Shown here: positions 1 through 42,674 of the stretch, piece after piece
How positions within the stretch are numbered: position 1 is the stretch's first letter
Layout: each line of letters opens with the position of its first letter
Assembly (NCBI GenBank): GCA_028866655.1
Contig: JAGWHQ010000013.1
Location: 1-42,674, forward strand
Length of the DNA: 42,674 nucleotides
Reading direction: 5' to 3'
Source of the DNA: Nitrososphaerota archaeon
GTDB taxonomy: Archaea > Thermoproteota > Nitrososphaeria > Nitrososphaerales > Nitrosopumilaceae
Notes under the pieces: model-generated
What the model was told of the DNA's origin: nothing
Databases searched by the model: none
The model's input: only the letters and a program-made list of their open reading frames with translations
Made by a program: the position numbers and the translations under genes

Positions 1-31
1 ATCAAAAAAATTTTTTTAAGCGTTTTTCAGC

Positions 32-175
32 CTAAAATCTGCGTGCTGGACGATGTTTTGGTAAACATTCTTTGCAATATACTGGTCTTCCTTCTGCTGG
101 TTTGAAGGGAACCTGTGTTTCTTTTTTACAGTCTGCGCATGTGGCAGGAAACATTTGTCTGTCTTCGGTTGACAT
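32..175 (-). CDS. Small zinc-ribbon protein, CxxC-x17-CxxC
   Basis: This 47-residue protein starts at an ATG on the minus strand. It carries two CxxC pairs (Cys13/16 and Cys34/37) separated by exactly 17 residues, with the conserved-looking stretch KETQVPFKP between them and a basic tail (KHRPARRF). The spacing fits the known family of tiny CxxC-x17-CxxC zinc-binding proteins found in archaea and bacteria. Such proteins probably bind one zinc and may contact nucleic acid or ribosomes, but their role is unknown. The compact form and the basic C-terminus are seen directly; zinc binding is inferred. Confidence 0.75.
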   Translation of the reverse strand: MSTEDRQMFPATCADCKKETQVPFKPAEGRPVYCKECLPKHRPARRF

Positions 176-312
176 GATCTTCGTTGATAAATGCTACATA
201 ATAACTGTTCACTCAGGATTTTTAGACCTTTATCACACGTCTGCCTATCTAAAGTCTGCTACAACCACAATTCTGTGAGTATTCTCCGGTTGCTGTTTTA
301 TGCATCCTTTGA

Positions 313-1038
313 CTATGCGTAATCCATCGTTCCTGTTATGTTTTTTATTCTAAAAATGAAAATGGCTGAGAGCATTCCTATTATCAATATTGCAAGAGAT
401 ATTGGAAATTCTGGAACCGGATTGGTCTGACTTGCTACAAATGTATTTGCAGAGTCTTCAAACAACTGGGAGTTTTTGTCAATGTTGTCTGGATTACTTG
501 TCAAATCTAGCGTATATTGATTTCCGTTATCGAGAAAATAAATTATGTTTTCACTCAGTGATGTAGAATTGTCTGCAACATAATTTGTGGCAGAACTAAT
601 TGCAACTCGTACTCCATCTGTGTATCTATCTACTACTCCGTTGTATACTATGGTCTTCGAATCGTTATCTTGATGAGTCATCTCTTGGGCAATGGTAGCA
701 AGAACATCGTTATCAGAATGGCTGTCTATGGCTTCTATTACATTTGGTGCTATGTATCTGTGATAAATTCCAAATGTAGCCAACTGGGTTTTATCATTGT
801 TTGAAAATATCACTATTGCTTGGTTTGATACATTTGGTGGTAGATTAGTTAGGACCGTCCAATTGATTGGTGGTTGGATGGAAATACTGTAGTTAGAATT
901 TTTGTAGCTGTTTGAATTAGCATATCTTAGAGCACCTGAAAATATGGATGCATTATGGCTTGTTGCATATGCCATATTTGTAGAAAATAGAGTTGTGATA
1001 ACCACAACTGCAATTATTGATATTATTACCTTGTTCAT
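313..1038 (-). CDS. Secreted PEFG-CTERM-type surface protein
   Basis: The 241-residue protein has an N-terminal signal peptide (about residues 1-25, ending MAYA). It ends with PVPEFP at about 208-212, a hydrophobic helix and a short basic tail. This is the thaumarchaeal PEFG-CTERM architecture, recognised by an archaeosortase-type transpeptidase, so the protein is probably anchored at the cell surface. The middle (YSISIQPPINWTV followed by short beta-like stretches) faintly resembles PsbP/DUF1795-type folds; that part is tentative. Several Asn-x-Ser/Thr sequons suit a glycosylated exoprotein. The motif reads PEFP rather than PEFG, as in two other proteins of this window. Confidence 0.8.
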   Translation of the reverse strand: MNKVIISIIAVVVITTLFSTNMAYATSHNASIFSGALRYANSNSYKNSNYSISIQPPINWTVLTNLPPNVSNQAIVIFSNNDKTQLATFGIYHRYIAPNVIEAIDSHSDNDVLATIAQEMTHQDNDSKTIVYNGVVDRYTDGVRVAISSATNYVADNSTSLSENIIYFLDNGNQYTLDLTSNPDNIDKNSQLFEDSANTFVASQTNPVPEFPISLAILIIGMLSAIFIFRIKNITGTMDYA

Positions 1039-1090
1039 GATTTTTCTTGATTGTACTGCTATTTATTGTTCCAGATTTTCCTAGAGTTGG

Positions 1091-1471
1091 TTACTTTGCA
1101 AAGTGCTTTACGATTGGTAGGCAGTTGTCTATTATTCTGAGAACTTCAGAACGAATAACTTTTTTATCGATTGAAACCCAGACAGTATTTTTACCTACTG
1201 CAAAAGATATGGTCTGCACTTTTTCTCTTTCCTCCCACATGAACTGTACATCACCGAGCTGTTTGTTGAACTGTGATGCCATACGGGTCTTGATTGCAAG
1301 GTGTGAAAATTGATCAGTTGTATTTTTTATATTGAGCAGTGGTTCATGTCCAGGTCTTCTTTCCCATGCCATGATCTTTCCCTTGCTGTCTATTACACCG
1401 GCAAATCTGACATATTGACTGATAATTCGTATTTCTTTTACTATTCCTTGGGCGTCTTTTTTATTCAACAA
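1091..1471 (-). CDS. DUF6659-like conserved thaumarchaeal protein
   Basis: A 126-residue soluble protein. It has the pattern (R)FAGVIDSKGKI early, a central region ending LGDVQFMWEEREKVQTIS and a C-terminal hydrophobic strand followed by a helix. This resembles the small thaumarchaeal DUF6659 family, possibly a roadblock/profilin-like sensor fold; function is unknown. A second member lies at 36.06 kb. The start is TTG: a TATATA-type box about 23 bases upstream (near 1494, minus strand) favours a leaderless start here. Family assignment is by pattern recall and is moderate. Confidence 0.65.
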   Translation of the reverse strand: MLNKKDAQGIVKEIRIISQYVRFAGVIDSKGKIMAWERRPGHEPLLNIKNTTDQFSHLAIKTRMASQFNKQLGDVQFMWEEREKVQTISFAVGKNTVWVSIDKKVIRSEVLRIIDNCLPIVKHFAK

Positions 1472-1584
1472 TGCATGTTCTAATTTTTTGCTATATAACC
1501 ATTGTTTACTTGCTCTTGATATATTATGGATTCTCTAATTGTTATTTACCACAAATTTGATCTCATATTACTGATAATACTAGA

Positions 1585-2199
1585 TCACTGGGAAAAATTC
1601 CGTCTCATGCTTTTTGCAGCCTGTTGCCGTAATTGCATCGCAAAAAAATTATCTGGCTCATAGTCTAACACTGTATCAAAATATGCAATAGCCTCATCAT
1701 ACTTGCCAAGATGTGAAAGAGATAGGCCTTTGTTTATGATTATGTTTACTTCCTTTGGTTTGGTTTCAAGAATCTTATCAAAACAGTCTATTGCCTCTCG
1801 ATATCTGCCAATATTGTCAAGAGAATATCCCTTCAGCGACAGTGCTCCGGGATCATTTGGTATCAATCTTAGAGCCTGATCAAAACACCATAACGCATCT
1901 TCATGTTTGTTTATGTTTGGATTTGAGAGACATAGTCCTTTGTTGATAAATGCACCAAAGTTGTTTGGATCTGACTTTAATGATTTATCATAGTATTCAA
2001 TTGCATCATCAAATCTTAGTAGCATTTGAAATGATATTGCTTTATCATACAGTAATTCCGCATTATTGGGTGATGCTTCTAAAGCCTTGTCAAGATGTAT
2101 GATTGCTTCTTCCTGATTTCCTTCTTTCTGCAGTCTGAGTGCTTTTTTGTGTAATGCTTCTACGGAATCATTTTTTGATGTAGTATCAGCTCTACCCAA
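1585..2199 (-). CDS. TPR-repeat protein
   Basis: A 204-residue protein made of about five tetratricopeptide repeats. Signature positions recur every 34 residues (for example EAIIHLDKALEASPNNAELLYDK, then DAIEYYDKSLKSDP, DALWCFDQALRLIP, EAIDCFDKILETKP, EAIAYFDTVLDYEP). TPR arrays form a right-handed superhelix that binds partner proteins; the partner is not evident here. No signal peptide is visible, so it is cytoplasmic. The start is TTG. A shorter relative with the same repeat style is at 39.4 kb. Confidence 0.85.
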   Translation of the reverse strand: MGRADTTSKNDSVEALHKKALRLQKEGNQEEAIIHLDKALEASPNNAELLYDKAISFQMLLRFDDAIEYYDKSLKSDPNNFGAFINKGLCLSNPNINKHEDALWCFDQALRLIPNDPGALSLKGYSLDNIGRYREAIDCFDKILETKPKEVNIIINKGLSLSHLGKYDEAIAYFDTVLDYEPDNFFAMQLRQQAAKSMRRNFSQ

Positions 2200-2328
2200 T
2201 GGATGTCATTACGTGATCCTGACTGATAAAGATTAGAATTACACATGTACACTTGTACATTGAATATTGTTGCTAAAATTGATAATAACCTTGACAATTA
2301 TAATGATCTTCTATAAAGTAGCTATATC

Positions 2329-2610
2329 TTGGATTCAAATCGTAAGAAAACAATTAACATATTTGCAATTGTTATTGTCTTGTTGATTGCAATACCTGAA
2401 ATTGTAGGCCATACTTTCTTTGATAAGGCTCATCCTGAAAACTCATCTGTTGTTGCTGCGCTTGCTCTTGCAAATAAATTCGAAGCAAGCAAACACCCTA
2501 CAAGTCCATCCTGTACACTTACAATTCAAAATGATACTTCTGGAGCTAAGATTTCAAGAGCAGTTGGTCTACATGGACAATATGGTAACTTCACATGCAC
2601 CAGCCCTTGA
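2329..2610 (+). CDS. Small secreted or membrane-anchored protein
   Basis: A 93-residue protein with one N-terminal hydrophobic segment (about residues 9-28) and an extracytoplasmic tail of about 60 residues with two cysteines (SCTLT and NFTCTS) that could form a disulfide. It starts with TTG. A TATA-like AATTATAAT lies about 29 bases upstream, consistent with a leaderless mRNA. No family is recognised. The cysteines and sequons suggest an exported protein. Confidence 0.6.
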   Translation: MDSNRKKTINIFAIVIVLLIAIPEIVGHTFFDKAHPENSSVVAALALANKFEASKHPTSPSCTLTIQNDTSGAKISRAVGLHGQYGNFTCTSP

Positions 2611-2636
2611 TTTTGTCTGAAATTTCTTGATTAAAT

Positions 2637-3119
2637 CTATTTGATTATTTTACATTTGGATGTAATATCTTTTGTTAATACATAATATGTGTAAAATAAA
2701 ATTGCAATCGATACTAGTCTTAACGGCATTTCATAATTTGTAAGGAATGCTGTAGCTGTTCCTCCTATGGTGCCAAAAATGGATGCTGCAGAAAATCCAA
2801 GTGGTACACAATTACATGCACCTGCACTTGTACCTATGATCGAACCTACGAAACCGATTCCTGATTTTCTTAAACCATTGTTTGCCATGCGAATACGATA
2901 AATGCTCAAACTTGTTACAATTCCTGATAATAGTGAAATTACAACAATTAACACAAAGTCCGCAATTGAATTTACTGGTACGTTGAACACAAATGCTGGA
3001 GAGAGAAAGATGAATTCTGAAACAATAGATAGAGAGAAGAATAGTATCAGAAATATTGTACTTGATACGTAAAGATATTTCTTATTGGAATAGACACTTT
3101 TGAATACTTCTTTGTGCAC
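2637..3119 (-). CDS. Four-helix membrane protein with GTSAGACNC motif
   Basis: The 160-residue protein has about four predicted membrane segments (around 18-36, 52-74, 88-112, 115-150). Between helices 2 and 3 is a basic loop, then a Gly/Ala-rich helix with the motif GTSAGACNCVPLG (Cys102 and Cys104). A CxC pair inside a glycine-rich membrane helix is unusual and suggests metal binding or redox function, though this is inference. I know similar uncharacterised proteins only generally from thaumarchaea. It is convergent with the secreted gene at 2329. Confidence 0.65.
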   Translation of the reverse strand: MHKEVFKSVYSNKKYLYVSSTIFLILFFSLSIVSEFIFLSPAFVFNVPVNSIADFVLIVVISLLSGIVTSLSIYRIRMANNGLRKSGIGFVGSIIGTSAGACNCVPLGFSAASIFGTIGGTATAFLTNYEMPLRLVSIAILFYTYYVLTKDITSKCKIIK

Positions 3120-3197
3120 TATGTTGTAAACCTCTTAGGAATTATTTAATCATGTTTTTCACAATGTGTCTGTTTATTAATTTGTGAAAATGTCAGG

Positions 3198-4397
3198 TTA
3201 TCCAACCTGAATTCGTACTGGTAATGAAGGGGATAATGCATTTGGACTTGATATGCTTTGCCACACAAAGATTTGAGCAGTATAGGTACCTGCAGTAGTT
3301 GGTAGCCATGACTGACCGAGATTAAGGGTTTGTCCTGGTGCCATTGAACCAGTTATCCAAGACAATGAAACTGTAATTCCATTACTGTCTTGTATCTGTA
3401 CAAGATATGCAAATGGTTGATCTCTGGTTTGTTGATTTGTAACATCTGAAACAACCTGTATCTGTTGGTTTACACGTACTTGATTCAACGATTTTCCAGT
3501 CGAATCTACAATTCTTGCATTGCTTAAAGCTGCTTGTTCAAGTGGAGCAAGAACTGTACCTGCAGTTGTTGTTGCAGTAAGACGCAGTTGATCAGATGCT
3601 GAATGTGGTAATGGAAGAGTTCTATCTGTATATTCTGCAGTAACGGTGTCGCCTGATGACACATGTAATCTGCTTCCGGATGAACTCAAATCTGTAGTAA
3701 GAGTTACAGCTCCTTGGAATATTCCGGTGTCTGGGCCTGTTTCAGTCATTGATACCTTGATGCCACTTGAATCTGAATCTGACCAGACGCTGGTATCAAA
3801 TTTATCAATTGCATCCGGGTTGAGGTTCATATCAGGATCTGTTATCTGTAGTATTGCTTGACTGTTTACGGGATAGTTTGGTTGTAACCATTGTATGCTG
3901 CCTTGGTTCCATTGGATTGTACCTGATCCTGTTACGACTTGATTACGGTTATACTCAAACGAGACTGTGACTCCATCGTTATTACTACTTGGGAGAAATC
4001 CATTTGTAGGACCACATGTGGGATTGCATGTTGATTGGATTCCTGTTGGATTTGTACCATCTCCATCCACACCTGTAGATCCCTTTAACGTTGGATCTCC
4101 CGTAAGTGTAACATACCCACTAAATATTCCGGTATTTGGACCTGTTTCAACTAAACGATATGGTATGCTGTGACCGCTTGTGGAGACAGTTATCTGGTCA
4201 TCTGTAGTGACACCTATTTCATCAACTATGTTAGGATCTGAATTAAAATCTGGGGCATAGATTGTAATGTATACTCTATCAGTCCAACTAAATATTTTTT
4301 TGTTAAGCTGTATGGGGGATGATGATATTGAAAATGCATTTTGGGGCATTAAAACAAAACAGATGACAATTATTGAAACTATGATGATTCTCTTCAA
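3198..4397 (-). CDS. Secreted surface-repeat protein (ETGPxTG repeats, CARDB-like C-terminus)
   Basis: A 399-residue protein with a signal peptide (about 1-23). It has two tandem beta-rich units, each containing a YITIYAPDFNxDP or LQITDPDMNLNPD strand followed by ETGPNTGIF (84-92) or ETGPDTGIF (219-227). These units are typical of large thaumarchaeal surface proteins. Residues about 290-399 resemble a CARDB/Ig-like adhesion module (QIQVVSDVTNQQ, then a Gly-Gln-Thr region and YTAQIFVW). There is no C-terminal membrane anchor, so it is probably secreted or bound to the S-layer. A related protein is encoded at 41.07 kb. Confidence 0.75.
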   Translation of the reverse strand: MKRIIIVSIIVICFVLMPQNAFSISSSPIQLNKKIFSWTDRVYITIYAPDFNSDPNIVDEIGVTTDDQITVSTSGHSIPYRLVETGPNTGIFSGYVTLTGDPTLKGSTGVDGDGTNPTGIQSTCNPTCGPTNGFLPSSNNDGVTVSFEYNRNQVVTGSGTIQWNQGSIQWLQPNYPVNSQAILQITDPDMNLNPDAIDKFDTSVWSDSDSSGIKVSMTETGPDTGIFQGAVTLTTDLSSSGSRLHVSSGDTVTAEYTDRTLPLPHSASDQLRLTATTTAGTVLAPLEQAALSNARIVDSTGKSLNQVRVNQQIQVVSDVTNQQTRDQPFAYLVQIQDSNGITVSLSWITGSMAPGQTLNLGQSWLPTTAGTYTAQIFVWQSISSPNALSPSLPVRIQVG

Positions 4398-4528
4398 ACA
4401 TTATCTAGTACTGTGAATGACTGTCATAAACATTGAGATGACTCACCTATTACATTCGTATGTAGTGCACTGTGATTATACAGTTACACTGCAAGTTTCT
4501 TATTAGGCACTCTGAAAGTTTTTAACAC

Positions 4529-5098
4529 TTGGCAAAACTATCGTTGGCTCGTGGTCCTGTTATTGCTGCGATTGGATTGATTGTAGTCGTAATTGGGGCT
4601 AATCTTTTTGATACTGCATATCGATCAGTGGAATCTGTTATTGGAACCACGTCTAGTATATTTGTAGATAAAGAAATTCTTCCGAATCAATTTATCAATT
4701 CTACTATAGCCTCATCACATCTGGCAGAACACAATGTCATTGTAGCACATATTGTACCACCGTCGGGCTCTGTCAAACTAGAAGGTGTAGACCCAAACGG
4801 TATGACTTTTGAGAAAGACAGTAGTAATGGTTTTTTATATCATATTATACAACGGAGCACTCAAGGTGGATCATACAATCTTACAATGCTTGATACTGGA
4901 AATCAACCTGTGAGAATTACTGCTGTTATCGGTGAAGATCCATTTCTAGGTAACAGCTGCAGTGCAGCATATGGTATGAAATGTAGCACTGTACATTTGG
5001 CAGTGGGCATGGTAGCAACTGGTATTATATCATTCATTATTGGAATTGGTATGGGGATGTATGATTTCAAAAAAGAACAACAACTTCAAAAGAAATGA
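4529..5098 (+). CDS. Membrane protein with large external domain
   Basis: This 189-residue protein starts with TTG. It has an N-terminal membrane helix (about 10-28), an external beta-rich region of about 115 residues (VPPSGSVKLEGVDPNGMTFEKD and similar), a Cys pair (SCSAAYGMKCS), and a second membrane helix (about 158-180) followed by a basic cytoplasmic tail. The topology suggests both ends are inside with a folded external domain, possibly disulfide-stabilised. No family is recognised. Confidence 0.65.
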   Translation: MAKLSLARGPVIAAIGLIVVVIGANLFDTAYRSVESVIGTTSSIFVDKEILPNQFINSTIASSHLAEHNVIVAHIVPPSGSVKLEGVDPNGMTFEKDSSNGFLYHIIQRSTQGGSYNLTMLDTGNQPVRITAVIGEDPFLGNSCSAAYGMKCSTVHLAVGMVATGIISFIIGIGMGMYDFKKEQQLQKK

Positions 5099-5220
5099 TT
5101 GCCTAGATCATCCAAACTCCTATTCCTGAATTGATGTGTTTCTGATATCCCATGTATTTTTTTAATTCTGCCTGTAATGATCATCAATAGTCTTATCAAG
5201 TGATGTGACCATATGATATC

Positions 5221-5571
5221 ATGTCAAAAGAACATGCTCCAAAAGATTGGGACAAGATGTGGATTGAATATAATAAATCGCTCAAGGCGTGGATGAATGC
5301 CTTTGAGTCGCTTCAAAAAGCAACTACTGATGTCCAGTCCAAATACAATGATGTTATGGCAAAGGCACTCAAAGAGTCTAGTGATAAAACAATGAGTCAG
5401 TTTACTGAAAACTGGCAAAAATCGATGAGCCAAGCAGGAATTGAGACCTTCAAACAATTTGGTAACAACTGGCAAAAATCCTTTAGTCAATCTGGAATGG
5501 ATCAAATGAAAGCATATGGTGACGTGATGAATAAGTTTGCCGAGACTTGGCAAAAAATGTGGAACAAGTAA
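5221..5571 (+). CDS. Small phasin-like amphipathic helical protein with internal repeats
   Basis: This 116-residue protein is soluble and helical, without signal peptide or cysteines. Its C-terminal half holds three diverged copies of a unit around [N/T]WQK (NWQKSMSQAGIETFKQFG, NWQKSFSQSGMDQMKAYG, TWQKMWNK). Its composition and length resemble phasins, the proteins that coat polyhydroxyalkanoate granules, and the candidates at 15.5, 17.7 and 18.1 kb. The link is inferred from helical pattern, not from strong identity. A 9-bp inverted repeat begins at its stop codon. Confidence 0.55.
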   Translation: MSKEHAPKDWDKMWIEYNKSLKAWMNAFESLQKATTDVQSKYNDVMAKALKESSDKTMSQFTENWQKSMSQAGIETFKQFGNNWQKSFSQSGMDQMKAYGDVMNKFAETWQKMWNK

Positions 5572-5605
5572 AATCACCTCGCTCCTTACTTTTTCATGAT
5601 TTTAC
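5568..5605 (+). terminator. Stem-loop at end of phasin-like gene
   Basis: A perfect 9-bp inverted repeat (GTAAAATCA at 5568-5576, TGATTTTAC at 5597-5605) starts on the stop codon of the phasin-like gene, with a 20-base loop. T-rich tracts follow. It could end transcription or stabilise the 3' end; archaeal termination usually needs only T-runs, so the role of the stem is uncertain. Confidence 0.4.
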
Positions 5606-5642
5606 GCCGTCAAGGAATTTTTAACTGAAAAACAGGTATTTT

Positions 5643-5705
5643 TTTTGATCAAAATCTGATTTCTAAAGATCTAAAAAATTTCTTTGCTCATTTTTTGATC
5701 AAAAA
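5643..5705. repeat. Two palindromes centred on TTTTGATCAAAA
   Basis: The perfect palindrome TTTTGATCAAAA occurs at 5643-5654 and again, extended to TTTTTGATCAAAAA, at 5692-5705. The copies are about 50 bases apart in the 258-base gap before the PKD-domain gene. They may be operator sites for a dimeric regulator or simple AT-rich sequence. The rest of the gap shows no gene I can support. Confidence 0.45.
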
Positions 5706-5797
5706 TGGATCATTTTGAGCTGAAAAATCGATTTTAAGATAAAATTTGTTGCCAACTTTCTTAGCGATCCTAGCTAACAATTCATTTAAGAGAAAGG

Positions 5798-5808
5798 TTT
5801 TTAATATT
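5798..5808 (+). promoter_or_regulatory. TATA-like box for the PKD-domain gene
   Basis: The sequence TTTTTAATATT lies about 27 bases before a TTG codon at 5830. That spacing matches the leaderless pattern seen at many genes here, and it decides the start chosen for the following coding region. Confidence 0.5.
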
Positions 5809-5829
5809 CGAAAATTTAGAACACACAAG

Positions 5830-7095
5830 TTGAATTCAAAAGTACTTTTCTCAATATTGGCAGTTATGTTGTTTTCCTTGGTAGCATCTTCAGTTTCTGC
5901 ATATGCACAAACTGGAACCACTACAACTAAAACTAGTGAGGCTACTGTAAATGAACAAACTACTATCACATTATCTGGTGAAGATTCGACTGATCCACAC
6001 TTCCAAGCTATCTCATACCAATGGCAACAATTGTCTGGTGACCCAGTGACTTTATCTTCTACCACTGATGCTGATATTACTTTTACAACTCCAGCGGTTG
6101 ACCCTGGACAAGTAAAAGATCTCAAGTTCTCATTAATTGTAACAAACCCACAGGGACTTACAAGCATTACATCATTTACACTACATGTCATACATCACAA
6201 TCATCCTCCGGTAGTAACTACTGATCATGAATTAACTGTGATGGCAGGAAGTGCAATGACTTTGATGGCATCTGCTACTGACCCTGATGGTGATACAATG
6301 ACTTATGCTTGGACTCAAGACGCTGGTTCAAATGTAACCTTGTCAAATCCAACTGAACTAACTACAATGTTTACTGCACCAGCAGTTAATTCTGGTAGCA
6401 ATGCAACTTTGCACTTTACAATTACTGCAACTGACCCATATGGCGGTGTAGGTTCTGATTCTGTTCTTGTTCATGTAATTAGCGCATCTGTATACAAGCT
6501 TGCATCACTTGACTGTGGTCCAATAATTAGATCACATGAGGGTGGTAGTGCAGCTCTTGTAGAATCAATCGAGAATCCATCTAATGCCCCACTAACATAC
6601 CAATGGAGCCAGACATCTGGAATGCCAATTTCAATTTCATCAACAACAGATGCTTCTCCAACTGTGTCATTACCAAGTGGTTCAGGTGGTAGTGTATTCG
6701 CATTCCAATTAACACTTAATCAAGGCGGTTCAATCGTAGGAAGTTGCGAACAATATGTTTATGCAGCATATCCAGAACCAGGTGCTGCTCCTGTAGCAAA
6801 TGCAGGTCCAGATCAAACAGTTCCTGCTACAAGTACAGTTCAACTTGATGGTACCAACAGTACTGGTGGATATTTGAAATTCTCTTGGGTACAAGTCTCA
6901 GGTGATCCAGTACAATTGCTTGATGCAAACACTGCAAAACCAATGTTCACTGCACCAGATGTAGCCCTTGGACAATCCAAGGATCTAGTGTTCTCTAATA
7001 CTGTGAGCAACACATTTGGAAAGGATTCCGCAACAGTGGACATTACCGTGGTTAACCCATCATCACCACCGACTGCTGTAATCACAGTCAAGTAA
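5830..7095 (+). CDS. Secreted protein with four PKD/Ig-like domains
   Basis: From the TTG at 5830 the protein has 421 residues and a clean signal peptide (MNSKVLFSILAVMLF to SAYAQ). The reading frame is open up to 5746, but that start would place 28 extra polar residues before the signal and precede the TATA box. Four tandem beta-sandwich units follow, with hallmarks such as YQWQQLSGDPVTL, YAWTQDAGSNVTLS, YQWSQTSGMPIS and FSWVQVSGDPVQLL, and the repeated TAPAV or TAPDV strand. The last unit begins with NAGPDQTVPATSTVQLDG, a classic PKD/REJ-type sequence. It is probably an extracellular adhesion or S-layer-associated protein. There is no C-terminal anchor. Confidence 0.8.
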   Translation: MNSKVLFSILAVMLFSLVASSVSAYAQTGTTTTKTSEATVNEQTTITLSGEDSTDPHFQAISYQWQQLSGDPVTLSSTTDADITFTTPAVDPGQVKDLKFSLIVTNPQGLTSITSFTLHVIHHNHPPVVTTDHELTVMAGSAMTLMASATDPDGDTMTYAWTQDAGSNVTLSNPTELTTMFTAPAVNSGSNATLHFTITATDPYGGVGSDSVLVHVISASVYKLASLDCGPIIRSHEGGSAALVESIENPSNAPLTYQWSQTSGMPISISSTTDASPTVSLPSGSGGSVFAFQLTLNQGGSIVGSCEQYVYAAYPEPGAAPVANAGPDQTVPATSTVQLDGTNSTGGYLKFSWVQVSGDPVQLLDANTAKPMFTAPDVALGQSKDLVFSNTVSNTFGKDSATVDITVVNPSSPPTAVITVK

Positions 7096-7238
7096 ACCTG
7101 TAGAGTTTTTTCTACAATCCAATTCATTTCAGTTCTATCTTCTCTTGATTGATTTGAAAAAGTCACACATGTACCAATTTTGATATATATTTCTGGTCAA
7201 TTCTTGAAAATCAATATGACTGGTTTATTTAGAGCCAA

Positions 7239-8930
7239 ATGATTGCCATGAATGTGATACATAGATACTTTCCTGTTTTTACAATTGTACTTGTTTTAAT
7301 TGGGGTATTTGGTGCTCATCTAGCGCAAGGAGCACCACCTCAAGTGTTGACCATCACGCCTACTGGATTGTCTGCAACTGCAATTTCTCCCACACAGATT
7401 AACTTGTTTTGGTCTGCACCAACACAAAACTATGAAAAAACAATTATTGGATATAAAATTGAACAACAGCTTAGTCCGGGTGTATTTGATATTGTAGTGT
7501 ACAATACTGGTAGTACACTTACTGCATATTCGATGACTGGCCTGAAAACCGGAACGACCTATGCCTATCGAGTTTCAGCAATTTATTCTGATGATACATC
7601 TACTGATCCATCAAATATTGCTGCTGCCATTCTTTCTACAACCTCTTCTCAGTCTCCTATTCCGCCAGTTTCATCTACCACAACAAATGTGAGATTTGAT
7701 TTTATTCCTTCGGATGGATCTGTTCTGTCTGGGGTTGTGTTTGATCAAAGTGATTATCTTGCACTACAATACAAAAAAGATCCTAGAAGCGTAATTCTTG
7801 ATGTAGTTCCTACATCTGACCAGACAACTAATAATCTTGATAATTTGTTAGCGTATCAAAATAATCATCTAAATGATGATTCCGTTCCAGCTCCCCTGAT
7901 TGCAAAAGCTGTCTCTTCTACTAGAATTAATCTCTCATGGCTTCCACCACTGAATCAATATGGGCAAAAGTTATTGGGGTATGAAATAGATCTAAAGAAT
8001 GCTCCTGGTGATTATCAAGTAATTGATGAAGACACTGGTAATGCCACTACACAATATTCTCTGGATGGGCTGACTCCTAATACTACTTACACTTATCGAA
8101 TATTTGCAGTATATCCTGGAACTCATAGTAATCCGTCAAATGAAGCATCTGTAACAACACTGGTCTATGTTCCACCGCCAATACAAGCATCGAATCAAAA
8201 TACATCATCTGTATCTGCACCGTCTTCTACTACCATGTACGATCAAACTGGTACAAACCCGTCGCCTGTTACAAATAATGTACAACTTGATTTTACTGCA
8301 CCTGATGGAGTTTTACTATCTGGAGTGATATTGTCACAAAGTGATTATCAACAACTTGTTATCATCAAGGATCCTAGATCTATTCTATCAAATGTAACAC
8401 AGACTCCGTCTACAATAAACAATGTTCTTTCAGGAATTTTGAGATATCAAACATTACATGCTGCAAAGGAACCTGAAACTGTGTCGTCTACACCTGTTGC
8501 AAATTCTAGTCAATCTTTGCAACAACCCGCTAAACCTCAACCAGTTGACAACACTCTGATAAATGGTGTTATCACATCAGTTGTAGCATCTGGTATTGTA
8601 GGTGTGTCAACGTGGTTTGTCAGAACCAAAGTAGCAAGAAAAATTGCAAAAGAATATCGTTTCACACTAGAACATGTAACCTCTACCATGTCGGCACAAA
8701 TCCGAATAAGAAACAGCGGAGAAACAATAGAAGACTGTGTCATACTTTGTGAAAGAGATGCGTGCATCTGGACTGACACAAATCTAGACAAACCAAAGCA
8801 TGTTTATGCTGGAAATGACTCGTATGTAACAATTCCAAAAGAATTTGAAAACAAAAACCCCTTGATAAGCATCAAAAGCGGCAAGAAGACATTACGAAAG
8901 ATAATGCTCAATGATATGGCTCGTGGTTAG
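7239..8930 (+). CDS. Membrane-anchored fibronectin type III protein
   Basis: This 563-residue protein has a signal peptide (about 1-32) and two fibronectin type III domains (about 42-130 and 224-310), marked by INLFWSAP or INLSWLPP, GYKIEQQ or GYEIDLK, and TTYAYRVSAIY or TTYTYRIFAVY. Each domain is followed by the same linker unit, [R/Q]xDFxxxDGxxLSGVxxxQSDY, then KDPRS. A membrane helix (about 441-460) precedes a cytoplasmic region of about 100 residues with basic and beta-strand character. The repeated FnIII plus linker suggests an internal duplication. ATG at 7239 and at 7248 are both possible starts. Confidence 0.75.
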   Translation: MIAMNVIHRYFPVFTIVLVLIGVFGAHLAQGAPPQVLTITPTGLSATAISPTQINLFWSAPTQNYEKTIIGYKIEQQLSPGVFDIVVYNTGSTLTAYSMTGLKTGTTYAYRVSAIYSDDTSTDPSNIAAAILSTTSSQSPIPPVSSTTTNVRFDFIPSDGSVLSGVVFDQSDYLALQYKKDPRSVILDVVPTSDQTTNNLDNLLAYQNNHLNDDSVPAPLIAKAVSSTRINLSWLPPLNQYGQKLLGYEIDLKNAPGDYQVIDEDTGNATTQYSLDGLTPNTTYTYRIFAVYPGTHSNPSNEASVTTLVYVPPPIQASNQNTSSVSAPSSTTMYDQTGTNPSPVTNNVQLDFTAPDGVLLSGVILSQSDYQQLVIIKDPRSILSNVTQTPSTINNVLSGILRYQTLHAAKEPETVSSTPVANSSQSLQQPAKPQPVDNTLINGVITSVVASGIVGVSTWFVRTKVARKIAKEYRFTLEHVTSTMSAQIRIRNSGETIEDCVILCERDACIWTDTNLDKPKHVYAGNDSYVTIPKEFENKNPLISIKSGKKTLRKIMLNDMARG

Positions 8931-9089
8931 AGTAGAAATGAATTGAATCGATCCTTAAAATGACTCATACTTTTCCAAGTTTAATTCTTGTTGAATAGAT
9001 TTGGATTTGATATGTGCAAGGTGTGAAAAAATTACTCGATCTGAGTTTAGTCCCATCGCTTTTATCTGGGCAAACTTTGGTTCAAACTG

Positions 9090-9620
9090 TTGTCAGAGGA
9101 TCTAATTGGCGCAATCCAACAAATCTTAGTTCTTGGGAAAGGTGACCAAGGTAGATTGGAATATCTTCTTGATATGTTACAAAAAGGAAAACCGCTTACA
9201 GACTCTGATCAAAACTATCTGAAAATTATGGTGCCTCTTTATCTTAGCCCGAAAGATTCCTATCAGCAAAATGCTGAATTTGCAATAGAGCGTTTGTCTA
9301 ACGAAGTAAAGGATTTGAATCAAAAAATCCATAGTATGCAAAGAAAGGGGTTTGAAAAGTATGTAGGAAGAAAAGCAGTCTTGTTCTTTTTTACAGTATT
9401 TGTAGGTTGGAATGCTTGCCAAGTCTACCTGCAACCGTTTTTGTCTGATTTTGTTTCTAATGACATGATACAGTATGTGTTTCCCCTGAACCTGGTTGCA
9501 AATTATTTAAATTATGGCATGGTTGTCTGGTTTGGATTTTTGATATTGCTGTCATCATGGCCCTTTATCGGCGCAATACATCTTACCAAGTTCATAATAT
9601 CTAGAAAGATTTCAAAGTAA
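9090..9620 (+). CDS. Coiled-coil membrane protein with two C-terminal helices
   Basis: The 176-residue protein begins with a soluble helical region (about 1-95) that includes a short coiled coil (IERLSNEVKDLNQKIHSMQRK). Two membrane helices follow at about 97-117 and 138-165, ending in a basic tail. It is likely an inner-face membrane-anchored protein. No known family is recognised. It starts with TTG and runs toward the convergent HD-domain gene, with the stop codons adjacent. Confidence 0.6.
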   Translation: MSEDLIGAIQQILVLGKGDQGRLEYLLDMLQKGKPLTDSDQNYLKIMVPLYLSPKDSYQQNAEFAIERLSNEVKDLNQKIHSMQRKGFEKYVGRKAVLFFFTVFVGWNACQVYLQPFLSDFVSNDMIQYVFPLNLVANYLNYGMVVWFGFLILLSSWPFIGAIHLTKFIISRKISK

Positions 9621-10952
9621 CTATTGTAGAGCTACGCGATAATAATCCCAGCGCTCTGGGTCAAATTGCTTGACAAATTCAATCGGTTCATTTCTTTCAA
9701 TTCTACTTGTAATTACATCCCGCAATGCAAAGCTTGTGAGATACTTGTATCCTTTCGACTGTACCTGCATGTTGAACAACAACCTCATCTCTCTTCCGCC
9801 TCTCTGTCCCCAATATCCCATCCTAATTGCAAGCGGCTCCATGAATGCGGTGTTTTTGAGTCCATAGTTTATGTCATTTATTTCTGGTCTAAGCTTGTAT
9901 GCCTCTAGGGGTCCGCCTTTTGTAAATCCAATAACTGGACCATTGTCGCTTCCGAGCCTTAATGTGTTTAGTATTGTATCTTTTGCCATCACCGATTCTA
10001 CAAAATCATCTTTTTTGAATTGGAGTGGTTTTGGTAATTGTTTGTGTATTTCTGACAATGTCTCTATGAATCCTGGCTCTTGTCTGTTTGACATGGGTTC
10101 TATTACAGCAAAAAATTTAGTATTGTCATAAACAAGTGATCCTTCAATCTCTATCTCTTGTTCACGTAGTTTCATAAACGATAACACGTTATTTGTAAAG
10201 TGTTTTCTCATGTCTTTTGGAAGTGCTTGTAATACACTTTGATACATCTCTGCATCATTATTGAGAAGATCTTCAAAATATGCTACGGATCTTCTAACAA
10301 TATAGTATGGGTGCCATGCTAATGCGTGGGCATTTTTTTGTGCCATCTCTAATGCTTTTGCAAAGTCACCAAGAGTATATCCTGCAATTCTATCTGTAAC
10401 TGAAAGAAACCAACCTACTTTTTTGAAATGCTCTCTTTTATTTTTGTCATCTCTTGTAATTTCTGACAAGTTAAGACAATCTTCAATTTTTTTCTCTGTG
10501 GCCTCTTTTACCTCTCCACTCCAAGGGTATGTGGTTCTATGAATTAGTACTGCAATCAAATTTTTGTCAATGTTCGCATCTCTTAATAGTGAATCTAATT
10601 TCTCATCTGTCACGACAAATTTTACAGCATCTTCTTCATGTGGTTTGTCTACCTTTTTTTGTGGGTCATAGTCATGAAACAAAGATGCTACAAAAAGATA
10701 AGGAAAGTCTTCGGGTCTGAGGATGCCATGGGTGCTCTCAGACTGGGCCGCAAGTAGGGTAACATAGGTTACCTCTAATTCGTGAATAATGTTGTGGTAT
10801 CCGTAATAGTCTATGCCAAGTCCTTTTGATTCGAATAGGTTTATGGTATAGTCTAAAATCTTGGAGTAACACTCTCGCTTAAAGCCATTAGCTACCATGA
10901 TTCTTTGAATTTCTTCACGTAGAGCTACGGGATCCTGATTCTGTAGCAACAT
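9621..10952 (-). CDS. HD-domain phosphohydrolase-like protein
   Basis: This 443-residue cytoplasmic protein has a phosphodiesterase-style HD signature: YHNIIHELEVT (His53, His57), LFHDYDP (His93-Asp94), a later HEED and an LIHRTTYPW segment. These residues bind divalent metals in HD/PDEase-like phosphohydrolases acting on nucleotides or second messengers. The C-terminal half (from about 270) is a separate conserved-looking domain of unknown role, ending with aromatic and Arg-rich motifs (YWGQRGGREMRLLF). Substrate is unknown. It is monocistronic by layout. Confidence 0.7.
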   Translation of the reverse strand: MLLQNQDPVALREEIQRIMVANGFKRECYSKILDYTINLFESKGLGIDYYGYHNIIHELEVTYVTLLAAQSESTHGILRPEDFPYLFVASLFHDYDPQKKVDKPHEEDAVKFVVTDEKLDSLLRDANIDKNLIAVLIHRTTYPWSGEVKEATEKKIEDCLNLSEITRDDKNKREHFKKVGWFLSVTDRIAGYTLGDFAKALEMAQKNAHALAWHPYYIVRRSVAYFEDLLNNDAEMYQSVLQALPKDMRKHFTNNVLSFMKLREQEIEIEGSLVYDNTKFFAVIEPMSNRQEPGFIETLSEIHKQLPKPLQFKKDDFVESVMAKDTILNTLRLGSDNGPVIGFTKGGPLEAYKLRPEINDINYGLKNTAFMEPLAIRMGYWGQRGGREMRLLFNMQVQSKGYKYLTSFALRDVITSRIERNEPIEFVKQFDPERWDYYRVALQ

Positions 10953-10998
10953 GTTGGTAATTGAAACTGATGGTTTTAAGTTCTCGCTCGAATCTCAA

Positions 10999-11931
10999 TC
11001 ATGTTTTAGAAGGTATTTTCCTTTTTTGGTATATTACAAGCAAAACTAAAACTGCAACTATGACTATGCTGATTATGGATATGTTGGTATAATCTACAAA
11101 CCAATTCGCTACCAAAACCTTTGGCATGTCTGCCATGGTCTCTATTGATTCTTGATTGGAGTTTCCTATGACAGGTCCTTGCCATCCTGAAAATATGTGA
11201 TTCACGAGGATGTCATTTCCTGGCATGATTGATGCGTCTACAATAGAACCTGAATCATACCATCCTGTTCCTAGAGCTCGTCCAAAATTTGAAATGACCT
11301 TGATGTAATATTGGGTCTTGTATTCTAGAGTAATCTCATGTGCACTTGACATGTGGATTAAAGGTGACATGAAAGTGCCAGATTCTTGTCTTGTGATGGT
11401 GTTTATGTCTGGATTATCAAGTGACCATCCGTCAAGTATTTGTCTTGTATCTTGCATGCCTTGTGATATCATATTGGGTGCTGCAAATTGTACGTCTGTG
11501 CCAGCATCAAACCAGTTGTCGTTTGTTGGAGATGGTGGGAAAAAAGTCACATTGTTTAGCCCATGCATTATTATTTCAAATTGAGGTGTCGCAAAAAATA
11601 TCACAGAATGCTTCTTGTTGGCAGTAATATCTAGAGTAAAATTTCCATCCGATGTTCTGTCGATTTGGATGGTCTGATTGTTGTCAATGGAATAAGCCTC
11701 TAGATTGTATCTGTTACCATCTGTAAACCATGAATGTTCTTGGGAAACTGTGTAAGTGTGATTACTATCTGTAATGATGGTATATCCTGTTGATGTATTG
11801 TTTGCATAACTGATAGTAATAATTGATTTTTGATAATTTTGCACTGATGCTGATACATGGTTATCTGGAACAGTGATACAAAACAACAAGACGGGAATCA
11901 AAAAGAAAATAGCATATCTTGTAGAAAACAA
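10999..11931 (-). CDS. Secreted, membrane-anchored surface protein
   Basis: The frame is open to 11982, but TTG at 11931 gives a cleaner signal peptide (FSTRYAIFFLIPVLLF to VSA) and leaves a TATA-like box about 29 bases upstream, so I prefer that start (310 residues). The external part contains the beta motif YKTQYYIKVISNFGRALGTGWYDSGS, a repeat type common in archaeal exoproteins. A single C-terminal membrane helix (about residues 281-302) and a basic tail anchor it. It is divergent from the PEFG-CTERM gene at about 12 kb. Confidence 0.65.
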   Translation of the reverse strand: MFSTRYAIFFLIPVLLFCITVPDNHVSASVQNYQKSIITISYANNTSTGYTIITDSNHTYTVSQEHSWFTDGNRYNLEAYSIDNNQTIQIDRTSDGNFTLDITANKKHSVIFFATPQFEIIMHGLNNVTFFPPSPTNDNWFDAGTDVQFAAPNMISQGMQDTRQILDGWSLDNPDINTITRQESGTFMSPLIHMSSAHEITLEYKTQYYIKVISNFGRALGTGWYDSGSIVDASIMPGNDILVNHIFSGWQGPVIGNSNQESIETMADMPKVLVANWFVDYTNISIISIVIVAVLVLLVIYQKRKIPSKT

Positions 11932-12008
11932 ACTTGAGGGGCATCTTTGCACATATGATTTATTTTTCAATTCACTAAACAATGTATATCCCTAGCAAAG
12001 GTCAAATA

Positions 12009-12530
12009 ATGCTTGGTAAAAAAGAATCTATGCAATTATACTCTTATGTTATCATGGCCTGTATTGTCTTTTCAATGGGAGTTGCACCCGTCTTTGCACA
12101 AGCATCACAACAATACACGATAAACGATGCGCAGAGTGGTCAATCATTTCAGGTGCCATATGTTGTGACAGGTGCAACAGTTAGTGAAATGTCAATTAGT
12201 TCTCATGACACATCTCTTGTGGTGTTTCTACAATCGTCTGCTGACGGCAACCTGACACTTACTCTTCCACGAACACTCATTGATGCAAAAAATGGTGTAA
12301 ATGATGATCAATTCTTTGTACTAGTAGATGGGGCTGATACTGAGTTTACAGAACACAAGACTAGTACTGATAGGACAATAACCGTGTTTATTCCAAAAAA
12401 TACTGGACAGGTGGAGGTGATTGGTACACAGGTAGTTCCAGAATTTGGTACACTGTCTTCTCTAGTGCTTGTCATGGCAATAATTTCCATAGTTATAGTG
12501 TCAGCAAAAACTAGGCTAAGATTTTCCTAG
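12009..12530 (+). CDS. Secreted PEFG-CTERM protein
   Basis: From ATG 12009 the product has 173 residues: a signal peptide (YSYVIMACIVFSMGVAPVFA), a compact beta-rich domain that begins QYTINDAQSGQSFQVPYVV, and the C-terminal VVPEFGTLSS motif with membrane helix and basic end. This is the canonical PEFG form of the archaeal sorting signal. The frame opens at 11982, but ATG 11982 lies only about 20 bases from the likely TATA box near 11963, so 12009 is preferred. Residues such as VEMSISS-type strands suggest a small surface beta-sandwich. Confidence 0.75.
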   Translation: MLGKKESMQLYSYVIMACIVFSMGVAPVFAQASQQYTINDAQSGQSFQVPYVVTGATVSEMSISSHDTSLVVFLQSSADGNLTLTLPRTLIDAKNGVNDDQFFVLVDGADTEFTEHKTSTDRTITVFIPKNTGQVEVIGTQVVPEFGTLSSLVLVMAIISIVIVSAKTRLRFS

Positions 12531-12545
12531 GACCTGTAAAATATT

Positions 12546-12797
12546 TTAGCTAAATCCTGCACCAAACTGATCTCCATGTTGGAGAGGATCAGCCGAATCT
12601 GCGCCCTTGAGTTTTAGATACAAAAATGCTTCATTTACAAGTTGTATTGCAGACTCGTCTTGCAAGTGGAATTGCTTTTTTACCAAATCGTGATATTTTC
12701 TTAATCTTTCTTCGTCTTGTTCATCTAGAGAGATCTTATCTTTTAGTATTATAGCTGCAATAGTTTCAATCTGAGAATTGTATTGCGTATCGTTCAT
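12546..12797 (-). CDS. Small helical protein of unknown function
   Basis: An 83-residue acidic, mostly helical soluble protein (EERLRKYHDLVKKQFHLQDE and AIQLVNEAFLYLKLKG). It ends in a Gly-rich tail (HGDQFGAGFS). No signal peptide, cysteine or known motif is present. It lies between the PEFG gene and a tiny acidic protein on the same strand. No family is recognised. Confidence 0.6.
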   Translation of the reverse strand: MNDTQYNSQIETIAAIILKDKISLDEQDEERLRKYHDLVKKQFHLQDESAIQLVNEAFLYLKLKGADSADPLQHGDQFGAGFS

Positions 12798-12848
12798 GAT
12801 GTTTCCAAGCCATTTCTTGCTTTTAAGTGATTATCACATTTGTATGGC

Positions 12849-12968
12849 TCAAGATTTTTCAGAATCAACCTCTTCTTCAAATTCATCATCTAAGAACTCG
12901 TCTTCTTCTTCATCGTTTTCAGAAGACTCGTCAAGGAAGTCTTCGCTTTCTTTATTTTTTTCAGTCAT
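12849..12968 (-). CDS. Very acidic 39-residue protein
   Basis: The product has 39 residues, 21 of them Asp or Glu, with FLDE and FLDD motifs and no structure that looks globular. A strong Shine-Dalgarno AAGGAG (12975-12980, minus strand) stands 6 bases before the ATG, and a TATA-like TTATAA lies further upstream. Both support a real gene. Acidic tails of this kind bind basic partners such as RNA-binding proteins or metals. The complementary strand encodes a serine-rich shadow frame that I discard. Confidence 0.6.
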   Translation of the reverse strand: MTEKNKESEDFLDESSENDEEEDEFLDDEFEEEVDSEKS

Positions 12969-12974
12969 GTTTTA

Positions 12975-12980
12975 CTCCTT
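12975..12980 (-). promoter_or_regulatory. Shine-Dalgarno site of the acidic microprotein
   Basis: AAGGAG on the minus strand, 6 bases from the ATG at 12968. It is one of the few strong ribosome binding sites in front of a first gene here and supports the tiny reading frame. Confidence 0.55.
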
Positions 12981-13052
12981 TCTTTTGTGCTTATAACTTT
13001 TGAAAGATCCTTGGTATAAAAAGCAGCCAGTTTTGTAGCACGTACTTGTGTG

Positions 13053-14132
13053 TTAGTTTTTTCCAAAGTTTTCCAAGGCTTTTTTTGCATCTTCTTCGCC
13101 TGATTTTATTAATTTCTTTATTGTATCAATTGAAAAATCAGCATCTTCAAAAAGATAGTGTGAGTCTTCTCTTCTTTCTATTCTTACTATCTCCTTTATT
13201 ATGGCCCCTCTCTGACATGCAAGCTTGTTAAACTCAGGTTCAATCTCTGCAAGTTTTTTCCTATTGGCATCATCAAGCGGAATTGATTCCAAGATATCAT
13301 GCATTTTATTTATTATGGTAAGATATCTTGAAACTACTTTGGACATTCGGACTGTCTGGTCTGTCTTGTCTGTATGCATGATGTCTCTTGCTCTGTGCCA
13401 TGATTCCAACATGTTCTTTGGAATATCTTCCTGTCCACGCGGAAATAGGTTTGCAATTATTACTCTCTTGTCGCATGTGGGTGATGCATCAATTACTTCT
13501 CTTAGCGGTGTGTTGCTAAGCAGTGTTCCATCCCATAGGTACTTGTTACCAACTTTTGTCCATGATATTCCGTAGAATGGGTATCCAGCACTGGACAAGA
13601 CGTGATCTGATGTGAAGGTATCATACTTGCTGTCAAATATGGAAGGTTTTCCATTTTGTATGTCTGTTGAAGTTATTACCAGTCTTGGTCTTGAAGGATC
13701 CTTAAGTTTTGTATAATCCACAAATTTTTCCAGAGTTGTTTTGAGTGGTGACATGTCATAAAGATATGGCGAATTGTAGAAGAATCCAAAAGTTGGTCTC
13801 AGCCACAATGGAATAAATGCATTAGAGTTTCCCCACATTGCAGAGTATATTGAAGATGAAATTTCTCTTGCGCGGTCAGTAAGAAATGATGGTGTCACTG
13901 TCTGTGCCAATGTGAGCCAAAAGTCTTCCAAGTCTTTTGCCGGGTCGTTGCTCTTGCTTGCAGCAATTATTGATGAATTGATTCCTCCGATGGAAGTGCC
14001 TGCAACAACATCTATCTTTATTCCGAGCTTGCTAATTGTCTTGTATACTCCGCACTCATAAGCTCCAAGTGACCCTCCACCTTGGAGGACAAGAACATTT
14101 TCCTCACAATCTCTTTCTTTCTTTACGCGCAT
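13053..14132 (-). CDS. Patatin-like phospholipase/acyl hydrolase
   Basis: The 359-residue protein has the full patatin signature: oxyanion hole QGGGSLGAYECGVY (17-30), nucleophile elbow GTSIGG (Ser47), and the catalytic Asp in WDGTLLSNTP (Asp201). Patatins use a Ser-Asp dyad to hydrolyse acyl esters of lipids. The region after 215 is a charged helical extension. It lies next to the PHA locus, so a role in lipid remodelling at the granule surface or in polymer turnover is possible but unproven. There is no signal peptide, so it is cytoplasmic. Confidence 0.85.
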   Translation of the reverse strand: MRVKKERDCEENVLVLQGGGSLGAYECGVYKTISKLGIKIDVVAGTSIGGINSSIIAASKSNDPAKDLEDFWLTLAQTVTPSFLTDRAREISSSIYSAMWGNSNAFIPLWLRPTFGFFYNSPYLYDMSPLKTTLEKFVDYTKLKDPSRPRLVITSTDIQNGKPSIFDSKYDTFTSDHVLSSAGYPFYGISWTKVGNKYLWDGTLLSNTPLREVIDASPTCDKRVIIANLFPRGQEDIPKNMLESWHRARDIMHTDKTDQTVRMSKVVSRYLTIINKMHDILESIPLDDANRKKLAEIEPEFNKLACQRGAIIKEIVRIERREDSHYLFEDADFSIDTIKKLIKSGEEDAKKALENFGKN

Positions 14133-14200
14133 TTGTTATTCTACTAGAATGTATTGTATCATTAGATTATGATGTTTTCTATGATTCCCATGTCTGTGTG

Positions 14201-14626
14201 CTATTGTGCTTGGGTAGATTTTACATGGTTGATCTTGTGGAATGCATTATGAGATGATAAGATTCCAAGTGACGTTATTCCAACTCCTATGAAATTTCGT
14301 ACTGTCATGATATAATCTGGTCTTGATGCAATCACGGTTGTTTGAAATACGATGTAATAATTATCAAGCATCCAAAATGCGAGCGTTATCCATGATACAA
14401 TACCTGCAACCAGATAGCCGACTCTTGCTTTATGAAATATCTTGATTGTGCTAAAACCAATTGCGCTGTACCATGCAATAGATGCGGCAAGCCATTGCGC
14501 TTGACGTACTTCGCTTCGATCATCCAAGTAATAGTATGTGGTACCAATAAAGGCAAGAGAAAACAGGCAAAAAAGCACCATCTTGTGATTTGAAGAAAAA
14601 CTTGTCCTATCTTTACTTGATGTCAT
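14201..14626 (-). CDS. Four-helix membrane protein
   Basis: The 141-residue protein has a polar N-terminus and about four membrane helices (around 16-34, 45-62, 70-90, 105-125). The ends are rich in Ser, His and Lys. No motif or family is recognised. It sits between the patatin and alpha/beta hydrolase genes on the same strand, so it may be co-transcribed with them. Confidence 0.6.
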   Translation of the reverse strand: MTSSKDRTSFSSNHKMVLFCLFSLAFIGTTYYYLDDRSEVRQAQWLAASIAWYSAIGFSTIKIFHKARVGYLVAGIVSWITLAFWMLDNYYIVFQTTVIASRPDYIMTVRNFIGVGITSLGILSSHNAFHKINHVKSTQAQ

Positions 14627-14657
14627 TTTTTTCTAGGCCTTGAATGTTGTATATGTA

Positions 14658-15449
14658 TTATTTTGAAAAGAACTTGATAATTATATCTGATAGCCTCTCT
14701 GGATCTTCTATATATGGGGAATGTCCACATCCCTCCATTGGCGCAAATTCGCAGTTTTTGATTAACGAAACAAATTGTTGTGAATACTCGAAAGGTATCA
14801 GCTTGTCATCCTTGCCCCAAATAACCATTGTTGGAATATTGATTTTTTCTAGTTTATCAAAAATGTCTGGCGAATTCTTTAATCCTAAAAGTGTAGATAG
14901 GAATACCATTTTTGCATTTGGTCTTGACATGTTGTTGACAAATCGTTCAATTGATATCTCGGATACCTGCATTCCTGGACCTACCATCATTTGGTATGCG
15001 TTTTTTACCGAATCCTTGTTTGGGTATAACGCTGCCATTGTATATGCATCAAGTGTTGGAGTAGATTTTTTCATTATTCCTGCAGGAGATATGAGAATTA
15101 TTTTTTCAATTATGGGATTTTGTGCTGCAGCACACTCTGCAGTTATCTGACCTCCAAGTGATGTGCCAATAATGAACGTCTTTTTTATTGCAAGTGCTTC
15201 CATAAAATCAAAAACAAACTTTATGAAAAACTCTGGAGTGTAGTCAACTGAGGGCTTGTCACTCTGACCATATCCAATTATGTCTGGTGCGAAAATATGG
15301 TATTTTTTATTTAGGAAAGGTATTAGGTTACTCCATCTCTCTGCATATCCGCCTAGCCCATGTAGGAGAATGAGATTGCGATCAGATTGATCGCCGTCTT
15401 CCAAATATCTGATGTTATTTCTATTTAGCATGACAAATTTTTCCTTCAT
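14658..15449 (-). CDS. Alpha/beta hydrolase, candidate PHA depolymerase or esterase
   Basis: The 263-residue protein is a complete alpha/beta hydrolase. It shows HGLGG at 30-34 (oxyanion region), GTSLGG with Ser97 as nucleophile, WGKDDKLIP with Asp215, and GCGHSPYIEDP with His243 completing the triad. The family (MhpC/BphD-like) cleaves esters, thioesters or C-C bonds. No signal peptide is present. Its place between a patatin and a phasin-like gene, next to phaEC, makes intracellular depolymerase or thioesterase activity on PHA an attractive inference, but fold alone does not decide the substrate. Confidence 0.85.
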   Translation of the reverse strand: MKEKFVMLNRNNIRYLEDGDQSDRNLILLHGLGGYAERWSNLIPFLNKKYHIFAPDIIGYGQSDKPSVDYTPEFFIKFVFDFMEALAIKKTFIIGTSLGGQITAECAAAQNPIIEKIILISPAGIMKKSTPTLDAYTMAALYPNKDSVKNAYQMMVGPGMQVSEISIERFVNNMSRPNAKMVFLSTLLGLKNSPDIFDKLEKINIPTMVIWGKDDKLIPFEYSQQFVSLIKNCEFAPMEGCGHSPYIEDPERLSDIIIKFFSK

Positions 15450-15544
15450 CCGTCCACTGAAAGTCTTGCAAACAAAATAAGTTTTTAGCGATATTACTTA
15501 TGACAATATTAGTAAAGCTATATTCACAACGATCTATAATGCGA

Positions 15545-15976
15545 TCAGATCTTTGTCATTGCAGTGGCATATTCTAACATCTTTGCATAAGATGACAGGG
15601 CAAGTTTTACATAATCATCATATGACTTCATTGCCGACATGGTATTTTCTACAAATGTCTTTTGAAGATTACTCATCATTTCTATCTCGGACACAGTAGT
15701 CTTTGTTAATATTTTGAAGTACTTGTCAAATGATTCTATTGCTTTTTGATCTACTCCCATGTTATCGAGAAACTCTTTTTCTGCGATATAGCAAGTCCCA
15801 AAAAAGTCTCTTGCAATACGCAAGCCCTCTTCCTGCAAGTCTGCAAAATTTTCAATATATGAAGGCAGTAGGCTCTCTATCTTCATTATTACTTCATTAG
15901 TATTGTCTCTCATTACATCACATACCGAAAGAGAGTGTTTGACGCTTGCTTTTTCTTGCGGTTCGATTTTTGACAT
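15545..15976 (-). CDS. Phasin-like PHA granule protein
   Basis: This 143-residue, almost wholly helical protein lacks signal peptide and membrane segments. Amphipathic stretches such as IENFADLQEEGLRIARDFF and MMSNLQKTFVENTMSAMKSY resemble phasins (PhaP), which coat polyhydroxyalkanoate granules. It is divergent from phaE, with 104 bases between the start codons and separate TATA-like boxes (TTTTAA near 16006 for this gene). Identity to known phasins is weak, so the call rests on helical pattern and location. Confidence 0.65.
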   Translation of the reverse strand: MSKIEPQEKASVKHSLSVCDVMRDNTNEVIMKIESLLPSYIENFADLQEEGLRIARDFFGTCYIAEKEFLDNMGVDQKAIESFDKYFKILTKTTVSEIEMMSNLQKTFVENTMSAMKSYDDYVKLALSSYAKMLEYATAMTKI

Positions 15977-16046
15977 TGTTACATTATGTGTAGCGGTTCA
16001 CCCTTTTAACAATTTGTTGTATGTGTATTTGATAACTAGCAATCTC

Positions 16047-16056
16047 TATATGTATA
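16047..16056 (+). promoter_or_regulatory. TATA-like box for phaE-phaC
   Basis: TATATGTATA centred about 29 bases before the phaE ATG. This fits a leaderless start. The divergent phasin gene has its own box (TTTTAA at 16004-16009 on the opposite strand). Confidence 0.5.
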
Positions 16057-16080
16057 GAACTCCAATCTATTCTACCTCAC

Positions 16081-16659
16081 ATGTCTATTCCACCTGACTT
16101 GAAAAAATCTCTGGCAAACTATAAACACAATTCTCTTTTTTGGACGGACTTGCTGTACTTGATGTCAAACAGGCAACAATCACTTGCTGCCACCGGACCG
16201 TTTAGAAAGTTCGCAATCAATGCCAAAACCCTGAGTACAGAAACCATTGAAATGAATGAAGATATGACAGAATTTAACACTAGGTTATCTGAATACTATA
16301 AACAACTCACTGATACATGGAATGAGGCCCAGAAAGAATACTCTAGAAAAGTACCCGAACTTCCAAATGATGTAGAACACATGGAGGCATCAAAACGTAT
16401 ATGGATTGATATATTTGAAAACTATTTTACAAGACTTTTTGATTCTGCTGAATTTGCAGAGAACTTTGGTCAACTGGTATCCAGTGAACTTGAGATTGCC
16501 AAACACTGGAACAACATGGCGTCCACATTGCTTGAAAGTGCAAACATGCCTACAAAGAAGGAGATGGATGATGTGTACAAAGAATTACACTCTTTGCGAA
16601 AAAGAGTTGCCAAACTTGAAAAAATAGCAAACAAGGGAGGAACTCCAAATGGCCAATGA
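16081..16659 (+). CDS. phaE: Class III PHA synthase subunit PhaE
   Basis: The 192-residue protein is shorter than bacterial PhaE but keeps the diagnostic C-terminus: a long helix with NMPTKKEMDDVYKELHSLRKRVAKLEK, where the NxPT-(K/R)-xE-(M/L)-D pattern and coiled coil mark the PhaE family. The upstream part is helical and Trp-containing (RIWIDIFENYF), as expected. PhaE has no catalytic residues and activates PhaC in a heteromeric synthase on the granule. It overlaps phaC by 11 bases, a translational coupling that fits the stoichiometric complex. Confidence 0.88.
   Translation: MSIPPDLKKSLANYKHNSLFWTDLLYLMSNRQQSLAATGPFRKFAINAKTLSTETIEMNEDMTEFNTRLSEYYKQLTDTWNEAQKEYSRKVPELPNDVEHMEASKRIWIDIFENYFTRLFDSAEFAENFGQLVSSELEIAKHWNNMASTLLESANMPTKKEMDDVYKELHSLRKRVAKLEKIANKGGTPNGQ
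16636..16640 (+). promoter_or_regulatory. Shine-Dalgarno site of phaC
   Basis: GGAGG, 8 bases before the phaC ATG and inside the end of phaE. It marks internal re-initiation in an operon whose first gene appears leaderless. Confidence 0.5.
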
Positions 16660-17719
16660 GATTAAAGTAGATCCTCAAATGTTGGCTGAATTTATCAAAC
16701 TAAACAAGAACATATTTGAAGCGCCAAATCTTGCCAAGTCTCTTGATGAGATTAATCTTGAAATTACTCCGCACGAAGTCGTATATACTGAAGGAAAAGT
16801 TCGATTACTTCACTTCAATCCGCCAGTCCAAAAACAACTAAAGACACCACTTGTGATTGCATATGCTTTGATAAACAGATTTCATATTTTGGATATACAT
16901 CCGAAAAAGAGCTGGATAAAACATTTGCTAAATCAAGGAATAGATGTATACTTGATTGATTGGGGAACGCCAACTCAGATAAATCGGCACGAGGGATTTG
17001 ATGATTATGTTAATGGCTATATGGACAATTGTATTGATTTTGTAAGAAAAGAGACATTGTCTAATGCTGTATCTCTTCAAGGATATTGTACTGGTGGAAC
17101 ATTATCTACAGTGTATTCTGCCCTATATCCCAAGAAAATTAAGAATCTGACTCTAACTGCACCAGTGATTGATGGACGAAGAGATAGTACTGTGGTATCA
17201 AACTTGGCAAAACACATGGATGTTGACAAACTGGTAGATACTCTGGGTAACATGCCACCTGAATTGATGTATTATGTTTTTTCGATTTTAAAACCCTTTG
17301 AGCAAGGATTTGAAAAATACCTTAATTTCTTCAAAAATATTCACGACCAGGAGTATGTTGAAAACTTTATTCGAGTGGAAAAGTGGGTCTCAGATACACC
17401 ACCAATTCCAGGTGAATTGTATAGGCAGTGGATTAAGGATGTTTACCAAGAAAACCTCTTGATTGATAACAAAATGTATGTGGGCGGAAAACAGGTATCG
17501 TTAAAAAATATTTCAATGCCTTTACTTACGCAGGTTGCAGTAGGTGATCATCTGGTCTCCCCTGAATGTAGTATGCCTATTCACTATGCTGTATCAAGTG
17601 AGGATAAGACGCTCAAAATATATCCGACTGGACATGTGGGCATGATTGCAAGCTCATTTTCACAAAAAAAGGTTCTTCCAGAATATGCCCAATGGCTAGT
17701 CGAAAGATCTGAAAAATAA
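16649..17719 (+). CDS. phaC: Class III PHA synthase catalytic subunit PhaC
   Basis: The 356-residue length matches class III PhaC. The lipase-like box GYCTGG places the nucleophile at Cys147. The acid is Asp300 in VAVGDHLVSPE, and the general base is His329 in TGHVG. All three sit two residues earlier than the Cys149/Asp302/His331 triad known for the Allochromatium enzyme. The protein polymerises (R)-3-hydroxyacyl-CoA into PHA with PhaE. Carbon could come from the 3-hydroxybutyryl-CoA of the thaumarchaeal 3-hydroxypropionate/4-hydroxybutyrate cycle, though the stereochemistry would need an extra step. Convergent with the phasin gene, 19 bases away. Confidence 0.93.
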   Translation: MANEIKVDPQMLAEFIKLNKNIFEAPNLAKSLDEINLEITPHEVVYTEGKVRLLHFNPPVQKQLKTPLVIAYALINRFHILDIHPKKSWIKHLLNQGIDVYLIDWGTPTQINRHEGFDDYVNGYMDNCIDFVRKETLSNAVSLQGYCTGGTLSTVYSALYPKKIKNLTLTAPVIDGRRDSTVVSNLAKHMDVDKLVDTLGNMPPELMYYVFSILKPFEQGFEKYLNFFKNIHDQEYVENFIRVEKWVSDTPPIPGELYRQWIKDVYQENLLIDNKMYVGGKQVSLKNISMPLLTQVAVGDHLVSPECSMPIHYAVSSEDKTLKIYPTGHVGMIASSFSQKKVLPEYAQWLVERSEK

Positions 17720-17738
17720 AAAATAAAAAATTATTGGT

Positions 17739-18152
17739 CTAGTTCTTGCTTGGAGTCCATGCTGAGAACCATGACTGCAGTATGTTAGCATCCATTGTTG
17801 TGAATGCTTTTAGGTTGTCATTGAATGTCTTGATGTTTTGTCTTGCTGCTTCCATTGCTGCTAGTACTGCTTTATTTTGTACTGAACTTGTTTTCACTAT
17901 CTCATCTGTTGCATCATTAATTGCTTTGAGATAAGTTGGTGGAAGGTTTGCAGTAAAGCCGCTCTTTGTTGCTGCTTCTTGTTGGAACTCAATTGCTGTT
18001 TCTACTGCATTCTTGTATGCTGTTGCAAATTCTTGCTGTAGATTTGAGATTGCCTGGATGTATTGTGTGACATTCTTTTCTGCCTCTTCGAAATATCGAT
18101 TTACATTCTGCTTGTATATTGCGTATGTTTCTTTTGCTTCTGTCTTGCTCAT
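17739..18152 (-). CDS. Phasin-like protein, second gene of the fusion operon
   Basis: A 137-residue helical protein with heptad-like Ala/Gln/Lys-rich repeats (VTQYIQAISNLQQEFATAYKN, AVLAAMEAARQNIKTFND) and a Trp-containing end (SWFSAWTPSKN). This is the general phasin pattern. Its ATG overlaps the stop of the phasin-AbrB fusion by 4 bases (ATGA), and a near-perfect Shine-Dalgarno AGGAGGTGA precedes it, so the two are translationally coupled. The strong site suggests high expression, as expected for an abundant granule coat protein. Confidence 0.7.
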   Translation of the reverse strand: MSKTEAKETYAIYKQNVNRYFEEAEKNVTQYIQAISNLQQEFATAYKNAVETAIEFQQEAATKSGFTANLPPTYLKAINDATDEIVKTSSVQNKAVLAAMEAARQNIKTFNDNLKAFTTMDANILQSWFSAWTPSKN

Positions 18153-18568
18153 TTTTTCACCTCCTGTCGTGAATTACTTTTATGGATTGGAACTACAATC
18201 ACTTGGACCAGATCATTTTCCTTGATTCCAATTGCTTCTCTTTCTGCTTCGGGTATGGAAATTCTGCCATTACTTCCAACTGATGTCTTGAATGCACCCC
18301 ATGATGAAAATTGGGGCAAATTTTGTGCAAGATTAAACCAGTTGTACATGGCCTTTGATCCACTTTCTGCAAAAGTTTGTACAAAATCTGCTTGTGTTTT
18401 GGTGGTCTTGTCTGCCATCTCTTTTAGTGTATCCAGTGGATTTGTTTGGTTTGTACGATTCATCATATCTCCAAATGTTCGCATAAAGTCCATCTGGGCT
18501 TTACCGCTTCGTTGGATCCATTCTCTAAAGATGGCCGATGGGTCAGGTTGGTCATAGTTACCATTCAT
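18149..18568 (-). CDS. Phasin fused to an AbrB/SpoVT-type DNA-binding domain
   Basis: This 139-residue protein has two parts. Residues 1-90 are phasin-like helix (FREWIQRSGKAQMDFMRTFG, TKTQADFVQTFAESGSKAMYNW). Residues 93-129 form a swapped-hairpin AbrB domain: KTSVGSNGRISIPEAEREA followed by IGIKENDLVQVIVVPI. AbrB dimers bind DNA. In haloarchaea, an AbrB-like regulator (PhaR) is encoded next to phaP as a separate gene and represses PHA genes; here the two functions are on one chain. Granule binding could titrate the protein off DNA. It is first gene of a two-gene operon and shares its TATA box with the divergent dehydrogenase. Confidence 0.75.
   Translation of the reverse strand: MNGNYDQPDPSAIFREWIQRSGKAQMDFMRTFGDMMNRTNQTNPLDTLKEMADKTTKTQADFVQTFAESGSKAMYNWFNLAQNLPQFSSWGAFKTSVGSNGRISIPEAEREAIGIKENDLVQVIVVPIHKSNSRQEVKK
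18157..18165 (-). promoter_or_regulatory. Near-perfect Shine-Dalgarno site AGGAGGTGA
   Basis: Read on the minus strand, 4 bases from the ATG of the second phasin gene and embedded in the last codons of the fusion gene. It is the strongest ribosome binding site noticed in the window. Confidence 0.6.
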
Positions 18569-18573
18569 TGGTA

Positions 18574-18620
18574 ATGATAACCAGCCAAAGGTATATAACC
18601 GTATTGATAGGCATGATAAC
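18574..18620. promoter_or_regulatory. Shared divergent promoter with flanking ATGATAAC repeats
   Basis: A single symmetric box GGTATATAACC (TATATAA at 18592-18598) stands 27 bases from the ATG of the minus-strand fusion gene and 28 bases from the ATG of the plus-strand dehydrogenase. The octamer ATGATAAC is repeated directly on each side (18574-18581 and 18613-18620), and the left copy is part of an imperfect dyad GGTAATGATAACC (18570-18582). These are candidate operators for the AbrB domain. Confidence 0.55.
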
Positions 18621-18622
18621 TG

Positions 18623-20011
18623 ATGTTAATTAAGACAATCAATCCTGCAACTGAAGAAGTCATTGCTGAATATCAAAACATCACAGAGGCTGATCTTAAA
18701 AATAAAGTAGCAAAATCACGAGAGGCTTTTTCCAAGTGGAAGACTAATTCTAAAAACAGAGCCGTGTTTTTACACATCTTGTCTGAAAATCTTCGAAAGA
18801 ACAAAGAGTCTTTAGCAAAAGTTGCCACACAAGAGATGGGCAAGCCACTCAAAGAATCATTGGCCGAAGTAGAAAAATGTGCATGGGCCATGGAGTTTTA
18901 TGGTGACAATGGTGAAACTTTTCTAAATCCTGAAATAATCAATACGGATGCAAGAAAAAGTTTTGTTGCATTTCAGCCAATTGGAGTTATTGCAAGTATC
19001 ATGCCGTGGAACTTTCCATATTGGCAGGCATTGAGATTTGCAGCGCCATCACTTATGGCTGGAAACACAATTGTGCTAAAGCCTGCAAGCGTTACGATGC
19101 AGTGTGGAATTGAGATGGAAAAATTATTCACAAACACTGGATTTCCTGAAGGTGTATTTCAGACACTTGTCAGCAATTCCAGCATGGCTGAAAAATTGAT
19201 TGATTCTGATATTAATGCAGTAACTTTTACTGGAAGCAATGTCGTTGGCGCCAAAGTTGCACAGCGTGCAACATCACAAATCAAAAAATGTGTTTTAGAG
19301 CTTGGTGGAAGCGATCCGTTTATTGTCTGCTCTGATGCTGATGTTGAAAAAGCATCTACTGGTGCTGTAAAGGGACGATTCATCAATTGTGGCCAGAGCT
19401 GTATTGCATCAAAGAGATTCTTCGTGGTAAAAAATCTCGCAAAGGAATTCATTGAAAAGTTTGTACAAAAGGTGGAAAAACTAAACGTGGGAGACCCAAT
19501 GTCTGATACTACTGACATTGGCCCGCTTGTAAATGCTGATGGTCTTAGTAGGATCGAAGAGATGGTAAAAGACGCTGTAGCCAAAGGTGCTCAAATTCTC
19601 ACAGGAGGCAAGCGACTCAGAGACAAGGGCTATTTTTACGCACCCACAGTTTTGGACCACATCACACAAGACATGATGATGGCACATGAGGAAGTATTTG
19701 GTCCAGTAGCGCCAGTGACTATAGTTGAGGATGAAGATGAGGCAATCAGGCTTGCAAACTCTTCTCAATATGGCTTGGGTGCAAGCATATGGACCCAAAA
19801 TCTGGACAAGGCAGAAAAACTATCTGCACTGATTGATTCCGGCATGGTTGCGGTAAATAATGTACTGGTATCTGATCCAAGAATTCCATTTGGTGGTGTC
19901 AAACAAAGTGGATTTGGTAGAGAACTATCAAAATATGGCATGCTTGAATTTGTTAATGTCAAGTCTGTACGATACTATGATCAGCTGGTACAATATCATC
20001 GTGTAGAATAA
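18623..20011 (+). CDS. Aldehyde dehydrogenase, succinate-semialdehyde dehydrogenase (Sad/YneI-like)
   Basis: The 462-residue protein is a full NAD(P)-dependent aldehyde dehydrogenase. It shows MPWNFPYWQALRFAAPSLMAGN (Asn130), the FTGSNVVGA nucleotide-binding turn, general base Glu226 in LELGGSDPF and nucleophile Cys260 in NCGQSCIASKRF. The MPWNFPYWQ and GQSCIASKRF forms match the short succinate-semialdehyde dehydrogenase group. Succinic semialdehyde is an intermediate of the thaumarchaeal carbon cycle, so it may oxidise it, or the enzyme may act as a CoA-acylating relative; which is unresolved. It is divergent from the PHA granule operon and probably co-regulated. Confidence 0.85.
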   Translation: MLIKTINPATEEVIAEYQNITEADLKNKVAKSREAFSKWKTNSKNRAVFLHILSENLRKNKESLAKVATQEMGKPLKESLAEVEKCAWAMEFYGDNGETFLNPEIINTDARKSFVAFQPIGVIASIMPWNFPYWQALRFAAPSLMAGNTIVLKPASVTMQCGIEMEKLFTNTGFPEGVFQTLVSNSSMAEKLIDSDINAVTFTGSNVVGAKVAQRATSQIKKCVLELGGSDPFIVCSDADVEKASTGAVKGRFINCGQSCIASKRFFVVKNLAKEFIEKFVQKVEKLNVGDPMSDTTDIGPLVNADGLSRIEEMVKDAVAKGAQILTGGKRLRDKGYFYAPTVLDHITQDMMMAHEEVFGPVAPVTIVEDEDEAIRLANSSQYGLGASIWTQNLDKAEKLSALIDSGMVAVNNVLVSDPRIPFGGVKQSGFGRELSKYGMLEFVNVKSVRYYDQLVQYHRVE

Positions 20012-20087
20012 ATTTTTCACAACAAAAATTTTTCTGATGTGGATTGCAAATTTTGTAAAAATATTTTTCCTAGATTAAAAAAGAGTC

Positions 20088-20228
20088 CTAGTGAAATAGG
20101 ACTGCTGTAATAATTCCTGCTCCGATGACTGCACCTAGTCCCAAAAACAGGACATCATATGCTATTACTTTTTTGAAAGGAGCCCGTACCTCTGCTGCCC
20201 ACACTGTGGGCTTTGGTTTGTCTGTCAT
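20088..20228 (-). CDS. Small single-helix membrane protein
   Basis: A 46-residue protein with a charged N-terminus (TDKPKPTVWAAEVRAPFKK) and one Gly/Ala-rich membrane helix (about 24-45) ending at His46. A clear ATG and a sensible topology support it. Similar tiny one-helix proteins are common in thaumarchaea and some are subunits of respiratory complexes, but no such link is visible here. Confidence 0.6.
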   Translation of the reverse strand: MTDKPKPTVWAAEVRAPFKKVIAYDVLFLGLGAVIGAGIITAVLFH

Positions 20229-20404
20229 GATGTTATTTACCGTCCTCGAACTGATAAAATATCATAAGCTTGTTTTATTATTGTTAAGCTAAGTTTCTTA
20301 CGATGATTCTATTTTGATGACATACAATTAGCTTGTCCTACTGCATTTTACCCCTTGGAGTTTTTGTATGATTGATAAATATGATAAGAGATATCTTATG
20401 TGAA

Positions 20405-20551
20405 ATGCGCACTGATACTTGCAGACACTGTGGATATGAACTTGAGATGTTAAAGAAATGTCTCATATGTGACAAGCCATTCCAGTTTTACTGCAAGGCG
20501 TGCAGAAAAGAAAGTGAAGAACAAGTACACAATGACTGTCTCAAGTGCTGA
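20405..20551 (+). CDS. Small cysteine-rich zinc-binding protein
   Basis: The 48-residue protein contains eight cysteines: CRHC, CLIC, CKAC and a C-terminal DCLKC. The pattern suggests two treble-clef or zinc-ribbon sites (CxxC pairs at 6/9, 19/22, 30/33 and 45/48). It is too short for catalysis and is probably a nucleic-acid or protein adaptor. The family is not recognised. Confidence 0.7.
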   Translation: MRTDTCRHCGYELEMLKKCLICDKPFQFYCKACRKESEEQVHNDCLKC

Positions 20552-20595
20552 CATGCAGATTATTTTATAATGAACCTGTTTTTTCATTTGATTAA

Positions 20596-21234
20596 ATGAA
20601 ATATGTTATAGTATCGGCAATCTTGCTTGCAAGTTTTGCAGTTTTGGCTTTATTGGTTGTTCAAAATAATATGCGTATTTTGGAATGGGACAATTCTTCA
20701 TTTGTTACAATAAACAATCCTGGAGGAAAGACCATTAGCAAAATAATGGTGGGCTTGTCAAAGTATGGAAGAGAAGCAGTGTGGATTGGAGTTACTGCAC
20801 TACTTTTTATTTTTGGTAAAAAAGATGGTCGCAAGGTAGCAGTCTTGCTCACTATAACTTTTCTGATTCTGATTCCTCTTGGAACTATTCTAAAAGATGA
20901 GGTGGATAGACCACGACCAGTTCCGGTTTCAAGTGATAATCTATTGGTAAAAAATGAAACGGATCCGTCTTTTCCATCTGGTCATGCAGTAATTGTTTCA
21001 TCTGGTGCAGCAATTCTTCTTCTGAGATTCAATAAAGGCAAGCAGATTATCTTGTCTATTATTCTTGCAATTGAGGCAATGCTTGTTGCATATTCGCGAG
21101 TCTATGTCGGTGTTCATTATCCGCTGGATGTGATTGCAGGAATCTTTCTTGGTGTGGGTATAGCATGTGCAGTTGTTGCCTCTAGCAAATACATGGGGCC
21201 AATCTTTTCACGTATTGATTCTATGAAAAGATAA
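20596..21234 (+). CDS. PAP2-family membrane phosphatase
   Basis: The 212-residue membrane protein has all three PAP2 motifs: KDEVDRPRP (Lys100 to Pro108), PSFPSGH (126-130, with catalytic His130) and SRVYVGVHYPLDV (His174, Asp178). There are five or six helices. The family removes phosphate from phosphatidic acid, undecaprenyl diphosphate or similar lipids at the outer face of the membrane. In archaea it may recycle polyprenyl carriers for glycosylation of the abundant surface proteins. Confidence 0.87.
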   Translation: MKYVIVSAILLASFAVLALLVVQNNMRILEWDNSSFVTINNPGGKTISKIMVGLSKYGREAVWIGVTALLFIFGKKDGRKVAVLLTITFLILIPLGTILKDEVDRPRPVPVSSDNLLVKNETDPSFPSGHAVIVSSGAAILLLRFNKGKQIILSIILAIEAMLVAYSRVYVGVHYPLDVIAGIFLGVGIACAVVASSKYMGPIFSRIDSMKR

Positions 21235-21313
21235 TCTGAAATTTTCATCACATACTTTGTAATCCTGAAAATCAATAATGCTAAATAACTAACACGGAGT
21301 ATCGAAATTATAT

Positions 21314-21928
21314 ATGATAGATCCTGAAGTGCAAGAGATTAGAAGTATGACATTTGAGATTAATCCTATTATAGTAAACAGGTGGTCTCCAAGATCATTT
21401 GTACCGTCTGAGATAAGCGACAAGGAATTATTTTCTCTTTTTGAATCTGCAAGGTGGGCTCCATCATCTTCTAACAGTCAACCATGGAGATTCATCTATG
21501 CAAAAAGGGACTCGCCAAACTGGAATGACTTTTTCAACCTGTTAATTGACTTTAACAAGCAGTGGTGTGCTAATGCATCTGCCTTGGTGGTTGTCATATC
21601 CAGAAAGACCTTTGAAAATAACGGACAGCTGTCACTGACGCACCAGTTTGATACTGGTGCAGCATGGGAAAATCTTGCAATTCAGGCAGTTTCTCAGGGA
21701 CTGGCTACGCATGCAATGGCTGGGTTTGACTATGCCAAGGCAAAGACAACTCTTGATGTTCCTGATGATTTTGAAGTGATGGTAATGATTGCAATTGGGA
21801 AAAGAGACACAAAGGATAAACTGTCTCCAGAACTTCAAGCCCGTGAAACTCCAAACACTAGAAAACCCTTGTCAGAAATTGTAATGGATGGCAAGTTTGG
21901 AAACAAGGCCAAGTCATTATCTATCTAA
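21314..21928 (+). CDS. Nitroreductase-family protein
   Basis: The 204-residue protein is a flavin (FMN) nitroreductase-fold enzyme. Signatures are NRWSPRSF near the N-terminus, ESARWAPSSSNSQPWRFIY (FMN phosphate and re-face binding), GAAWENLAIQAVSQGLATHAM and the VMVMIAIGKRD strand. It would reduce a nitro, quinone or enone substrate with NAD(P)H; the substrate is unknown. ATG 21314 is used; ATG at 21350 would also give a full domain. Confidence 0.85.
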   Translation: MIDPEVQEIRSMTFEINPIIVNRWSPRSFVPSEISDKELFSLFESARWAPSSSNSQPWRFIYAKRDSPNWNDFFNLLIDFNKQWCANASALVVVISRKTFENNGQLSLTHQFDTGAAWENLAIQAVSQGLATHAMAGFDYAKAKTTLDVPDDFEVMVMIAIGKRDTKDKLSPELQARETPNTRKPLSEIVMDGKFGNKAKSLSI

Positions 21929-22163
21929 TCTTCATACTTGATTATGTGAGTAGTTTGTCTAACTCCGAAACTAAAGAAAGGAAAATTATATGATCTCACA
22001 AAAGAAGGTAAAAGTATTTTGAATTCAATATAATGTGATAAAAAGAAATGAGTATAAACTTCAATTCTTACAAATCCAAATTCAAGAAAGATAAGCCAAA
22101 TAGAGCATACTTGTAGATCATAAGAAAATAATTAATAATACAGTATTATGACCTACTTTCATC

Positions 22164-23420
22164 TTGCCCGTTCCGATAAACACAGGCGACACAGCCTGGC
22201 TTATGATAGCATCTAGCTTGGTGCTTCTTATGATTCCTGCACTAGGTATGTTTGAGGCTGGCCTTTTAAGACAAAAAAATACAGTCTCTGTCTTTATGCA
22301 GATCTTCTTTGGTCTTGCATTGCTTAGTGTGATGTGGTTTACAGTTGGATTTAGTTTAACTTTTGGACCTGATACTGGTGAAGGCCTAACTGGAAATACT
22401 GATTGGCGGTTCTTACACGGTGTCTCACAAAAGGAAGGGCTTCATTATGCTCCAACAGTACCAGGAGTTTCATTTGCAATGTTCCAGATGATGTTTGCTG
22501 TAATTACACCATTGATTCTAACTGGTGCGGTAGCAGAGAGAATGAGATTTAGTGCATATGTTCTGTTTATTGTTGCTTGGAGTGCCCTGATCTATTATCC
22601 TCTAGTGCATTGGATTTGGGGAGATGGGTGGTTACACAAGCTTGGTGTAGTTGACTTTGCAGGTGGTATGATAATTCACACAACAACAGGCGTTGGAGGA
22701 ATTGCAGCTGCTCTAGTGCTTGGAAGAAGACTTGGGTTTGGTCCTGGTATAATGGTTCCACACAATATTCCACTTGCAGTTCTTGGTTCATCACTTCTTT
22801 GGCTTGGTTGGTTTGGATTTAATGCTGGCAGTGCATATTCTGCAGGCTCTCTTTCTGGTGTTACAATAGTGAATACACAAATGGCATCTGCAGTATCATG
22901 TCTTATCTGGGTTGTAATATTCTGGATAAGGACAAGAAAATCTAGTATTATTGCTGCAATCAACGGTGCAGTTGCAGGCCTTGCAGGGATTACTCCAGCT
23001 TCTGGATATGTAGGAGTTGAATTTGCTGTAGTGATTGGAATTGTAGTAGGATTTGCATCATCGCTTATGGTGCCAATATTCAAAGAAAAATTAAAGATTG
23101 ATGATGCTCTTGACATTGGTGCAGTTCATGGTGTTTCTGGAATTATTGGTTCACTTCTTGTAGGCGTATTTGCCAATTCTGCAGTAAACCACCTTGGAAT
23201 AAATGGTTGGCTGTATGGAAATCCGGGACAATTAGAATCTCAGGCAATTGGAGTGGGTATTGCTGTACTAATGGGATTTGGTGGTACATGGGTGATTCTC
23301 AAGATATTGAAAGCCTTGATTCCAATACGAGTGAGTCCTGAAGTAGAAGAGGCAGGGCTAGATATTGAAGAACATGCAGAAAGAGCATACTCTGACGAAG
23401 AAGAATATGGCAAGCTTTGA
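22164..23420 (+). CDS. amt: Ammonium transporter (Amt family)
   Basis: The 418-residue protein has the Amt fold of 11 helices. It keeps Asp164 in VVDFAGG and the twin pore histidines His172 (IIHTTTGVGG) and His322 (GAVHGVSGIIGS), with the family signature FGFNAGSAYSAG. It brings ammonium or ammonia into an ammonia oxidiser. The start is TTG: the ATG at 22148 is in another frame, and a TTAATAAT box lies about 29 bases upstream, which fits a leaderless start. The cytoplasmic tail is acidic (DIEEHAERAYSDEEEYG). No PII (GlnK) gene is adjacent. Confidence 0.95.
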   Translation: MPVPINTGDTAWLMIASSLVLLMIPALGMFEAGLLRQKNTVSVFMQIFFGLALLSVMWFTVGFSLTFGPDTGEGLTGNTDWRFLHGVSQKEGLHYAPTVPGVSFAMFQMMFAVITPLILTGAVAERMRFSAYVLFIVAWSALIYYPLVHWIWGDGWLHKLGVVDFAGGMIIHTTTGVGGIAAALVLGRRLGFGPGIMVPHNIPLAVLGSSLLWLGWFGFNAGSAYSAGSLSGVTIVNTQMASAVSCLIWVVIFWIRTRKSSIIAAINGAVAGLAGITPASGYVGVEFAVVIGIVVGFASSLMVPIFKEKLKIDDALDIGAVHGVSGIIGSLLVGVFANSAVNHLGINGWLYGNPGQLESQAIGVGIAVLMGFGGTWVILKILKALIPIRVSPEVEEAGLDIEEHAERAYSDEEEYGKL

Positions 23421-23471
23421 TCTGGTAATATGGAATATCTTAAAATATAAAATTGATCTTTGTTAGATCAG

Positions 23472-23627
23472 ATGGGCGGATTTGAGAAGAACTGTCCTGT
23501 ATGTGGTAAGAAATTTACCAGTTTGATAGAATATACTAATCATATTGGTATTGATCACAAGGACATATCGCCTGACCAAATACTGAAGATCAACAAAGAA
23601 GACAAGTGGTCGTTTTCAAACAAATAA
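23472..23627 (+). CDS. Small C2H2 zinc-finger protein
   Basis: The 51-residue protein holds one C2H2-like finger, CPVCGKKFTSLIEYTNHIGIDH (Cys8, Cys11, His24, His29), then a short charged tail. The spacing (x12 between second Cys and first His) is canonical. Such archaeal fingers bind DNA, RNA or protein. It lies directly after amt and may be co-transcribed. Confidence 0.7.
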   Translation: MGGFEKNCPVCGKKFTSLIEYTNHIGIDHKDISPDQILKINKEDKWSFSNK

Positions 23628-23634
23628 CATGTAA

Positions 23635-23970
23635 TCACTCGGGATTGTCTTGCAATTTCTTTAAGAGCATGTCTATCTTTTTGTCAAGTTCTTGTATTGC
23701 ATCAAACGAGCTTTCGTGTTTATCATCAAAGTCTGCAAGTTTTTTTAAAATATCACTGTGATTTTCCTCTAGGTCCTCTATTCTACTTAGTATCTTGTCT
23801 TGTTGTCTTGTTGTCCTGTTTTGTCTATTGTATATCCACCAACTGACTATTCCTCCAATTATTGCACCTCCTGCGATTCCCAAGTATGTTGAAGATGCAT
23901 TGCTCATGTCGCTGCAATTCTTTGAGATCTCAGTCATACATCCCCAGAGATCAAGGACTATGGGTAACAT
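23635..23970 (-). CDS. Membrane-anchored coiled-coil protein
   Basis: This 111-residue protein has a short external N-terminus with two cysteines, a Gly/Ala/Ile membrane helix (about 30-47) with a Trp-Trp boundary, and a charged coiled-coil tail (ILSRIEDLEENHSDILKKL to LDKKIDMLLKKLQ). The tail is heptad-patterned and probably oligomerises. It is convergent with the zinc-finger gene. No family is recognised. Confidence 0.6.
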   Translation of the reverse strand: MLPIVLDLWGCMTEISKNCSDMSNASSTYLGIAGGAIIGGIVSWWIYNRQNRTTRQQDKILSRIEDLEENHSDILKKLADFDDKHESSFDAIQELDKKIDMLLKKLQDNPE

Positions 23971-24154
23971 ACTGGTATGTCAAAAATGATGTATATGATG
24001 CTTTTACATTGTCTATGAGCATCAGTTAACGAGTTTGTGAAATGATTGCAAGTGAAATGATTTGAATGCTGTAAAATTGTCTATGGGAAATAAAACTTGT
24101 GCATGATTGTATGTATGTTGTTCAATTATATGCCATGATGTGATTTACTAGATA

Positions 24155-24859
24155 ATGTCAAATGAAAACGACGACTCTGACTTTCTTATCAAGGCTCAAG
24201 AACACATTGAAGTAATTAGTACAGAAGATGAAAGAATCAAGATAATTGGGGAAGAACTTGCAAATGATACCGGCCGAGCAATTTTTGGTAAGATATCTCA
24301 GGGGGTTTTAAGCACAAACGATCTGGCAAAATCACTAAATATTTCACTGCCCCTTGTCAACTGGCACATCAATCGTTTACTTGGTGTGGGATTGATAAAA
24401 GTAGAAAAAATTGAACTAAGCTCAAAAAATAAAAAAATGAAATATTACGGTCCTGTAAAAACAGCATTTGTAATTGTACCACCTGCAAATCCTACTGAAA
24501 ACCATGTCTCAAAAACAAAAAAAGAAGCCATATTTTTACAACTACGTAATTATCTAGCAAGCATTGCTGCATTTGTTATAATTGGTCCTCTTGTTTATTT
24601 CTTAGAACAAAATACTGCTGTAAATCCAGAACCCGTTCAAGTTGTACAAAAAGGCATTCTACATACAACTGCATCACTGAGAAGCAATGCATCTGTTGTA
24701 CCATTTGCAGCATCGAATGTGCAACCAAATCCGGTATCAACTATGGTATCTACAGATCCTGTCATGGTTGGAATTGCACTAGCTTGTGCAACTGCTGCAT
24801 TTTTTGCAGTGTTTTTTGGAATATACACATTTCACAAATTACGAAAAATAAAAAAATAA
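24155..24859 (+). CDS. Membrane-tethered winged-helix regulator
   Basis: The 234-residue protein begins with an ArsR-like winged helix (about 38-105: ILSTNDLAKSLNISLPLVNWHINRLLGVGLIKVEKI). A membrane helix follows at about 134-150, then an external loop of about 50 residues, then a second helix (about 205-227) with a basic cytoplasmic end. This resembles archaeal membrane-bound transcription regulators that couple an external signal to DNA binding. The SIMPL-domain gene lies 135 bases downstream in the same direction. The signal is unknown. Confidence 0.8.
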   Translation: MSNENDDSDFLIKAQEHIEVISTEDERIKIIGEELANDTGRAIFGKISQGVLSTNDLAKSLNISLPLVNWHINRLLGVGLIKVEKIELSSKNKKMKYYGPVKTAFVIVPPANPTENHVSKTKKEAIFLQLRNYLASIAAFVIIGPLVYFLEQNTAVNPEPVQVVQKGILHTTASLRSNASVVPFAASNVQPNPVSTMVSTDPVMVGIALACATAAFFAVFFGIYTFHKLRKIKK

Positions 24860-24993
24860 TACAAAATCACACTTTGATAAAATTTTGATAAAAAATACAT
24901 TGTATTACTTACTATAATCTAATTTTTTAAAAAAAATTAAGTTAAAATGAAATTTAATCAAAGCCTATAAACTCTGCACGCATATGATGTTCA

Positions 24994-25776
24994 ATGACAA
25001 CCCAGAAAAAAACCATGCTTGCAACAATTGCTGTCATCTTGATTGTTTCAACTGCAATATTTGCAAGCTTGGAGATTTCTCAACAAGGGGCTTATGGACA
25101 ACAAGCGCCTGTAATACCTGCATCACGAGAAAGGACAGCATCTGTGACAGGTTCTGCAACTGCATCTATTGCACCGGACATGGTTACTGTTCAGTTTGGA
25201 GTTGACACTGAGTCAAAGACTGCTCAAGGTGCAATAAGCACAAACTCTCAAATGATGAATGCTGTGGTAAGTGCTGTTATGAACATTGGTGTGACCAAAG
25301 ATGAGATCAGTACAGCTGGATTTTCAATTTATCCAGTGTACAATGATACTATGCCTGATCTAACAACTGGTATACACAAGAGTGTTCTAACAGGTTATCA
25401 GGCTTCGAACACTTTGTATGTCAAAACAACTAATCTGTCACTTGCAGGAAGTATTGTTGATGCTGCAGTTGGTGCGGGAGCAAATAGGGTGGATAATATA
25501 GCATTCTCACTCTCTCCTGACAAACAACAAAGCATGCAAGATAGTTTGTTAGGGCAGGCTGTTTTGAATGCCCAGTCAAGGGCACAAAAAGTGCTTGATC
25601 CTCTAGGCCAAAAGATAATCGGCGTAAAAATGGTAAACTTGTCAGAGTTTAACCCTGCACCGTCTCCAATGTATTACGGTGCAATGTCTATGTCTGACAA
25701 AGCGACACCAGTATTTACTGCAAACCAACAAGTAACAACTACTGTGGATGTAACCTTCTTAATTGGAGACAAGTAG
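24994..25776 (+). CDS. Secreted SIMPL-domain (DUF541) protein
   Basis: This 260-residue protein has an N-terminal signal peptide (about 1-35, then QQAPVIPASRERT) and a SIMPL domain. The signature is VTGSATASIAPDMVTVQFGV at about 50-69, then SKTAQGAISTNSQMMNAVVSAV, and later YQASNTLYVKTTNL. The family is found in membranes and outside the cell of bacteria and archaea; its molecular role is not settled, although some members act in antibiotic or oxidative stress. ATG 24984 gives another frame, so 24994 is used. Confidence 0.8.
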   Translation: MTTQKKTMLATIAVILIVSTAIFASLEISQQGAYGQQAPVIPASRERTASVTGSATASIAPDMVTVQFGVDTESKTAQGAISTNSQMMNAVVSAVMNIGVTKDEISTAGFSIYPVYNDTMPDLTTGIHKSVLTGYQASNTLYVKTTNLSLAGSIVDAAVGAGANRVDNIAFSLSPDKQQSMQDSLLGQAVLNAQSRAQKVLDPLGQKIIGVKMVNLSEFNPAPSPMYYGAMSMSDKATPVFTANQQVTTTVDVTFLIGDK

Positions 25777-25945
25777 TTTTACATTTTTTCATTTTTTGAA
25801 TACGCTTGATACTGTGATAGTAAAATCAATGTCCTGTACTTGCTATGACCAGTATTTTTGAAAATCATACTGTATCTCCTTAATTACACATTTCAAAATC
25901 TTTGTCTCCCAAAATCTCATATATCATGAACGCGATATATGATAG

Positions 25946-26176
25946 TTGGAAACCGCATATGTTATGATCAACTGCGAAATGGGTGCGGAGGGGACAATCG
26001 TAGAGGGTGTGAAGTCAATCGACTCTGTAAAGGAAGTATCAGGTGTGTTTGGTAACTATGATATCATAGTGAAATTAGAGTGTCCAAACATTGATGAGAT
26101 ACGTGAGACAATAGCTACAAAGATACGTTTGCTATCAAAGGTACGGTGTACCACAACGCTGATGTGCGCTAACTAG
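25946..26176 (+). CDS. Stand-alone Lrp/AsnC ligand-binding (RAM) domain protein
   Basis: The 76-residue protein is a lone RAM/Dabb-like ferredoxin fold: AYVMINCEMGAEGTIVEGVKSIDSVKEVSGVFGNYDIIVKLEC, then a helix and a final strand. The FGNYDIIV motif is typical of the Lrp C-terminal effector domain. Without an HTH it cannot bind DNA itself, so it may sense amino acids or pair with full-length Lrp proteins. It starts with TTG. Confidence 0.85.
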   Translation: METAYVMINCEMGAEGTIVEGVKSIDSVKEVSGVFGNYDIIVKLECPNIDEIRETIATKIRLLSKVRCTTTLMCAN

Positions 26177-26266
26177 ACCCGATGTAAAAATTCGTATCTG
26201 CCCCTTTATTGTAAAAATTGTTGAATTAAAAAATGTCTTTTAACCTGTAGCACGTATTATTGTACG

Positions 26267-27217
26267 ATGGAGATAATGGGTAGGGGTTTCACACAATTAA
26301 TTCAAGAGATGCCTTGTTATTTTCACATATTTGGTAAATTTGCAGGTTATAGAATACTTCACCGTAAGAGTCCACTGTATGGCTCTGCTGATATAATTAA
26401 CGTGTGTAACCTACACTGTACACATTGCTACTGGTGGCTCAATAGAAAAGAGAATGAAGAGCTCACAGTTGATCAATGGCAACAAGTAATTGATGAGAAA
26501 TTCAAGAAAAAACATGTTTTTATCATAACTCTTGTTGGCGGTGAACCGACTCTACGTCCTGATGTCATTGATCTATTTGTAAAACAATTTCCAAAAAGAA
26601 TCTGTATTGTATCAAATGGAACCATACCTCTGAAAAAAATTCCCAATCTTTACTTTTACTGGATTTCGATAGATGGTACTAAGGAGATACATGACAAAAT
26701 TCGTGGTCCTGGATCATATGATAAAACTAGGAAGAATGTACTTGATTATGTGAGAAATAATGGAGAAAAAGCATGGAAGGATGTTTGGATAACAATGACA
26801 ATCAATTCACTAAACTACAAGACTGTAAAAGATGTGGCAGAAGAATGGCATGATCACACTAATAAGATTGGATTTCAGTTTCATACTCCATTTGCAAAAA
26901 ATGATCCTCTCTTTCTACCGTTTGGTTCTAAACGAACTCAAGTGGTTGATGATATTATTGCGATGAGAGAAAAATTCGATGATGATTATATTATTAACCC
27001 TGACAGCCAGCTTGAACTGATGAAAAAAAACTGGGGTGGAAAAGGAACCACTCCAATTGACTGTCCTACTTGGGCAATTGTATCTGTTGATCACATGGGT
27101 AGAGAAAAAAAGCCATGTTGTATTGGTAGTGCTGAAAACTCTTCTATGAAACCAATATGTGAGGAATGTGGTCTTGGATGTTATTCTGTGCTTGTGGGAT
27201 ATGGAATGAAAGGTTAG
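26267..27217 (+). CDS. Radical SAM protein with C-terminal cysteine cluster
   Basis: The 316-residue protein carries the radical SAM motif CNLHCTHC (Cys47, Cys51, Cys54), VGGEPTLRPD and a YFYWISIDG strand. It ends in a Cys-rich tail (Cys266, Cys284, Cys285, Cys298, Cys301, Cys305) that may bind an auxiliary Fe-S cluster. Several archaeal radical SAM enzymes with such tails modify lipids or peptides, but no specific substrate can be read here. The next gene, on the opposite strand, encodes a membrane protein. Confidence 0.85.
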   Translation: MEIMGRGFTQLIQEMPCYFHIFGKFAGYRILHRKSPLYGSADIINVCNLHCTHCYWWLNRKENEELTVDQWQQVIDEKFKKKHVFIITLVGGEPTLRPDVIDLFVKQFPKRICIVSNGTIPLKKIPNLYFYWISIDGTKEIHDKIRGPGSYDKTRKNVLDYVRNNGEKAWKDVWITMTINSLNYKTVKDVAEEWHDHTNKIGFQFHTPFAKNDPLFLPFGSKRTQVVDDIIAMREKFDDDYIINPDSQLELMKKNWGGKGTTPIDCPTWAIVSVDHMGREKKPCCIGSAENSSMKPICEECGLGCYSVLVGYGMKG

Positions 27218-27219
27218 CA

Positions 27220-27474
27220 CTAAACTGGATTTATTTTCCTTCGATCAATGAAGAAAACTATCGTACCTATTACAACCACTATGATTCCAAATTGACTAAT
27301 GGTAGATAATTGGTTGCTAATGGATAACATGTGGTAATTTGCATCAGCGATATCACTTGAATTCGCTGGATTGATGGTAGGAATCAAATCAAGAACAATT
27401 TGGGACATGAAATGTCCTATTAAGAACATCGCTATTCCTGCCAACAAAATTCCTATGCCTCTACTGATCTTCAT
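27220..27474 (-). CDS. Small two-helix membrane protein
   Basis: The 84-residue protein has membrane helices at about 7-30 and 58-76, a polar loop between them and a basic C-terminus (FIDRRKINPV). It overlaps the end of the upstream surface-protein gene by 4 bases, so it is the second gene of that operon. It may help export or anchor the surface protein; this is inference. Confidence 0.7.
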   Translation of the reverse strand: MKISRGIGILLAGIAMFLIGHFMSQIVLDLIPTINPANSSDIADANYHMLSISNQLSTISQFGIIVVVIGTIVFFIDRRKINPV

Positions 27475-28841
27475 ATTTTTGAAAGTCTTGGAAACATGAT
27501 TGCTAATGAAAATACCATTATGGCTACAATCATAGCTCCTGTGGGAAATTCTGGCACTATGTGAGGTTGCGATACCACTCCAGAAATCTCTGAATCTGAA
27601 AAGCTATTTCCATTTAGATTTTCAAATCCTATGGTAATAGGACCTGTATAGTTTGTTGGAAAATTAACCTCTTCTGTATTTGGATTGCTATTGCTGTTGG
27701 TTGTACCACTATGGTGGTATAGCAAGCCATTCTTACCCTCTATGATTGAAAAATCATAATCTATCGAATTTACTGTCTTGTTTACTAAATATGGATCAAG
27801 AATTTGAAAACTAAACTTTGTTGTTTGACCTGCAATAATTTTTGGTGGATCCCAGCTAAGACTGATCTTGTACTGAGCATTTCTTGTGTATTGGATTATT
27901 GGAAATGCTGTTTGATTACTTGGAGATAAAGTAAAGTCCATCTCTGGCTTGGATGAGTTTTGTTGTGCGGCAATTGTGTTTACTTCTTGTTTGTACAATA
28001 TCAGGTGTATGATTCTCTGATCGTCTGAAGAGTAATCATCTATGCTTACTGCATTGTCTGGCAATGCAACGCCGTTCACATGTGCATCATACTTTGTAAC
28101 TATGAAACTAGAAAATGTTCTTGGGATCTTTAACTCTTGGTGTACTACTGTTACTTGCTTTAGGTTATCTTGATTCCAGTCAAATGGCATGGAAAAACTC
28201 ATTTTCTTATTGTTAGAATCATATTGAAAATTCCCAATTTGGTCATAATATGCAATGATTGTAATTGTCTGTTTTCCATCGTCTTTGTCGGTTATGGGGT
28301 ATTCATTGGTTATTGGAATGGATATTGCGGCATCGTATGTTTTGCTTACTTGATTGCCATAAGAGCCCATTGTGAGTACATTTATCTTGAATTTGTACAA
28401 TCCGCCTGATGCGAAAACTGGGCCTTTTATCTGATAGCTTCCACCGTGACCTAAAAGGCCTGGAAGTATTCCTCCTTCCTCATTTATTGAAATTTTATTT
28501 GAGGAATTGTCTGGTGCTACATCGAACAGAAAATTTCCACTATCACTCATGAATACGTGGCCAAAAAGTGCTTGGTCATTTTTAAATGCCGATACTGCAA
28601 GTGTCACCTGAGGTATTGGTTCCTGGGTTGACGCATCTTGTAAAATGAAGTTTATCTGAGTACCTACATGATTATTGTCGATCAAAAATGGTGCCGAATT
28701 TATTGATAGGGTGACATTTTTGTTTCCAATCATCTCCGGTGGTAATATCTCGCTTGCAAGACCGTCCCCATGTGCTGACATGAAAACAAAACTTGGGAGT
28801 AATGCACATGAAACTATGATTATAATTGCAAGTCTTGCCAA
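27471..28841 (-). CDS. Secreted PEFG-CTERM-type surface protein
   Basis: The 456-residue protein has a signal peptide (about 1-24), several beta-rich Ig-like regions (for example ITISIPITNEYP and KISLSWDPPKIIAGQTTKFSF) and many Asn-x-Ser/Thr sites. It ends with HIVPEFPTGAMIVAIM, a PEFP form of the sorting signal. It starts with TTG: a TATTTATTTAG box about 28 bases upstream supports a leaderless mRNA. It leads a two-gene operon with a small membrane protein. Confidence 0.78.
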   Translation of the reverse strand: MARLAIIIIVSCALLPSFVFMSAHGDGLASEILPPEMIGNKNVTLSINSAPFLIDNNHVGTQINFILQDASTQEPIPQVTLAVSAFKNDQALFGHVFMSDSGNFLFDVAPDNSSNKISINEEGGILPGLLGHGGSYQIKGPVFASGGLYKFKINVLTMGSYGNQVSKTYDAAISIPITNEYPITDKDDGKQTITIIAYYDQIGNFQYDSNNKKMSFSMPFDWNQDNLKQVTVVHQELKIPRTFSSFIVTKYDAHVNGVALPDNAVSIDDYSSDDQRIIHLILYKQEVNTIAAQQNSSKPEMDFTLSPSNQTAFPIIQYTRNAQYKISLSWDPPKIIAGQTTKFSFQILDPYLVNKTVNSIDYDFSIIEGKNGLLYHHSGTTNSNSNPNTEEVNFPTNYTGPITIGFENLNGNSFSDSEISGVVSQPHIVPEFPTGAMIVAIMVFSLAIMFPRLSKI

Positions 28842-28959
28842 TTTATAGAATCTTATCTTGTGACTCTAAATAAATAGTAGGCATCTTCTCATCTGATCGC
28901 ATTAACTATATTCTTACATGTTGTGAGACACACGTATCAAAATCTAGTTTTTTGTTGCT

Positions 28960-29457
28960 CTATAGGTTTGAGAATGTGTCCGCAAAACTATATGCAGTTC
29001 TCTCAAGCAATATTGGATTGTATTTTTCTATAATTTCATGTACCATGTCTATGTTTTTCAAAAAATACATTTTCTTTAGTTCTATGATCTTGATCTCTAC
29101 TATTTTATCATCTACAAGTCTTGTAAGAAATGTAGAAACAGTGGAGGGAGCTTTCTTTACCTTCTGAACTATTTCGCTAAATAACAGTGGTTTGCCTTCT
29201 AGTAATGATAACAGGATGTATCTTTGGGTATCTCGTCTAAGACTTGTTATCAATACTGATTCTTCTTCTGTGACAAAGAGTGGGTAGAATCTAGTCTCTC
29301 CTGATTTTCTGTCTATCTTTACACTTCCGTTTTCCTCTAATTTTCTTGTATGGTAACTTAATACTCCATTTTTTAATCCCGTCTCTCTCATTATTTCTCT
29401 GAATTTTATTCCTGGGTTTTTTTCAATGATGCTAATGATCTCTGCTTCTCTATTCAT
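28960..29457 (-). CDS. Winged-helix transcription regulator with two HTH units
   Basis: The 165-residue protein contains two winged-helix units: GIKFREIMRETGLKNGVLSYHTRKLEENGSVKI (about 15-48) with a following wing, and PLLFSEIVQKVKKAPSTVSTFLTRLVDDKIVEI (about 89-125). Tandem wHTH units of this kind are known from archaeal ArsR/MarR-like regulators. It lies 2 bases after the membrane-protein gene at 29460 on the same strand, so the two form an operon. The ligand is unknown. Confidence 0.8.
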   Translation of the reverse strand: MNREAEIISIIEKNPGIKFREIMRETGLKNGVLSYHTRKLEENGSVKIDRKSGETRFYPLFVTEEESVLITSLRRDTQRYILLSLLEGKPLLFSEIVQKVKKAPSTVSTFLTRLVDDKIVEIKIIELKKMYFLKNIDMVHEIIEKYNPILLERTAYSFADTFSNL

Positions 29458-29459
29458 GA

Positions 29460-29852
29460 CTAATCCTTCCTAAATACACTGAGTGCAAACATTCCTAATG
29501 TTGACAATTCAAAGAAATGCCCAATTTCTCCTGCTGGGAATGGGCCCAAATAATATGTGTACTGCCATGCTGCATCAACAAGTGATAATGCTTCAGCTAT
29601 GACAAATAACGAAAATGCCAGCATTGTAAAAAATAGTCTTTTTGTCTTGACTCTAGAGTATGCTATTGCTGATACTATACTCAAGAAAACCGCCAAGCCA
29701 ATGCCAAATAGGTGGATCAATATGTGAAAGATCTGAAATTCATGGAAAATATGCGGTAAAATTACGGGTATTGCCAAAATCCCTATGATTGCAAACATTA
29801 TCACAGTCAGCAAATTAGATCTGTTTTCTATAATGTTGCTATACGTGGACAT
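29460..29852 (-). CDS. Four-helix membrane protein, co-operonic with wHTH regulator
   Basis: This 130-residue protein has about four membrane helices (around 13-32, 40-62, 71-92, 107-125). The loop between helices 3 and 4 is short and aromatic (QYTYYLGPF). No catalytic motif is seen. A GTTTAAAT box about 28 bases upstream of the ATG suggests a leaderless mRNA, and the wHTH gene follows at once. It may act as the sensor or target of that regulator. Confidence 0.68.
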   Translation of the reverse strand: MSTYSNIIENRSNLLTVIMFAIIGILAIPVILPHIFHEFQIFHILIHLFGIGLAVFLSIVSAIAYSRVKTKRLFFTMLAFSLFVIAEALSLVDAAWQYTYYLGPFPAGEIGHFFELSTLGMFALSVFRKD

Positions 29853-30149
29853 GGCACATAATGGTCAAAAATTGAATTTAAACGAACTGGTACAATCTCC
29901 GAATAGTCAACTTGCTTTATGAATAATTATGATAATAGATAGTATATTCGTTGAATGTAATAATTCACTTATTTTATCAAACACACGGTGGCAACATCGT
30001 GCAAGTTTTGGACTTGGTTTTTATCACGTTTTTACAAAAATGAGGTTTCAAATGTTTAATGCCTGATAATTGATATGTGGAAATTTTTAAATTTGGAATT
30101 CGTCTGATGTACTAGAAAGATTTTAAATGACATTGTTTTTCACTTTGGT

Positions 30150-31076
30150 GTGGGCAATAAACTAGTTGCAGCATTACTAACCTTGATTATTGTGTCTGGT
30201 TTGATATGTCCATATCCTGCATTTGCTCATAATTTTGGTGCAGACGAAAATGCCTCATGGCTTGCTAAAATTGCAGAGATCAAAACCGAAATGGGTTTGG
30301 TTGCAAAACATGTTGGAAATACGAGTGTAATTAATTACTATTCCAATGCATTAGGTATGTACTGGAATGCAAATGACACTCTAAAAATGGGAGACATGAA
30401 CACTACATTGCAAACTGAAATTCCAACTGCAATAAATACAACCATATCTGACGCACAGGCTGGAAACCAAGTATCTGTATCTACTGATGTTTTAAAGCTC
30501 AATACCTATCTTGACGAGTCAGTATCAGAAAGAGTCGACAAAAATAGTATTGACAATTCAACTATGCGTGCTTTGGCTGTTGCATATGTATTACAAGACG
30601 CCTTGGGAAAATATGGCAATGCATTAAATTCAAAAATTGATCTAAATGACATGTCTGAAATGAACATGTCTGGAGGAAGTAGCATGTCTGGTATGTCTGA
30701 TATGTCGTCAATGTCAAGTACTATTGTAGATCAAAATGCATATGAAAATTCGATAGGCCTTGCAACTACAGCACAAAATATGTTCACTGATCTTGCTGCA
30801 AATAACACAGACAAATCTGATGCAAATACGAAAATATCAACTGCGTTTGCAAAATTAATACAGGATCTTGATGCCAAATCTGATGCAAACACCATAATGG
30901 TAGATTCTCATGTAAAACTTCATCCTGTTCTAATAACTGCTTATAACATACAGGAAGTCAGTGAAGCAAACACTGGGGTGTCTGCAGTGCCTGAATTTCC
31001 ATTACCTGCACTTTTGATTGTGATTTCAATTACAGGTGTAGTTGTAGCGACTAGATTCAGACCCTTGGGATTTTAA
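30150..31076 (+). CDS. PEFG-CTERM-type surface protein with Met-rich motif
   Basis: The 308-residue protein starts with GTG; a TTTTAAAT box about 26 bases upstream supports that. It has a signal peptide (about 1-26), a helical domain, a Met/Ser/Gly-rich segment (NMSGGSSMSGMSDMSSMSS, about residues 170-190) and the C-terminal VPEFPLPALL sorting signal. Met-rich segments often bind Cu(I), and ammonia oxidisers depend on copper, so metal binding is plausible but unproven. The His residues in the first 60 positions (AHNFGAD, KHVG) would suit it. Confidence 0.75.
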   Translation: MGNKLVAALLTLIIVSGLICPYPAFAHNFGADENASWLAKIAEIKTEMGLVAKHVGNTSVINYYSNALGMYWNANDTLKMGDMNTTLQTEIPTAINTTISDAQAGNQVSVSTDVLKLNTYLDESVSERVDKNSIDNSTMRALAVAYVLQDALGKYGNALNSKIDLNDMSEMNMSGGSSMSGMSDMSSMSSTIVDQNAYENSIGLATTAQNMFTDLAANNTDKSDANTKISTAFAKLIQDLDAKSDANTIMVDSHVKLHPVLITAYNIQEVSEANTGVSAVPEFPLPALLIVISITGVVVATRFRPLGF

Positions 31077-31197
31077 ATCTGTAAAATTCTGTTATTTTGA
31101 TATCTCTTACATAAAAACAACTGTGACTAGGTTTTGTCAATCCCAGTCTATTTTATTTGGATTGATGTGTATCTTCATAACAAGGTAGATTGGAAAT

Positions 31198-31506
31198 TTG
31201 AAATGCAAAGGAGTTTGCTATAGGTTTGCAGTAAAAAAGCCACTAGGCGGATATAGATTTGCAGCCGGACAACGTCCTTGTTCTATATGCGGAATATTTG
31301 TAGACTCGTTATCAGTTGGAATCAGATGTCCTTGTTGTAATAACAAACTACGATTAAATTCTAGAAATACCAAGTCCAGGAAAAATAGATTTAATCTGAG
31401 TAATTATACAATCACAGAAAAGGCAGGTAACTTGATGAAATCTATTCATGGTGTTATGCCTGAATCGGATCAAGTGATAACAGCTAAACTAGTTTTAAAT
31501 AAGTAA
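31198..31506 (+). CDS. Thaumarchaeal zinc-ribbon protein
   Basis: The 102-residue protein has the pattern CKGVC near the N-terminus, then CSIC and CPCC (Cys28, Cys31, Cys45, Cys47, Cys48 approximately), with a basic segment (RNTKSRKNRF) after it. Related short proteins (CKGxCxR...GQ.xC..C..F...WCPCC) are widespread in thaumarchaea. They likely bind zinc and nucleic acid. It starts with TTG and opens the accessory region that contains transposase remnants. Confidence 0.65.
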   Translation: MKCKGVCYRFAVKKPLGGYRFAAGQRPCSICGIFVDSLSVGIRCPCCNNKLRLNSRNTKSRKNRFNLSNYTITEKAGNLMKSIHGVMPESDQVITAKLVLNK

Positions 31507-31515
31507 AGAGAGTAT

Positions 31516-32262
31516 TTGGAGTTGATAAACATGAATACCAAAGATTTGCGTGAAAAAGAGGAAAAGCCGGGAAATGAGAAAGAAGTTAAAGTAGATGATA
31601 AAATGGTCCAAATAATAATTGATAGCTCATCTGATGTATCCCTTGATGATTTTCAGATAAACGACAAGAAAGTATTGTCATTGTTAAATCAAGACAGTGA
31701 TGTCAATGATAATCAGTATACATTCAATGGACTTGTACGAAAATTAGGAATCCATCAACAAAGCTTGGCAAGATCCTTGCATAGGCTAGAGAGTGCAGGA
31801 CTTGTAAAGAAAACAGATTATGGTTACAAGATTACAAACAATCTTGATTTGGTACTTGCAAAAAAGTCTCGAATTGATCTTGAAAATCTTTCCAAGACAA
31901 TTTCACCACAGTATGCTCAATTTGAACAGATAATCCAGCTCTATATCCCAACCACTGTCAAAGTTGAAGATATTGTAGCCAAATTGCTTGGCAAGTGGTT
32001 TGGTACTCTTAGGTGGATTGGCATAGTTGAGGGAGATGGAGGATGCGTATTACAGTGGACAAGTGATGACAAGTATCATGTAAATCTCAAACTAGTCACA
32101 AGATACGCAGTTGTAGAAAGTGATGCGGTGGGAGCAAAAGACAAGTCAGAAGCCACTATAAATGCACACCGAATACTTGAACATATCACCAAATTGCTCA
32201 AAGAGAACCAGGTACAGCGTGATGCAAAAAGTCAGTATAGCTCTTTTGACATGTATAATTGA
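31516..32262 (+). CDS. Winged-helix regulator with C-terminal ligand-like domain
   Basis: The 248-residue protein has a polar tail at the N-terminus and a wHTH at about 75-115 (FNGLVRKLGIHQQSLARSLHRLESAGLVKKTDYG). The C-terminal domain (about 140-240) contains RWIGIVEGDGGCVLQWTSDD and a beta-rich core followed by a helix, resembling a sensor domain. The annotated TTG start is at 31516; the ATG at 31531 would remove five residues. It follows the zinc-ribbon gene by 9 bases and probably shares its transcript. Confidence 0.72.
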   Translation: MELINMNTKDLREKEEKPGNEKEVKVDDKMVQIIIDSSSDVSLDDFQINDKKVLSLLNQDSDVNDNQYTFNGLVRKLGIHQQSLARSLHRLESAGLVKKTDYGYKITNNLDLVLAKKSRIDLENLSKTISPQYAQFEQIIQLYIPTTVKVEDIVAKLLGKWFGTLRWIGIVEGDGGCVLQWTSDDKYHVNLKLVTRYAVVESDAVGAKDKSEATINAHRILEHITKLLKENQVQRDAKSQYSSFDMYN

Positions 32263-32294
32263 AAAGTTCATTTTGCTTCCTTTGGAATTTCTGA

Positions 32295-32422
32295 ACAGAC
32301 TTGAGAGCGCCTTATCTCAGACTGCATATGGGATTAGATGGTAAGACTCCTGCGGAAAAGTGTGGAATTAAGATTTTGAAGGAAATAACAAATGGATAAC
32401 CTTAATTCAAAATTCTATGATA
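32295..32422 (+). pseudogene. Decayed transposase C-terminus (copy A)
   Basis: A short reading frame ending at 32399 carries RLHMGLDGKTPAEKCGI (32319-32369), the C-terminal hallmark of DDE transposases (H-x-L-x-GKTPAExxGI). In another frame the next bases encode GNNKWITLIQNS (32381-32416). That is the expected continuation, so a frameshift lies between them. The start codon of the next gene falls inside this remnant. Read by eye; the family is probably IS6-like. Confidence 0.5.
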
Positions 32423-32745
32423 CAAAAATATATAACGAAAATCAAATAGTGCGGTACATGCAATCGCTAAACCCAGAGCAGAGGATTGCATTTACATCTT
32501 GCATTGAAGTGGTGCTAATGAGAAGTGGAAATACCCGCCATAATGCAGTTTTGGCTAAACTTGGAGCATATTACAACTGCGGAGGCTTGCAACTTCTTGA
32601 GAATATAGAACATTTGGAATATGTATTGAAGGAAGTATACTGTGATGAGTATGATTCTATTTTGGATAATATCCGTTCTGAAACTGATCAGTTAGATGGC
32701 TTGGATGAATTCAAAGCCCGTTTTTTCAAAATTATGAAAAGCTAG
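32392..32745 (+). CDS. Helical protein of unknown function, inside a transposon-derived module
   Basis: The 117-residue protein is helical with three cysteines (TSCIEV, YNCGG, VYCDE). Its first codons (MDNLNSKF) overlap the tail of a decayed transposase in another frame, so the true start could be ATG 32458 (MQSLNPEQ), giving 95 residues. It lies between transposase copy A and a conserved 53-base element, in the same relative place as the following gene. No family is recognised. Confidence 0.5.
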   Translation: MDNLNSKFYDTKIYNENQIVRYMQSLNPEQRIAFTSCIEVVLMRSGNTRHNAVLAKLGAYYNCGGLQLLENIEHLEYVLKEVYCDEYDSILDNIRSETDQLDGLDEFKARFFKIMKS

Positions 32746-32756
32746 TTTAGGTTTGT

Positions 32757-32809
32757 CATAACCGACGAAAATTTACAGAAAGAATTTCCAACGGAGACTT
32801 TACAGAACC
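32757..32809 (+). repeat. 53-bp element, copy A
   Basis: From CATAACCGACG to ACTTTACAGAACC. It aligns without gaps to 33263-33315 with 39 of 53 identical bases, ending in the shared core ACTTTACAGAACC. That end resembles an insertion-sequence terminal repeat (reverse complement GGTTCTGTAAAGT). One copy follows each of the two small genes. Confidence 0.6.
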
Positions 32810-32823
32810 AAACGGTGAGAGAT

Positions 32824-32877
32824 GTTAATGGGGAAAACAAGTGGATAACTTTAATTCAGAATGCAAGTAAAAATTAA
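32824..32877 (+). pseudogene. Decayed transposase C-terminus (copy B)
   Basis: The frame encodes NGENKWITLIQNASKN and a stop at 32877, matching copy A (GNNKWITLIQNS). Only the extreme C-terminus is recognisable; the KTPAE motif is absent. The next gene starts 6 bases after this stop. DNA around it is nearly collinear with copy A (GGAAATAACAAATGGATAACC against GGGGAAAACAAGTGGATAACT). Confidence 0.5.
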
Positions 32878-32883
32878 GAGAAG

Positions 32884-33246
32884 ATGGCAGGAAAAATCGA
32901 TATAGAAAATGATAATCTAATCTTCATATTAACTGGAATAGACAAGGTACTCGCTCTAAAGAGTAAACTTACAATTCCGTTGAATCATGTCAAGTCGGTA
33001 TCGACAGATAAGGCAGACTGGAACTATTTCAAGATGTTAAAAGTAATGGCTACAAGGATTCCCGAAGTGGTAGCGGATGGGATATTCGTAAGCAAGGAAG
33101 GTTTCCTTTTCTATGAGATGCATGATCCTAACAAGTGTATTACAGTCGAGTTGGAAAATGAAAAATACAAAAAAGTTATCTTCGAGGTTTCGGATAAGGA
33201 GGCTAGTGCAAAAATGATTCAGGAAGCACTTGATGGATTACATTAA
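32884..33246 (+). CDS. PH-like domain protein
   Basis: The 120-residue protein is alpha/beta with the order expected of a bacterial PH-type domain: a strand-rich core (LIFILTGIDKVLALKSKLTIPLNHVKSV), two more strands (DGIFVSKEGFLFYEM, CITVELENEKYKKVIFEV) and a final helix. The family includes YdjC-adjacent and bPH proteins; the role is unknown. It starts 6 bases after transposase remnant B and ends before the second 53-bp element. Confidence 0.6.
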   Translation: MAGKIDIENDNLIFILTGIDKVLALKSKLTIPLNHVKSVSTDKADWNYFKMLKVMATRIPEVVADGIFVSKEGFLFYEMHDPNKCITVELENEKYKKVIFEVSDKEASAKMIQEALDGLH

Positions 33247-33262
33247 CAAGATACGAATTGAC

Positions 33263-33315
33263 CATACCCGACGTTTTTTGACAGAGAGAAAATCAAACAA
33301 CAACTTTACAGAACC
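33263..33315 (+). repeat. 53-bp element, copy B
   Basis: From CATACCCGACG to ACTTTACAGAACC. It is the partner of 32757-32809. The pair brackets the second module (transposase remnant B plus PH-like gene). The downstream boundary of homology ends at the GAACC. Confidence 0.6.
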
Positions 33316-33358
33316 CATTTACGATCAGACTTTTATGTAATGAATGCATATTATTTGT

Positions 33359-33475
33359 ATGATTACGGATAGTTCTACAAAAAAACATGGATTGCGAATT
33401 CTAAAAGGCGTAAAGATAGTACTCAAAAGCATTGTATTGGATCTTGAAGAATCAGAGTCTCCAAAAAAACCTTGA
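33359..33475 (+). CDS. Possible 38-residue basic protein
   Basis: An ATG frame of 38 residues (THE N-terminus is MITDSSTKKHGLRILKG, ending ESPKKP). A TTTTATGTAA box about 26-30 bases upstream gives a plausible leaderless start. It is basic, with no recognisable domain. The rest of the 33.3-33.6 kb stretch shows no other gene I can support. Confidence 0.35.
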   Translation: MITDSSTKKHGLRILKGVKIVLKSIVLDLEESESPKKP

Positions 33476-33644
33476 TTATTTTATAGGCTGACATCTTTCA
33501 TAGGTTATCTGAAACAAGTTTTGGTTGGTATGCTGACATTTCATTATTATGTTATTGTCTAATTAGCTTGGTTCCTTTTATCTGTCAATATGTAATCCCT
33601 TCTTCTAGTTTCTTGATTTTAAAAAAAAGAAAGATATCTGGATT

Positions 33645-34310
33645 TTAGGCATTATCTGTACGTATTTTGCGAAATGCCTTTCCAGGTTCAACTATTCCTG
33701 TTTCAACTATGGGTTTTTCTCCAAGTGATTTCTCAATTGCCTTTCTACCCAATTCTATTGCTTGGTCCAACTTCATGTCTTTGCTGTATTCTTTTGTTAT
33801 TACATCAAGTGCAGTCTCGGATGCTTGACCTATTGCAAACCCCGAACCTCTAAAGAAAGTCCCACTTGGGTCTACTTGATACAACTGGATTCCAGTCTGA
33901 TCTTCACCAACAATAATTATTGATGCAGCCTGTGGTCTTACTGCGTACGTTGTATAGTTGTGGAGGAAACTGCTGAGATGCTTTGCTAAAGAATCCACAT
34001 CTATTGGTGTCTCATATGTAAGTCGATGTTTTTGTGATTCTAGTCGCAGTGTATCAATTAGCTGCAGAATGTCTCCAATGTATCCTGCACCTGTTGCACC
34101 AACATGGAAATCGATTGGAAATATCTTTTCAGAAGGTTCCATCAATGGATGTGTTGGTTTTATCTGGCTTGCAATCATTGCAAAGTTTGGAGTCTTGATT
34201 CCAATGGTTGTAGAACCTCTGTTTACAGCTTCCAAGGCACTGTCTACTAGAACTAGTCTTCCCTGCGGGCCGTAGAACGGGAACCTGTTGCCATTTTGAC
34301 TTTCTGACAT
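33645..34310 (-). CDS. psmA: Proteasome alpha-type subunit, divergent
   Basis: The 221-residue protein has the alpha-subunit fold: GPQGRLVLVDSALEAVNRGSTTIGIK, EKIFPIDFHVGATGAGYIGD, QKHRLTYETPIDVDSLAKHL, VRPQAASIIIVG and LYQVDPSGTFFRGSGFAIG. The usual N-terminal YDR motif (gate and HbYX pocket) is replaced by RFPFYG, so docking of regulatory ATPases may differ. It has no catalytic Thr, as expected. A Shine-Dalgarno AAGGAGG lies 11 bases upstream, inside the end of the beta gene. Confidence 0.82.
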   Translation of the reverse strand: MSESQNGNRFPFYGPQGRLVLVDSALEAVNRGSTTIGIKTPNFAMIASQIKPTHPLMEPSEKIFPIDFHVGATGAGYIGDILQLIDTLRLESQKHRLTYETPIDVDSLAKHLSSFLHNYTTYAVRPQAASIIIVGEDQTGIQLYQVDPSGTFFRGSGFAIGQASETALDVITKEYSKDMKLDQAIELGRKAIEKSLGEKPIVETGIVEPGKAFRKIRTDNA

Positions 34311-34886
34311 TTACGCCATGGCCTCCTTTTGCAAGTTTTGTATGGCCAAAATGTTTATGCCATTTCCTGAACCTGGATCTCTTTCCATTGCAGCAGATAC
34401 TGCACGTGATGCAATCTCGCTTGCCTGCTTGTTTGTTATGTCCTTGTTGTACAAGCTCTCAAGTACGCCATATGCAATAGGCGAGCCTGATCCCGAGGAT
34501 GCGAAATCTTCTTCCGTAATTGCTCCACTCATGTCTGCTGCAAAAACATGTGCGCCGTCCTTGTCGACCCCAGCAACCAATAATTCTACATAGTAGGGTT
34601 GATAGTTTCTAAGGCCTGAATAGGTGATATTTGCAATCAACCGGGTGGCCTCTTTTATGGTCAAAGGAAATCCTCTCCTCAACTCTATGAGTCTTCGCTC
34701 TGCTTTTGTCATCTTGATGATGTGTTCTGCGTCTGAGAGTTGTCCTGCAATTGCAACAGCTAGTGTGTCGTCTATAGTTGCGATTTTTTGTACTATCTTT
34801 GATCCGATGAAAAAGCCTTTGCTTGCTCTCTTATCTGATCCAAGTACTATTCCATCTTTTGTCTTGATTCCGACTATTGTTGTCAT
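34311..34886 (-). CDS. psmB: Proteasome beta subunit, catalytic
   Basis: The 191-residue protein is an active beta subunit: mature numbering gives Thr1 (right after Met), Asp17 (SDKR), Lys33 (VQKI), and the late Asp/Ser region (MERDPGSGNG). It has no propeptide. Met removal would expose the catalytic Thr directly. Its stop abuts the alpha start, so both form an operon and presumably one 20S particle. A GTCAATTAATT box about 26 bases before the ATG supports a leaderless start. Confidence 0.87.
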   Translation of the reverse strand: MTTIVGIKTKDGIVLGSDKRASKGFFIGSKIVQKIATIDDTLAVAIAGQLSDAEHIIKMTKAERRLIELRRGFPLTIKEATRLIANITYSGLRNYQPYYVELLVAGVDKDGAHVFAADMSGAITEEDFASSGSGSPIAYGVLESLYNKDITNKQASEIASRAVSAAMERDPGSGNGINILAIQNLQKEAMA

Positions 34887-34986
34887 GATGTTGATACAAC
34901 ACTTGGGAATTAATTGACTAGGGATGATGGAAACTAGTCACTCTGAATGGATAGTATTTTATTGGTTGTTTTAACATCATGGTATC

Positions 34987-35193
34987 ATGAAGGACATCAA
35001 TGAAATAATGCCAAAAGTTCCAAACATGCGATGGGGTGCATTGACTAATGCATTTCCAACAAATGATAAAATAAAAGAAATGGATAAACTCTTTCCACAT
35101 GACGGCAGATGGCATACTGTATTTGAAGAGCCAGAGCAGGTCTTCGTTGATGGTGTTAGAATATGGAAAAAAGATCCTAAGAAACTGAGCTAA
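34987..35193 (+). CDS. Small soluble protein
   Basis: A 68-residue protein (MKDINEIMPKVPNMRWGAL to DPKKLS), mixed helix and strand, with no cysteines and Trp residues at conserved-looking places (RWGALT, RWHTVFE, VRIWKKD). No family is recognised. It is divergent from the proteasome operon; a TTTTATTGG/TTTTAAC region about 27-35 bases upstream could serve as promoter. Confidence 0.55.
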   Translation: MKDINEIMPKVPNMRWGALTNAFPTNDKIKEMDKLFPHDGRWHTVFEEPEQVFVDGVRIWKKDPKKLS

Positions 35194-35196
35194 ATT

Positions 35197-36006
35197 TTAA
35201 TCTACAACAAATCTTTGATTTGCAATTCCTACTATCTTCAATTTCGTATATCCGTTGATAGAATTGATTGTAAAATATGGCTCACCCCATCTTCTATAAT
35301 GAACCAGTTTTTCATCTCCAATCATGTGTATTGCAATAACTTTTCCTATCTTTGGAATATCTACTGGATGAAATGTTACTAATCTCTCTCTAATTGTTTC
35401 ATCTTGTTCTGTTTGCATGAATATAAAATCTGCAGCACCACATTCGTATAGTTCTATGACTGGAACAAATGGATTTGATGCTTCATCTACTGTATGATTT
35501 AGCATATAGCTGTTGAAATGGTATCTAGCATACTCTTCCATGTGTTCTGCTTCATTTCGATATGTCCAAGGGGAGTCTCTATCAAATACTATGTTGTATG
35601 AGTCTGGCACCTCATTTTTCTGACCTTTGATTGCTGAATAAAGTGCAGCAAGTCCAAATCTCTTGGCTTTTACATTTGTCAGTCCAAATAACTCATTAAA
35701 TGCCTCATAATTTCCAGTCTTTTTTGATTTCTCAATTGAACTCATCATGGGGACTCCCATGGCGGCACAAAGAGATGTGTGATATGCATCTGCAAACGGT
35801 CTAAAAGATTCGGTCGCTTTTTTCTTTAGCATGTTTAAACGTGATATTTTTTTCTCAAACTCTTCAACTGTTTCATATCTAAATGTCTTGGATTCGTCAA
35901 TTGCATCTATTCTATTCAAAGCCTGTTTTATCAACAGTATAGTTTTTTTATCAATTTGGTATTTTTCGACTATATTTTTTAGCATGATATCAGTTTCATT
36001 TGGCAT
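35197..36006 (-). CDS. Hypothetical cytoplasmic protein
   Basis: The frame runs back to 36075, but ATG 36006 is preferred: a symmetric TTAAATTT box is centred 28 bases upstream, and the extra N-terminus (CCANYWVINPKG) would overlap the divergent gene. The 269-residue product is helical at the N-terminus (NRIDAIDESKTFRYE, LKKKATESFRPFADAY) with a C-terminal beta region ending ANQRFVVD. No known family is recognised. Confidence 0.6.
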   Translation of the reverse strand: MPNETDIMLKNIVEKYQIDKKTILLIKQALNRIDAIDESKTFRYETVEEFEKKISRLNMLKKKATESFRPFADAYHTSLCAAMGVPMMSSIEKSKKTGNYEAFNELFGLTNVKAKRFGLAALYSAIKGQKNEVPDSYNIVFDRDSPWTYRNEAEHMEEYARYHFNSYMLNHTVDEASNPFVPVIELYECGAADFIFMQTEQDETIRERLVTFHPVDIPKIGKVIAIHMIGDEKLVHYRRWGEPYFTINSINGYTKLKIVGIANQRFVVD

Positions 36007-36029
36007 CGTTTTTGTATACTGGCATAGAG

Positions 36030-36037
36030 TTAAATTT
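36030..36037. promoter_or_regulatory. Symmetric TATA box serving two divergent genes
   Basis: TTAAATTT is its own near-palindrome, centred 28 bases from the ATG at 36006 (minus) and 28 bases from the TTG at 36062 (plus). No second TATA-like element stands at suitable distance on either side. It is probably one bidirectional promoter. Confidence 0.5.
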
Positions 36038-36061
36038 CCTTTGGGGTTAATTACCCAATAA

Positions 36062-36424
36062 TTGGCACAGCACATAAAACAAGCAGATCCGTGTGGTCAG
36101 ATCCTTCAACTTGATGATGCCATTCGTTTTGTTGGCAGAATAAAGGATAGAAAGTTGGTTACGTTTGTTAGACAATCAAATGCAGCACCATTGCTTGATG
36201 AAGAACTAAGTAATATGGTACACTATCAGGCATCTGTCAAAGCATCATGGGATGAGATGTTCAACGAAAAACTGGGCAAGACTAACTGGATGATAACATC
36301 TAAAGAAAAAGTAAAACTCATCACATTGTTTCTTGACGACGGGCTTTTGATATTATCCACTGAACCGGACTCTGAACATGATGATATAATTCAAAAAATA
36401 AAACACCTAAACGTGAAATTATAG
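36062..36424 (+). CDS. DUF6659-like protein
   Basis: The 120-residue protein has the DUF6659 pattern: IRFVGRIKDRKLV near the N-terminus, a central MVHYQASVKASWDEMFNEKLGKTNWMITSKEKVKLITL, and the strand LLILSTEPDSEHD before a final helix. It starts with TTG. It is the second member of this family in the window; function is unknown. Confidence 0.72.
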   Translation: MAQHIKQADPCGQILQLDDAIRFVGRIKDRKLVTFVRQSNAAPLLDEELSNMVHYQASVKASWDEMFNEKLGKTNWMITSKEKVKLITLFLDDGLLILSTEPDSEHDDIIQKIKHLNVKL

Positions 36425-36507
36425 TCTTATTAAAAATTATTTCATAACAGTTAGATGATTTTTATCAGCTGATGTTATGAAAACTCAGCTTTTCTATTGA
36501 AAGAGTT

Positions 36508-36533
36508 CTATATCATATAATGTCTATATCATA
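36508..36533 (+). repeat. Direct repeat CTATATCATA
   Basis: CTATATCATA occurs at 36508-36517 and 36524-36533, 16 bases apart, in the intergenic stretch before the 36.6-kb stem-loop. The periodicity of about one and a half helical turns suggests a binding site or promoter element. Confidence 0.4.
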
Positions 36534-36611
36534 ACTGAAAGTTAGGTCACGATGTAATTCACATAATATGTGTCTCTTAGTCAGCATTTTGACCAGGCAA
36601 GTACTACTTTC

Positions 36612-36650
36612 TTGGAGGGGTCCTACCAAAGAAACCTCTCCAATTTTTTT
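36612..36650 (+). terminator. Stem-loop followed by T-run
   Basis: TTGGAGGGGT (36612-36621) pairs with ACCTCTCCAA (36634-36643) over 10 bp, allowing one G-U pair. A run of seven T follows (36644-36650). This looks like a classical hairpin terminator, unusual for an archaeon. It lies about 190 bases after the DUF6659-like gene, so it may end a longer transcript or a small RNA. The rest of 36425-36713 has no coding frame I support. Confidence 0.5.
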
Positions 36651-36713
36651 CATTCTAGTCTAAAGCCTTTTTGACTTTCAGATACATCTGTGGTGATTCT
36701 CAGATTCTACATT

Positions 36714-36938
36714 CTAGATTTTGCAGGATGATAACCACTGCTTCTTTTTGCCATACTCTGTAAGGGTATGATATATGCGATTGAAAGACTCTTGCTGTAT
36801 GGTTCCATGCTCAATCGTTCTCTGAATGATGGTTTCTAGTCTGATTTGTTTTTCACGAATCATTTTCATTATCTCATCAAACATTTGCTTTATTAGTTCA
36901 GATTCTGCGTCTTCTGGCTCTTTTGACATGTTATTCAA
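36714..36938 (-). CDS. Small helical protein
   Basis: The 74-residue protein is charged and helical (SELIKQMFDEIMKMIREKQIRLETIIQRTIEHG). It ends with KKQWLSSCKI. Start TTG 36938 stands 27 bases from the shared TTATTTAATT box; ATG 36929 is an alternative. No domain is recognised. Confidence 0.55.
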   Translation of the reverse strand: MNNMSKEPEDAESELIKQMFDEIMKMIREKQIRLETIIQRTIEHGTIQQESFNRIYHTLTEYGKKKQWLSSCKI

Positions 36939-36960
36939 CTATGTTGAAAAAACTTAAGGA

Positions 36961-36970
36961 TTATTTAATT
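36961..36970. promoter_or_regulatory. Shared bidirectional TATA box
   Basis: TTATTTAATT centred about 27 bases from TTG 36938 (minus) and about 24 bases from ATG 36989 (plus). One near-symmetric box therefore appears to drive both genes. It also decides the plus-strand start used here. Confidence 0.45.
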
Positions 36971-36988
36971 GGGTACTTAATTGGATAT

Positions 36989-37252
36989 ATGAGCGCTAAT
37001 ACAATAAAAAAGGCCAAAGCACTTGCAAAAAATGGTGTAGTCATGATTGATGATGACTTGTACCAAGTGAAATCTTCAAGTGATCCATCCAAGTCGTACA
37101 TGGTGACATCAGACAGCTGTGACTGTGAAGGGTTTAAGAATTTCTACAAATTTCATCATGGGAAAGGATTGAAAGCAAATTGCTCGCACCTCGAAGCTGT
37201 AAGGATCTTCAAAGGTGTACCGGATAAAAAACAAAATTCTAAAACCAAATGA
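36989..37252 (+). CDS. SWIM zinc-finger protein
   Basis: The frame is open to 36923, but ATG 36989 sits 24 bases after the TATA box and yields 87 residues without the hydrophobic leader. The core is CDCEGFKNFYKFHHGKG followed by CSH, the CxCx(n)CxH pattern of SWIM zinc fingers. SWIM domains bind DNA or protein and occur in MULE transposases and nuclease adaptors. Here the domain stands alone with a basic tail (PDKKQNSKTK). Confidence 0.8.
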   Translation: MSANTIKKAKALAKNGVVMIDDDLYQVKSSSDPSKSYMVTSDSCDCEGFKNFYKFHHGKGLKANCSHLEAVRIFKGVPDKKQNSKTK

Positions 37253-37279
37253 ATTGTAAAAAATTGTAATAATATAGTA

Positions 37280-37483
37280 TTATGTAGAACCTTTGTATAA
37301 AATTAAATATTCATCTGGCCTATCTCTTTCTTTTTTTGCTTGCAATGCGTCTTGATATCTTTCATAATGAGCAATAAAGTACAATCTTCTTCCAAATGAT
37401 TCAAAATAATCGATTCCACACAAGTCAAATCCTGATTCTGGGGTAAGTGCTTTTTTTTCTTCCTCTGTTACATCCGAACTCAT
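37280..37483 (-). CDS. Small soluble protein
   Basis: The 67-residue protein has an acidic, helical beginning (MSSDVTEEEKKAL) and a second half with aromatic residues (LYFIAHYERYQDALQAKKERDRPDEYLILYKG). It resembles short regulators of unknown role. It is convergent with the SWIM gene. Confidence 0.5.
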   Translation of the reverse strand: MSSDVTEEEKKALTPESGFDLCGIDYFESFGRRLYFIAHYERYQDALQAKKERDRPDEYLILYKGST

Positions 37484-37527
37484 TGATTGGATGAATTGAT
37501 ATGTGTTATTTCAAACTAACTTGCAAG

Positions 37528-38487
37528 TTAATTTTTCTTGGAATCTGAATGTAGTATGATAACTGATTTGTTCATTAATTCTTTGATGGGGATGACAACA
37601 CTCTCATTTTTTTCATTGGTAACTATTATGTGGAACATCTCTGATGATGTTATAGTTCCAGATACATCGCCTATTCTGATTACCTGCCCAACTTTGTATA
37701 TTGAACGATGTCCAGATGTTCCTGCTATTGCAGTAGGCAAAATATCCTTTAATGTGAATCCAAGACCAATTGCTATTGCGACACCTATTGCAATTGCTAT
37801 ACTCCATGAAAATGCTGAAACAAGTGTAGGTATGACTGTCTGTCCTACACCGATCTGAGTTAGACCTATTGCAAAAACTATGCTGTATATCACTATCTTG
37901 ACGCCAATTCCAATGTATTTACTTCCGCCATAGTTGTGCGTAACAAGTTCGTGGTTTATCCACTTGATGACATAATTTGCTATGATGGAGCCAATGATCA
38001 CAATCATGACAAATGCAAGTACGTTGGGTATCCATAGCCACAATGATGTCAGTGCACTTGTAAGCTGTTGCAGTTGTAATTCATTTATTGCCGCTACTAT
38101 GAAAAACAAGTAAACAAACCACTTGACAGTTGCCGCAATCAAGTGTGCCGAGTCGATTTTTCCAATTGTCTCTTCAATGACTCTGGATTCTGAAATGCTC
38201 TGAAGATTTGCTTTATTTAGGATCTTTTTTGTTGTCTTTTCTATTATGCGTGCTACAACTTTTCCCACTACTAGGCCTATTATCAACAGGATTGCTGCCG
38301 CAATTATCTTTGGTGCCGAGGTTGCAATTTCAGTTGCAAATGCCTGTAATGCCTCTGTTTCAGGACTGTAAAATTGGTTTACGCTAGAAACATCTTGGGC
38401 ATATGCTATTCCTATGCCAGATGATGCCAAAAATGTTGTCAACAAAATAATGTATCTGAAATTTTTAAGCAAGTTACACATGACCAA
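37528..38487 (-). CDS. Mechanosensitive-channel (MscS) family protein
   Basis: The 319-residue protein has a signal-like N-terminus and several membrane helices, with a Gly/Ala-rich pore helix (SIAIAIGVAIAIGLGFTLKDI) followed by the MscS beta domain (YKVGQVIRIGDVSGTITSSEMFHIIV and ESVVIPIKELMNKS). The pore helix plus the cytoplasmic beta region is diagnostic for MscS. It releases small solutes on hypo-osmotic shock. The N-terminal helices (about 40-190) resemble the TM-helix repeat found in archaeal and bacterial MscS-like proteins. Confidence 0.85.
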   Translation of the reverse strand: MVMCNLLKNFRYIILLTTFLASSGIGIAYAQDVSSVNQFYSPETEALQAFATEIATSAPKIIAAAILLIIGLVVGKVVARIIEKTTKKILNKANLQSISESRVIEETIGKIDSAHLIAATVKWFVYLFFIVAAINELQLQQLTSALTSLWLWIPNVLAFVMIVIIGSIIANYVIKWINHELVTHNYGGSKYIGIGVKIVIYSIVFAIGLTQIGVGQTVIPTLVSAFSWSIAIAIGVAIAIGLGFTLKDILPTAIAGTSGHRSIYKVGQVIRIGDVSGTITSSEMFHIIVTNEKNESVVIPIKELMNKSVIILHSDSKKN

Positions 38488-38552
38488 ATACTCTCACAGA
38501 TATACGTATTGGTAAGCTAACTTTATGACAATTCAGCTATGCTGCTTAATTT

Positions 38553-39176
38553 TTAGTTCAAGATAATATCTTTGAGCTCTTCTGGTTCTTCTATGACATG
38601 ATCTGGATGGGATTTGAGCAAAGCATTTTTGGTGTTGTATCCCCATGACACTCCTATTACTCTGATTCCGGCTTTTTTTGCAGCCTCTACGTCTCTTATT
38701 TCATCACCTACATAGATTGGATCTTCATGTGGAATGGTTTTCTCTTTCATCATTTTCTTCAATAATCTACTCTTGCCAAAGACTGCTCTTCCTGAATAGA
38801 CAAAATCAAACAATTCTAGATCATTTTTCTTCAAAAATTCCATTACATTCTCTCTGGAATTTGTGGTCAATATTCCAAGCACACATCCATTTTCTTTGAG
38901 ATGTACTAGTGTTTCTTTTATGTCAACAACTGTTTTTAGATTGATGATCTCTTTGTTCATCTCAAATCTTATCTTTCTTGCCACAATTGGGAGCTTGAAT
39001 ATTGATATTCCTAGATGTTTTAGGACTGCGCTTGGTTTTTTCTCTCGTAGTTTTGGCAAGTCACTGAGTGGAATTTTTTTATATCCATAATGGTCTGCAA
39101 ACTTGTTTGCAATTCTTATGACTACTGATAGTGTATCTGCTATTGTACCGTCAAAGTCAAAAATTATTGTATGCAT
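38553..39176 (-). CDS. HAD-superfamily hydrolase (phosphoglycolate phosphatase-like)
   Basis: The 207-residue protein starts IIFDFDGTIADT (Asp7, Asp9, catalytic DxD), then LGILTTNS (motif II), GKSRLLKKMMKEK (Lys) and YVGDEIRDVEAAKKAG (motif IV Asp). A helical cap lies at about 15-80. This is the haloacid dehalogenase fold, type I cap; it hydrolyses a small phosphate ester, possibly phosphoglycolate. The substrate is inferred from the family. Confidence 0.83.
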   Translation of the reverse strand: MHTIIFDFDGTIADTLSVVIRIANKFADHYGYKKIPLSDLPKLREKKPSAVLKHLGISIFKLPIVARKIRFEMNKEIINLKTVVDIKETLVHLKENGCVLGILTTNSRENVMEFLKKNDLELFDFVYSGRAVFGKSRLLKKMMKEKTIPHEDPIYVGDEIRDVEAAKKAGIRVIGVSWGYNTKNALLKSHPDHVIEEPEELKDIILN

Positions 39177-39397
39177 TAGGTTTTCGCAAGAAACTGCTGT
39201 TAAAGATTGTTGTGGATTGTATTCTTATTAATTATCAACCTGAAATTGTGTAGGTTCTGAACTTATGGAGTGGTATTAGACATTTCAATGTCTACAACTG
39301 TTTTTCCTGATCGCATAAACTTGATTTTACTAGTTTGACACTGATCTGTGTTTGTGATCAAATATTCTAAAAATATAATATCTGCAGATTTTAACCC

Positions 39398-39913
39398 TTG
39401 ATAATGAAATCCTCGCTTCTTGATGACGCATATGATCTATGTGAAGAAGGCAAGTATGCTCTGGCTCTAGAATTTTATGATCTAATCTTATTCAAGGAGC
39501 CGAGAAATGTCACTGCTTTGATAAACAAAGGTGTCACGCTACAAACACTTGGAAAGCATTCTAAAGCAATAAAATGCTATGATGAGGCGCTGGAGGTAGA
39601 AAAAAACAACTTGGATGCTCTTGTAAACAAGGGTTCTGTATTGCATACACTTGGAAAATTTCACGATGCGATAGATTGCTATGACAAGGCATTGAAGGTC
39701 CATCCAAAATATGCATTAGCAATAGCATACAAGGGTCTCTCATTGGGAGAGATTGGTCTACTAAAAGATGCCATAAAATGTTTCAATGCTGCCCTAAAAA
39801 TTGACAAAAAATTTGATTTGGCATTAAATAATAAAACAATTGCACTAGAGCTTTTGAAAAATAATGCTAAATTAAAACCAAAACTTCTCAAAAAGACTAG
39901 TGTCACAAAATAA
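39398..39913 (+). CDS. TPR-repeat protein
   Basis: The 171-residue protein has four TPR units (YALALEFYDLILFKEP, KAIKCYDEALEVEK, DAIDCYDKALKVHP, DAIKCFNAALKIDK) and ends in a basic tail (KLKPKLLKKTSVTK). It has no signal peptide. TTG 39398 or ATG 39404 can start it; an AAATATAATA box lies about 25 bases upstream. It resembles the TPR protein at 1.6 kb and probably scaffolds an unknown complex. Confidence 0.8.
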   Translation: MIMKSSLLDDAYDLCEEGKYALALEFYDLILFKEPRNVTALINKGVTLQTLGKHSKAIKCYDEALEVEKNNLDALVNKGSVLHTLGKFHDAIDCYDKALKVHPKYALAIAYKGLSLGEIGLLKDAIKCFNAALKIDKKFDLALNNKTIALELLKNNAKLKPKLLKKTSVTK

Positions 39914-39920
39914 AATTTAC

Positions 39921-40466
39921 TTAGATCTGTTGCATTTGTGCTTGCTGGACAAACTTGTCAAATCCATATTGTAATGCGTCTGATACTGAACTATCTGGAA
40001 TGAAATTGATCATCCACGCTAAAAGTCCTGATGTTTTTACATCTAAAGAAATATTTGCAATTGTTCCTCCGTCTTTTTGGCCGTGAAAACCCCATGTCTT
40101 TTCTAGACTGGTGGTCATGATGGTTCCCTTGAGGTCTCCTGACACTACGTCTACCACATAATTTCCATTTGCATCTGTCTTACATATTGCTTGAGTGTCA
40201 AAAAATATGCCGTTTATTCCTGCATTGATGTCAACAAGTCTTGTATTGTTATCTAATATTTTGACATATTTTACATTGTCAGGAAATATTTTGGAATATT
40301 GTGATACGTCTGATATTGTATTGAGCAAAGATTCCTCTTTTACGTCAGAAACTTTTTGTATTGTGATCATTCTGTCCGCATAGGATGATGGAAATGAACA
40401 TACTGTACACACTATTACAATTGTGAAGAGAACTAGTTGTAATGATCTTTTATCATGTTCTTGCAT
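39921..40466 (-). CDS. Secreted SRPBCC/START-like protein
   Basis: The 181-residue protein has a signal peptide (about 8-30, ending SSYA) and a helix-grip fold (SRPBCC, COQ10-like): LLNTISDVSQYSKIFPDNVKYVKIL, LVDINAGINGIFFDTQAIC, DVVSGDLKGTIMTTSLEKTWGFHG and a C-terminal helix. The family binds hydrophobic ligands. Export of such a domain is unusual and suggests extracellular lipid or quinone handling. It is divergent from the MarR regulator. Confidence 0.72.
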   Translation of the reverse strand: MQEHDKRSLQLVLFTIVIVCTVCSFPSSYADRMITIQKVSDVKEESLLNTISDVSQYSKIFPDNVKYVKILDNNTRLVDINAGINGIFFDTQAICKTDANGNYVVDVVSGDLKGTIMTTSLEKTWGFHGQKDGGTIANISLDVKTSGLLAWMINFIPDSSVSDALQYGFDKFVQQAQMQQI

Positions 40467-40550
40467 GACTTGTCCCTGTATCTGAAACTTTTATCTCACG
40501 TGTCTCTTGCGTGGACATGGTATAATATTTGACTTGTTAGTATATAACTA

Positions 40551-40562
40551 TTGGTATACCAA
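40551..40562. promoter_or_regulatory. Perfect palindrome TTGGTATACCAA, MarR operator candidate
   Basis: A perfect 12-bp dyad in front of the MarR gene. A related dyad (ATACCA, 5 bases, TGGTAT; 40571-40587) lies 8 bases downstream, and a single TGGTATA half-site occurs near 40519. The TATA-like TATATAA at 40541-40547 lies immediately upstream, so bound repressor would block transcription. Autoregulation is expected for this family. Confidence 0.6.
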
Positions 40563-40576
40563 TCATTTGTATACCA

Positions 40577-41071
40577 GTGTATGGTATGAATATCATGCGT
40601 AAACTTGATCTAAGTGATAGCGTTGGAACGTTGATTGCACTTGCGGCAAAATCGCAGGAGCGGCTTGCGGAAATGGAAATGAAAAAACAGTTGGGATTAA
40701 CTTCTGCCCAGTGGAAAATCATTCTAGTTCTAAATATTGCTGATGGACCTACACAAAAAGAGATTGCAGAAAAAATCAATGTTGACGGAAGTACACTTGT
40801 ACCAGTGATAGATAAAATGGTAAAAAATGGCTTGGTGAAACGAGTTGCAGATTCAGAGGATAGGAGAAATAACAGGATATTTCTTACAAAAAAAGCTGAA
40901 TCAACTGTGGATTCTATAATTGTTATAATTCTGCAACTTCGAAAAATGATTTATCGTGGTATATCGGAAGGTGACATTAACGTTACCAGAAATGTTTTAA
41001 AATCTTTGATTGCAAATTCTGATTCTATAGCAAATGAAATAAAATCGGCATCTGGAAAGGGCGTTTCATGA
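40577..41071 (+). CDS. MarR-family transcription regulator
   Basis: The 164-residue protein is a MarR winged helix: LGLTSAQWKIILVLNIADGPTQKEIAEKINVDGSTLVPVIDKMVKNGLVKR, wing DSEDRRNNRIFLTKKAE and a C-terminal dimer helix. Starts are ambiguous: GTG 40577, ATG 40586 or ATG 40595. The ATGs remove only a few residues. It overlaps the following surface-protein gene by 4 bases (ATGA), so it probably regulates or co-expresses it. Confidence 0.88.
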   Translation: MYGMNIMRKLDLSDSVGTLIALAAKSQERLAEMEMKKQLGLTSAQWKIILVLNIADGPTQKEIAEKINVDGSTLVPVIDKMVKNGLVKRVADSEDRRNNRIFLTKKAESTVDSIIVIILQLRKMIYRGISEGDINVTRNVLKSLIANSDSIANEIKSASGKGVS

Positions 41072-42324
41072 ATAAATCAAATCTGAAAGGATTTCTTGTT
41101 CTATTACTTTTGTTGCCAATGTATCTTTCTTATGCAGAACCTGCTACACCTGGAACTGTTCTGACTTTTTATGTGACTGATTCTAACTTGTCAACTGATC
41201 ATCGAGCAGTGATGACTATATCTACATCTGGACTTGTTGATTTTACAATAAACGGGATTTCAATATCTGGACCTAGCGAAATGGTGGAGACTGGAGTCGA
41301 TACTGGAGTCTTTCAACTTGAGCTTACATTACCAGATTCCGTAGGTGGAAAGTCATTACAAAATGGTGATGTTGTACTTATGACGTATCATCAAAAGGCA
41401 GATAATTCTGGAAATCCGACTGATGTGACCCAGTCCGTAGTTCTATCTAGTATATCTTCAAGTCCTGTAGAAAGCTCTTCGCCAAATGTTCGAATTGGAC
41501 AATATTTCAAACTAGACATATACGCACCAAACTATAATCTTGATTCTCAGACACCTGACGATATTCCACTTAGCATGATTGAAGTCCATATGGGAGGTGC
41601 GCAAACTACATTAGCAGACGGTACATTTGATGTCAACCCATATTCAATGAGAGAGACTGGGCCTAATACTGATACATTTGAGGTAAATGTCAAGATACCA
41701 AAATCAATTGCCGGATTTCCTGTGGAGATGGGCTCGACTATAGAATTTCGATTCAACGATCCATCCATGCCTTCAAGTGTGTTTGTAACAGTGGGTGGGG
41801 GATCATATAGTACACCTGCTTATTCTGGCTCAAGTGGAACGCCTGCTTCAAGCTCTGGTTCTAGTGGTGCCACATCTTTGGTTCCTCAAGCACTGGTATT
41901 TTATGCATCAAACTCGATTGGAACAAATGTAAATTATATCAATTCCACCGCGTTATCAAATCTACAAGAACCTGTATGCAGTCCAGTATCTGGTTCTTTT
42001 TTCATGATGGGTACAACAACAGTGACTTGTGCAGCAAAGGATCAAAATGGAAATTCTGTGATAAAGACATTTTCAATATCTGTAATAGCGGATCAAAGTC
42101 ATATTCCATCTTGGACTAAGAAGACTGTAGGATTCTGGTGTGCTGGAGATGTGTCTGATAACCAATTATCTGCTAGTATGAAATATCTTGTGTCAAATGG
42201 TATGATGTTATTACAAGGAAATTCTGTGGTCTCTACAGCTGATAAGACAACCTTGTGTCTCTGGGCTGATGGTAAGGCTGCTGATCAAGATGTGATAAGC
42301 TCACTCTATCTTCTTTCTAGATGA
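41068..42324 (+). CDS. Secreted surface-repeat protein with HYR-like domain
   Basis: The 418-residue protein has a signal peptide (about 1-23) and two thaumarchaeal beta units with ETGVDTGVF (74-82) and ETGPNTDTF (196-204). A Ser-rich linker follows. At about 275-345 is a HYR-like domain (PVCSPVSGSFFMMGTTTVTCAAKD...GNSVIKTFSISV). The end has a repeat-like region (IPSWTKKTVGFWCAGDVSD, MKYLVSNGMM) common in thaumarchaeal exoproteins. It is translationally coupled to the MarR gene and resembles the protein at 3.2 kb. Confidence 0.75.
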   Translation: MNKSNLKGFLVLLLLLPMYLSYAEPATPGTVLTFYVTDSNLSTDHRAVMTISTSGLVDFTINGISISGPSEMVETGVDTGVFQLELTLPDSVGGKSLQNGDVVLMTYHQKADNSGNPTDVTQSVVLSSISSSPVESSSPNVRIGQYFKLDIYAPNYNLDSQTPDDIPLSMIEVHMGGAQTTLADGTFDVNPYSMRETGPNTDTFEVNVKIPKSIAGFPVEMGSTIEFRFNDPSMPSSVFVTVGGGSYSTPAYSGSSGTPASSSGSSGATSLVPQALVFYASNSIGTNVNYINSTALSNLQEPVCSPVSGSFFMMGTTTVTCAAKDQNGNSVIKTFSISVIADQSHIPSWTKKTVGFWCAGDVSDNQLSASMKYLVSNGMMLLQGNSVVSTADKTTLCLWADGKAADQDVISSLYLLSR

Positions 42325-42395
42325 TCTGATTTCATTATTTTCAAATTCTGCAACTGTTGAATTTTTTTGTTATATTTAGAACAAGAAAATTTTCT

Positions 42396-42674
42396 CTAGG
42401 ATCTTTTTCTTTTAACTGCACTGATTACCAATAACACTATTCCTATGATGAAGAATACGTAACCACCACTAGTTAGTAGCTGGACATAATTACATGATAC
42501 TTGTATCTGTGAACTAAGAATTTGTGAAAATTGTCCTAAAATGGAATTGCAAAGAGATGAGTATTGGAATAAAGATATGGCCGGTATGACGCCAAGGATG
42601 ATGAATATTATTCCGGCAACTATCGTGCCGGTATGTCTGTTCTGCTTTGATTGAGGTTTTTTGCTGCCTTTTAT
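42396..42674 (-). CDS. Membrane protein, 5' end beyond window (partial)
   Basis: The frame is open to the window edge. The visible 92 residues hold two membrane helices: TIVAGIIFIILGVIPAISLF, then an external loop with two cysteines, then SGGYVFFIIGIVLLVISAV with a basic tail (KRKRS). The start lies outside the window. No family is recognised. Confidence 0.6.
   Translation of the reverse strand: MKGSKKPQSKQNRHTGTIVAGIIFIILGVIPAISLFQYSSLCNSILGQFSQILSSQIQVSCNYVQLLTSGGYVFFIIGIVLLVISAVKRKRS

Follow-up and report, generated by a model that had tools for sequence, protein, structure and literature searches.

Bacterial PhaR proteins of the Cupriavidus necator type are built from domains unlike the AbrB type. 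They act as autoregulated, PHA-binding phasin repressors, as may the archaeal protein described below, and bacterial phaR and phaP are transcribed from separate promoters (PMC9049629). Closer to our locus is the phaRP system of Haloferax mediterranei (Cai et al., 2015), taken here from passages in two reviews (PMC9049629; PMC7137286). These passages describe haloarchaeal PhaR as a protein with an AbrB-like domain at its C-terminus that represses phaRP, responds to PHA and restores or promotes PHA in the absence of PhaP, and they mention four tandem repeats in the H. mediterranei phaRP promoter (PMC9049629). They also place both PhaR and PhaP on PHA granules and report that phaRP activity is higher while PHA is made (PMC7137286). 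PHA-like granules have likewise been reported in ammonia-oxidizing archaea, with only phaE, phaC and breakdown genes named for N. maritimus (PMC11082331).

We compared these systems with a PHA locus in a 42,674-nt stretch of DNA (the whole stretch analyzed, hereafter the window) whose host genome groups with the ammonia-oxidizing archaea of Nitrosotalea, its nearest named relatives being Candidatus Nitrosotalea genomes. The gene phaR (18149..18568, minus strand) encodes a protein of 139 aa and overlaps by 4 bp, in an operon-like arrangement, a separate phasin gene, phaP (17739..18152, minus strand), whose 137-aa product has two long amphipathic helices and whose structure model found no match in the PDB. 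Convergent with this pair are phaE (16081..16659, plus strand; PF09712, E 4.5e-13) and phaC, encoding a class III PHA synthase (16649..17719, plus strand; TIGR01836, 418.8 bits), profile matches that bear out the PHA context assigned by the first-pass annotation. In haloarchaea, phaR is also the first gene of a phaR-phaP pair at a class III phaE-phaC locus, although there the pair lies upstream of phaEC rather than convergent with it.

The genome of this contig was searched and holds a single copy of phaR. Homologues of the protein are found in 124 of the 151 family genomes, and a search of 398 genomes sampled from the phylum detected PhaR only in three families of one order. Its presence agrees with that of class III PhaC in 147 of 151 genomes (both in 123, neither in 24, phaC alone in 3 and PhaR alone in 1, where absences without listed names are derived from tallies). 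The order of the genes is also kept: phaC adjoins phaR convergently in 65 of 67 loci, phaP follows phaR directly in 53 and an alpha/beta hydrolase homologue directly precedes it on the same strand in 52. phaP was absent from three tested genomes that have neither phaC nor phaR (G006, G011 and G016).

The C-terminal AbrB-type domain of the protein, placed there by the first-pass annotation and confirmed here, covers residues 93-128 (18185..18292, minus strand) with the core KTxVGSNGRISIPEAERxALxIxExDLVQVIVxP. TIGR01439 scores 29.5 bits against a cut-off of 28.3 and matches 44 of 44 aligned members. PF04014 is borderline: it matches 40 of the 44 members at E<=0.01, and its score for this protein falls just below the gathering score of 24.7 by hmmscan (23.5 bits) and just above it in the genome search (24.9). 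The PF04014 match spans only profile positions 3-32 of 48, leaving the last hairpin strand unrecognized, and the match of a haloarchaeal protein (L120) ends at the same position (32-33), suggesting that the last AbrB strand is unusual or absent. The AlphaFold monomer is of low confidence (pLDDT 55.6), and its best Foldseek matches are AbrB/SpoVT/MazE-type with E 0.4 or worse. By sequence (TIGR01439) the protein shares its domain family with the AbrB/MazE/SpoVT swapped-hairpin proteins, but it differs from them in the early end of the profile match and in a core no more than 29% identical to that of the other AbrB proteins in the compared genomes.

The same core is near-invariant among family members and 65-74% identical to that of PhaR from Haladaptatus, Haloferax larsenii and Haloarcula. 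Profile-profile comparison matches the protein to haloarchaeal PhaR with 99.5% probability (E 2.6e-23), and a haloarchaeal AbrB-domain protein of 106 aa, encoded ahead of phaE and phaC, is 34% identical to it over 86 aligned residues (E 2e-15). The class III synthase served as a lead to haloarchaeal plasmids. The sole matches with E <1e-5 in the plasmid collection are three haloarchaeal PhaR-type proteins, two of them encoded in phaR-phaP-phaE-phaC clusters; in Haladaptatus caseinilyticus and Haloferax larsenii the cluster order is AbrB-domain protein, small protein, phaE, phaC. A FastTree phylogeny of the core groups PhaR apart from other AbrB proteins, with branching inside PhaR unreliable because the core has only 31 columns. 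Taken together, the layout in common with haloarchaeal PhaR, the core identity, the profile match and the separate phasin gene next to it show that the 139-aa protein is the ammonia-oxidizing archaeal orthologue of haloarchaeal PhaR and no new kind of molecule. PhaR in ammonia-oxidizing archaea has apparently gone unreported, as no earlier report was found in the literature searched, and its presence there ties together PHA control across two distant archaeal groups.

The N-terminal half (residues 10-82; 18323..18541, minus strand) is the putative granule-binding part. Predicted helices occupy residues 10-38, 44-68 and 71-82 (AlphaFold, low confidence), and their hydrophobic moments exceed those of shuffled sequences: the mean is 0.514 versus 0.26 for residues 10-38 (p 0.011) and 0.42 versus 0.18 for residues 44-82 (0 of 2000 shuffles). 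The amphipathic moment has p<0.05 in 95% of 104 family N-termini. An internal-repeat test, in which the null score is floored and shuffling erases helix periodicity, returned a unit of about 30 residues in two copies (residues 11-40 and 45-74), a result only suggestive of a duplication. Many deeper-lineage relatives, like the haloarchaeal proteins, have shorter N-termini; the longer half found here and its possible duplication thus set it apart from haloarchaeal PhaR. Residues 1-90 had been called phasin-like. However, they matched no phasin family in Pfam/NCBIfam profile searches, a weak PF09712 match (E 0.004) appearing in one of the 44 members, and profile comparison of the N-terminal half gave probabilities of 1.3% for the neighboring phasin and 0.4% for PhaE. 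Of the likeness to phasins, amphipathic helicity alone is real, and on these comparisons we rejected homology of this half to phasins, with no sign that residues 1-90 derive from one. Homology to the haloarchaeal PhaR N-termini was likewise undetectable by profile comparison.

The start of phaR carries a TATA-like box, TTATATA (18592..18598, minus strand), located 24-30 nt before the ATG, a leaderless spacing, and conserved in the upstream alignment. From this box to codon 10 of phaR, across Nitrosopumilaceae, runs an array of ACC/GGT half-sites repeated every 10 bp, a putative PhaR operator (18540..18592, minus strand). Read on the minus strand, the half-sites are ACC (18590-18592), GGT (18580-18582), ACC (18570-18572), GGT (18560-18562), ACC (18550-18552) and CCC (18540-18542); with all starts aligned they fall at -24, -14, -4, +6, +16 and +26 relative to the first base of the ATG. 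On the same strand the palindrome TGGTTATCATTACCA (18569..18583) ends directly before the start codon, and a second palindrome, TGGTAACTATGACCA (18549..18563), lies in phaR codons 2-7 with its center 20 bp from the first. In Nitrosotalea, the 15 nt preceding the phaR ATG, downstream of the TATA box, are the palindrome TGGTWAYNATTACCA or a near variant.

Among the starts and genomes tested, the array is specific to phaR. TGGTN7ACCA occurs at only two sites in the 42.7-kb window against 0.67 expected, both of them the palindromes at phaR. The 33-bp core ACCN7GGTN7ACCN7GGT was searched in ten genomes of Nitrosotalea and occurs exactly once per genome, invariably at phaR, while its reversed control has zero matches in these genomes. 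A mean of 4.90 of the 6 half-sites is found at 61 distinct phaR starts, compared with 0.00 at phaP and 0.20 at other genes, and all other registers at phaR starts score <0.4. Inside the gene, the array is kept by synonymous codon choice, indicating selection on the DNA itself. The codon of Gly3 is GGT in 55 of 60 cases (background 25%), and all 35 codons for Asn6 are AAC (background 40% when a C follows), whereas the codon of Asn4, whose third base lies outside the half-sites, is unbiased. Fisher tests take genomes as independent, making the genus-level count the safer figure: GGT is the majority codon in 16-17 of 17 genera, one genus being a GGT/GGC tie, and AAC in 10 of 10. These codons are evidence that the array is selectively maintained. 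It is likely the autoregulatory operator of PhaR and has apparently not been reported before.

Upstream of phaR in the order's more distant relatives (loci L030, L031, L033 and L199-L207), the array was looked for and not found. In Hfx. larsenii, phaR is preceded by a row of five NCC/GGN sites spaced 10 bp apart (p 0.002), while the array is not clearly present in the phaR promoters of Haladaptatus (p 0.056) and Haloarcula (p 0.85); with one convincing promoter of three, we rejected an array common to haloarchaea in general. Repeats in the phaR promoter region are, by the review passages, a trait in common with the haloarchaeal system, but the array described here differs in running into the coding sequence.

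On the other side of the promoter, an aldehyde dehydrogenase gene (ALDH; 18623..20011, plus strand) is divergent from phaR, with TTATATA also about 24-30 nt before its start. The phaR-ALDH gap of 54 bp (18569-18622) is kept in most close Nitrosotalea loci, where one TATA-like box sits at much the same distance from either gene. In Nitrosotalea this single box may serve both genes, so the aldehyde dehydrogenase may be co-regulated with phaR. Other lineages have a hydrolase upstream of phaR in place of the aldehyde dehydrogenase.

We consider it probable that the PhaR orthologue represses phaR and phaP as an AbrB dimer on the array, and that its helices bind granules such that polymer titrates the repressor. 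A dimer formed via the C-terminal AbrB-type domain would occupy the 10-bp-periodic array from the TATA box to approximately codon 10, over the transcription and translation starts, blocking the start of transcription and repressing both genes. The amphipathic N-terminal helices would attach to the hydrophobic polymer surface. As granules grow, PhaR would be drawn onto them and the operator freed, and more phasin and PhaR would be made. Autorepression, granule location and the response to PHA would be carried over from the haloarchaeal system. The titration switch that the first-pass annotation had put forward is plausible and is essentially what the reviews report for haloarchaeal PhaR. A more tentative extension, to which we give slightly less than even weight, is that PhaR assembles cooperatively on one DNA face along six half-sites set at intervals of one helical turn, of which the final three fall within its own first ten codons; the operator and the peptide M-x-G-N-x-N-Q-Y-D-P would then co-evolve, and granules would titrate the assembly off, turning phasin on. 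If true, this would be a switch that senses polymer and whose operator also codes for protein.

Alternatively, the protein could chiefly tether granules to the nucleoid and regulate genes little. Such tethers are known in bacteria (PhaM/PhaF-like), and helices resembling polymer-binding ones next to a DNA-binding domain within one small protein would suit this role. We find it improbable nonetheless, as a specific array present once per genome, at the protein's own start, is what an autoregulator would be expected to have and a nucleoid binder would not, and the review passages describe the haloarchaeal orthologue as a repressor of phaRP (PMC9049629; PMC7137286). Somewhat less improbable, though still unlikely, is that the array serves another regulator or is an architectural promoter element, with PhaR binding elsewhere or having lost DNA binding: deeper relatives have a near-identical AbrB core and yet no array. 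Against this, the array goes with phaR alone among the starts tested, the AbrB core is near-invariant, a similar row of sites precedes phaR in Hfx. larsenii, and the tandem repeats described for H. mediterranei lie in the phaRP promoter (PMC9049629).

The original proposal of a phasin-repressor fusion has to be weighed against the same comparisons. A single 139-residue chain on the minus strand does join a helical N-terminus to an AbrB C-terminus, in a conserved open frame. The contrast drawn with haloarchaea, where the two were said to be separate proteins, fails because PhaR combines helices and an AbrB domain in both groups and PhaP is a separate gene in both. A true fusion, one molecule standing in for both proteins, would be consistent with this chain and with genera that have no phasin gene between phaR and phaC (loci L085, L091, L101, L103, L104, L107, L108, L113, L114, L054, L057 and L105), but it is very improbable given an N-terminus without profile similarity to PhaP or PhaE, the identical layout of haloarchaeal PhaR and the separate phaP that adjoins phaR here. 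Where phaP is not adjacent, as in some members of one genus and in a second genus, it lies elsewhere in the tested genomes, and replacement of the separate phasin by a fusion was rejected for these loci.

The locus offers candidates for the regulator, the phasins and the depolymerase of the PHA store, conserved across the family, and the array gives a concrete candidate operator. A gene divergent from phaE (15545..15976, minus strand), a distant paralogue of phaP by profile comparison (92%, E 6e-7), probably encodes a second phasin. The alpha/beta hydrolase gene at 14658..15449 (minus strand), with a GTSLG lipase box, is a candidate for the intracellular PHA depolymerase of the module; no such enzyme is named for N. 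maritimus in PMC11082331.

Further arrangements of PHA genes were seen among the genomes and plasmids compared. A cassette recurring on haloarchaeal plasmids (L064, L065, L066 and L070) consists of a MaoC-domain protein and phaC followed by small SHOCT-domain genes, with no annotated phaR or phaE alongside. In one genome (G023; L097 and L098) phaR lies approximately 470 kb from phaC-phaE, unlike in nearly all relatives. Several ammonia-oxidizer genomes (e.g. G106:C66, G074:C6 and G025:C3) encode a second, more distant PhaC-like protein of about 430-480 codons that scores below the class III cut-off.

Follow-up and report, generated by a model that had tools for sequence, protein, structure and literature searches.

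Probable tandem remnants of IS6-like archaeal transposons with cargo genes in a Nitrosopumilaceae genome

Related mobile elements

Elements of the IS6, IS26 and IS240 type are characterized by an IS240-type DDE transposase domain, 8-bp target duplications and GG..CTGT ends, and only one member that carries a passenger is listed for the family in a 2021 review (PMC7986276). In a tIS, IS ends surround a transposase together with unrelated genes, and in a mobile insertion cassette (MIC) cargo lies between IS ends, with a target duplication and without a functional transposase. Tn7-like transposons insert repeatedly at one point beside a gene, stack there and carry defence-rich cargo. The bacterial elements TnGBS, ISLre2 and ISKra4 (p-MULT, with Mutator-type transposases) insert upstream of promoters at a short, set distance, landing 15-17 bp before the -35 box recognized by sigma-A, most of them with one end turned toward the promoter (PMC3942029). 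In thaumarchaea, cargo transposons went undetected in a published survey (PMC6563490).

We analyzed a stretch of 42,674 nucleotides (contig JAGWHQ010000013.1, assembly GCA_028866655.1, family Nitrosopumilaceae), referred to here as the window, in which a short region very probably represents an array of decayed cargo-carrying transposons. They would belong to an IS6-like archaeal family whose insertions occur upstream of TATA-like promoters and stack. This family has the domain, duplication length and end type of IS6, IS26 and IS240, but differs in its transposase of ~375 aa, which has a SWIM and zinc-ribbon N-terminus and scores under the NCBI cut-off, and in its elements, which measure 1.9-6.5 kb, carry cargo, insert close to promoters and stack. 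Where the transposase is complete, the delimited elements are organized like a tIS, except that cargo is here the rule, usually differs from copy to copy and lies on both sides of the transposase; the modules of the window do not have the two ends and duplication of a complete tIS and are remnants only. The resemblance to Tn7-like transposons extends to repeated insertion at one point beside a gene, stacking and defence-rich cargo, whereas a single DDE protein was recovered here and many different promoters serve as targets. No description of this IS6-like cargo family was found in the open-access literature searched; absence there is no proof of absence.

The two modules of the window

The left landmark of the insertion site is a resident gene for a winged-helix (MarR-like) protein of 248 aa (31516-32262; all features are on the plus strand unless stated otherwise), which has weak MarR/HTH matches in profile searches and is retained, with synteny and 78-84% nucleotide identity, in the relatives G035, G006, G004, G029 and G011. 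On the right, a small conserved resident gene (MITDSSTKKHG...; 33359-33475) lies downstream of a TATA-like TTTTAT box (33331-33336). The flank 33323-33468 is conserved in G035, G004, G029 and G006, and the flank ATCAGACTTTTATG is kept in relatives where the site is uninterrupted. The site is adjoined by minus-strand genes for proteasome subunits (window:33645-34886), and independent insertions between them and the 248-aa gene are found in several species.

An earlier note, made from the letters of the window, had described two tandem modules here, each consisting of a decayed transposase C-terminus, a small unrelated gene and a 53-bp element. Both transposase tails are indeed present. Tail 1 (about 32312-32413) is the 5'-truncated and frameshifted 3' end of an IS6-like transposase gene; many genomes have intact transposase genes whose 3' ends match it at 74-85% nucleotide identity. 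Its reading frame runs through ...LRLHMGLDGKTPAEKCGIKI and is then displaced by ~2 extra bases ahead of NKWITLIQN. Tail 2 (32821-32877) starts 11 bp past the end of module 1 and comprises only the last 18 transposase codons (DVNGENKWITLIQNASKN*). Gene 1 exists as an open reading frame (32392-32745, 117 aa as listed), but the listed start falls inside tail 1, and ATG 32458 (~96 aa) is the likelier start. It lies ~30 bp past a TATA-like leader (AATTCAAAATTCTATGATACAAAAATATATAACG; 32403-32437) that directly follows tail 1 and is of the same type as the leaders of gene-1 relatives. Gene 2 (32884-33246, 120 aa) has an intact reading frame. Neither frame matched any family in a Pfam/NCBIfam profile search, and gene 2 gave no significant match in a sequence search of the PDB; its description as PH-like was not borne out by a single-sequence AlphaFold model with a mean pLDDT of 44.

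The two 53-bp elements, right end 1 (32757-32809) and right end 2 (33263-33315), align without gaps at 39 of 53 positions (74%), exactly as had been reported, and rank first among the direct-repeat families found in the region. Each was compared with a set of 98 terminal sequences, 96 from 48 delimited elements and two from one composite. Right end 1 reached a best score of 67, against the right end of L296, and right end 2 a best score of 64, against the right ends of L296 and L248; the maxima among 200 shuffles of the window 53-mers, with the first eight bases held fixed, were 53 and 52. Since both outscore all 200 shuffles, the copies are not due to chance. In reverse complement, right end 1 has the outer sequence GGTTCTGTAAAGT.. 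and the inner motif CGTCGG, a bipartite structure like that of intact elements, and by sequence the 53-bp element is a bipartite transposon end. The octamers AAACGGTG (32810-32817) and CATTTACG (33316-33323) occupy the target-duplication positions beyond right ends 1 and 2, respectively. A left end and a paired octamer were sought for each module and neither was found, so that no module is now a complete element. A search of a plasmid collection with the region gave no match.

Gene 2 recurs with the same tail in G004:C23, G036:C252, G001:C224 and G090 (C4), at 79-93% amino acid identity and always outside the syntenic site of the window, which in G004 is on contig C19. The tandem order tail-gene-end-tail-gene 2-end recurs on G004:C23. 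The mobile branch of gene 2 has a dN/dS of 0.11-0.21, which is purifying selection. Homologues without a tail, ~55% identical, occur in other genomes and at C2:8165 of the window's own genome, suggesting capture from a chromosomal gene. A search of viral contigs for gene 2 found none. Judged from these comparisons, module 2, made up of tail 2, gene 2 and right end 2, is a decayed cassette and a true passenger module.

Intact elements, their cargo and their insertion sites

A search of 150 relatives with the region returned dozens of tail matches in 61 genomes. Elements were called as GGnnCTGT...ACAGnnCC pairs between identical flanking octamers, so the calls rest on the end motif and exact duplications; their open reading frames are mechanical and some are surely spurious. 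Some of the stretches are metagenome bins, and L284, labelled as a gammaproteobacterium, may be mis-binned. The first search gave 16 elements and a wider set 18, against 0 at 11 control offsets; a named genome collection of 80 contigs gave 43, against 2, 0, 0, 0, 0, 0 and 0 at control offsets. After overlap of both sets, 48 distinct elements remain, with perfect 8-bp target duplications and lengths of 944-6533 bp (median 3182). Those with a full transposase measure at least 1855 bp, and extra frames are present in every one. The idea of an IS lineage carrying passengers between transposase stop and right end is thereby strongly supported: intact elements with a transposase ending in ...NKWITLIQN, a right end of the ...ACAGAACC type and perfect duplications, whose absence from relatives would have spoken against it, exist in many genomes, nearly all with cargo in that position. 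Passengers are not confined to it, however, as cargo is also found left of the transposase.

Each intact element has two bipartite inverted ends, for which the 98 terminal sequences give the consensus GGTTCTGT.... Within an end, the motif found at +16 to +24 appears a second time ~26 bp further in, at ~+42 (mean shared string 5.71, vs 4.24 with sd 0.10 for mismatched ends), and the left end of an element has it in common with the right end (9.25 vs 4.00). The ends of L088:1316-3603 have different recognition motifs, of the CGGTTGAT class and the GGGACAT class, as if this element were a recombinant of two lineages.

In the transposase, an N-terminal part with a SWIM-type motif (CxCPDHxFRHVCCKHIHA, identified by eye) and a zinc-ribbon is followed by a DDE domain of the IS240 type. 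The latter gives the best profile match (PF13610, DDE_Tnp_IS240, 62.1 bits, cut-off 27); Transposase_mut (17.8 bits, cut-off 21) is not reached. The label IS6-like of the earlier note holds for the domain, but the score of 115.5 bits against NF033587, the NCBIfam IS6 equivalog, is below the cut-off of 125, and for this reason we name the protein IS6-like without filing it as an IS6 member. This transposase is widespread in Nitrososphaeria and other archaea, with hosts in Nitrosotalea, Nitrosopumilus, Nitrosarchaeum, Nitrosotenuis, Nitrosocosmicus and Nitrososphaera as well as Methanoperedens, Bathyarchaeota, Thermoplasmata, Methanomethyliaceae and an Asgard bin. The family also reaches contigs classed as viral, since the IMG/VR contigs L346, L347 and L348 carry a transposase or tail. 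After ...NKWITLIQNA the sequence is wholly different from copy to copy. Among transposase fragments shorter than 210 aa, 32 keep the C-terminus and 3 the N-terminus; the 3' part may be kept together with the cargo, perhaps as a leader or promoter. A bare 40-bp tail is found at L006:1501-1540 (C1:4802-4841 of the window's own genome), just past the likely 3' end of a tRNA gene.

Cargo is highly variable. The first 18 elements contain 58 cargo frames, with no more than three matching pairs across elements, and even transposases that are 81-82% identical (L089/L092, L091/L110) accompany unrelated cargo. The majority of frames have no recognized function. Predicted products include a HaeIII endonuclease, D12 and Eco57I-type methylases, GmrSD, HsdR-N and HNH proteins, AbiV (two, with AbiV cargo in L116), Fic, RelA/SpoT, DUF3800, DUF4145, NurA and ParB; restriction-modification cargo is present in L146 and L174. 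To the right of the transposase, 20 of 23 cargo frames in the first set are co-directional with it, and they often begin within or just past its last codons. Small MazE-like genes are among the cargo to the left, and three left-hand genes (L104:204-1034, L108:317-1240, L112:282-1208) encode divergent proteasome-beta-like hydrolases.

Two further forms preserve both ends. L248 (G027) is a non-autonomous element of 944 bp with identical 24-bp inverted ends and the target duplication CAAAATGA, containing only 86 codons from the transposase 3' end and cargo. It resembles a MIC in having cargo between IS ends, a target duplication and no functional transposase, but it retains the 86 codons, unlike a MIC, and the window modules differ further in having no left end. 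L248 has the layout of the window modules, except that its left end is preserved. As the only tail-bearing non-autonomous element with both ends, it offers a hint of mobilization in trans. The composite L158:1476-3824 (G006:C1, about 200475-202822) has near-identical inverted ends of ~175 bp, each with a decayed tail, and encloses genes for an aldo-keto reductase and an NAD-dependent epimerase within a perfect 8-bp duplication (CAAAATAC).

When TATA-like starts are counted outward from the target duplications, 44 fall in the five positions 4-8, compared with 35 in the 29 positions 10-38. A TATA-like box 4-8 bp away, on at least one side, accompanies 31 of 48 elements, which fall in 24 distinct flank groups, whereas control windows give 2-10; the remaining 17 of 48 have no such box at this distance. 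The promoter is on the right only in 12 cases, on the left only in 16 and on both sides in 3, and of 23 cases measured, 22 have a start codon 22-42 bp past the beginning of the TATA-like box, as expected for the short-leader transcripts of archaea. The fixed promoter distance recalls p-MULT, but the transposase is IS6-like and not of the Mutator type, and elements insert in both orientations with no fixed end facing the promoter. In 13 of 48 elements the octamer is abutted exactly by another end, always head-to-tail. In all 13 the older end is on one side and the promoter on the other, which indicates that newer copies enter between the promoter and the older copy.

Right end 2 of the window has the same geometry, with TTTTAT at +7 from its octamer and an ATG 28 bp further. 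Ends in the window, G003, G011 and G036 fall at the same site, at an equal distance from TTTTAT. The G003 element, on two contigs, has its left end after the host stop codon and is flanked on either side by the octamer AAATTGAG, the left copy with an additional A; G011 has a tail-cargo-end remnant with the octamer AAAGATGG, and G036 a bare end. One flank group, which adjoins radA in L092, lies beside seven elements (L092, L091, L104, L107, L102, L275, L329) in several genomes; in this promoter region repeated insertions have different target octamers, resembling use of an attachment site. Stacking is also seen on contig C2 of the window's own genome, in the order R-end/TTAAACCA/L-end. The stretch L150:5300-7453 of this contig comprises stacked remnants, namely a tail with a small zinc-ribbon gene and a second transposase 3' fragment with a right end, followed by TTAAACCA and the left end of an element running off the contig.

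Origin of the array and its meaning

Genes behind decayed tails might be explained by an ordinary IS without cargo, ending soon past its transposase stop and leaving host genes as downstream neighbours. A different gene directly follows the tail in many copies, as would random host neighbours, and a few elements do end 7-126 bp past the stop. In most of the 48 elements, however, the right end and matching 8-bp duplication lie 230-2860 bp past the stop, beyond the cargo, with almost none in controls, and gene 2 has spread to several loci together with its tail. The target duplications refute this explanation for the family, leaving it at most for individual decayed copies, and it is very improbable. 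The related notion that each tail is joined to random host DNA was rejected because the duplications lie beyond the cargo. An integron-like cassette system, with the tail and 53-bp element as recombination sites of a site-specific recombinase, would account for the tandem recurrence of tail-gene-end modules in the window, on G004:C23 and on contig C2, and for their conserved borders and hypervariable content. The borders are nevertheless transposase coding sequence and the end of a DDE transposon with 8-bp duplications, the octamer is not common to the modules, unlike in an array made by one recombinase, and general recombination between copies accounts for the exchange without a new enzyme. 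Such a system, with an integron-like recombinase, has no support and is very unlikely.

The alternative that carries most weight concerns module 1, which may be no cassette at all: a decayed IS tail upstream and a separate IS right end downstream would flank a resident gene 1. In its favour, the site from the 248-aa gene to the ATCAGACTTTTATG flank is uninterrupted in G035, G006, G004 and G029 and holds there a ~95-aa member of the gene-1 family; gene 1 is preceded by a family-type leader of its own; and its descent from the locus gene is not rejected (p-AU 0.06). Against it, gene 1 is only 35-42% identical to the locus genes and up to 55% identical to copies elsewhere, with which it groups in the tree (support 98/91), outside the 99/99 clade of locus copies, and relatives in G036:C252, G090:C10, G020 and G021 also adjoin decayed tails or ends. 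On present evidence the chances are even, and gene 1 may be either a passenger or a resident. Given its leader and the family member at the locus in relatives, what is proven to occur twice in tandem is the sequence pattern alone: the passenger reading holds for module 2 and may apply to module 1.

In the preferred explanation, a cargo-carrying IS6-like family, the sequences show that insertions are situated, in either orientation, just upstream of TATA-like promoters of archaea and that each new element enters between promoter and older element, giving head-to-tail stacks. Beyond this, the following course of events may be proposed. Transposase supplied in trans might move the short forms, and targeting promoters while sparing gene bodies could reduce harm to the host. 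Cargo may then be swapped by recombination between stacked or co-resident copies through their common transposase gene and ends, after which the transposase would decay while useful cargo is retained with its 3'-tail leader. Module 2 of the window is such a remnant at a promoter-proximal site and module 1 an older one, in which the enclosed gene may be cargo or resident.

More tentatively, and with somewhat less than even confidence, the family may constitute a pan-archaeal gene-capture platform in which the transposase reads BRE/TATA core promoters, successive copies stack there, and recombination between them reshuffles defence and other genes to the left and right of a conserved transposase. 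If so, archaea would have in it an equivalent of Tn7 islands and integrons that rests on an element with a single transposase. Cargo-carrying elements, with predicted defence genes and an apparent recognition of archaeal promoters, are abundant from Nitrosotalea to Methanoperedens and Bathyarchaeota. The cargo slot is an easy source of new archaeal defence genes, and the family a candidate tool for promoter-directed insertion. Through its cargo, promoter-side landing and pile-up, it may be a major route of gene swapping among ammonia-oxidizing archaea, and it offers a testable mechanism for gene gain in these organisms.
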